From the IMG/VR virus record IMGVR_UViG_3300023118_000236, positions 1-34,961 of that record: DNA of 34,961 nt; one strand, given 5' to 3'. The DNA comes from a virus. A model generated the notes under the pieces. The model did no database searches and was not told the origin of the DNA. It saw only the letters and a list, made by a program, of their open reading frames with translations. Of this stretch, positions 1-34,961 are shown piece after piece. Position numbers and translations under genes: made by a program. Position 1 is the stretch's first letter. Each line of letters starts with the position of its first letter.

Positions 1-801
1 TTAAAATTTGTAATTACCTGTTAGCACTTCCACTTTCCGCTTAAGGTATCCACTCTTATTATTGATAGTTACACCTTGCTCAACCGACCACATTTGCCAA
101 CCGAACTCCTTTGCATACTTGCGTAATATATCAGATGGATACGAAGACAGTAAAAATTTACCTTCAATCTTTGAAAGGGTTTTTAAAAGGTTTTCAAAGT
201 CCATTTCAGAATAACCGTCATAGTGGCCACAATCACTATTGAAGTAAGGTGGATCGCAATAAAAGAAGCTGTTTAAGCTATCCCGACTCTTAATCACATA
301 CAACGCATCAGCGCACTCTAATTGAACGTTCTGTAGCCTTATTGCAAACTCCTCTGTAAAACGATCACGGTTATTGATAATCTTTTTAGTAGTTGTATTT
401 CTTGATTTATCAAAACCAAAGCTCCCATCCAGTTGAGCACTGAAGCTTTGACTACTTAGCACCCACACAGCCCACGCCCTTTTGATCTCATTGAACATAT
501 CAGGGAAATTGTATATAACAGAAGCCTTCCTATGCAGGTCACGGCTATGCAATGTTATCCTGATTTCTTTCTCAAGGCTAATGAAGTCATTTTGAACCAC
601 CCTATAAAAGTTTATCAATTCCCTGTTGGTGTCGTTAAGCACTTCTATCTCTGATTTATCCTTTGCGAAAAACACCGCAGCACCCCCTATGAATGGTTCA
701 CAGTAAAGCACGTGTTCGGGGATTGATGATACTATTTTAGTAGCTAACTTTTGTTTTCCGCCGTAATAGCTAATTGGCGTTTTCATATTTATTGTACTCA
801 T
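1..801 (-). CDS. dam: DNA adenine-N6 methyltransferase (D12 class, Dam-like)
   Basis: A 266-residue protein of the D12 class of adenine-N6 methyltransferases, which transfer a methyl group from S-adenosylmethionine to adenine in a short DNA site. Visible motifs are the N-terminal YYGGKQ, the SAM-binding segment YCEPFIGGAAVFF near residue 45, and the catalytic DPPY at about residues 183-186. I chose the ATG at 801 (MSTINMKTP) because the family begins with KTPISYYGGK. The longer in-frame extension to 888 runs through an inverted repeat and does not look like protein. The ATG at 786 is also possible. It is the last gene at the end of the phage opposite the repressor, the place where Mu carries its DNA-modification gene mom, so protection of phage DNA from restriction is the likely role. 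The sequence specificity (GATC or other) cannot be read from the sequence. Confidence 0.93.
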   Translation of the reverse strand: MSTINMKTPISYYGGKQKLATKIVSSIPEHVLYCEPFIGGAAVFFAKDKSEIEVLNDTNRELINFYRVVQNDFISLEKEIRITLHSRDLHRKASVIYNFPDMFNEIKRAWAVWVLSSQSFSAQLDGSFGFDKSRNTTTKKIINNRDRFTEEFAIRLQNVQLECADALYVIKSRDSLNSFFYCDPPYFNSDCGHYDGYSEMDFENLLKTLSKIEGKFLLSSYPSDILRKYAKEFGWQMWSVEQGVTINNKSGYLKRKVEVLTGNYKF

Positions 802-822
802 TTTATATATTATATTTGCAAC

Positions 823-910
823 CTCACAAAAAACAGAATGCACAAACGCACATCCCAGGCATACCCCCGGTAATGTACTTTTGTGCATTTTTAGTTTTGT
901 TTTTTGTGAG
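823..910. repeat. Nested inverted repeat in the methylase leader
   Basis: Outer arms CTCACAAAAAAC (823-834) and GTTTTTTGTGAG (899-910) are perfect 12-bp complements. Inner arms TGCACAAA (839-846) and TTTGTGCA (880-887) are perfect 8-bp complements. The element lies directly upstream of the methylase start at 801. It could be a leader RNA hairpin or a pair of protein-binding sites. No protein is expected from it. Confidence 0.7.
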
Positions 911-942
911 AAATTAACGAGCGCCGGGGGTTACTTTTTTAT

Positions 943-1098
943 CTAAGGCGATCTCTTTGAGTAAATGCTATCCGTGACAGCTCCGGCCTTATTATCCATA
1001 ATTACCGTATCTAAAGCAGCTTTCTCCGCTTTCCGGTATTTGGCTGCATAGCAACCCGAAAGTGCGAACGCACAAAGTATTAAAACTATATTTTTCAT
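943..1098 (-). CDS. Small lipoprotein (51 aa), possible outer-membrane spanin
   Basis: A short open frame starting MKNIVLILCAFALSGC, a classical lipoprotein signal peptide. The hydrophobic stretch spans residues 4-14 and the lipobox LSGC ends at Cys16. The mature part is only about 36 residues and charged. The start is one base after the stop codon of the upstream gene (1100-1411), which suggests translational coupling in the late operon. Phages of Gram-negative hosts often encode a tiny outer-membrane lipoprotein (Rz1-type spanin) for lysis, but no inner-membrane partner overlaps it here and the lysis genes are 12 kb away. Superinfection exclusion or another cell-surface role is equally possible. 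The signal peptide is clear; the function is a guess. Confidence 0.7.
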   Translation of the reverse strand: MKNIVLILCAFALSGCYAAKYRKAEKAALDTVIMDNKAGAVTDSIYSKRSP

Positions 1099-1099
1099 A

Positions 1100-1411
1100 T
1101 TAACTGGTTTGTATCTTTTCACAGAGAGGTAATAAGTCCTGCGTTATGCCGTGCGATTTGCTGATGTTATAGACACTTTCTTTCAAATAATTACGCTGAG
1201 TGCCGTCAAGCAAAAACTCTTTATCTTCCGCCTTTAAAGCGTTCCAAAAAGTACCCTGCGCTGTTTGAGTAAATTCAATCTCTTTAGCTTCATCTGTGCT
1301 AATTTTTATAAGCTCTCTAATTGATCTTTGTACAGAGGCTTCGCTCATACTATCCTTATTCGCTGCGAAAACGCCGGGAAGTAATACCCGGTCTTTAATT
1401 GATAAAATCAT
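1100..1411 (-). CDS. Hypothetical late protein (103 aa)
   Basis: I do not recognise this protein. It is soluble-looking, helical and mixed-charge, beginning MILSIKDRVLLPGVF, with no signal peptide or membrane segment. It lies 12 bp downstream of the tail tip gene and directly upstream of the small lipoprotein, so it belongs to the distal end of the tail operon. By position it could be an accessory tail or receptor-related protein, or a late morphogenetic factor. The tight spacing on both sides supports a real gene. Confidence 0.65.
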   Translation of the reverse strand: MILSIKDRVLLPGVFAANKDSMSEASVQRSIRELIKISTDEAKEIEFTQTAQGTFWNALKAEDKEFLLDGTQRNYLKESVYNISKSHGITQDLLPLCEKIQTS

Positions 1412-1423
1412 ATGTTTTGTTTT

Positions 1424-3631
1424 TTACGGGCCATTGCCCTCAGCCTCGTTTACTATAAAGCCATTAATCACTGTCAGGTGTCTATTTTCTCCACCACCAC
1501 CCTTATAAACAATATTACCACTCCACCCAAAGCCGTCCCAACCGGGGCCTGTATGACCGGGTTCAATCTGCGTATAAACACGCCCTATGAACTGCACCGG
1601 GCCTTTGAAAATGGCAGCTACGTTAGCGTTCAACCCGGGCACATCTAACGCCCCCGATGCCTCAACGTACAATCCAACGTTCACATGTCGGGTTACCCCA
1701 TCCGCTTCAAATTCCCGGTTTTCGTTATTAAATATGTAGGCTGCATAGGTGGCATTGGTTACCTCTCCTTGACTAAAACCTGTACCTAATTTAAACCCGG
1801 CCTTGCTGCCTCCCGTAAAGGTTTTAACTTGTTGTATATAGGCATCTACGTTTGAAATATTAGTAAGGCCATTACCATCAATATTAAAGTTTCCAATTTT
1901 ACCACTGGTGGCCGTTATTACCCCTGTAATTACCGCATCGGATGAGAACATCTTTCCATTTTGCAGCACACGCCAAACGGCTGTATTCTTATTCTCATAG
2001 GATGCTCCAAAAAATGCTCTAACTGATAAATCCCCGGCATCAGTAACACCAGTGATACCGCCATTATTGACCGGGCCTGAACCAACGAGTAGCGTGCCCG
2101 CTGCAACAATTCCATGCTCTGCGTCAATTGTTACACCCCAAAAGTCAGTTATGAGTTTAACGCCATCAGCCGTTGCCTTTGCTTGCAGGGCATCATTATA
2201 AGCCCGATTTGATGTTTTGCCAATTCTCTCGACCTTTTTGGTCAGGTTCTCATTGGCAATCCTATTTGCCACTAACGGGCTAATGTTGGTAGTATCGGCA
2301 AGCGTCCCCTTGTATAAATACTCGACTTGAAAATCACGGGTAAAAGCTATCAGCCTTATTGGCTGGTCAATTTTAAAATCAACGTCATCAATAGGCAGGT
2401 AATTGCCTAATTTTAGAGTTCTGTTTTTACGAGCCAAATCAAGCGGATCAAAGTCCAATGAGTAGGCTAACGGCGGCACACTGTAGGCTGATAATTGATC
2501 TGCACCACGTGCCAAAACTTCATTTTCAGCATTAGTGATGTAGCTTTGTGGCATCGCAATATCCAACAATATATATTGATCGCCTACAGCCGGTTTTAGT
2601 ACATCAGATGGCAGTACAAAATCCTTATCGCTTGTGTTGTACTTTAGCGTAAACTGTTTAGTAGTATTGTCAAAAGAGTTTAACTCAAAGGTATTGCCTG
2701 CAAGATTTCCCGTTTGAAATTGCACCTTGGCCGAAACTGCAAGCAATTGTGTATTTACATTAAAATCAATTTGACTATCGGTAAAAGTGATTTTGTCGCC
2801 TACCTGTGTAACTAATCCTAATCTTCGGGGATATATGTCTTCAAATACTACCGTATCCTCAATAACACCGTACTTCTTACCCTGTGCCGGGTCATTATTC
2901 TTATAAACATTATTCTCTAAATAAGGTAGATCGCCCGGAAGCTTTAACCTATTTGAAAAGCCTTTGTAATCAGCGGGAATGTTTCTTTCAGCGCCATAGC
3001 AGTACAAGCGAGTTACAAACTTATATGTAGTTGACGCTGACCGTTGCAAAAAATACAACCCATTCCCTTTACCAACACTTAAAGGAATGTTTTCTATCTC
3101 ACCTCTTTTTGTAAAGTGTATGGTCTGACCCTCAACCCACCATTCAATCTTAAAAGCGTTGAACAATGTGGTAAGTACTGACAAACAATTTTCATCAGCG
3201 TTAAAAGTCAGTTCTTGAAAATCGGTGTCATCAATCACACCCTTTACCCATCCGCTCTGCTCAATGTTGGCATTGGTAATTAACAAATCAACAAACGTTT
3301 CGAGGTTACCCATTAGCGGTTGGCCAGTGAGGGTGTATTGGTTATTGGCATCAGGAAACTTGTAAAGTATATCTTGCAAATCATACATTTTACCTTTCAG
3401 GGTAAGAACGTAGTCATATTCGATAGATGAACTCTTTTTGAAATCCTTAGTATCCTTTAATTTGTACGTTTCGCCATACACCATAGCGTAATCACCAACC
3501 TCAAAATCAATATTGACAGGCAAGCTGAAGGTCATAGGTGCTAAATCTTCGCCCATGACCTTTTTGCTTTGCTGCCCGGTTGGTATAACGGTCGCAATAA
3601 CAGTGTTTCCTCGTTTTATATCGTAGAACAT
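1424..3631 (-). CDS. Tail tip / tail-associated hub-fibre protein
   Basis: A 735-residue structural protein in the position of the siphovirus tail-associated protein, after the tape measure and distal tail genes. The N-terminal half (about 1-400) has the alternating strand pattern of phage tail hub proteins, with the start MFYDIKRGNTVIATV and the stretch EYDYVLTLKGKMYDLQDIL. The C-terminal part contains GVITATSGKIGNFNIDGNG, a segment typical of the stalk of minor tail and receptor-binding proteins, followed by a possible receptor-binding tip ending VKGFIVNE-like beta structure. It probably forms the tail tip and contacts the host surface. No obvious peptidase motif was found. The start at 3631 follows the upstream gene by 21 bp. 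Confidence 0.8.
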   Translation of the reverse strand: MFYDIKRGNTVIATVIPTGQQSKKVMGEDLAPMTFSLPVNIDFEVGDYAMVYGETYKLKDTKDFKKSSSIEYDYVLTLKGKMYDLQDILYKFPDANNQYTLTGQPLMGNLETFVDLLITNANIEQSGWVKGVIDDTDFQELTFNADENCLSVLTTLFNAFKIEWWVEGQTIHFTKRGEIENIPLSVGKGNGLYFLQRSASTTYKFVTRLYCYGAERNIPADYKGFSNRLKLPGDLPYLENNVYKNNDPAQGKKYGVIEDTVVFEDIYPRRLGLVTQVGDKITFTDSQIDFNVNTQLLAVSAKVQFQTGNLAGNTFELNSFDNTTKQFTLKYNTSDKDFVLPSDVLKPAVGDQYILLDIAMPQSYITNAENEVLARGADQLSAYSVPPLAYSLDFDPLDLARKNRTLKLGNYLPIDDVDFKIDQPIRLIAFTRDFQVEYLYKGTLADTTNISPLVANRIANENLTKKVERIGKTSNRAYNDALQAKATADGVKLITDFWGVTIDAEHGIVAAGTLLVGSGPVNNGGITGVTDAGDLSVRAFFGASYENKNTAVWRVLQNGKMFSSDAVITGVITATSGKIGNFNIDGNGLTNISNVDAYIQQVKTFTGGSKAGFKLGTGFSQGEVTNATYAAYIFNNENREFEADGVTRHVNVGLYVEASGALDVPGLNANVAAIFKGPVQFIGRVYTQIEPGHTGPGWDGFGWSGNIVYKGGGGENRHLTVINGFIVNEAEGNGP

Positions 3632-3652
3632 ACTATAGGGGTTGCGTTCGTT

Positions 3653-6565
3653 TTAGAGTAATTGATTGTGAATTTGAGGGAAGATATTGTCTCCCATCTC
3701 CTGATAACCCGAAGTTTGGGGATGCACGTTATTCCCATTGTATTTTTCGGTTATGCCTGCGTACCGGCTCGAAAACACAACATCTGCCTGAGCGTAACCA
3801 TAAAACCTGTGTATCCCGGCATTTGCACAGCCAATTGAAACATTGGCGTTAAATGCCCCGTTATCAAAGGCAAGTACCAAAGCATTCCACAGCTTAAACA
3901 TGTTTTGCATATACAGTGGGAATGAACTTGACTTAGTAAAACCGCCACCAGTATTATTACACGATGGCTCAAGTTGGATCACAACTTTACAAGCGGCATT
4001 ATCAGCAAGTATTGCGTTAGCTAATGTTTTTTGGTTATTAACAAAGCCTGTGATGGTAGCATCAGATAATACATTCGTTGGTTGTTGACCAATATCATTA
4101 ATGCCTAACATAACGCTCACAAGGTCGAATTTAACGCCTGCTGCAAGTCCTAATTTTGTTGTTCTATAGTAGGTGAAATTAACCGCTGAACCATCCCAAA
4201 AAGGATTACCATCACTTATTGAATAAGCTGAATAATTTAAAGTAGCATCACCACCGTTAACAACCGTTTGGGTAAGCGTTCCTGATGCGGTTGGATTACT
4301 TGACCCCGCCGACCTAACGCAATTGATATACCCGGAGCCTCCTGTAATGTTCACCTCATAGACTTGGTAGGTACTACCATTGTTGGTGTATGATGAAAAT
4401 TGCGGTGGCGCAACAACTACACCCGATAATTCAAACCTGTAAAATGATCCGTCAACACCTGGGCCTTTGGTCGTAAAGTTTGCACTTGTCCATCCACTAC
4501 GGCCTTCGGTTTTGGCAGGGGCTGCGCTTCTCAATCCGTTGAAGGTTGGTATAGTACCGCCCAGAGTCACAAATCCATCATAAATGGCTTTTGCGGTTGC
4601 GCCCGGCTCTGTTAAGCTATCTCCAACAAACAAAACGTTTTTGGTTGATCCTACTTGAATAGCAGCCGTTACGATTAAGGTGCTTGTTTTTTGTGCGATT
4701 ATATTTTTAGAAGCATCATAAACGATTACCGTAAACGCATATGAGCCGACATTTGCAGCCGTTGGGGTTATTTTCCAAAAGTTAGTATAACCAGTACCCA
4801 CCGCACAATCAACAACTACCTGATACCGGCTTTGGCCATCGCTTCCATTCTCAACAGTATATAGAATATTTTCAAAGTAAAGCGTTCTTGAAAAGCCAAC
4901 TGTTGCATAATGCTTTGATGGCAAAATGATGTTGACGTTTAACGTAGCGGTAGGTATAGCAGCAACAGCAGCGGCCAATGTTGCTATTTTATTGGCAATA
5001 TCAACATCTACTAAAGACAGTTTAAAAGTGGATGCGTAATAACCCGCTGTAACAAATGAAGCCGTCCAAGATAGTGTCCAAGGAGTTGCAGAAGCTAAGT
5101 AGAAAAACGAATGCCTCAAAGGAGCTGCGGGAGCATCGTTTGTGAATGCGTTTACCGTAACGTTACCGCCAACATTCGCAAAAGCGAAAACATAGAGATA
5201 GTCACCACTTGCCACCTTAACAGGCGTTGGTAGATATATCTCGGCTGGTGCAGCCGTTTGGTTAAAAGCACCTGCTGTATAGTCCAACGAGGCCAGTAAA
5301 GTCATTGATGCAGGATTAGTCTTTAAAGAACTTGCGCCTGATGAACTATATACCTTCACAGTAACCTGCGTTGAAGCCGTGCCCTTAAATGGAACTACAA
5401 TCTTATTGAAAAGAGCGGCATTGGTAAGCTTTTCATATTGTCCAACGCCTTGTTGATTCCAAAATTGGTTTAGACCTGTCATTTCGGAATCACCACGGAC
5501 ATGAGTCCATTGAACTATAGGAACAGCAGCACCTCCGGCCACAAATCCTGTTATTGGATCGGCAACCATTGCATTTGATATTGCTTTGGTATTAGCGGCC
5601 ACCGCTTCCTGAATAGCTGTTATGTTTGAATCAATATTTGCCAATCTGAATCCGGCCTGATAAAAACCTGCACTGGCTGTAAGCCATACCGCTCCCCACG
5701 GGTTGGCTGTATCGCTTTTCCATATGAAATTTGTCCTTGCACCCTGCGTATTCCAAAATTTGAAATTCATTAGGCCTGTGCTGAAAAAAGCCACATATAC
5801 GTACTCATCTTTTGACGCACGTAATGATTCCCCAAACGGAATGGTTTTTATAGAATTAAGGTCTGTTGGGAATTTTCCGGGATCAAAGATTACCTCTTTA
5901 AGTAAAGTCTTGTTAAAGAAATTTATATCGTTAGAGGCTGGCGATTTATATACTCGCACAGTTACCGGACTTGTAGCATCCACGGCACAAACGCAGGTTT
6001 GAATTGCATTAAAAATGGCATCATTCGGCATTTTAGCATAGTCAACAAACCCGTAGCTTGATAACGGAACGGCTCTCGAACTCGTATTACCGCTAATCTC
6101 TGTGTCATCAACCGTTTGTCCGAACTGTATAGTTGGTACGGAAACACCAAACAGATTACCACCCGGAGCGTAAGTATTCAAATCAGCGATTACCACGTCT
6201 TGCCATTGCGGCTCATAGAAAACACCTTTCCAAACAGCCCTTGCATCTACAATCGCATGCCCCGTGGCTGCGGTAGGTATAACGAGAGGTGTGTTTGCCG
6301 CCATCAATAAGCCCGGATAACTGCCACTGGGTGTCTGCCCCATAGCGGCACCAATTAGTTTATAATTTTGATTTAATAGCGGTGGTTGAGCAGGCGCAGG
6401 GTCGGTAGTTTTGAAATTTCCGATGTTGTTTCTGGTAAGCAAGTCCAATGGATACAGTATTGTTTCGCCTGTTTCGCCAACAATTCCCAATGAATATGAT
6501 TGAGATGTTATTTGTGTAGCTTTCTTGACTAAGTTTATTTCTACGTCTTCGTTTTCTGCTATCAT
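3653..6565 (-). CDS. Tail protein with C-terminal SGNH/GDSL hydrolase domain
   Basis: A 970-residue tail protein. The last third is an SGNH/GDSL hydrolase: FVGDSLTEPG (block I, catalytic Ser near residue 650), LGINDIG (block III, Asn near 821), and NVHPQTSGYQEMGDNIF (block V, catalytic His near 947). Such domains remove acetyl or acyl groups from polysaccharides, so it may trim host capsule or O-antigen during adsorption. The middle contains two related beta modules: the first includes VTVRVYKSP and ends WLTASAGFYQAGFRLA, the second includes VTVKVYSSS and ends WTASFVTAGYYASTFKLS. This looks like an internal duplication of a carbohydrate-binding or appendage domain. Its ATG overlaps the stop of the distal tail gene (ATGA), which indicates translational coupling. 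The hydrolase assignment is firm; the substrate is unknown. Confidence 0.88.
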   Translation of the reverse strand: MIAENEDVEINLVKKATQITSQSYSLGIVGETGETILYPLDLLTRNNIGNFKTTDPAPAQPPLLNQNYKLIGAAMGQTPSGSYPGLLMAANTPLVIPTAATGHAIVDARAVWKGVFYEPQWQDVVIADLNTYAPGGNLFGVSVPTIQFGQTVDDTEISGNTSSRAVPLSSYGFVDYAKMPNDAIFNAIQTCVCAVDATSPVTVRVYKSPASNDINFFNKTLLKEVIFDPGKFPTDLNSIKTIPFGESLRASKDEYVYVAFFSTGLMNFKFWNTQGARTNFIWKSDTANPWGAVWLTASAGFYQAGFRLANIDSNITAIQEAVAANTKAISNAMVADPITGFVAGGAAVPIVQWTHVRGDSEMTGLNQFWNQQGVGQYEKLTNAALFNKIVVPFKGTASTQVTVKVYSSSGASSLKTNPASMTLLASLDYTAGAFNQTAAPAEIYLPTPVKVASGDYLYVFAFANVGGNVTVNAFTNDAPAAPLRHSFFYLASATPWTLSWTASFVTAGYYASTFKLSLVDVDIANKIATLAAAVAAIPTATLNVNIILPSKHYATVGFSRTLYFENILYTVENGSDGQSRYQVVVDCAVGTGYTNFWKITPTAANVGSYAFTVIVYDASKNIIAQKTSTLIVTAAIQVGSTKNVLFVGDSLTEPGATAKAIYDGFVTLGGTIPTFNGLRSAAPAKTEGRSGWTSANFTTKGPGVDGSFYRFELSGVVVAPPQFSSYTNNGSTYQVYEVNITGGSGYINCVRSAGSSNPTASGTLTQTVVNGGDATLNYSAYSISDGNPFWDGSAVNFTYYRTTKLGLAAGVKFDLVSVMLGINDIGQQPTNVLSDATITGFVNNQKTLANAILADNAACKVVIQLEPSCNNTGGGFTKSSSFPLYMQNMFKLWNALVLAFDNGAFNANVSIGCANAGIHRFYGYAQADVVFSSRYAGITEKYNGNNVHPQTSGYQEMGDNIFPQIHNQLL

Positions 6566-7086
6566 TTTGTAGGGGGTATTAAAATTTTGTTATTCGTATT
6601 TGTAATTAATTTGCGGCCATCTTTGTCAACCAAGTATGTGAACTGCTTCCAAAAGCTCGGTACTGGCTCAATAAACTTTAATGTAAACTTGCAGGCTACC
6701 TTGTTGCCTAAGTTTGTTTTGATGCGGGTTAACCTTGTAAATGAAGTGCAGGAATCGTAATAAACATAAAAGGATCGCCCTAATTCATTTATGTAGATTC
6801 GGCGAGTGCCTGGCTCAGCAAGCTTTTTAAAGAAAGCATTGTACTTCAACCAAAAATCGGCTTCGTTTGCTGCTATGAGGGCACCCGGAACGCTAATTTC
6901 CTTAGCTTTGAAAAAAACATTGGCGGTATCTACATCAGTACCATGTTGATCAGCCCAGTCATGTTGCATAGGCGTTTTCCTATCCCACGGCTTTAAAAAA
7001 TCATCACTACCTCCTTTTGCAACCGCCCAACCGTACGTCCCGTACCAGTCGTCACCATCAATTGAATAAAGTCCTACTACGCTCAT
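6562..7086 (-). CDS. Distal tail protein (Dit-like)
   Basis: A 174-residue protein starting MSVVGLYSIDGDDWYGTYG. It sits between the tape measure gene and the large tail proteins, where siphoviruses encode the distal tail (Dit) hub that joins tube and tip. It has a beta-rich, aromatic-rich composition and the end FTLKFIEPVPSFW, consistent with the family's N-terminal ring domain. The length is short, so any second galectin-like domain is missing. Both ends overlap neighbours by ATGA (tape measure stop, hydrolase start). The call rests mainly on position and general appearance. Confidence 0.65.
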   Translation of the reverse strand: MSVVGLYSIDGDDWYGTYGWAVAKGGSDDFLKPWDRKTPMQHDWADQHGTDVDTANVFFKAKEISVPGALIAANEADFWLKYNAFFKKLAEPGTRRIYINELGRSFYVYYDSCTSFTRLTRIKTNLGNKVACKFTLKFIEPVPSFWKQFTYLVDKDGRKLITNTNNKILIPPTK

Positions 7087-10000
7087 AAAGTCCTCCCTGC
7101 TGCTGCCAAATCGTTGGCACTGTTTGACATCTTTTTGTTCATGTCCTGTAAGGTTTTATCTATGCTATCATTTGTATCAGCAGTACGCTTTGTATAGCCC
7201 GCTATTTGAAATTGATATAGGGTTTGCTGCCTCAATTCGGCAAGGCCATCAAGCATGGTTTTACTATTAGCTTTTGATTGATCCACAATTTGCAACACGC
7301 CTAATTGTATACCGTGGGTTGTACCCGCAAGCACTCCTGCCTCATCAGATGTGATGCCTTTTATAGCTCCCTGCAAGGTTGATTGATCAGGCGTTGGAAC
7401 TGTGCCAGTGTCACCAATTGCGTTTTTAAGATCGTCGTATTCTTTCGAGCCGTCATTTATAAGCTGAGCATACAAAGCCTTTAGCTTCACCAATTCAGAT
7501 GCATCAAGCCCGCCACCGCTTTCACTTAAAGCAGCAAACTGTTTATAATAGTCCGCCACCTTACCTTTGAATGAATCTTCAAACACACTATCCAATGAGT
7601 CTTGTACTGATGCACCAAAGTCATCCGAAAAATCACCGAAACCACGTTTGCCATTTTTAAGGCCATCCAGTATGCTTTTAGTTAAACTATCAGCGGTAGT
7701 ACCTGTAAAGATTTGGTCTATCTCATCATTAACCTGTTGGGTGGCATCGGATACATCACCCATTTCATCATGCACCTTTTGCAACTCTTCAAACCATGCT
7801 TTAGTAGCATCGGTCAACTGTCCTTTAGTGTATAGCTCTTCTAACTTGTCGTAATCGGCACCGCCCAAACCTGCTAAATCTTGTACAACCTTTGTTTTTT
7901 TACCGATGCCTAAAAAGCCTCCGTATTTTTCCAAGTGGTCGCCCGTAATCTGTTGGCCTTGACCTTGAATTTTGGCAAGCAGACTATTGTAATCGGCTTG
8001 AGCTTGCAATTTTTGATTCGCAAGAAGTTGTTGACGAGCGGCAAGCTCCTGCAAAGTCATTCCGGTAATGTCCGCCTGTGTACGTGCTCTATCGCGCAAT
8101 AATTGACTGTAAGCAAGCTCCCCGGAATACAAACTTTCCTGAATTTGTTTTAACTGGTTCTCGGCTTCTATACGGCTTTTCTTACCCGCAGAGAATATTC
8201 CAACCACATCAGAAACAACACTGGTTACACCGCTGATTATACCACCAACATCACCACTGGATATGCTTGTGCCTAAGCCAGCAACATCACCCGCAGTTTT
8301 AGCTATTTGGCTCAATGTATTAAGCGTATCAGCAAGGCCGGGGTTTATATCCTGTAATGAACTGGCAATGTTAGCGAAGCCCTGACTCGCATCATTTGCA
8401 TATTTTGAAATGTCACCTAACGTTTTTACAGCAGTCTTTTGCGATTGTAGCTTTGTATTTATTGCTTCAATTTCGGCGGCAATTTTTTTCCATTCCTCGC
8501 CGTATGCTGGCAATGTGCCGAGTACTGATAATAGCTTTGCTTTTTGCTCATTTAGGTTGCCAGTGTAGTCTTTTGAAAGCCCGTTAATACCTTTTAAAGC
8601 ATTTTGCAAACGTTCAACATTCTCATCTATTTTGCCGTTTTGTTCCGGTGATAGGTTTGAGTTTGCTTGTAACTCCTTTAGGGTTTGTAACTGTGCCTTT
8701 GCCTGCTCTTTTGTTAATTGCGCTACATTGCCGTTATATTCTTTAAGCACTAAAATCTTTTCAGCGTTGGTGGCTGATATCTGTTCAATTTCTGCTTTGT
8801 GCTGCTTATCCAGTTCATCAACTGCGCTGAAATTACCCTGTTGCTCTAATGCAGCACGGTCACGCTGATACTTGTCATCAGCTACGCTTAACTGCTCATA
8901 ATAGCTTAGCGTACTGCCTAACAGGTCAATATTTTGAGTAGCCTGATCTTTTTTAAACTCCTGGCTATATTTTGCAAACAGATTTTTCCTTTCCTCATAA
9001 GCTTGAGGTGTAAGGTCAGATGATAGAAACAAGCTTTCAATGAGCTTTATATAAGCTCCAAAATCCTTACCACCTTCTAAAAGCTCTGCGTACTGTTGGT
9101 CAGCAGCGGCCTTACCTAACTTATCACGATAAGCATAGTACTCATCATATAAAGCCTTTTGTTGCTCTATACCCGAAGCAATATCTTTAGTCTCATTACT
9201 TTCAACCTGCGTATTTACGGCTGCGGTTTCATTGGCCTGTAAAGTACCTTTATTTATTTTTTTGGTGTTCTTTGGGTTCGCATTGTACTTATCAATGTCA
9301 ACCCGGAGCTTGTCATACTCATTACGAATAGCCTGTAGCTTTTGCTCGTTATCTGTTAAAGCATTGGCGTTGTACTTTTCGTTAAGCTGATAAATTTTCT
9401 CTATCAAATCACCATAGCGTTGCGCAGCATTAAACGCACTGTCAGCGGCTTTACCATCAGCCGATAAGCTGTAGGTATCCAGTACCTTTTTTACATCGGC
9501 AAGGCGTTGTTTTAAAACACCTATTTGCTTATCGTTTGGAGCTAATGATTTTAGCTTTTCGCTCAGGCCATCACGGAGGGCTTCCAGATCGGTGGCACTT
9601 TCTGCTTCATTTATAAGCTTATTAAAACTGTCTAAAATGGATTTTACACCATTTGCAGCCAAAGCGGTTTTCAAATCACCCTGAAATTTACTTGCAACTA
9701 TTGCACCGGGGCTATCAGTGCCCGATAAGCTTGATTTGATTTGTGCACCAAACAACTTATTGATATTGGCATTAGCCTTTTCGTATGAGGCAATTAGTTG
9801 ATTTACGGTGTCCTGATCATCCTGCTGTCCACTAACCAAGCTTGACGCACTTGAGTTGAAAGTGAACAGCCTTTTTATGCTTAACCCGGCACGTTGAAAA
9901 GGGTCGATAGCATCAACACCTTTAGTCTTTAATTCGGCAATCTTTTTAAGATTTTCGAGCTTTTGACTATACGCAGCTTCACCCACTAACTTCTTATCCA

Positions 10001-11340
10001 AGTCACCCAAATAATCTTTGATGGCTTGCGATGCAGCTTTAGTGTTAGCGGTTTCAAGTGTTATATTCCCTAAATATTTTGGCGAAATCTCATTAAGCTT
10101 TTTTAATGCTCCTAAACGTTCATCCTGCGTAGCATTATGATCATTTATTATAGCAGTAAGGTCTTTTATTTTCGTCTTTTGAAGATCAACCTTTACAGAT
10201 GCCTCATTGGTTATATTATTAGTTTCGGATGCAATTTGATTTTGCAATGAACTTGCATCGTGCCATGATTTTAAGGCAACTACCAATGCAGCAATTACAG
10301 CGGTATAAGCCGCCGTAGAGGCAACGGCAACAACCTTTTCAGCATTCAATAATTCAAGTCCGTCACGTAGTATTCTATATGCAACGGTTTCCAATCCGAT
10401 AGCCACGGTATTAGCTAATGATGCAGCAGTTTGCAGCAACAATACGGCCCGGTACGAGCCGTAAGTAATAATGAGTACCTCGACTATATCAAGTACCTTT
10501 TGATAATTGGCCACCAGCTCAGCAGCAATGGCAATACCTCCGTTTAATGCACCTTCCGAACTTTGGCCGAGGCTGTTTAGCATTTGGGTGAAGGCATCCT
10601 GTAAGTTGCTTAACTGGCCTGTAAGCGTTTGGCTTTGCTTTTCCATCAGGTTATAGAAAATACCTGATGAACCCGTCAAGCTCTTAAACGCTTTTTCCAC
10701 TTCCGGAAATCCTACCTTACCCGCTTCAACCAGTTTGTTTACCCTATCTTCTGTAACGCCAAATTGTTTAGCAAGCTCCGCTATAATCGGAATACCCCGG
10801 CCTGTAAATTGCCTTATATCCTGCGCATAAGCTCGGCCTTGAGTTTTAAGCGTGCCGTATAAGTAAACAATATCACCGATGGGGGCTGATACTCCCGCAG
10901 CTACGTTACCAAGCGTTGTGAGTACATCGGTAATATCTTTTGAGGCAAAGCCGTAGGCAAGCAACTGCTTTGTTGCGGTGGCAACTTCGGTAAGATTAAA
11001 AGGCGTAGTGGCTGCGAACTTTACCGTGGCTGCAAAAAGCAAATCGGCCTTTTCCTTGCTTTTTAAAATGGTTTGAAAAGCCACATCAAGCTGTTCAAAC
11101 TGGCCACGCACTTCTATAATTTCGGAAACAAAGTTTTTAGCTGCGGTTATAGAAAAATAAGGCAGCAGCTACTGCAGCTTTTTTTGCGAAGCTTTCAATA
11201 GCGTTACCGCTTTGAGCCGCTTGCTGTTGTACGGTACGATTGAAATTCTGAAAATCACCACCCGCTTGACGCAATTGCGCAAGTATTTGGGGGTTATTTA
11301 TCAAAAATTCTATTTCTAACGGGCCTAATGTATCGCTCAC
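7083..11340 (-). CDS. Tape measure protein, interrupted by a one-base frameshift near its N-terminus
   Basis: The tape measure sets tail length and passes DNA at infection. The reading frame from GTG 11340 (MSDTLGPLEIEFLINN) runs 67 residues to a stop at 11137. The rest (to 7083, about 1,350 residues) is in another frame. Removing one base from the A5 run at 11153-11157 (T5 on the coding strand) joins the frames as ...AAALFSITAAKNFVSEI..., which then meets the family-typical QFEQLDVAF and TTPFNLTEV segments. The hydrophobic region around residues 280-350 of the restored protein and long coiled-coil stretches (KLQ/ELQ-rich, about 550-1000) fit the family. Either the assembly has an extra base, or this prophage is defective, or there is a programmed shift, which would be unusual here. 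The GTG start lies 2 bp after the stop of the frameshifted chaperone. Confidence 0.88.
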
Positions 11341-11342
11341 AA

Positions 11343-11690
11343 CTACAGTTTTAAAAAGTCTTTAAAGTCATCCTCGCTTTCAAGCTCTTTAGCTTTAGGC
11401 GTTGTCTTTTTCATTTGGGGTGCATCAGCAAGCATCATGTGAACATTTAGCCAACTAATTTTCCAAAGCAGATACTGCCTTGTATACCCCGTTTCTTTGA
11501 TTATTGAAAATTCTATTCCCCAGGGGCTATGCATGCCTGTGGCCTTTAACTCCCCTGTGTCTGTTGGCTCAAGTTTGGTGTCGTCATTATCATTTCCCCC
11601 ACCAATTTGATAGTATTCGTAAAAGCCTCCCGGCCACTTACCACCTTCAATACTTGCATTATGGTTTGCAGATACAATGCGGGCATGTTT
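11343..11690 (-). CDS. Tail assembly chaperone, -1 frame extension (gpGT-type)
   Basis: An open frame overlapping the end of the upstream chaperone in the -1 frame. It is open from 11690 to its TAG at 11343 and clearly coding in its second half: SPWGIEFSIIKETGYTRQYL, then WKISWLNVHMMLADAPQ. It has no convincing start codon of its own near the overlap. In tailed phages the second tail chaperone (lambda T) is made by -1 ribosomal slippage within the first (lambda G), and this arrangement lies exactly between tail tube and tape measure as expected. The fused product would be about 220 residues. A candidate slip site is listed separately. An independent start at the ATG at 11534 is the alternative. 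Confidence 0.75.
   Translation of the reverse strand, partial: KHARIVSANHNASIEGGKWPGGFYEYYQIGGGNDNDDTKLEPTDTGELKATGMHSPWGIEFSIIKETGYTRQYLLWKISWLNVHMMLADAPQMKKTTPKAKELESEDDFKDFLKL
11350..11366. repeat. Phased TTTAAA pair before the tape measure start
   Basis: TTTAAA at 11350 and 11361 (11-bp step), in the last codons of the chaperone extension and 10 bp before the tape measure GTG. It resembles the intergenic clusters but may reflect the encoded FKDF sequence. Confidence 0.4.
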
Positions 11691-12013
11691 TCAAACAGCC
11701 ACCAACTAAGGAGGCCTCCCAAAAACTTACCTTTCCAATACCCGTTAAGTATCGCCATCGCAGCTATTCGGCTCATAGCTTTACCATGATTTAGAAATAG
11801 TAATTCGGCATCCTTTGTCTCCTGATCCTCTGCCAACCCAGAGGCCAGATAAATTTTACTAATGCGATAAAGCGTGCCCAAATAGGGTTGCTTTACGACA
11901 AGATTAAGTTTCTGCTTGCCGAACATTTTAAAGAATAAAGGTGCCGTTACCGGCACCTTTATTCCCTCATCCAACAAGGCTTTAGCGGCTTGAAGTTCAG
12001 CAGTCATTGACAT
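11546..12013 (-). CDS. Tail assembly chaperone (gpG-type)
   Basis: A 155-residue, helical protein (MSMTAELQAAKALLDEGIKV...) immediately downstream of the tail tube gene and upstream of the tape measure gene. This is the invariant position of the tail assembly chaperone that coats the tape measure during tail building. The tube stop and this start are 2 bp apart. The last part overlaps the -1 frame described at 11343-11690, so this short form is probably the abundant product and the frameshifted form the rare one. The function is inferred from gene order and the frameshift arrangement. Confidence 0.75.
   Translation of the reverse strand: MSMTAELQAAKALLDEGIKVPVTAPLFFKMFGKQKLNLVVKQPYLGTLYRISKIYLASGLAEDQETKDAELLFLNHGKAMSRIAAMAILNGYWKGKFLGGLLSWWLFENMPALYLQTIMQVLKVVSGREAFTNTIKLVGEMIMTTPNLSQQTQGS
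11593..11600 (-). promoter_or_regulatory. Candidate -1 ribosomal slip site
   Basis: On the coding strand the codons are GTG GGG GAA ATG, giving the run GGGGGAAA. A ribosome on GGG can re-pair with GGG one base back, which would enter the -1 frame that encodes the conserved C-terminal extension. It lies inside the overlap (11546-11690). The second pairing (GAA to GGA) is not ideal, and CAG GGG AGT just before the stop at 11546 is a second candidate. Confidence 0.45.
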
Positions 12014-12015
12014 GA

Positions 12016-12795
12016 TTAAGCTGTTTTGGTGATTGTAACAGTAGCTACGCTTGTGTAGTCGTTGCTGTCAGTTACAGCCAGTTTGAATACGTAATCGCCC
12101 GCAACGGTCATCCCTGTAATGGCTGTTGATAGCGCAGCAGGGGTAGTAATTCCCGGAGTTGCACCGTCTGGTTTAGATGTTACCGACCATAGTATTTTTG
12201 CGTTCGTACCACGGAACGGCACTGACGTACCCACGAGGTTAGCGGTTGGCGTAGCTAAGCTCTGCGCATTACCCGCATTAACTACCGGAGGTAAGTATTT
12301 GCAGAAATTAATAGGTGAAACACCGGGGGCAGTTGGTTGTAAGATGGTCGCCTTGTTATCCAATAAGGCCATCCCCTGCTTTTTCAAATCGACGTTAAAT
12401 ACAGAGCGCAACTTCGTGCGTGGCAATTCAAATAGTATATCACGTTTAGTGATTATCTGAATACATTTTTCAATGTTAACCACACCCGCAGGAGCTTGCC
12501 ACTGGGTGTTTGGTGCTACACCTATAACAGTACCACCTTTTAGTACCGCAACCACTTCCGGGGTGTAATCCATAGTTGACCAGGCTAAAAGAGTTTGACC
12601 CATTTCATCGAATGATTCGATTGCATAATCTACCTCTTCCGCAAATTGATCGGCGGTGTTTGCATCGGCCTCCTTAAAGCTCGCAGTGTCTTTATAGGTT
12701 AAGCCAACGGGAGCCAGTACCGTACCCATTGCGCCATCCGAAGGGATGTCACCGATTTTAAGGGATTTTAAACCAAAGCTTCTTAATTCTGACAT
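12016..12795 (-). CDS. Major tail tube protein with C-terminal Ig-like/PKD domain
   Basis: A 259-residue protein. Residues about 1-160 look like a siphovirus tail tube subunit (MSELRSFGLKSLKIGDIPSDG, with an acidic stretch and beta hairpins) and sit just before the tail chaperones. Residues about 168-259 (from PPVVNAGNAQSLATPTANL through AGDYVFKLAVTDSNDYTSV) match the Ig-like fold of PKD/REJ-type domains, which often decorate phage tubes and capsids and may bind surface glycans weakly. The start at 12795 follows an A-rich leader without a Shine-Dalgarno site, as usual in Bacteroidota. Confidence 0.82.
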   Translation of the reverse strand: MSELRSFGLKSLKIGDIPSDGAMGTVLAPVGLTYKDTASFKEADANTADQFAEEVDYAIESFDEMGQTLLAWSTMDYTPEVVAVLKGGTVIGVAPNTQWQAPAGVVNIEKCIQIITKRDILFELPRTKLRSVFNVDLKKQGMALLDNKATILQPTAPGVSPINFCKYLPPVVNAGNAQSLATPTANLVGTSVPFRGTNAKILWSVTSKPDGATPGITTPAALSTAITGMTVAGDYVFKLAVTDSNDYTSVATVTITKTA

Positions 12796-12857
12796 GTTTA
12801 TATATTATTATGGTTTTTGTGAATTTGTTAATTGTTCAGTTTGATAGGGGGTTAGGC

Positions 12858-13310
12858 TTATACAGCCGGTGTTTCGGTAGCGGGTTCACCTGATGTGACA
12901 GGCTCTTTAGCTTCCTCCTTTTCAACAAGTTTTTTTTCAACTTTTGGCTTAACCTCTTTAGCAGGTTTTTCAACCTTTGGCTTAACCTCTTTAGTAGGTT
13001 TTTCCACTTTCGGCTTAACCTCTTTAGCAGCTACAGGCTTAGTGGTTTGAACTTCGTTACCTGAATTATCAGTGGTGGAAGCTGCGCCTTCTAAAACACC
13101 CTCTACAACATCCAACACGCCATCAGCAATATGCTTTTCTACCTTATCACGGGTTAGCGAGGTGATGTCTTTACAGTCGAGCGTTTGGCAATGCGCTTCG
13201 GCAAAATGCTTTTCAAAAAATGGCTGACCGTCGCTGGTAATGTGCACCTCATCCTTAGTTAGGTAGGCTCTGAAAATTTCAATTGCGATTGCTAAGATTT
13301 TCTTTAACAT
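12858..13310 (-). CDS. Hypothetical late protein with lysine-rich tandem repeats
   Basis: A 150-residue protein. The N-terminal half (MLKKILAIAIEIFRAYLTKD, then QPFFEKHFAEAHCQTLDCKD) looks folded. The C-terminal half is low-complexity, with three 11-residue repeats of the form KEVKPKVEKPx followed by an acidic tail. It lies between the lysozyme gene and the tail tube gene, where many Bacteroidota prophages carry a small protein of this type. The exact role is unknown; head-tail joining or a scaffold-like role are possible. The repeats are also tandem at DNA level (period 33 bp). Confidence 0.7.
   Translation of the reverse strand: MLKKILAIAIEIFRAYLTKDEVHITSDGQPFFEKHFAEAHCQTLDCKDITSLTRDKVEKHIADGVLDVVEGVLEGAASTTDNSGNEVQTTKPVAAKEVKPKVEKPTKEVKPKVEKPAKEVKPKVEKKLVEKEEAKEPVTSGEPATETPAV
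12936..13034 (-). repeat. Three 33-bp tandem repeats within a coding region
   Basis: The plus-strand 15-mer GGCTTAACCTCTTTA recurs exactly at 12946, 12979 and 13012, a 33-bp period. It encodes the KEVKPKVEKP repeats. Copy number could vary by slippage. Confidence 0.85.
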
Positions 13311-13328
13311 GATTTTTGTGATTTTAAT

Positions 13329-13404
13329 AAACGGGCAGGCGACAGCCCATTGAGTAATTATTGCGCCTTTACAGCTATATGGTGTTTGACCTGCCTGCCC
13401 GTTT
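13329..13404 (-). other. Structured intergenic element closed by a 12-bp perfect stem
   Basis: The arms AAACGGGCAGGC (13329-13340) and GCCTGCCCGTTT (13393-13404) are perfect complements separated by 52 nt. The element fills the gap between the gene at 12858-13310 and the lysozyme stop at 13416. There is no long T-run on the minus strand after the stem, so it is not a simple terminator. It may be an RNA stabiliser or processing element between the lysis genes and the tail genes. Confidence 0.65.
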
Positions 13405-13415
13405 GTTTGAGTTGA

Positions 13416-13874
13416 TTATTTGGTTAAAAACAGTTTTTGCTCTTTGGCACGGCGTTTTACCAGTGTGTCTGATACTACCTTTTTGCCAGTGTGGGGGTCG
13501 GTTATCTTATTCCAAACAAGGAATTGAACAGCAGCACCCTCATAATCCCCTACATTCAATTTTTTAAGCAGCGTGCTTTGGGCTAATGCACCGGTGTTAT
13601 AATGGAAGCTATACAAGGCATCCATTTGATTTTGAGTAACTGGTACTTTTACCAATCGGTTAACCGCATTTACAAAGCTTTTAAGGGTTACTAAAAACAG
13701 ATCATCAGCACATGCCCGGTTCACAAGTATATCGCCCGGTTGGACTGGCTTGCCATCGGCATAGCGAGTGCTGCCCCAACCGATAGTCCACACACCTGCT
13801 ATGTCTTTATAGGCTTTTAACATTAAGCCCTCGAAGTTTTTTATAAGCGTAATACCGCTTGCTGAAATATCCAT
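13416..13874 (-). CDS. Endolysin, GH24 (T4-type) lysozyme
   Basis: A 152-residue muramidase that cleaves the glycan strands of peptidoglycan to release virions. The catalytic triad of the family is visible with the spacing of T4 lysozyme: Glu15 (NFEG), Asp24 and Thr30 (VWTIGWGST). The substrate-groove motif SFHYNTGALAQSTLLKKLN and the end RRAKEQKLFLTK are typical of RrrD-like phage lysozymes. There is no signal peptide or anchor, so export depends on the holin just upstream, whose stop overlaps this start by one base (TAATG). Confidence 0.95.
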   Translation of the reverse strand: MDISASGITLIKNFEGLMLKAYKDIAGVWTIGWGSTRYADGKPVQPGDILVNRACADDLFLVTLKSFVNAVNRLVKVPVTQNQMDALYSFHYNTGALAQSTLLKKLNVGDYEGAAVQFLVWNKITDPHTGKKVVSDTLVKRRAKEQKLFLTK

Positions 13875-14386
13875 TACCCAACGAATGATTTTAGTTTATC
13901 CTTGATTTGAATTATCCATGCGGTCTTATCCTTACCGCTAATGACCGACAGGTTTTCAAGTATGCTAACGAAATTTTCAAACACGATTTGAACGATGAGA
14001 AATACGTGTAACCAACCGAAAATAACAGAGGCAATAAACTTATCGTGATGGTCAAAGCTCATGTGCATGCAGTAAGAAACTCCTATCAACACGAGGTAGC
14101 AGGCCACCTTTAAACTAAAGCGGGATAGCTTCATGCTGCTCAGCGGTTCGTTGCGGATGTGTGACGCAGTAATGCCGCTTACCAGTTCGGTTATGAATAC
14201 AACCAGTAGGGCAATAAATGCCGTATTATCCAGTCCGAACACTTTGTCCAGACTTACCCAAACAGAACTAAGGATCATTAACGCTATGTTTATTTTATAC
14301 TTGAAACTTGGAGCCAGGCTCAACAGAAATTCCTCTATGCTGTGCCAGTCGAATGTTTTAAGCAGCTTGGTGGCGTAGTTTTGCAT
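13874..14386 (-). CDS. Holin (phage_holin_4 / toxin secretion family)
   Basis: A 170-residue membrane protein with several hydrophobic segments (about 34-50, 55-72, 94-109, 119-139). The signature NTAFIALLVVFITELVSGI is followed by basic residues (SMKLSRFSLK), matching the phage_holin_4 family. It would form lesions in the inner membrane at the end of infection and let the lysozyme reach the wall. Its stop overlaps the lysozyme start, a classical lysis cassette. It starts directly after a TTTAAA repeat cluster (14387-14413). Confidence 0.9.
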   Translation of the reverse strand: MQNYATKLLKTFDWHSIEEFLLSLAPSFKYKINIALMILSSVWVSLDKVFGLDNTAFIALLVVFITELVSGITASHIRNEPLSSMKLSRFSLKVACYLVLIGVSYCMHMSFDHHDKFIASVIFGWLHVFLIVQIVFENFVSILENLSVISGKDKTAWIIQIKDKLKSFVG

Positions 14387-14413
14387 TTTAAAGAGTTTTA
14401 AAAGCCTTTTAAA
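14387..14413. repeat. Phased TTTAAA repeat cluster upstream of holin
   Basis: Three TTTAAA hexamers at 14387, 14397 and 14408 (steps 10 and 11 bp), abutting the holin ATG. Similar clusters lie at 15604, 25738, 28616 and 11350. Confidence 0.8.
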
Positions 14414-14415
14414 TA

Positions 14416-14438
14416 CCCGCCCGGCTTATCCGGGCGGG
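14416..14438 (-). terminator. Strong GC hairpin after the capsid gene (terminator or attenuator)
   Basis: CCCGCCCGG (14416-14424) and CCGGGCGGG (14430-14438) form a perfect 9-bp stem with a 5-nt loop, 30 bp after the capsid stop on the minus strand. The sequence after it is only moderately T-rich (TATTT), so partial termination that lowers lysis-gene expression relative to capsid, or 3'-end protection of capsid mRNA, is likely. Confidence 0.65.
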
Positions 14439-14467
14439 GGTTGATTTGGCTATTTGATAGGGGTTAA

Positions 14468-15568
14468 TTATCCAGCGGGTGTGGCAGGTACAAGAAGTGC
14501 AACACCTAAATCATCGCTTCTCCTACGGCGACCACCGGCACGCAGTAATGAAGAGATAATGTCACCGTAGTACAGCGGGTTATCAGTATCATCGAATACC
14601 TTAACCTCACCAAGCGCACGTGTTACAGAGTTCTTTTGCCAAAAGATAGATGCTTGACTATCGGTAGCCAATACACCTGCACCCAGTGCAGCAACAGTGT
14701 TATCGGCTTTAGCCACGGCGATTGAGCTACGAGTCATCAGATTGAAACCGTAAAGCTTGCCTAATACCCCGGTTGTAGCATCAGCATACTCTGTGAATGT
14801 TCTGTACTGGGTGTCACTAAGGCTATCAAAAATCTGATCGGCCATATTTTCCTCAAGCAAACCATAGCGGTCTGTTTTGGTCACATTTTTAGTGTTAAAG
14901 AAAAGGTTGATTGCCCTGATGTCTTTATGAACCGCTACATTCCTGTTACCAGTTGCACCCGGCAAAGTAGCAGCAGCGGCAGCACCAGTAGTTTTAAGGA
15001 AAGAACCTGCGGGTAAGCCCGTAGCCCACTTTAACAACATATCATCAGCTACAAGCTCAGTGATTGCTGCAAGGTGATCACCGTACACATCATCAAGTTT
15101 ATTATATGAAGGTTCAATTGTTTCAGCATTTTGAACGTGCGTTGGGTCAGTTGAATACTCATCAAGCGCATAAGTTATATCACCATCTGTTCTACGTACA
15201 GCAGCAGCAGGGAACGAATTTCTGTTTTTGATCACCAGTGGTTTTGCGCCTGGCTGTGGAATATGTACAACCTTACCCGCTAATACATATTGATCATCGT
15301 TATAAGCGTATTGCAAAAAGCTGTTATCCTTCCAAAAACGCTTTATGATATAATCTACCCACATCTCCTTTTCCACACCGCAAGCGTGTATAAAAGTGTT
15401 GGTATTGCGCTTTTTCTGGAATACGGCAATAAGGAGTACGCCCATTACCAGTACAGTAGCTGCTGCTACATTAGGGATGCCCGCAAAGGCTGCGAGGCCG
15501 TTGGATGCCGGAGATATTGCGAAAATGAATAGCGTTAGGCTGATTAAAAATTTAAAGAAATTTTTCAT
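14468..15568 (-). CDS. Major capsid protein with N-terminal hydrophobic segments
   Basis: A 366-residue protein directly downstream of the protease/scaffold gene. From about residue 66 (EKEMWVDYIIKRFWKDNSFL) it resembles the Mu-like Bacteroidota major capsid family, with VVHIPQPGAKP, the central TDRYGLLEENM and late ASIFWQKNSVTRALGEVKVF segments. The first ~52 residues are odd: two hydrophobic stretches (about 4-17 and 35-50) separated by a Pro/Gly-rich turn, like two membrane segments or a signal sequence plus anchor. They may be a processed prohead delta-type domain or anchor assembly at the membrane. The capsid assignment by position and sequence is strong; the role of the N-terminus is not known. 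Confidence 0.87.
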   Translation of the reverse strand: MKNFFKFLISLTLFIFAISPASNGLAAFAGIPNVAAATVLVMGVLLIAVFQKKRNTNTFIHACGVEKEMWVDYIIKRFWKDNSFLQYAYNDDQYVLAGKVVHIPQPGAKPLVIKNRNSFPAAAVRRTDGDITYALDEYSTDPTHVQNAETIEPSYNKLDDVYGDHLAAITELVADDMLLKWATGLPAGSFLKTTGAAAAATLPGATGNRNVAVHKDIRAINLFFNTKNVTKTDRYGLLEENMADQIFDSLSDTQYRTFTEYADATTGVLGKLYGFNLMTRSSIAVAKADNTVAALGAGVLATDSQASIFWQKNSVTRALGEVKVFDDTDNPLYYGDIISSLLRAGGRRRRSDDLGVALLVPATPAG

Positions 15569-15603
15569 TGTTATGTTAATAGGGGTGAATTGAAAAACAG
15601 TGA

Positions 15604-15631
15604 TTTAAAGGGTGTTTAAAAGGTTTTTAAG
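15604..15631. repeat. Phased TTTAAA repeat cluster upstream of capsid gene
   Basis: TTTAAA at 15604 and 15615 and TTTAAG at 15626: three units at 11-bp steps, in the gap between protease/scaffold stop (15637) and capsid start (15568). Confidence 0.75.
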
Positions 15632-15636
15632 AGTGA

Positions 15637-16719
15637 TTAAACTTTTGAGTGTGGGAATTTGGCTTTGTATTTAGCCTTGTAAATTTCCGGGGCAGCATCC
15701 TTTAGCTTAGTGAGCGCACCATCAATTTCAAATAATTGATCGTAGGTCATTTCTTTAAGCTTGATGATTTCGGCATCGCTTTCGGATAGATGTACACCAT
15801 TTGCAAGAGTTTCCTTAATGGATGGGTTAGGCTGTTTACCTTCAAGGAATTTTTTAACCCTTTCAATCTTGCCATCAGCAAGCTCAATAAGGTTGTCGCC
15901 ATCCTTACGGGTAATGATGTGCTTTTCAACGGCGTTATCCACAAGGGCAACAATTTCCTTTGATGAGCTTTCAGTAAGCAAAGTATTGTACTTTGCTTCT
16001 GCCTCGGTTGCTCTTAGTAAAGCCTTGCCGTTCGCATCTTTAAGGGTAATAATTTCCTGCATTTGGGTGTCACGCAGATTAATTAGGCCAGTGATTACCT
16101 CAATGGCTTCGTTTTCGGTTGCGGTATCCGCAAGCTTTAACATGGGTAGCAATGAGGCCACACCAATGGTTGTTAATTTTGACATATCTGATTTTTTGGT
16201 TTTGTCGGTTGGGATTAATGATTTGAAAAAATCATCTGAAAGCTGAATGACCTGATCAGCCTCATCGTAAAGTTGAACTCCGTAAGCATCAGGGTTGCCA
16301 CCTATATCAACTGCACTAATTTCTTTGAGGAGCGACTTGGTAACTGTTGGGCCAGTTTGACCGGGCATCAGGTCTTCGGGTTCTAAGCTCACCTCTAAAG
16401 GCACAGCACCAATGCTGAACATGTTCAAAGTGCCGTTTTCGTACTTGTTGTAAATAGATACGGCAAAATCATCAGAACTGTCAAAGTATGGCTGTCCGGT
16501 CATTACACCATTAGCATCAATTTCAAGCTCCTTAACGTTACCGATCGGCAATACCTCATCTTTTCGGCTTCCCGAAGCCCGGTAATGCATCCATAACATT
16601 ATGTCGTTATTGATATACTTTGATTTGTCTACCCCCTCACTTAAAAGCCGGAATCCCCGGTTGTTTACGGTGTTGGTATTGATAACATATCGCTTTTTGG
16701 TTTTGAGCATTTCAGCCAT
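15637..16719 (-). CDS. Prohead protease fused to scaffold
   Basis: A 360-residue protein. Residues 1-150 look like an HK97-type (S78-like) prohead serine protease: LWMHYRASG (His45), PIGNVKELEID, NMFSIGAVPLEV (Ser102) and LLKEISAVDIGGNPDA (Glu133 region). The remainder (about 180-360) is helical and charged (TEAEAKYNTLLTESSSKEIV), as expected of a scaffold that is digested during maturation, like Mu gpI/gpZ. I chose the ATG at 16719 (MAEMLKTKKRY) because the longer frame to 16743 would overlap the promoter -7 box at 16741-16748. An internal in-frame ATG at 16185 (MSKLTTIGVASLL) could start a separate scaffold. It is the first gene of the leftward late operon. Confidence 0.87.
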   Translation of the reverse strand: MAEMLKTKKRYVINTNTVNNRGFRLLSEGVDKSKYINNDIMLWMHYRASGSRKDEVLPIGNVKELEIDANGVMTGQPYFDSSDDFAVSIYNKYENGTLNMFSIGAVPLEVSLEPEDLMPGQTGPTVTKSLLKEISAVDIGGNPDAYGVQLYDEADQVIQLSDDFFKSLIPTDKTKKSDMSKLTTIGVASLLPMLKLADTATENEAIEVITGLINLRDTQMQEIITLKDANGKALLRATEAEAKYNTLLTESSSKEIVALVDNAVEKHIITRKDGDNLIELADGKIERVKKFLEGKQPNPSIKETLANGVHLSESDAEIIKLKEMTYDQLFEIDGALTKLKDAAPEIYKAKYKAKFPHSKV

Positions 16720-16740
16720 TGTTCTGCGTTGATTATGGCA

Positions 16741-16772
16741 CAAACGTAATGGCTCATGACGGGCTAAAAAAA
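16741..16772 (-). promoter_or_regulatory. Leftward late promoter
   Basis: On the minus strand the -7 box TACGTTTG (plus coordinates 16741-16748) matches the Bacteroidota consensus TAnnTTTG exactly. A T7 tract lies 17 nt upstream (16766-16772). The box is 21 nt from the ATG at 16719. The geometry is identical to the rightward promoter. Confidence 0.6.
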
Positions 16773-16840
16773 CCGGGTAATTGTATGATTACCAGAGTGG
16801 TATTATATGATTGTAGTTACTGTAATCATATAAAAACCAC
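16773..16840. promoter_or_regulatory. Operator-like inverted repeats between divergent late promoters
   Basis: A long inverted repeat has core arms TTATATGATT (16803-16812) and AATCATATAA (16824-16833), extended by GTGGT (16797-16801) and ACCAC (16836-16840). A smaller palindrome, GGTAAT then ATTACC after six bases, lies at 16776-16793. Both share ATGATT. They lie between the T-tracts of two divergent promoters, a natural site for a late activator of Mor/C type or a repressor. Although a T-run follows the right arm, no upstream transcript needs terminating there. Confidence 0.55.
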
Positions 16841-16873
16841 TTTTTTTTAACCTATTATAACGGTGCACTTTTG
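16841..16873 (+). promoter_or_regulatory. Rightward late promoter
   Basis: T8 tract (16841-16848), 17-nt spacer, then CACTTTTG (16866-16873; one mismatch to TAnnTTTG) and 21 nt to the terminase small subunit ATG at 16895. The spacings equal those of the leftward promoter. Confidence 0.55.
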
Positions 16874-16894
16874 GTTTAAAATCAACCAAAATCA

Positions 16895-17350
16895 ATGGCA
16901 AAAACACGCAGCAAAGCTGACATCGAAAAGCTAAAGGGCTATGCGAAGCTCCTATTTGTGAGGGACAAACTATCGCAAAAGGAAATTGCCCAACGTACCG
17001 AAATTTCAGAGAAAACCATAGGAAAGTGGGTTAATGATGGACTTTGGGATAAGGAGCAAAAAAACTTCGTACTAACCCGCCAAGAGCAAATGAGCAACTT
17101 GCTTGACGAACTTACAGAGATAAATAAGTTCATTAAGGATAAACCGGAGGGACTTCGTTTTGCCGATAGCAAATTAGGAGATGTTCGCCGTAAGCTAATC
17201 AAAGACATTAAGGAACTGGAAACTAAAGCCAGTAAGCCAGAAGCGATTGGGTCATGCATAGCCCTGTTGGATTTTATACGTAAAGTGAATTTGGGGAAAG
17301 CCCAAGAGATAGCACCCCTTGTTGATGCGTTTATTAAATCTATTCTATAA
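16895..17350 (+). CDS. Terminase small subunit (DUF1804-like, Mu gp27 type)
   Basis: A 151-residue DNA-binding protein. The N-terminal helix-turn-helix is clear (residues about 15-50: YAKLLFVRDKLSQKEIAQRT, then EISEKTIGKWVNDGLWD), followed by a helical C-terminal part. This is the layout of DUF1804-type small terminase subunits, which recognise phage DNA and recruit the large subunit. It is the first gene of the rightward operon and its stop overlaps the large subunit start by one base (TAATG). Confidence 0.85.
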   Translation: MAKTRSKADIEKLKGYAKLLFVRDKLSQKEIAQRTEISEKTIGKWVNDGLWDKEQKNFVLTRQEQMSNLLDELTEINKFIKDKPEGLRFADSKLGDVRRKLIKDIKELETKASKPEAIGSCIALLDFIRKVNLGKAQEIAPLVDAFIKSIL

Positions 17351-18861
17351 TGAGCACACTGGCAGAGGATAGAAAAGCACAGTTATTTTGGGATGGTTTT
17401 TTGAAAAACCTACTTCGTGCTGCTGTTGTGGATACGACAGAAACAGAGGAGGAGAAACTAAACCGCATTGCTTGGCTGGAAGCACCCGGCAATGAAGAGG
17501 AATGGAATAAATACTATTTTCCAAACTACTACAAATCAGATGCAGCACCGTTCCACAAAAAAAGCACCAAGTGGCTCTTTGCCCACATGGAGGGCTACTT
17601 AGTTAGGGCATGGAGTAGGGAGATGGCTAAGGATGTGCGCACCATGATGGAAACGACACGCCTCGGACTTACTAAAAAGAAAAAATTAGGGCTACTCGTA
17701 AGCAGTAGTGCAGACAAGGCAGTACTCCTTTTAAAACCCTATAAAATCAATTTTGAAAGCAATCCACGTATTATTAATGACTATGGCGAACAAATAACCT
17801 ACGGGGCATGGACTGAAAGCGCATTTAGTTGCAAATGTGGTATAACCTGGGTGGCTATTGGTAAAGGTCAAACACCACGTGGATTACGAAACGAGGATGT
17901 TCGCCCCGACTTAGTTGTAATTACCGATATGGACACGGATGAGGATTGCCGTAACCCCGAAATGATAGCCAAAGATTGGGCGTGGTTTGAAAAAGCTGTA
18001 TATGGTACTCGGTCGGTAAGTGAGCCGTTTTTAGTAATATTTCTTGGTAACATCATAGCAGAAGATTGTACTATTAACAATGCTATAAAAGTAGCCGACA
18101 GGGTTGAGGTCATCAACATTGAGGATGAGGACGGCAACTCCAACTGGCCGCAAAAGAACAGTCGTGAAATGATTGCCCGAATAAAAAGCAAAATCAGTTA
18201 TGCGGCTTTTCAAGGCGAGTACATGAATAACCCTATTACAGATGGCAAGACCTTCCCGGACATCTACTTTAAAAAGATGTTGCCATTAAAGCAATACTCA
18301 TTTTTAGTAAGCTATTGTGACCCGTCATACAAGAATGGTAAGAAAAACGACTTTAAAGCCGTGGCTTTGGTAGGTAAACACAAATCAGAATACCACGTCA
18401 TAAAATGCTATTGCGCACAAACCACGACTGATATTATGCTACAATGGCATTACATGATTATGCGATTTGTGGCATTCATTGTCAATGTTTTTTACCTTAT
18501 CGAGTGGCCGTGGATCGATGACCCTTTAAAACAGGAGATAGCAACCATTAATGCAATCGAAAACGTTACGCTACCCCTTAAAGCCGATGAGCGGGATAAG
18601 CCCGACAAATACATGAGGATTGAAAGCTTGCTTGAGCCATTAAATCGCAACGGCTATTTGTGGTTTAATATCGATGATAAAGACAACCCACACTCGGTTG
18701 CTATGCGTGCGCAGTTCAAAGCATTTGGCCCAAAGAGCCGGGCGCATGATGACGGCCCCGATGCCGTTGAGGGAGCTGTGTTTACCATTAATAGCAAAAC
18801 CATTAACGACCCCTCAAAAGTAACCGTAATCAAACAGCAAACCCGTAATAACCGAAGATAA
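17350..18861 (+). CDS. Terminase large subunit (Mu gp28 type)
   Basis: A 503-residue packaging motor and nuclease. The ATPase half carries a Walker B-like stretch, LVVITDMDTDEDCRNPE (about 195-210), and a conserved GNIIAED motif. The nuclease half has SYCDPSYKNG (first catalytic Asp, about 323) and HDDGPDAVEGAVF (last Asp, about 470), typical of the RNase H-fold terminase nuclease. No textbook P-loop (GxxxxGKT) is visible; the segment WSREMAKDVRTMME (about 90-103) is where a divergent Walker A would lie. Family membership is secure from the whole pattern. Spacing to the next gene is 3 bp. Confidence 0.92.
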   Translation: MSTLAEDRKAQLFWDGFLKNLLRAAVVDTTETEEEKLNRIAWLEAPGNEEEWNKYYFPNYYKSDAAPFHKKSTKWLFAHMEGYLVRAWSREMAKDVRTMMETTRLGLTKKKKLGLLVSSSADKAVLLLKPYKINFESNPRIINDYGEQITYGAWTESAFSCKCGITWVAIGKGQTPRGLRNEDVRPDLVVITDMDTDEDCRNPEMIAKDWAWFEKAVYGTRSVSEPFLVIFLGNIIAEDCTINNAIKVADRVEVINIEDEDGNSNWPQKNSREMIARIKSKISYAAFQGEYMNNPITDGKTFPDIYFKKMLPLKQYSFLVSYCDPSYKNGKKNDFKAVALVGKHKSEYHVIKCYCAQTTTDIMLQWHYMIMRFVAFIVNVFYLIEWPWIDDPLKQEIATINAIENVTLPLKADERDKPDKYMRIESLLEPLNRNGYLWFNIDDKDNPHSVAMRAQFKAFGPKSRAHDDGPDAVEGAVFTINSKTINDPSKVTVIKQQTRNNRR

Positions 18862-18864
18862 GCT

Positions 18865-19287
18865 ATGCCATTTTTAAGCCCCGAAGATTTTAATACCAAA
18901 ATCTACAAAGAGAAAGTAGATGCAATTAGCGATGGTGACACAACCCTGTTACCCACTGCAATTAAAACCGCTATTACCGAAGCTCAATTGTATTTGAGCC
19001 GCTTTGATCTTATTGACCTTTTTGGAAAAATAGGTGACGAGCGTGACCCAATTTTATTACAATGGCTGAAAGACATTAGCGTATGGCAGCTTATAGGCCT
19101 CGCCAATCCCGGCATTGACTATGAAGATAGTCTGACAAGGCGAAACAACGCAATCAAATCACTCAAGGAAATACAGGGGTCTACTGCTGTGCCAATGGGT
19201 TGGAAACTGGCAGCATCTACCGATGCAGGCGATCCAAGTACTTCATGGCACATATCAAGTGCACCTAAACGCAATACTTACCGATAA
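18865..19287 (+). CDS. DUF1320 protein (Mu gp36-like head-tail connector)
   Basis: A 140-residue protein starting MPFLSPEDFNTKIYKEKVDA, with the helical pattern AITEAQLYLSRFDLIDLFG and LLQWLKDISVWQLIGLANPG typical of the DUF1320 family found next to Mu-like portal genes. Such proteins resemble head-tail adaptors. It lies between the large terminase and the portal. The family assignment is good; the exact place in the virion is inferred. Confidence 0.8.
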   Translation: MPFLSPEDFNTKIYKEKVDAISDGDTTLLPTAIKTAITEAQLYLSRFDLIDLFGKIGDERDPILLQWLKDISVWQLIGLANPGIDYEDSLTRRNNAIKSLKEIQGSTAVPMGWKLAASTDAGDPSTSWHISSAPKRNTYR

Positions 19288-19301
19288 CCTTTTTTATACA
19301 A

Positions 19302-22022
19302 ATGGAAAATCAAAATATTCAGGTAACAGGGTTTATGAAGCCTGCTGACAAAACAGCGGATGGCAACCCTCAACCCATTATCCTACAAAACATCACTGTC
19401 AGGCCAATAAACAGGCAGAGTCAGGATATTAAAAAATGGAGAGCTGCGCACAGGTCAGCGGAGGGATACATACCCCGCAGGGTATTGCTTTATGACCTGT
19501 ATGCAGATGTCATGCTTGATGGCCACGTTATTGCGGTTACTGGCAAAAGGGTTGATGCGGTTACAAAGGCCAAATGGCACTTTGTTGATAAAGACGGAAA
19601 GCCTGTTGATGCGGTTAATGACATCATTGATAGTATCGGATTTAGTGATTTATTAAAAGAGATTGTCAACTCCAAATTTTGGGGTTACTCAATGATTGAG
19701 TGTGATTTCTTTAAAGATTTCCGGGGCAACATGGCCATGACCGCTTATCAGTGCGATCGTAAGCACATGAGGCCTGATCTGGGCATTATTTCACAAGATC
19801 AAAACACGGATACAGGTATTAACATCCGGGATGGCATTTACCCAAGCTTTATACTTGAAGCGGGTAACCCGAAAGATTTAGGGTTACTACTTTCCGCAGC
19901 GCAATACGCCATATTGAAAGATGGTGACTTGAGCGACTATTCTGCATTTGTGCAAACTTTTGGACAGCCCATATTTGATGCGGAGTGGGATGGCTTTGAT
20001 GAGAACCAACGTTTAAAACTGGTAGAATCATTAACAGGTGTTGGCCCCGGCGGAGTAGTTACTCGCCCATCAGGGACTAAGGTTAATTTACTTGAAGCAA
20101 AGGCTAACGCCGATGGCAAACTGCATACCGGCTTATTTGACATTTGTAACAAGGAAATTAGCAAAGCGTTGATTGGAAGTACCGAAGGCACAGAGTCAAG
20201 CGATAGCAGTGGATATGCACAATCACAAACTCATTTACAGGTTGAGAGCAATAAGAACGAAACCGATATTGATTTTGTTAGGCGTATTTTAAACAGCCGA
20301 TGGTTAAAGATTTTAGAGGATAATGGCATTGATACCAAAGGTGGTAAAATCGTTGTTCAGGAGAGCGAAGAGCAGCTATCTAAAAAGGATGCATTTGATA
20401 TTTATAAGTCAATGATGAAAGATTTGGGAATCCCTATTTCCGATGATTTTTTCTACGAAAACTTTAATGTGCCGAAACCCGATGATTACGACACCCAAAA
20501 AGCTGCATTAGAGGCTAAAAAGGCACAATTTGAGGAAAATAGCAACCCTCAAAACCCCGCTAATAATGCAGATACCCCCCCTGTTAAGTCAGGCAAAAAA
20601 AGCAAAAAGCCCGATGATGAGGGCGGTGATTCTGCACCAAAGCCCGGCAAGTTGGCAAAGCTTATTGATGCTGTTGGCTCTTTTTTTCAAGCAGCCCCGG
20701 CGCAAGTAGCGACCGGGGCGACAATGACCCCAGTGGTGATGATGGGCTGCTGTGGCAACCACCCGCAGGCTATTGAGCGGTACATATCACTTGGTGATAT
20801 AAAGCAGGAAAACAGCGACCTTATAGAGCGCATGTTCAATGGTGCGGGTAACATTACTTTTGATGCCACGTTATTTCAAAACACCGCTCAAACGTTGTTG
20901 GATGGATTGCAGCAGGGTTGGATTGGCAAGCCGATGGTTGAGCTTGCCGATCTCGGTTTTACATACGGCATTGATGACCCTGCATTGTTAACCTCTTTTG
21001 AAATGAATTTATTTCGCTTTGCAGGTGTTAAGACACTGGCCGAGGCGCAAGAGCTTAACAGAATATTCAGACAGTCAAAAGGCTTTCCGGACTTTAACCA
21101 AAGAGCTAATCAGGTTACAGATACCTTTAACAAGGTATGGCGACAAACCGAATACCAAACCGCCTACCTCACAGGTGAAAGCTCCGCAACATATGTAAGG
21201 CTCATGAAGCAAACGGAACTATTTCCATACTGGGAATATAAAACCGTTGGTGACAGCAAAGTAAGGCCGGAGCATGCCGCTCTTAATGGGTTGATATTGC
21301 CCGCTAATGATCCACGATGGAATAAGATTTATCCCCCTAATGGATGGAATTGCCGTTGCTACGTTGTACCACGTACTAAAGCGGAAGTGGAAGGCATAGA
21401 CGTGAAAGCAAACCGTGCTAAAGCTGATGCCTATTTTGATAGTCCGGAATTTAAAACAGCGGATGCGCAGGGATGGGGTGTTAACCGGGCGGTTACCGGG
21501 GAGGTGTTTACAGCCAATCAGCAATATATTAGAAAGTTTGAGGGTAAGGCATCTAAAACACTCAATAGCCTCGGAAGTACTGATTTTGGGTTGAAATCAT
21601 ACAGCCAGGCTAAAAAGATAGCGAAGGAAGCCATACCCGAATATAAGGACACCGCTGATAAGTTCTTTAAAGACCTTTTAAAAGATGGTAAAAGCATTTT
21701 AAACGACTACAACAACCGACCTATTGAACTGAATGAGGGCAATTTTAGAGCCCATACAACGGGCAAAAAAGACGTAAGGGTAAAATACCTTGAAGCGATG
21801 AAACAAACGCTTTTGAACCCGGATGAGGTTTGGCTAAACGGTGCTAAGTTGAATGATTTGGTTTACATCAAATATTATAATGATGAAACCCTTATTGTTA
21901 TTGCGGATGTGACCAAAGCCAATGTTACCGAGGTTAGTACTTGGTATCCGTTAACCGAAAGCAAGGTAACTATAGAACGTGCAAGGAAAGGTCTATTGAT
22001 AAAAAGCGGGGTAAAAAAATAA
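19302..22022 (+). CDS. Portal (DUF935) - gpF minor head - nuclease-like (PBECR) fusion
   Basis: A 906-residue protein that joins functions encoded separately in Mu. Residues about 1-400 are a DUF935 portal (QSQDIKKWRAAHRSAEGYIP, FWGYSMIECDF, ESLTGVGPGGVVTRP, SSGYAQSQTHLQV), the DNA channel of the head. A Pro/Lys/Asp-rich linker follows (about 415-460). Residues about 510-710 match the Mu gpF-like minor head family (QTEYQTAYLTGES, WEYKTVGDSKVRPEHAALNG, NGWNCRCYVVPRTKAEV with the conserved Cys pair). The C-terminus, about 790-906 (FRAHTTGKKDVRVKYLEAMK, NPDEVWLNG, YIKYYNDETLIVIADV), looks like the PBECR-type nuclease domains often attached to gpF proteins. No internal stop or shift was seen. Confidence 0.88.
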   Translation: MENQNIQVTGFMKPADKTADGNPQPIILQNITVRPINRQSQDIKKWRAAHRSAEGYIPRRVLLYDLYADVMLDGHVIAVTGKRVDAVTKAKWHFVDKDGKPVDAVNDIIDSIGFSDLLKEIVNSKFWGYSMIECDFFKDFRGNMAMTAYQCDRKHMRPDLGIISQDQNTDTGINIRDGIYPSFILEAGNPKDLGLLLSAAQYAILKDGDLSDYSAFVQTFGQPIFDAEWDGFDENQRLKLVESLTGVGPGGVVTRPSGTKVNLLEAKANADGKLHTGLFDICNKEISKALIGSTEGTESSDSSGYAQSQTHLQVESNKNETDIDFVRRILNSRWLKILEDNGIDTKGGKIVVQESEEQLSKKDAFDIYKSMMKDLGIPISDDFFYENFNVPKPDDYDTQKAALEAKKAQFEENSNPQNPANNADTPPVKSGKKSKKPDDEGGDSAPKPGKLAKLIDAVGSFFQAAPAQVATGATMTPVVMMGCCGNHPQAIERYISLGDIKQENSDLIERMFNGAGNITFDATLFQNTAQTLLDGLQQGWIGKPMVELADLGFTYGIDDPALLTSFEMNLFRFAGVKTLAEAQELNRIFRQSKGFPDFNQRANQVTDTFNKVWRQTEYQTAYLTGESSATYVRLMKQTELFPYWEYKTVGDSKVRPEHAALNGLILPANDPRWNKIYPPNGWNCRCYVVPRTKAEVEGIDVKANRAKADAYFDSPEFKTADAQGWGVNRAVTGEVFTANQQYIRKFEGKASKTLNSLGSTDFGLKSYSQAKKIAKEAIPEYKDTADKFFKDLLKDGKSILNDYNNRPIELNEGNFRAHTTGKKDVRVKYLEAMKQTLLNPDEVWLNGAKLNDLVYIKYYNDETLIVIADVTKANVTEVSTWYPLTESKVTIERARKGLLIKSGVKK

Positions 22023-22050
22023 GCCCCGCACAAACAATGTAACGAGGCTT

Positions 22051-22164
22051 ATGGGATTAATAATCAACTGCGCTGGTATCAGCCACCAAAGCCCCCATCA
22101 TCCCGAGGTGTTGGCTCTGGCTTACCGCAGTAAACCACTTGCAATACAAATGTATAAAAAATGA
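22051..22164 (+). CDS. Possible 37-residue ORF before gpG
   Basis: This is the only candidate gene in the 138-bp gap after the portal fusion. It starts at ATG 22051, encodes 37 residues with no recognisable features, and its TGA overlaps the next gene's start (ATGA), which would suit translational coupling. The composition is not convincing and the gap may be untranslated. Confidence 0.25.
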   Translation: MGLIINCAGISHQSPHHPEVLALAYRSKPLAIQMYKK

Positions 22165-22694
22165 GCGCAGCAAACAACAGTTTTAAAATAGCCGCCTTTT
22201 TCGCAAAACAGGAAGATAAAATCAAAGCGGTGATACCTCAAATGATAGCCGAAACCGCCGTTGAGTTTTATAAGGAGTCTTTTAGAAATAAAGGGTTTGA
22301 TGGGATACCGTGGAAACCAACTAAAAAAACAGTGAGAAAAGGTTCATTGATGGTACGCTCCGGCGCACTGGTTGCCTCAATAAGGCCGGGAAGTGTTACG
22401 CCCGATAAAGTGACCATTCAGGCCGGGAGCAGTAAAGTACCTTATGCCAAAATACAGAATGAAGGTGGTAAGATTAGCCGAGCGGCAAGAACGGAAACCT
22501 TTGTACGCAACCGCTATACCACAGGAAAAAAAGGTAAAATGTTTGGTGGCATGGGGGCTTACAAAAAAGGCACTACAGCCGGGCGGGGGTTAACGTTCAA
22601 AGCTCACAGTTACAATTTTCCTGCCCGGCCATTTATGGGCCAATCCGCTTTGTTAAATCAGCGAATAATTGACAGAATTAAAAAAATCATGTAA
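22161..22694 (+). CDS. Virion morphogenesis protein (Mu gpG-like)
   Basis: A 177-residue basic protein. The pattern WKPTKKTVRKGSLMVRSGAL, then PYAKIQNEGGKISRAAR and the C-terminal PARPFMGQSALLNQ, is the signature of the phage virion morphogenesis family (Mu gpG), related to head-tail completion proteins that help join heads and tails. It follows the portal-gpF fusion as in Mu. The start ATG at 22161 is preceded by an A-rich stretch. Confidence 0.88.
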   Translation: MSAANNSFKIAAFFAKQEDKIKAVIPQMIAETAVEFYKESFRNKGFDGIPWKPTKKTVRKGSLMVRSGALVASIRPGSVTPDKVTIQAGSSKVPYAKIQNEGGKISRAARTETFVRNRYTTGKKGKMFGGMGAYKKGTTAGRGLTFKAHSYNFPARPFMGQSALLNQRIIDRIKKIM

Positions 22695-22697
22695 AAT

Positions 22698-23126
22698 ATG
22701 GATGCGATCTATTTTAAAATTAAAAACCTTTTAACCGCTGTTGACGGTATTAAATATGTGGATTTTGACTTCGGGCAATTGGAAGAGGATAAACCGCCTG
22801 TAAACTTCCCCTGTGCACTGGTGAACATCGCTTACACTAAATGTGAGGACTTATTCGACCAAACGCAAAGGGTACGCTGTGTGATCACCGTAAAGCTTGG
22901 ATTTAATATTAGTGTTGAAAAAACCGCTTCTATTTATAACGATGCAGCAATTCAGCAGAATTTAAGCTATTTCAATATCGTTAACGCAGTTTACAAAAGT
23001 TTGCAGGGCTATACGGATGGAAACATTGAGGAGTTAAGCCGAAGCAGCCTAACACAGCCTATTTATCCTCCTGGGCTAAAAGTTACAATAATGCCTTTTG
23101 AAACTGAATTTGATGAGAATGCATAG
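22698..23126 (+). CDS. Tail completion/terminator candidate (Mu gp37 position)
   Basis: A 142-residue alpha/beta protein, MDAIYFKIKNLLTAVDGIKY with a central TQRVRCVITVKLGFNIS strand region, resembling tail terminator proteins that cap the tube (lambda gpU fold). It is the last gene of the rightward operon, 3 bp after gpG, and ends just before a bidirectional terminator. Function is inferred from position and strand pattern. I do not recognise a specific family with certainty. Confidence 0.6.
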   Translation: MDAIYFKIKNLLTAVDGIKYVDFDFGQLEEDKPPVNFPCALVNIAYTKCEDLFDQTQRVRCVITVKLGFNISVEKTASIYNDAAIQQNLSYFNIVNAVYKSLQGYTDGNIEELSRSSLTQPIYPPGLKVTIMPFETEFDENA

Positions 23127-23130
23127 AACA

Positions 23131-23157
23131 AGAAAGCCGCTTACTGAGCGGCTTTTT
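23131..23157. terminator. Bidirectional terminator between converging operons
   Basis: AAAGCCGCT (23133-23141) and AGCGGCTTT (23147-23155) form a 9-bp stem with a 5-nt loop and T-runs on both strands. It ends the rightward packaging operon and the leftward small-gene operon, overlapping the last codons of the latter. Confidence 0.9.
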
Positions 23158-23464
23158 GATGTTCTAATAAAATAGTTTGCTCTGATCTTACGGTTTCCCC
23201 TTTTATGTTTTCCAATTGGTGGTACTCTTCACCATTTTTAAAATATCTAAACCACTCTTCCATAAAGAATGTGTAGGTATAAATCCACTTACCACGGTAA
23301 CCACATATCTTTAAATTTGGTGGCTCTACCTCACTTGAAAGTACAGGCATTTTGGGGCTTTCAGATCGCTTGACATCAAGCCGTTCAAAATAATCACTAA
23401 AAAAATCCCTTATGGTTTTTTCAAGTACTTCAAACGTCAAATCATTAGTTGTTGCCATAGCCAA
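23141..23464 (-). CDS. Hypothetical protein (107 aa)
   Basis: I do not recognise this protein. It is soluble and rich in aromatic residues (KWIYTYTFFMEEWFRYFKNG). The start is 23464 or the ATG at 23458 (MATTNDLTFEVL). It is the last gene of a three-gene leftward unit and its 3' end forms half of the bidirectional terminator. It lies between early/middle genes and the late modules, where Mu keeps regulatory genes, but nothing in the protein itself shows DNA binding. Confidence 0.65.
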   Translation of the reverse strand: MAMATTNDLTFEVLEKTIRDFFSDYFERLDVKRSESPKMPVLSSEVEPPNLKICGYRGKWIYTYTFFMEEWFRYFKNGEEYHQLENIKGETVRSEQTILLEHQKAAQ

Positions 23465-23471
23465 ATATAAA

Positions 23472-23783
23472 TTAACTCCAATTAAAAAACGGATACTTTT
23501 TTAATAGTTGCTTGCGTGTGGTGGCTTTTAATCGAAGTTGTTTAATGAAGTCTTGCCTTGTCATTAACCGTTGAGCAATTACAGTTTCGCTCAAAAAGAA
23601 CTCCTTACTAAGGTTGATTAAACACAGATCGTAACGCAACCCCACTAAGTGACCATGATAAAAAAAACGACTGGCCAAAGCATCATCCCGCTCATCTGTA
23701 AAACAACCTTTAACGTGTTTTTCAGATGCAAGTGTTAAATCATTAGAGACGATTGCCATTAAGGCTTTTTGACCACGCAGCAT
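23472..23783 (-). CDS. Hypothetical protein (103 aa) with possible helix-turn-helix
   Basis: A helical, basic protein. The stretch CLINLSKEFFLSETVIAQRL (about 53-72) followed by MTRQDFIKQL reads like a helix-turn-helix (a 'feature for starting' helix, a turn, and a recognition helix), and the C-terminus is very basic (RKQLLKKYPFF). It sits where Mu places its middle and late activators (Mor, C), so it is the best candidate in this window for the late activator, but this is inference. The family was not identified. The ATG at 23783 was used; 23759 is an alternative. Confidence 0.65.
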   Translation of the reverse strand: MLRGQKALMAIVSNDLTLASEKHVKGCFTDERDDALASRFFYHGHLVGLRYDLCLINLSKEFFLSETVIAQRLMTRQDFIKQLRLKATTRKQLLKKYPFFNWS

Positions 23784-23836
23784 ATTAGGTTCACAAATAT
23801 ACCGAGTGAGTTACAGGCTTTGCAAATTGGGATTTA

Positions 23837-24040
23837 CTACATCGGGGTTAACTGTTCAGGCGCAGGCACCATGTCTTCTAATAAGCTACAGAATGTAGTG
23901 AGCATCAAACCATCAAGTTTGTTGTCTGGGTTTTGATTACCCAGTAAAAAGACAAGGGATTTAAAAACATTAACATAATCCTCCTTGTCACCGTTCATTG
24001 TAATAATAATCTTTCTCTCTTTTTCCTCAAAATCAACCAT
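23837..24040 (-). CDS. Hypothetical protein (67 aa)
   Basis: A small acidic protein, MVDFEEKERKIIITMNGDKE followed by a hydrophobic helix region (NVFKSLVFLLGNQ). No family recognised. It is the first gene of the small leftward unit that ends at 23133, just downstream of the terminator of the putative non-coding RNA (24100-24131). Confidence 0.6.
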   Translation of the reverse strand: MVDFEEKERKIIITMNGDKEDYVNVFKSLVFLLGNQNPDNKLDGLMLTTFCSLLEDMVPAPEQLTPM

Positions 24041-24099
24041 GCGTACGTACCCTTTTTGTTTAATCAGTGTGTCAGTTCAACGTTTAGATAGGTAGAAGC
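24041..24099. other. Gene-free stretch next to the RNA unit
   Basis: Together with 24132-24143, 24261-24293 and 24302-24343 this makes up the unassigned part of the 327-bp gene-free region. Apart from the palindrome GTACGTAC at 24043-24050 I see nothing specific in it. Confidence 0.4.
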
Positions 24100-24131
24100 A
24101 AAAAGGCTGTTCATAAAAAAATGACGCAGCC
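24100..24131 (-). terminator. Intrinsic terminator (minus strand)
   Basis: On the minus strand GGCTG, CG, TCAT pairs with ATGA, A, CAGCC around a T-rich loop, then T5 (plus coordinates 24131 down to 24100). No protein gene lies between it and the preceding terminator at 24344-24361, so it most likely ends the non-coding transcript described at 24144-24287. Confidence 0.7.
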
Positions 24132-24287
24132 GGTATTCTTAAAGCCCATCAAGGGGTACGAAACCCTATACACGCAGAAAGATACAGCCACGCCATTTTA
24201 CTGGCGTACTTAATGGCTCGTGTTGCGTGTATCTTTGTTTTCGTACTTTAGATGATGGGCAACACTTTGATTAGTACAATATTTTTA
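24100..24287 (-). ncRNA. Candidate structured non-coding RNA
   Basis: The centre of a 327-bp gene-free stretch (24041-24367). It folds as one long rod: GCCCATC (24144-24150) with GATGGGC (24254-24260); GTACGAAA (24156-24163) with TTTCGTAC (24239-24246); then either AAAGATACA (24178-24186) with TGTATCTTT (24228-24236) or ATACACGCA (24168-24176) with TGCGTGTAT (24224-24232); and a terminal hairpin ACGCCA (24190-24195) with TGGCGT (24202-24207). On the minus strand a promoter-like box lies upstream (24294-24301) and a terminator downstream (24100-24131), defining a transcript of about 185 nt. No family is recognised. It could instead be a DNA recognition element. Confidence 0.6.
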
Positions 24288-24293
24288 ACCTTA

Positions 24294-24301
24294 CAAAGTT
24301 A
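24294..24301 (-). promoter_or_regulatory. Promoter -7 box for the candidate RNA
   Basis: On the minus strand TAACTTTG matches TAnnTTTG exactly. It lies between the terminator of the upstream operon (24344-24361) and the structured region. The -33 region is AT-rich with no clear TTTG, so the promoter is tentative. Confidence 0.4.
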
Positions 24302-24343
24302 GGCGTTTTACGATGTTAATTTAAATAAGTTACATAAATAACA

Positions 24344-24361
24344 AAGCCCCTTTCGGGGCTT
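24344..24361 (-). terminator. Intrinsic terminator of the middle operon
   Basis: AAGCCCC (24344-24350), loop TTTC, GGGGCTT (24355-24361): a perfect 7-bp stem followed on the minus strand by a T-rich stretch, 7 bp after the stop of the gene at 24368-24562. Confidence 0.85.
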
Positions 24362-24367
24362 ACATAA

Positions 24368-24562
24368 TTATTGTTGAATCATCTGTGCATTAATTTGCCT
24401 GACAATTATTTGTGGTGATTCCTTGACGATTATGCTTGTACCGTCAATGTTCTGTAATAACGTTTGATCATCCCCGGCGTCTTGAAAATTACTAATTGTA
24501 AGTTGGTTTATCCAAATTACCGTGTTATTCCCCATGTCCGTAACTTTAATAAAGTTTGCCAT
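24368..24562 (-). CDS. Hypothetical protein (64 aa)
   Basis: A small protein, MANFIKVTDMGNNTVIWINQ, with alternating hydrophobic strands, suggesting a small beta-barrel. No family recognised. It is the last gene of the middle operon, directly before a strong terminator. Confidence 0.65.
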   Translation of the reverse strand: MANFIKVTDMGNNTVIWINQLTISNFQDAGDDQTLLQNIDGTSIIVKESPQIIVRQINAQMIQQ

Positions 24563-24580
24563 TTTATGATATGTTTAAGT

Positions 24581-24949
24581 TTATAAAAATGCTTTCCCTA
24601 ATCCCTTACCTGTGGCATCAACTATTTTGATGGCCTTAACTTGGTACACCGAACTTTCAACGGCCATCCTACTAATTAAAACAGCCATTGGAGTTTTATC
24701 CCGGCCATCATCAACTACAGTAACATATAAAAATCCCGTTTCTCTTCTAAAATCAACACTACCAACACCCTGCATTTGCTCAACCTTGTTAATGAACCCA
24801 GTAGGGGTAGTTGTAACATACCTGGGCTTATCAACCTGTATGAAATGTGGCCCGATAATTAAAGCCAATACTACAACCACTGCAATAGCTATTAATATAT
24901 AGGCTGCGGTATTAGATTGATTTTTTTTTGTTACTGTAGCTGCTTTCAT
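24581..24949 (-). CDS. Small membrane-anchored protein (122 aa)
   Basis: Starts MKAATVTKKNQSNTAAY and has one transmembrane segment (ILIAIAVVVVLALIIG, about 18-33). A soluble domain of about 85 residues follows (FINKVEQMQGVGSVDFRRET, FLYVTVVDDGRDKTPMAVLI). I chose the ATG at 24949 rather than the TTG further upstream because the latter overlaps the preceding gene's stop. The N-in topology would place the domain in the periplasm. The function is unknown; superinfection exclusion or membrane interference are possibilities. Confidence 0.65.
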   Translation of the reverse strand: MKAATVTKKNQSNTAAYILIAIAVVVVLALIIGPHFIQVDKPRYVTTTPTGFINKVEQMQGVGSVDFRRETGFLYVTVVDDGRDKTPMAVLISRMAVESSVYQVKAIKIVDATGKGLGKAFL

Positions 24950-24966
24950 ATTAGTAAAATTTAAAG

Positions 24967-25341
24967 TCAAATGTAAAGTCGGTTTAAGCCTTCGTTAAAA
25001 TGCACCGTGTCGCCAATAACTTTTATAGTATAACAAATTATCCTTTCAGGTGGATACAATCCACCGCAATTACTTACAATTATTCTATCTTGCTCATATC
25101 CGTTTTGAACGTTAGCACCCATAAATACGAACGAATTTTGCTCAGTAACCAATTCTTCATGGTTCCTATCAATACGCCTAATCACCCTTTCCATGAACGT
25201 TTTTAAATAGGTCGGCATAAAAATAGCTAAATGTTTGTTAGGATAATTTTTATCATTCAATAATCTGATCGCTTTGCGCATAGCTATAATAATATCAGTT
25301 ACCAATTGCGCATGTTCGTCGAGTTGGTTTTCTTTACTCAT
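24967..25341 (-). CDS. Hypothetical protein (124 aa)
   Basis: No recognised family. The N-terminal half is helical (LVTDIIIAMRKAIRLLND, YLKTFMERVIRRID) and the C-terminal half is beta-rich. No signal or membrane segment. It lies 1 bp downstream of the lipoprotein gene and 17 bp upstream of the membrane protein start, so it is part of the same operon. Confidence 0.65.
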   Translation of the reverse strand: MSKENQLDEHAQLVTDIIIAMRKAIRLLNDKNYPNKHLAIFMPTYLKTFMERVIRRIDRNHEELVTEQNSFVFMGANVQNGYEQDRIIVSNCGGLYPPERIICYTIKVIGDTVHFNEGLNRLYI

Positions 25342-25342
25342 A

Positions 25343-25687
25343 TTAACTGTTATTTACTCGTAAAGGATATTTCATTAATGTATACTGCTTATTTGCATGA
25401 TCGGTCAAGCACATGGAATGTTCGTCAATAGAATTTATTTCATAAGTTTCATTGATAATCGAACTTTCGACTTTTAAATAACGGTGGCCCTCGGTATGTA
25501 TATCTGTATATTTAATATATTTCCCCCTGCCTTTCGTGTCATCTATTGATAATTGCAGGTCGTCATTTTTAGAAACCCACACGGCAATAAGGTCGTTGTT
25601 TTTTAGAGGTTTTACATCCTGCATTTTGGTACAGCCTGAAAAACACATCAGGCTTACCAGTGATAAAAATTTAAGGTTGGTTTTCAT
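25343..25687 (-). CDS. Lipoprotein (114 aa)
   Basis: Begins MKTNLKFLSLVSLMCFSGC: basic n-region, hydrophobic core and a lipobox ending FSGC, so it should be lipidated and exported. The mature domain of about 95 residues is beta-rich (KNNDLIAVWVSKNDDLQLSI, KYIKYTDIHTEGHRYLKVES), like small lipocalin-type or DUF lipoproteins of Bacteroidota. The ATG at 25687 gives the best signal peptide. It is an accessory gene in the middle operon. Prophage lipoproteins often act in superinfection exclusion or alter the host surface, but no direct evidence for that is present here. Confidence 0.7.
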   Translation of the reverse strand: MKTNLKFLSLVSLMCFSGCTKMQDVKPLKNNDLIAVWVSKNDDLQLSIDDTKGRGKYIKYTDIHTEGHRYLKVESSIINETYEINSIDEHSMCLTDHANKQYTLMKYPLRVNNS

Positions 25688-25737
25688 TTTGTAAGGCTTC
25701 AAAATTAATAATTTCTGTTTGTTATATTGATTATGGT

Positions 25738-25764
25738 TTTAAATAGTTTTAAATACCCTTTAAA
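25738..25764. repeat. Phased TTTAAA repeat cluster
   Basis: TTTAAA at 25738, 25748 and 25759 (steps 10 and 11), between the GemA-like gene and the lipoprotein gene and covering the stop codon of the former. Confidence 0.8.
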
Positions 25765-26144
25765 TAGTCGGTGTAAACCAATTCAAACTGTGAAACAAGC
25801 GTTGGTAACTCCGAATATTTAAATTGATCTAATGGCTTATTTTTGCCCGAAAAGCGGATGCACCAATTATTAACCCTAACCATATCAACCCGGCCATCAA
25901 GTAACTCCCAGTGCATTTCATGAGCATGGCTTAATATTTTCCTTCGCATCTTATCAGATGGGTTGCCCTCCTGGCCTAAATATGTGTTAAGATATTTAAC
26001 TATCTCCTGCGCTTCTTTTTGAGTTAAGTCCGTTATGTGTACCGTGCGTTCATCGCTAAAAGAGGCTACTATATCCTCCTTTTGAGCGGTGAGCCCTGCT
26101 TTATTAAGCAAGGCCCTAATCATTCCTATTTGTCTACCTGTCAT
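25749..26144 (-). CDS. GemA-like (Mu gp16, DUF1018-type) regulatory protein
   Basis: A 131-residue protein: MTGRQIGMIRALLNKAGLTA, then VHITDLTQKEAQEIVKYLN, then KMRRKILSHAHEMHWELL. The order of two helical motifs (an N-terminal 'lookup' helix pair with a threonine/lysine-rich loop, and a central lt.kEa..iv.yL helix) resembles the phage GemA/gp16 family. In Mu, GemA modulates host gene expression and DNA supercoiling. It lies after the replication genes as in Mu. Moderate confidence; the C-terminal part differs. Confidence 0.55.
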   Translation of the reverse strand: MTGRQIGMIRALLNKAGLTAQKEDIVASFSDERTVHITDLTQKEAQEIVKYLNTYLGQEGNPSDKMRRKILSHAHEMHWELLDGRVDMVRVNNWCIRFSGKNKPLDQFKYSELPTLVSQFELVYTDYLKGI

Positions 26145-26146
26145 GG

Positions 26147-26341
26147 TTAATTAAATTGATGTTGATTTTTGTCGTATTCGATTATGTGTTGCATTACTCG
26201 TGCTAAACTCCATTCATGGGGGTAATTTATCGTAGCGGCATAATTTGCTATTGTAGATGAATTAAATATTATTAAGCATTCGAGCGTCGATATGTGGTAG
26301 TTGCCGTTCTTGCTGCTGAATTGATAGGTATTTCCGTCCAT
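26147..26341 (-). CDS. Hypothetical protein (64 aa)
   Basis: A small protein beginning MDGNTYQFSSKNGNYHISTL. I used the ATG at 26341, which is 1 bp after the upstream stop, instead of the longer frame that overlaps the previous gene. No domain was recognised. Confidence 0.6.
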   Translation of the reverse strand: MDGNTYQFSSKNGNYHISTLECLIIFNSSTIANYAATINYPHEWSLARVMQHIIEYDKNQHQFN

Positions 26342-26342
26342 A

Positions 26343-26771
26343 TTATTTTTCTTGTTTCCAGTCCGTTTCGTAATAAGCACCCCTTATGTAGTTTTCCGGG
26401 TCTACAATACCCCGTTTAAGCCGATAGCAAGCATCTAAGTATTCCGGCACTCTTATTATTGCAAGCATTTTATCTGCATCCTTTAAGCGGTCGTAAAGAG
26501 GCTTTGTGCGCTTTTTATTGATCTTCTTTGAATACTTAGCCCAGAATACATCAAAGCTCAAATCCTGCGGTACTTCCTTTATTACCCCCTGTATTTTTGA
26601 TGCTATGGTTGCGATCCATTGTTTTGATTGAGGCAGGTTTCCTAACACCCAATCAAGCTGTTTCTCGTTCATGCCACTGCTATTTTCATATAGCACGAGC
26701 CTATCAATTTCATTGTATCCAAAAATCACTTCACCTGTAAATTTTGGAGATGTAAGTATGTACTTTGTCAT
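26343..26771 (-). CDS. Hypothetical protein with DnaT/replisome-loader-like C-terminus
   Basis: A 142-residue protein. Residues about 72-140 (FDVFWAKYSKKINKKRTKPL, ACYRLKRGIVDPENYIRGAY) follow the pattern of the C-terminal domain of phage replisome organisers and DnaT-like proteins: a Phe-x-x-Phe-Trp start, a Lys-rich patch and a final YI.G..Y. segment. The N-terminal half is unrecognised. A role in helping to load the host replisome at transposition forks is plausible but inferred. Confidence 0.6.
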   Translation of the reverse strand: MTKYILTSPKFTGEVIFGYNEIDRLVLYENSSGMNEKQLDWVLGNLPQSKQWIATIASKIQGVIKEVPQDLSFDVFWAKYSKKINKKRTKPLYDRLKDADKMLAIIRVPEYLDACYRLKRGIVDPENYIRGAYYETDWKQEK

Positions 26772-26777
26772 AGTGTA

Positions 26778-27020
26778 TTATTTAGTTTGAAGCCCATAGG
26801 TGCACAGGTCATGGCCATATAACCGCATAGCATCATCCCTGTTAAACTCGTTAATCAACCGTGCGCACTTTGGGCAATAATATTTGTGGGTGGAATGATT
26901 GTAAAAAACAGCCCGGCTACGGTAACAAGCACCACGGTTGCACTCTCCATTAAAGTCGCCTTTTACCGATGGCCTTACCTTTTTAGAGGCTATTTTTATT
27001 GGATTTTGAACTATTACCAT
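26778..27020 (-). CDS. Small zinc-ribbon-like protein (80 aa)
   Basis: Four cysteines in two pairs, CNRGAC (about 27-32) and CPKC (about 49-52), with a basic N-terminus (KIASKKVRPSVKGDF) suggest a small zinc ribbon that could bind nucleic acid or protein. First gene of the middle block, after a terminator at 27043-27065. No specific family was recognised. Confidence 0.65.
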   Translation of the reverse strand: MVIVQNPIKIASKKVRPSVKGDFNGECNRGACYRSRAVFYNHSTHKYYCPKCARLINEFNRDDAMRLYGHDLCTYGLQTK

Positions 27021-27042
27021 TTTTGTGGGATTTTTAGTTTGT

Positions 27043-27065
27043 AAAAACAGCCTTTGCAGGGCTGT
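27043..27065 (-). terminator. Intrinsic terminator between early and middle blocks
   Basis: ACAGCC (27047-27052) pairs with GGCTGT (27060-27065). On the minus strand the stem is followed by a T-run (27047-27043). It lies in the 153-bp gap downstream of the RecA-like ATPase gene. No clear promoter was seen between it and the next gene, so it may be leaky or subject to antitermination. Confidence 0.75.
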
Positions 27066-27125
27066 AAGGGATTATTTACCTTATTTATAACTGCTTTTTA
27101 CTCCCAAAACAAGGGCTGAAATGTA

Positions 27126-27148
27126 GGGGGTATCTGCATTTACCCCCC
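27126..27148. other. GGGGGTA/TACCCCC hairpin
   Basis: A 7-bp stem (27126-27132 with 27141-27147) and 8-nt loop, 25 bp after the RecA-like gene stop. Not followed by a T-run. It may protect the 3' end of the early transcript. Confidence 0.5.
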
Positions 27149-27173
27149 TGCTTTGGATGGGGTTTTGCAGCAA

Positions 27174-27842
27174 TTACCCAACCTCTAAAGCGGTAAAGTA
27201 TTTAGGATTTAGAAGCTTAGCCCGCTCTTCATAGATGATATAATCACCTTCACCACCGAACCGGCTTTTCATAGGGTATGCGATAAACTTTTTCACCAGT
27301 ATACCAATACCGCCATCATATTCAATCTGCTCTCCTGTGGTCTTTTTAGGCTTTTTGCCGTTGGCGTGGCTTATGAAAATTAAAGCTTTGTTTTTGATCT
27401 TAGCCAGCAGCTTCAATTCTTTATACTGGTCAAATGTGAAGTTGGTATAATCCCAACTATCAAAGAAGATAAAGTCAGGGCTGCTTCTTTTGCCTAAATA
27501 GTTCATGACATCTTCAAAAAGGGTAACGCCTTTTGGTACATCTGCAACAGGATCAATAATGATAAAGCTACCCTTAGGACAATTCTGCATTTCATTTCGG
27601 TTGACAGCCCTTTGCAAGTCGTAACCATGCCCTTGCTCATAACTTAACCAACCTACTACGCCAAATTCGGTAAGGTGCTTTGCCATCTGTATACAAAACT
27701 CTGTTTTACCGTTGCCGCTCTCCCCATAAATAATGCATATAAAATCTTTAGGGATACTACCCAATATAGCCCTGAACTTTGGGTTAATGGGTAATTTTTT
27801 AAATGTTTTCTGTTGAAATTGGAATACTCCGAGTGATTTCAT
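27174..27842 (-). CDS. RecA-fold ATPase
   Basis: A 222-residue P-loop ATPase of the RecA/RadA/DnaB-like superfamily. Walker A GESGNGKT is at 40-47, Walker B FIFFD at 124-128, and IFISHANGKK (about 153-162) fits the family's sensor strand. It lacks a DNA-binding domain of its own. Similar short proteins occur in phage replication or recombination modules as single-strand-annealing partners or as helicase-like ATPases. Its start overlaps the upstream stop (ATGA). It is the last gene of the early operon, so it probably acts in replication alongside the transposition proteins. Mu has no counterpart. Confidence 0.82.
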   Translation of the reverse strand: MKSLGVFQFQQKTFKKLPINPKFRAILGSIPKDFICIIYGESGNGKTEFCIQMAKHLTEFGVVGWLSYEQGHGYDLQRAVNRNEMQNCPKGSFIIIDPVADVPKGVTLFEDVMNYLGKRSSPDFIFFDSWDYTNFTFDQYKELKLLAKIKNKALIFISHANGKKPKKTTGEQIEYDGGIGILVKKFIAYPMKSRFGGEGDYIIYEERAKLLNPKYFTALEVG

Positions 27843-28066
27843 TCTTGTGTGTGTCGTAAAAAAACTACTTCTGTTTCACTATTAATTGCATCCGGGTAAC
27901 GTGGGTCCCTGCCATCAGGCAAGCACCACAGCGTATATGTGCGATGCTTGGTAACTTTGGGTTTATGCTCGACCATTTGCAGTACATTCTTTTTGGCATC
28001 GGTGGCTTTATAAAAGCGGTCACCGATAGCCAAAGCTTTTGCATTTGTTCTTGTACCCCGTTCCAT
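27839..28066 (-). CDS. Hypothetical protein (75 aa)
   Basis: A small basic protein (MERGTRTNAKALAIGDRFYK, then KVTKHRTYTLWCLPDGRDPR). No family recognised. It overlaps both neighbours (TAATG with the HD gene and ATGA with the ATPase gene), so it is almost certainly translated. Confidence 0.65.
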   Translation of the reverse strand: MERGTRTNAKALAIGDRFYKATDAKKNVLQMVEHKPKVTKHRTYTLWCLPDGRDPRYPDAINSETEVVFLRHTQE

Positions 28067-28614
28067 TATAATTGAAAAAAGATTTTATAAAACGATAGGA
28101 ATTTGTGTCGGGCATCGGCATGCACCCATGCATGAGGGTTGATGTTAATTTGTTGCATAAAATCAAACCACTGGGCATCATCACCAATGATGAACCTTTT
28201 ATGCTCAACCTCTAAAGCCATTTTATCATATTGCTTTATTTCCAAAAGCTTACTTGCATCAAGGTTAAACTTGCGGGTTATGGCTTTCATAAAGTCATTT
28301 TCAAGCTCTTCATAAGCAATGCCTAAAAGGTTTTTTAAAGGCTTTATAACATCGCCTAAATAAGCCTCCGCAGCATCATGCAATAAGGCTTCCCGGCAAA
28401 GGTATTCCGGGGCGATTGCAGCGACAATTACACTATGCTGCGCAACGCTGTAAAACGTGCTACTATGACCGCCAAACCTGCATATTTTAGATAATGCTGC
28501 TGCAATATCTTCAATGCAAATCATATCAGGTGTAGGGCGGTTAATATCTATAAGCGTACCGCTTGCCGCATTAAATACGCCGTCTTTGTTGGCGTGAACA
28601 TCGTGATATATCAT
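28066..28614 (-). CDS. HD-domain phosphohydrolase (YfbR-like 5'-nucleotidase)
   Basis: A 182-residue HD-superfamily enzyme. Metal ligands fit VAQHS (His60), ALLHDAAEAYLGD (His79-Asp80) and QYDKMALEVE (Asp130). The stretch YLGDVIKPLK resembles the GD.PTPVK motif of YfbR 5'-deoxynucleotidases, which remove phosphate from deoxynucleoside monophosphates. It may adjust nucleotide pools during phage replication. Some phages use relatives in making modified bases, but no other modification enzymes are present here. The start follows TTTAAA repeats by 1 bp. Confidence 0.85.
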   Translation of the reverse strand: MIYHDVHANKDGVFNAASGTLIDINRPTPDMICIEDIAAALSKICRFGGHSSTFYSVAQHSVIVAAIAPEYLCREALLHDAAEAYLGDVIKPLKNLLGIAYEELENDFMKAITRKFNLDASKLLEIKQYDKMALEVEHKRFIIGDDAQWFDFMQQININPHAWVHADARHKFLSFYKIFFQL

Positions 28615-28615
28615 A

Positions 28616-28632
28616 TTTAAAGGGGTTTTAAA
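28616..28632. repeat. Phased TTTAAA pair upstream of the HD gene
   Basis: TTTAAA at 28616 and 28627 (11-bp step), directly before the ATG at 28614. Confidence 0.65.
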
Positions 28633-28635
28633 GGG

Positions 28636-28851
28636 TTATTGTTCAGAGTAGAGACGTAGGTGATCTATTTCATTGTAGCTTGCTGTGTCCGTATCGGTTG
28701 TGTCTATGCTTGTTATTTCCGAATGAAATTCAATCCGGTGTAGTCTGGCCTGATCGCCAACCATAGCAGCCAAGAGGTAAAGAAATGCTCCAATGAACAG
28801 CGTTGTGATTAGCAACCACCAAAAACCTTTGTTTTTGCTTTTGTTTTTCAT
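28636..28851 (-). CDS. Small membrane protein (71 aa)
   Basis: One transmembrane segment (WWLLITTLFIGAFLYLLAAM, about 11-30) after a Lys/Asn-rich N-terminus, then an acidic soluble tail with TTDTDTASYNEID. No family recognised. Its start lies 31 bp downstream of a CCGG hairpin (28882-28900). Confidence 0.65.
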   Translation of the reverse strand: MKNKSKNKGFWWLLITTLFIGAFLYLLAAMVGDQARLHRIEFHSEITSIDTTDTDTASYNEIDHLRLYSEQ

Positions 28852-28881
28852 GTTTTTAATTGATTAATTAGTTAGAACCCG

Positions 28882-28900
28882 CCCCGGCCTTGAACCGGGG
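28882..28900 (-). other. CCGG hairpin, copy B
   Basis: CCCCGG (28882-28887) and CCGGGG (28895-28900) pair around the loop CCTTGAA; an outer stem AACCCG (28876-28881) with CGGGTT (28913-28918) encloses it. It is almost identical to copy A at 33676-33694, with a compensating base-pair change. Confidence 0.65.
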
Positions 28901-28916
28901 GTGACTTCCAGTCGGG

Positions 28917-29150
28917 TTAGTTATTGATAAAAAAATCGAAGGGTATTAACTTGCATTCCAGTTGCTTTAGTTCAGCTTTTGGAAATTTTTTATGCACGTT
29001 GCTTATGATCTCATTGTAAGCCTTTTCACCTGCTGTTTTGGGATTTGTCGCAACTACTAAACCCTTTACCACTGATGGCTTAAATTTTACATTTGGGCTA
29101 CCGGGTTCGTAAGCTTTCAGGCGAACGAAATACATATTGTTTTTTGCCAT
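28917..29150 (-). CDS. Hypothetical protein (77 aa)
   Basis: A small basic alpha/beta protein, MAKNNMYFVRLKAYEPGSPN, with TAGEKAYNEIISNVHKKFP in a helix. No family recognised. It lies 2 bp downstream of the DUF3164 gene in the early operon, and its stop lies in the outer stem of hairpin B. Confidence 0.65.
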   Translation of the reverse strand: MAKNNMYFVRLKAYEPGSPNVKFKPSVVKGLVVATNPKTAGEKAYNEIISNVHKKFPKAELKQLECKLIPFDFFINN

Positions 29151-29152
29151 GA

Positions 29153-29791
29153 TTATATTGCTGAAAAGTTTAACTGTACATTCTGATATTGGCCAGCATC
29201 ATTGCGAACCCAAACCCGGTAATATTCTTTGCTTGTAGGGCGGTTAATGGCTTTATCAATGAAGTCCATTGCCTTTTTGTAGCGAGGGTCTGTTATGCGG
29301 GAGGCATGTTTCTTTAAGCTCAATACTTTGTCGGTATCCAACTCTCCACGGCTTTTTTCAAATGCGGACATGATAAGCGGCTCGATCCATGAAGCAACCT
29401 CTTTTAAAGAGTCTTTTAAAAGGGCATCAAGCTCCGCTTTTGCAAGTTTTATAAACTCCTCATCAAAGTGTATAGGCTCATTTATGGCTACTTCAATTTT
29501 TATTGAACGGTCGAAATTATATAGGGTAATACCTCCTTTCCCCTTGCCTTGAATCTTACCATTATTGGCAGCTACAAACGTTTTGTATAACTCTTCTGCC
29601 TGTGCTTTTACCTCACTTTTGAAGTTCAATAGCTTGACATTGATGTTAATGGCCTCTTTTGCAAGCTTTGAAATTAAGGTTTCAGCTTTCCGCTCGTAAG
29701 GCGTGGTGCGGTTATAAGGAATTACTTTTCCCTCCTCATCTAACCAGTTCTTGTCTGCGGGTTTTTGTTGTTTTACTGTTAATGTGCTCAT
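29153..29791 (-). CDS. DUF3164 family protein
   Basis: A 212-residue protein typical of early regions of Mu-like phages: an N-terminal NWLDEEGKVIPYNRTTPYER (the W.D..G..vP motif), a long helical region (ETLISKLAKEAININVKLLN), and a Gly/Lys-rich turn (NNGKIQGKGKGGITLYNFDR). The family is conserved next to MuA/MuB in many transposable phages, but its function is not established. It is translated close to its neighbours (14 bp after the upstream gene). Confidence 0.85.
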   Translation of the reverse strand: MSTLTVKQQKPADKNWLDEEGKVIPYNRTTPYERKAETLISKLAKEAININVKLLNFKSEVKAQAEELYKTFVAANNGKIQGKGKGGITLYNFDRSIKIEVAINEPIHFDEEFIKLAKAELDALLKDSLKEVASWIEPLIMSAFEKSRGELDTDKVLSLKKHASRITDPRYKKAMDFIDKAINRPTSKEYYRVWVRNDAGQYQNVQLNFSAI

Positions 29792-29805
29792 ATATTAATT
29801 TTCGT

Positions 29806-30111
29806 TTATGCGTAGGTTTTGTCCAATTCGGTTAAGTGATTTTCTATCATTATTTGCTCATAATGCCAAGAACTTCCGAGGTGCCTCTTTTGGAAGTACA
29901 GGTAATAAGCTTTTCCCTCTACATCCGAAAGGCTCAAGCTGTACCCGTCCTTTATTTTGCTTTCAAGCTTGTTTCTTAGCTTCTTATAAGCCTGTATCAT
30001 GATGTCTTTTACAAGGCTTTCCGCAACATCTGCGGGCTTTTCGGGGATTATTATTTGGGTGAATACCTGCTCAAGCGCACAGGCTTGTTGGTAAGTGAGT
30101 TTCAGTGTCAT
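29806..30111 (-). CDS. Hypothetical protein (101 aa)
   Basis: A helical protein, MTLKLTYQQACALEQVFTQI, with LVKDIMIQAYKKLRNKLESK. No family recognised. It overlaps the upstream DnaA-like gene by 41 bp, which is large for this genome but both frames look coding. It may assist DNA metabolism, judged only from its location. Confidence 0.6.
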   Translation of the reverse strand: MTLKLTYQQACALEQVFTQIIIPEKPADVAESLVKDIMIQAYKKLRNKLESKIKDGYSLSLSDVEGKAYYLYFQKRHLGSSWHYEQIMIENHLTELDKTYA

Positions 30112-30400
30112 TGTTATTCTCCTCCATATCTGCCATTCGTTTTATACAGGCCAGATATAATGTTTTAAATGGTTTGTTATTTCCGAGGTACTTGTTGATT
30201 GTTTTGAGCGATGCGTAAGGGGTAATGCGCATCATGTTGAGTGCTTGCGCTATTTCTGCAACTGGTATACCCTCTTCACGCATCATTATCATGGCTACAT
30301 ACCGGGCAAACGTTTCCTGATCTGAACCTCTTAAATGAATGGCTGTAACATCAATCCCAGTTTCTGCCATCACAAGCTGTATGATCTCTGCTTTGGTCAT
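30071..30400 (-). CDS. DnaA domain IV-like helix-turn-helix protein
   Basis: A 109-residue protein. The stretch ETFARYVAMIMMREEGIPVA, then EIAQALNMMRITPYASLKTI, then NKPFKTLYLACIKRM, follows the order of the DNA-binding domain IV of the initiator DnaA (a helix with R..AM.L.RE, then a helix-turn-helix). It has no AAA+ part. It could bind DnaA-box-like sites to recruit or block host initiation. The assignment is from pattern only. Its start overlaps the upstream stop (ATGA). Confidence 0.6.
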   Translation of the reverse strand: MTKAEIIQLVMAETGIDVTAIHLRGSDQETFARYVAMIMMREEGIPVAEIAQALNMMRITPYASLKTINKYLGNNKPFKTLYLACIKRMADMEENNNDTETHLPTSLCA

Positions 30401-30771
30401 TGGTATACCTCCTTTTCCAATCTTTTAGCCAGTGCCTGGGCAAAAACTACCGAGTGGGGCGTGTACTCTATTGTTTTGGCATTGTGGGTGATCTCGTAAA
30501 ACCAAATTGTTTCCTGCTGTGATAAATTTTCAATATCATTCACAAACTGGGCATCACGCCTGTGCCAGTGGTTACGCCACCATGCCCAAAATGAAGGGGT
30601 TTGTTTTAACTCATTAGCACCCCTTGCATCATCACCGATCATGAATTGTATATAAGCTTCGGCTTGCTGCATTTGGAACTCTCCGTATTGTAATTCGCTC
30701 CAATCCAATAGCTGCATTACCCGTTGCCGGGTAAGCTGCTGTATGGCTTTAATTTGTGCTACGTGACTCAT
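30397..30771 (-). CDS. Hypothetical early protein (124 aa)
   Basis: A soluble, tryptophan-rich protein (SFWAWWRNHWHRRDAQF near the middle) with helical ends. No family recognised. It lies 3 bp downstream of the MuB-like gene and overlaps the next start (ATGA), so it is part of the tight early operon. Possibly an accessory to replication or host takeover. Confidence 0.65.
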   Translation of the reverse strand: MSHVAQIKAIQQLTRQRVMQLLDWSELQYGEFQMQQAEAYIQFMIGDDARGANELKQTPSFWAWWRNHWHRRDAQFVNDIENLSQQETIWFYEITHNAKTIEYTPHSVVFAQALAKRLEKEVYQ

Positions 30772-30774
30772 AGG

Positions 30775-31647
30775 TTATTTTCCTTTCAATAAATTTTCTT
30801 TGTGTACAAGGCGTTTGATTCTGCGCATATCAATGCTGTTTTCATCAACTGTGCAGCTATCATTGAGTATGGTATTTATTTCAAATAGATCGGTGATGCC
30901 ATTGGCTCGTAACACAGCGGCACCGTCTGCTCTTGAAGGGGATGGGATTTCAGCGAAGCGGCCACCTAAACGGCTATAAAGTTCGTTATAGCACATTTTG
31001 GTACGCTGTAAGCCGTCAACTATGCGTTTTTTCAGGTTTGGAGTACCAATAAGGCAGATACCGCATTTATCCTCTACCTCATTGTACAAATCAATGATAT
31101 TGAAAAGGGTATTGTTGGGTACTTTTTCCAACTCATCGATGATGATTACCGGGCTTTCAAGGCGTTCAATAATCCTCACAACTTCGTTTAAAAGGGCATT
31201 TATTGAGCGCATTGTGTGGTTTTTTCCCATGCTTCTCAAAAGCTCCTGTAACATTTCGCTCTCACTTGTATGCCTTTTACACTTCACATAAAAAACATTC
31301 TCGTTTTGCTTCCTAAAGTTGTTAAGGGTGTGCGTTTTGCCACCGCCCGGCTGACAGATTATACCGTATGTTTCAGCGTATTTTCTTGAGTCGTTGAATA
31401 TTTCAGATAAAGCCTTTGTTGGTTCGGTATCTGCATGTATCCATTGCTCATCTAACTTTATGCCTAATGCGTTTGCCATTTTACGCCACATATCATCGGC
31501 TATATCACCATGCTTATCATTCAGCATTTTGCTAATAGTTGCGCCTGATATGCGTAAGCTTGCTTGTGCCTTGTTTGCGCTACCGGCATTTACACAGTAG
31601 TTGCTTAATTCTTGAATAATCGTTTGTTTTGTAGTGTTGTCTATCAT
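30775..31647 (-). CDS. MuB-like AAA+ ATPase (transposition target DNA activator)
   Basis: A 290-residue protein with an N-terminal helix-turn-helix (about 15-45: AQASLRISGATISKML) and an AAA+ domain: Walker A QPGGGKTH (99-106), Walker B VIIIDELEK (167-175), a sensor LIGTPNL (about 199-205), and an arginine-rich end. MuB binds target DNA, protects against self-integration and stimulates the transposase. Its place directly downstream of the MuA-like gene is as in Mu. The start at 31647 lies after a short gap containing a weak hairpin. Confidence 0.93.
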   Translation of the reverse strand: MIDNTTKQTIIQELSNYCVNAGSANKAQASLRISGATISKMLNDKHGDIADDMWRKMANALGIKLDEQWIHADTEPTKALSEIFNDSRKYAETYGIICQPGGGKTHTLNNFRKQNENVFYVKCKRHTSESEMLQELLRSMGKNHTMRSINALLNEVVRIIERLESPVIIIDELEKVPNNTLFNIIDLYNEVEDKCGICLIGTPNLKKRIVDGLQRTKMCYNELYSRLGGRFAEIPSPSRADGAAVLRANGITDLFEINTILNDSCTVDENSIDMRRIKRLVHKENLLKGK

Positions 31648-31665
31648 TTTATGTTAGGTTTAAGA

Positions 31666-31689
31666 GGTCGGAGGGTCAGAGTTCCGGCC
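31666..31689 (-). other. CCGG-type hairpin, weak copy C
   Basis: GGTCGGA (31666-31672) faces TCCGGCC (31683-31689). On the minus strand one of seven pairs is mismatched. It fills the 52-bp gap between the transposase stop and the MuB-like start, like copies A and B in the other gaps. Confidence 0.4.
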
Positions 31690-31699
31690 TTTTGTGATT

Positions 31700-33655
31700 T
31701 TATAATGCTTGTCTCCAATCAAAGCCCCCGGTGCTTTCAGGCACGTGGCCAGTCAATACCTTTTGCGCTTTGTGGCTTACTTCTTTAATGGTTACACCCG
31801 CTTGTAATAGGCTGTTAGCGTCGATATTTGCCCGTTGTAGTATCTCATCGTAAGCGTTCATGCTATCGGCTACGTGTTGGTTAATTTGCTTTTTAAAGTC
31901 CTTTAAAACATTAAAGCGGTGCATGTCACCTTCTTTAAAATCAGCCAGTGCCGAAGGCATTTTTTGCACTTCGCCCGCAACAAACCGTAATCCTTTACCA
32001 TCGCTTACAAGCACTTGACTCATATCGTAAGGATCATAGGTTATTTCAATTTTCTTGTTTACATTTTCGATGTACAAGTCATTTGATATGTCGTAAGTGA
32101 GGCGTTTGCGGTTGATTTCAACCTGTATGCCTGCTGCGGTAATTCTGTTGGCATGTGGGTGTTTGATGCCAAATAATTGCAGTCGTTTTTCGGTACTGAT
32201 AGCACGTTTTTTGGCAAAATTCGACTCGTTAAAGGCTTTTAACCACTCATTTTGGCGAGTTAAACCCGTTGCCGGGTTAACGGTTTGGCGCATGTTTTCA
32301 ATGAATTGTGCGATATATTGAGGGGCTTGCTCCTTAGTTGGGAAGTCTTTTCTTGCCATTTGGACCGCATCAGGGTTTCTTTTCTCTTTAGCGGTGATGT
32401 TAAATCCCGAATAATTGGGGAATAATTTGAGTTGTTGATGCCAAACTACGCCAAAGCTCCTCTCAATATATTTAGCCTGGGCTACTTTGATAGTGGCCGG
32501 GGTAAAGTGTGCCTGATCTTTAAAGAATGTAGCAAGCTCGCCCTCTTTTTTCGGGTCAATAGCCCAATTATCCGTTTGTATCTGATGCCACAAGTAGTTA
32601 CCACCTGTCATTTCCTTTACATGGTTAATTGCGTTGCGGTAAGCGGCTTTTATTAGCTCAATAGTATTCGTTTCACCTACAGCATAGCCTAAAATGTAAT
32701 CATTAAAGGCATCTGCTACCACGTATAGAGTAGGGCGGTAGTAATCGTTAGTGCTTTTGCCGTTTTTGAGTGTTTCTCGAAAATAAAGGTCAATTACGTT
32801 ATCATCAGAATTAATGAGCATCAATGGTGATGATGGCCTTTCCCTCTGTGAGCGTTTGCTAAACTGGTTATAGTTGATAGCTGCACCATCCCGGCTAAGG
32901 GTAGTTACAATGGCCTTTTTCTTACGCCAATACCCCACTGTTTGGGGGGTAATTGCAGCATAATTATTCTTTAAAGCCCATTTGTTATAATACTGGGCGA
33001 TTATAGTATCATCGTGCTTTTTATCATTGGCTATCATCTTAACCAATACCGCCTCTGCAACGCCGTCTTTAACTTTTTTACTGTTATTATTGCCGAAACG
33101 CCAAGCCTCTATCATGCAGGGGTATCCCTCCTGTTTATAGTCTTTTAGTTTATCCTTTAGCCTCCGCTCGTTAATGGGTAATGCAACGTCATTAGCCCTA
33201 ATCAAATCACCCGCTAACTCCCAAAATGCAGCGATACTTATGTTTAAAGACTGTTTTAAAGCTCTTTTATCAGTTGTGAAATGGTTTATTGCATTTAACC
33301 AAGTAGCTGCTTTAGTGTATTTATCTACATACTCTTCCGGTAGTCCGAGGGTAGAATTTGGTAACACATATTTATTGTACCAGTCAGAAGCAACATAATC
33401 CCAGTTGATTTTCACATAGTCAACCAGTGGTTGCTTTGCAATGTATTCGTAGGGCTTGCCGAATTTTTGCAGTATCCCGGCTTTTCTGTCTGCGGGTAAG
33501 GTTTCATACTCTATCAACACCTCACGACCATTGCCGCCACGTCCTATGATCGTGATACGGTTACGCTTCTTGTCAGATTTGTATGTTTCTATGCCAAAGC
33601 ATTCAACATACTCATCGTATTCAAGGCATAATATGTTTTTGTTATGGTACTTCAT
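31700..33655 (-). CDS. MuA-like DDE transposase
   Basis: A 651-residue transposase that inserts phage DNA into the host chromosome and replicates it by transposition. The RNase H-fold catalytic core has candidate acids Asp284 (LINSDDNVID), Asp362 (IQTDNWAI) and Glu398 (AKYIERSFG). N-terminal DNA-binding modules precede it (to about 260), and a C-terminal MuA-type beta-barrel (LTYDISNDLYIENVNKKIEI) and a helical tail that should contact the MuB ATPase follow. Length matches the MuA family. It is the second gene of the early operon, after the Cro/Ner-like regulator. An odd early start is excluded by the hairpin just upstream. Confidence 0.96.
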   Translation of the reverse strand: MKYHNKNILCLEYDEYVECFGIETYKSDKKRNRITIIGRGGNGREVLIEYETLPADRKAGILQKFGKPYEYIAKQPLVDYVKINWDYVASDWYNKYVLPNSTLGLPEEYVDKYTKAATWLNAINHFTTDKRALKQSLNISIAAFWELAGDLIRANDVALPINERRLKDKLKDYKQEGYPCMIEAWRFGNNNSKKVKDGVAEAVLVKMIANDKKHDDTIIAQYYNKWALKNNYAAITPQTVGYWRKKKAIVTTLSRDGAAINYNQFSKRSQRERPSSPLMLINSDDNVIDLYFRETLKNGKSTNDYYRPTLYVVADAFNDYILGYAVGETNTIELIKAAYRNAINHVKEMTGGNYLWHQIQTDNWAIDPKKEGELATFFKDQAHFTPATIKVAQAKYIERSFGVVWHQQLKLFPNYSGFNITAKEKRNPDAVQMARKDFPTKEQAPQYIAQFIENMRQTVNPATGLTRQNEWLKAFNESNFAKKRAISTEKRLQLFGIKHPHANRITAAGIQVEINRKRLTYDISNDLYIENVNKKIEITYDPYDMSQVLVSDGKGLRFVAGEVQKMPSALADFKEGDMHRFNVLKDFKKQINQHVADSMNAYDEILQRANIDANSLLQAGVTIKEVSHKAQKVLTGHVPESTGGFDWRQAL

Positions 33656-33675
33656 AGTTAATTTGGGTGCTCCCC

Positions 33676-33694
33676 CTCCGGCCTCGAACCGGAG
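33676..33694 (-). other. CCGG hairpin, copy A
   Basis: CTCCGG (33676-33681) and CCGGAG (33689-33694) pair around the loop CCTCGAA, 21 bp upstream of the transposase ATG. The sequence is almost the same as copy B, with T-A pair in place of C-G. The T-arm-like appearance of the loop is discussed under rejected items. Confidence 0.65.
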
Positions 33695-33712
33695 TGATTG
33701 CCTATAGGGATA

Positions 33713-33973
33713 TTAAAGGTTTATGCGGTTTTTGATTTCTTGAATGAGGAGACTTGAGCCGTATTCCCACATATCATGGGCTATCGCCACCTTTTGGCCT
33801 TTTCCTTTTTCGGCTTTTCGTTTACCTAATCTGACTTTCTTTACTAAGCTGGGCGAGCATTGAACTAATTCAGCAATTACCTCATCAGGGATGTCTATTA
33901 CATCGTTTTTCACATTGATAGCACGATTATTTTCGGTACAAGTGGTTTTATTGTTTTTTTCTTTACTTTGCAT
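33713..33973 (-). CDS. Cro/Ner-like DNA-binding protein (86 aa)
   Basis: First gene of the early operon. Residues about 30-65 (VIDIPDEVIAELVQCSPSLV, then KKVRLGKRKAEKGKGQKV) form a helix-turn-helix-like unit. I chose the ATG at 33973 (MQSKEKNNK) because the longer frame begins at a TTG inside the promoter. In Mu the equivalent place belongs to Ner, which turns down both the repressor and early promoters. The role is inferred from position and fold. Confidence 0.75.
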   Translation of the reverse strand: MQSKEKNNKTTCTENNRAINVKNDVIDIPDEVIAELVQCSPSLVKKVRLGKRKAEKGKGQKVAIAHDMWEYGSSLLIQEIKNRINL

Positions 33974-33991
33974 AGTGTTTCTTTGCGAACA

Positions 33992-34022
33992 CAATTATAC
34001 AGACTATTTTCTGTAAAGCAAA
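33992..34022 (-). promoter_or_regulatory. Early promoter (leftward)
   Basis: On the minus strand TTTG (34019-34022), a 19-nt spacer, then TATAATTG (33992-33999), close to the Bacteroidota TTTG / TAnnTTTG layout. The operator at 33999-34014 lies in the spacer, so a bound repressor should block it. Confidence 0.6.
33999..34014. promoter_or_regulatory. Operator O1
   Basis: ACAGACTATTTTCTGT: palindromic arms ACAGA/TCTGT around a 6-bp centre. Its core differs at one base from O2; centre-to-centre distance is 32 bp, three helical turns. Confidence 0.75.
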
Positions 34023-34029
34023 CAAATAA

Positions 34030-34047
34030 TGCAGATTATTTTCTGCA
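34030..34047. promoter_or_regulatory. Operator O2
   Basis: TGCAGATTATTTTCTGCA: arms TGCAGA/TCTGCA around a 6-bp centre, lying just before the repressor ATG at 34053. A bound repressor here could regulate its own gene. Confidence 0.75.
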
Positions 34048-34052
34048 CATAT

Positions 34053-34961
34053 ATGAGGACAATTGATCGTTTAAAGCTATTTATTGAGTTTAAAGGACTT
34101 AGCTATAACAACTTTGACAAGTTGATAGGGGGGAGTAATGGCTATATAGGTAAGCAGATTAAGAATTTAGCCTCTATTGGTTCAGATGTAATTGAGAAAA
34201 TAATCTCAATATTCCCTGATCTTAACATTATTTGGTTGCTAACTGGTCATGGAGATATGATTATTGACGTAAATACCCCTGTTATTACAGATAATAATGA
34301 TAACCAAATGGGGGTACAGGTTCATATACCCCCTGCCAAAAACGAGAAAAAAATCGGTAAAACTGCCCCCCCAACTGCCCCCGCAACTACCGAATTATTG
34401 AATTTAGAGGTATACCGCACCCCTCAAGTGATCAGTATTGATAGACGTAGTAAAAAAGAGAACATAGTATATGTTCCTATTAAGGCAGCAGCGGGTTATC
34501 TTAATGGTTTTGGAGACCCGACTTATATAGAAACCTTGCCTACATTTAACCTTCCCGGACTTACAGAGGCAACTTACCGGGCGTTTGAAGTGGGAGGCGA
34601 TTCGATGTACCCGACCTTACAAAATAAGGAAATGGTAATTGGTCAGTGGGTTGAAAGATTAGACTTTATACGTGAAGATCGTGTACACATAATTGTAACG
34701 AAAAGTGAGGGAGTGATAGTTAAAAGGCTATTAAACAGGATTGAAAAGTATGGATACATAGTTGCCAAATCTGATGCAGTGAATGACCGTAACCTGTACC
34801 CGAACATACATATATACCCTGATGACATTCTTGAAGTGTGGTACGCTGTGTGGCATGGAGGCTTTGAGTTTAAAGCACCAAGCGACCTGTGGAAGCGTCA
34901 AAATAACTTGGAGGCTGATTTAACCGAAGTGTTACGCAGGTTAAAAGCGGCGGGTATATAA
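34053..34961 (+). CDS. Phage repressor, CI/LexA type with S24 peptidase domain
   Basis: A 302-residue repressor that keeps the prophage silent. The N-terminal domain (RLKLFIEFKGLSYNNFDKLI, about 6-25, and the following helix) is a helix-turn-helix. A Pro/Thr-rich linker leads to the C-terminal self-cleavage domain: probable cleavage at Ala147-Gly148 (KAAAGYLNG), nucleophile Ser184 (GGDSMYPTL), and Lys224 (VIVKRLL). The spacing between these matches LexA closely. I chose ATG 34053 (MRTIDRLKLF) because the upstream ATG at 34029 would place operator O2 inside the gene. It is transcribed rightward, opposite to the early operon. Confidence 0.92.
   Translation: MRTIDRLKLFIEFKGLSYNNFDKLIGGSNGYIGKQIKNLASIGSDVIEKIISIFPDLNIIWLLTGHGDMIIDVNTPVITDNNDNQMGVQVHIPPAKNEKKIGKTAPPTAPATTELLNLEVYRTPQVISIDRRSKKENIVYVPIKAAAGYLNGFGDPTYIETLPTFNLPGLTEATYRAFEVGGDSMYPTLQNKEMVIGQWVERLDFIREDRVHIIVTKSEGVIVKRLLNRIEKYGYIVAKSDAVNDRNLYPNIHIYPDDILEVWYAVWHGGFEFKAPSDLWKRQNNLEADLTEVLRRLKAAGI

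What the first reader, a model, noticed from the sequence alone, without database searches (positions are those of the whole stretch)
24100..24301. Probable independent non-coding RNA gene in the phage's middle region
The 327-bp gene-free stretch contains, in order on the minus strand, a terminator for the upstream operon (24344-24361), a TAnnTTTG promoter box (24294-24301), a region of nested complementary segments spanning 117 nt (24144-24260: 7-, 8- and 9-bp perfect stems plus a terminal 6-bp hairpin), and a second terminator (24100-24131) with no protein gene between them. That is the layout of a small RNA gene of about 185 nt. I recognise no known RNA family. It lies between replication genes and late genes, where a regulatory RNA could time the switch or act on the host.
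Basis: partly seen in the sequence, partly recalled or inferred. Interest (0 to 1): 0.8.

Follow-up and report, generated by a model that had tools for sequence, protein, structure and literature searches.

The report
Unrecognised pseudoknotted RNA shared by mobile elements
A Mu-like phage of Bacteroidota carries a conserved, knotted RNA of about 175 nt that belongs to a previously unlisted RNA family; in related transposons the same RNA sits in front of unrelated passenger genes and its pairing partner is copied right beside their start codons, so it looks like a pairing switch that controls cargo genes of mobile elements.

Summary
The minus strand at 24100-24301 carries a promoter-like box, a strongly folding core (z -6.4) and a U-tract; no Rfam family matches. 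A covariance model built from this one sequence found full-length homologues in 29 of 400 genomes of the family of Mucilaginibacter sp. L3T2-6; a second model found it in 15 of 395 genomes of the class and 40 of 150 of one genus. Covariation is massive (32 different loop sequences among 53 members, nearly all with a matching partner). The fold is pseudoknotted, not just nested. G-U pairs outnumber A-C 116 to 16, which marks the predicted strand as RNA. Two 85%-identical phages keep this RNA 97% identical, with a compensatory exchange. Many chromosomal copies lie in IS1595-family transposons, directly before unrelated passenger genes; there the loop can pair with a 5' copy or with a 3' copy touching the start codon, and another strand can switch into a terminator-like helix. 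Best reading: a c4/IsrK-like pairing switch or attenuator of mobile-element genes. In the phage the start-codon copy is missing: probably a terminated small RNA or leader before the mor-like gene. Function is inferred, not shown.

The parts
24115..24289 (-). whole RNA, about 175 nt; 5' end inferred from the -7 box, 3' end from the U-tract
   Evidence: ends inferred, not mapped
24344..24361 (-). intrinsic terminator of the upstream operon
24294..24301 (-). TAACTTTG, Bacteroidota-type -7 promoter box, kept in phages L063, L167, L068
24273..24277 (-). Pa 5' strand GTACT, pairs with 24206-24210 AGTAC (crosses the nested stems)
24206..24210 (-). Pa 3' strand AGTAC
24259..24265 (-). Pb 5' strand GTGTTGC, pairs with 24220-24226; compensatory change to GTGCTGC/GCAGCAC in L063
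24220..24226 (-). Pb 3' strand GCAACAC
24253..24260 (-). Pc 5' strand GCCCATCA, pairs with 24144-24151
24144..24151 (-). Pc 3' strand TGATGGGC
24239..24246 (-). B1, GTACGAAA: 5' partner of the loop
24156..24163 (-). specificity loop TTTCGTAC, complementary to B1
24152..24167 (-). Pg: hairpin AGGG/CCCT that presents the loop
24224..24232 (-). Pe 5' strand ATACACGCA, pairs with 24168-24176
24168..24176 (-). Pe 3' strand TGCGTGTAT
24202..24207 (-). A1, ACGCCA: apical hairpin partner of A2
24185..24195 (-). A2, TGGCGTGGCTG: pairs with A1 or with A3
24174..24189 (-). most conserved segment GGCTGTATCTTT(N)TGC
24122..24131 (-). A3, GGCTGCGTCA: 3' partner of A2, terminator-like strand
24115..24121 (-). 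U-tract following A3, conserved across the family
23837..24040 (-). downstream 67-aa ORF, conserved behind the RNA in L063 and L167
23472..23783 (-). 103-aa conserved protein at the position of Mu mor (homology to Mor not shown)

Best explanation
The feature is a pseudoknotted RNA of about 175 nt, a member of a previously unlisted RNA family of Bacteroidota mobile elements (well supported by comparison). It works as a pairing switch (inferred): a middle strand, made of A2 and the hairpin loop, is held by 5' copies (A1, B1) or released to 3' copies (A3, and B3 where present). A2:A3 puts a U-tract behind a stable helix and should end transcription. In the transposon members, loop:B3 covers the start codon of the passenger gene. 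In this phage B3 is missing, so the RNA most likely acts as a terminated small RNA / attenuating leader: transcripts from the TAACTTTG promoter mostly stop near 24115, and read-through is needed to reach ORF 23837-24040, the mor-like gene and 23141-23464. Action in trans by the short RNA, as in the c4 and IsrK prophage RNAs, is possible but untested.
For: Fold z -5.2/-6.4; homologues in 29/400, 15/395 and 40/150 genomes; covariation of state I and state II far above shuffled and slid controls on a plain MAFFT alignment; 32 loop types in 53 members with matching B1 in 48; G-U 116 versus A-C 16; conserved U-tract; RNA 97% identical between phages that are 84-86% identical elsewhere, two of the five differences being one compensatory pair; B3 copy abutting the ATG of unrelated passengers; energies that allow the exchange of partners.
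Against: No transcript, end mapping or probing data. In the phage copies the start-codon copy B3 is missing, so half of the switch logic is not present there. An intrinsic terminator whose stem strands lie about 55 nt apart is unusual. A ligand could be involved. Many chromosomal copies have no obvious TAnnTTTG promoter.
Confidence: 0.55

Rival explanations
1. Ligand-sensing riboswitch: the pseudoknot is an aptamer and A2/A3 with the U-tract (plus B3) is its expression platform.
For: Complex pseudoknot with conserved unpaired segments (GGCTGTATCTTT, TTGTACT), leader position, two exclusive states.
Against: Downstream genes are unrelated to each other, so no common metabolite is suggested; the loop is hypervariable and follows its partner rather than being a fixed pocket; phage copies lack the translational arm.
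Confidence: 0.2
2. Purely trans-acting small RNA: the phage RNA pairs through its loop with transcripts of the host or of other mobile elements; the downstream genes are irrelevant in the phage.
For: Own promoter-like box and U-tract, no B3 in phage copies, strong selection on the RNA; IsrK shows that such an RNA can act in trans on a related transcript (PMC4825925).
Against: No target found; the loop is engaged with B1 inside the RNA in nearly all members; in most relatives a cis partner is present.
Confidence: 0.2
3. DNA site (recombination site or transposon end) that folds as single-stranded DNA, like attC.
For: Imperfect palindrome; unrelated genes behind a conserved site; chimera L060 with its break at the most conserved segment.
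Against: G-U far exceeds A-C on one strand; U-tract and start codon in fixed orientation; the transposon ends are elsewhere with their own inverted repeats and target duplications.
Confidence: 0.05

Closest known systems
c4 antisense RNA of phages P1/P7/P4 (Rfam RF01695)
   Same: Mobile-element RNA that can pair with a copy of its partner sequence at the start of the gene behind it, with blocked translation and termination as outcomes (layout of c4 from my own knowledge; citation of Citron and Schuster seen in PMC8201110).
   Different: No match to the Rfam model in the window or 15 related loci; different fold (crossing helices, loop-presented specificity), different hosts, unrelated downstream genes rather than icd/ant.
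IsrK RNA of the Gifsy-1 prophage (PMC4825925)
   Same: RNA that is both a terminated small RNA and the 5' part of a read-through mRNA with two alternative structures that decide translation.
   Different: No homology tested; IsrK activates translation in trans and belongs to an antirepressor/antiterminator locus; no loop-type diversity described there.
Transposon-borne guide or bridge RNAs (omega RNA of TnpB, IS110 bridge RNA)
   Same: Structured RNA carried by insertion sequences, with a loop that pairs with a variable partner.
   Different: The transposase here is an IS1595 DDE enzyme, no such enzyme was noted beside the phage copies, and the covarying partner is the leader of the passenger gene.

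Membership tests
any Rfam 15 family (incl. c4 RF01695, 6S-flavo RF01685, Pedo-repair RF01715) | match to a family covariance model | tested here: not met
   no match at E<=1 in the window; none over the RNA at E<=5 in 15 related loci
c4 antisense RNA | 3' target copy over the start of the downstream gene | tested here: inconclusive
   met in most IS1595-linked relatives, absent in the phage copies
c4 antisense RNA | processing of the RNA and repression of antirepressor synthesis | not testable with these tools
   needs expression data
IsrK-like dual small/messenger RNA | own promoter, terminator and read-through mRNA | tested here: inconclusive
   promoter-like box and U-tract present; transcripts not measured
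riboswitch | ligand binding | not testable with these tools
   no common downstream pathway
attC-like DNA recombination site | no strand preference for wobble pairs | tested here: not met
   G-U 116, A-C 16
IS1595-family transposon passenger (for the window copy) | enclosed by IS1595-type inverted repeats with 8-bp target duplication | tested here: not met
   met for 7 chromosomal relatives, no such pair in the window

The most novel reading that the evidence does not exclude
A large RNA family of Bacteroidota phages, transposons and conjugative elements in which a hypervariable hairpin loop defines specificity groups, so that the RNA of one element silences or activates cargo genes of related elements in trans: an RNA-based immunity or cross-talk system among mobile elements.
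Probability: 0.2. Interest if true: 0.92.

Novelty: new variant of a known kind. Interest (0 to 1): 0.78.

Why it matters
It appears to be an unlisted, widespread RNA family (40 of 150 sampled genomes of one genus) that marks mobile-element cargo in Bacteroidota. The three-way covariation of a loop with two competing partners gives a concrete, mutable model of cargo control in phages and IS1595 transposons; no earlier description of a structured RNA in such elements was found in the searches made. It also gives a computational handle, a covariance model, for finding such cargo genes, most of which have no annotation.

Tried and rejected
Rfam and tRNA scan: nothing at the feature. blastn of the RNA in phages, plasmids and syntenic relatives: chance matches or nothing. 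Homologues at the same phage junction in L004, L017-L020 and L031: absent. Exact-pattern scan of viral contigs: one true hit (L076, same 131.6-bit score as L063) besides chance ones. Considered and rejected: DNA recombination site (wobble-pair strand bias), transposon-end structure (ends mapped elsewhere), 6S-like RNA (no match to 6S models, several copies per genome). A 7-bp complement of the loop region just before the ATG at 24040 was considered as a degenerate B3; it is absent in L063/L167, so it is not used. Cargo proteins: no informative NCBIfam or PADLOC hit. The automatic A2:A3 test in distant members was only moderately discriminating (18 of 22 against 43% in shuffles). Protein structure prediction was not used.

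Full report
Setting. The window is a virus record of 34,961 bases. Its genes are those of a Mu-like transposable phage: transposase 31700-33655, MuB-like ATPase 30775-31647, terminase 17350-18861, portal/pilot 19302-22022, neck 22161-22694. Relatives of its portal protein lie in Mucilaginibacter, Pedobacter and Sphingobacterium genomes. The finding lies on the minus strand between a protein that I take for GemA-like (25749-26144; my reading, no significant Pfam match) and a conserved 103-aa protein at the position of Mu mor (23472-23783; homology to Mor not shown).

Check of the observation. The 188-nt strand folds at -59.4 kcal/mol against -38.7 +/- 4.0 in shuffles, z -5.2; the core alone has z -6.4. 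Rfam gives no match even at a permissive threshold. The complementary strand folds as well or better, as expected for an imperfect palindrome, so folding alone cannot decide the strand.

Homologues. Relatives of the phage at the same gene junction (L004, L017-L020, L031) lack the sequence. A covariance model built from this one sequence nevertheless found full-length matches in 29 of 400 genomes of the family of Mucilaginibacter sp. L3T2-6, the best at E 1e-28. A model from 30 members aligned by plain MAFFT found 15 of 395 genomes of the class and 40 of 150 genomes of one genus, with up to four copies per genome.

Structure. On the MAFFT alignment, mutual information, filtered only for columns that can mostly pair, puts B1:loop, Pg, Pe, loop:B3, Pb and A2:A3 near the top. 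Pa, Pb, Pg, A2:A3 and loop:B3 were not in the model used to collect the sequences and so are free of that collection bias; B1:loop, Pc, Pe and the apical hairpin were in it. State I (Pa, Pb, Pc, B1:loop, Pe, Pf, Pg): 86.1% of cells paired, 23 of 37 pairs with changes on both sides, covariation score 0.297 against 0.132 in shuffles and 0.02-0.10 when slid. State II (A2:A3, loop:B3, Pg): 93.7%, 11 of 21 pairs, 0.334 against 0.175. Pa and Pb cross Pc, B1:loop and Pe, and B1:loop crosses Pg, so the RNA is pseudoknotted. Across 53 members there are 32 different loop strings; 48 have a complementary B1 of at least 6 bp. Some of the rest are failures of the automatic hairpin finder.

RNA, and which strand. 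Non-Watson-Crick cells in the helices are G-U 116 and A-C 16 on the predicted strand; for A2:A3 alone they are 52 and 0. On the other strand the wobble pairs would be A-C mismatches. A T-rich tract follows A3 in the aligned members. A TAnnTTTG box 15-16 nt before the conserved GTACT is seen in the window, L033, L039 and L054, with weaker forms in some others; several members instead have a hairpin near that place.

Purifying selection in phages. Two further Mu-like phages carry the RNA at the same junction, L063 (prophage in G403) and L167 (G810); a less related phage-like region is L068. L063 and L167 are 84-86% identical in their aligned DNA blocks but differ at only 5 of 178 positions from the promoter region to the U-tract, and two of the five are one compensatory G-C to C-G exchange in B1:loop. 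The RNA region is also the best-scoring DNA match between the window and L063, although the proteins of the two phages are mostly 24-74% identical.

Transposons. Many chromosomal copies lie near an IS1595-family DDE transposase (Pfam DDE_Tnp_IS1595 and Zn_ribbon_IS1595). Seven elements were delimited by matched terminal inverted repeats (GGYAWTTATANACAAANNTAACC and variants) with perfect 8-bp target duplications, with the RNA inside. Their transposases are about 45-78% identical, while the passenger genes are mostly unrelated to each other and have little or no family assignment. Most passengers start right after B3, a copy of B1 that abuts the ATG. B3 is absent from the phage copies and from most distant members. 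One element (L060) joins the 5' half of one specificity type with the 3' half of another; its loop and B3 still match.

Mechanism. Shown by comparison: conserved alternative pairings A1:A2 / A2:A3 and B1:loop / loop:B3. Computed: A2:A3 is more stable than A1:A2 (-16 to -19 against -5.5 to -9.7 kcal/mol), while B1:loop and loop:B3 are balanced. Inferred: A2:A3 plus the U-tract ends transcription and loop:B3 blocks the start codon, so the 5' strands hold the middle strand away from the 3' strands. In the phage, without B3, only the termination arm remains in cis, placed between a promoter-like box and ORF 23837-24040, the mor-like gene and 23141-23464. A short terminated RNA could also act in trans, as IsrK does on its own read-through mRNA (PMC4825925). 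No target was found.

Known kinds. The logic resembles c4 of P1/P7 (from my own knowledge; RF01695 not matched) and IsrK. By the tests made it is not a member of the c4 family. Literature searches found no description of such an RNA with IS1595 elements or in these bacteria; the library is open-access only, so absence is weak evidence.

Limits. For distant members the automatic A2:A3 + U-tract test was only moderately discriminating.

Noticed in passing
L018:14440-14610 (minus strand): At the same phage junction, the Pedobacter sp. BS3 prophage has a different structured intergenic stretch: two perfect 13-14-bp stems in a-b-a'-b' (pseudoknot) order.
   Followed up: partly
L065:419-4107, L067:12053-15645, L069:5202-8615, L070:2407-6587, L074:3364-6675, L119:3551-7035, L120:3763-6991: IS1595-family transposons with inverted repeats, 8-bp target duplications and mostly unrelated passenger genes; the structured RNA is the only shared part besides the transposase and the ends.
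   Followed up: yes
L066:4649-4832 (same element as L060): Chimeric RNA: 5' half of one specificity type, 3' half of another, joined at the most conserved segment.
   Followed up: partly
L161:3483-3670, L162:3897-4082, L165:3137-3318: Three copies of the RNA precede homologous ORFs that look RadC-like, a gene common on mobile elements (my reading, no family search).
   Followed up: no
L115:2217-2407 (L032): A distant copy of the RNA lies before a response-regulator-like gene, in a region that looks like a conjugative transposon (my reading).
   Followed up: no
window:24368-24562 (-): 64-aa ORF just upstream of the RNA has an FlbD-like Pfam match (PF06289, E 4.5e-6, above the cut-off).
   Followed up: no
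window:24041-24060 (-): GGGTACGTACGC just before the ATG at 24040 complements part of the loop hairpin (CGTACCC); sibling phages L063 and L167 lack it.
   Followed up: partly
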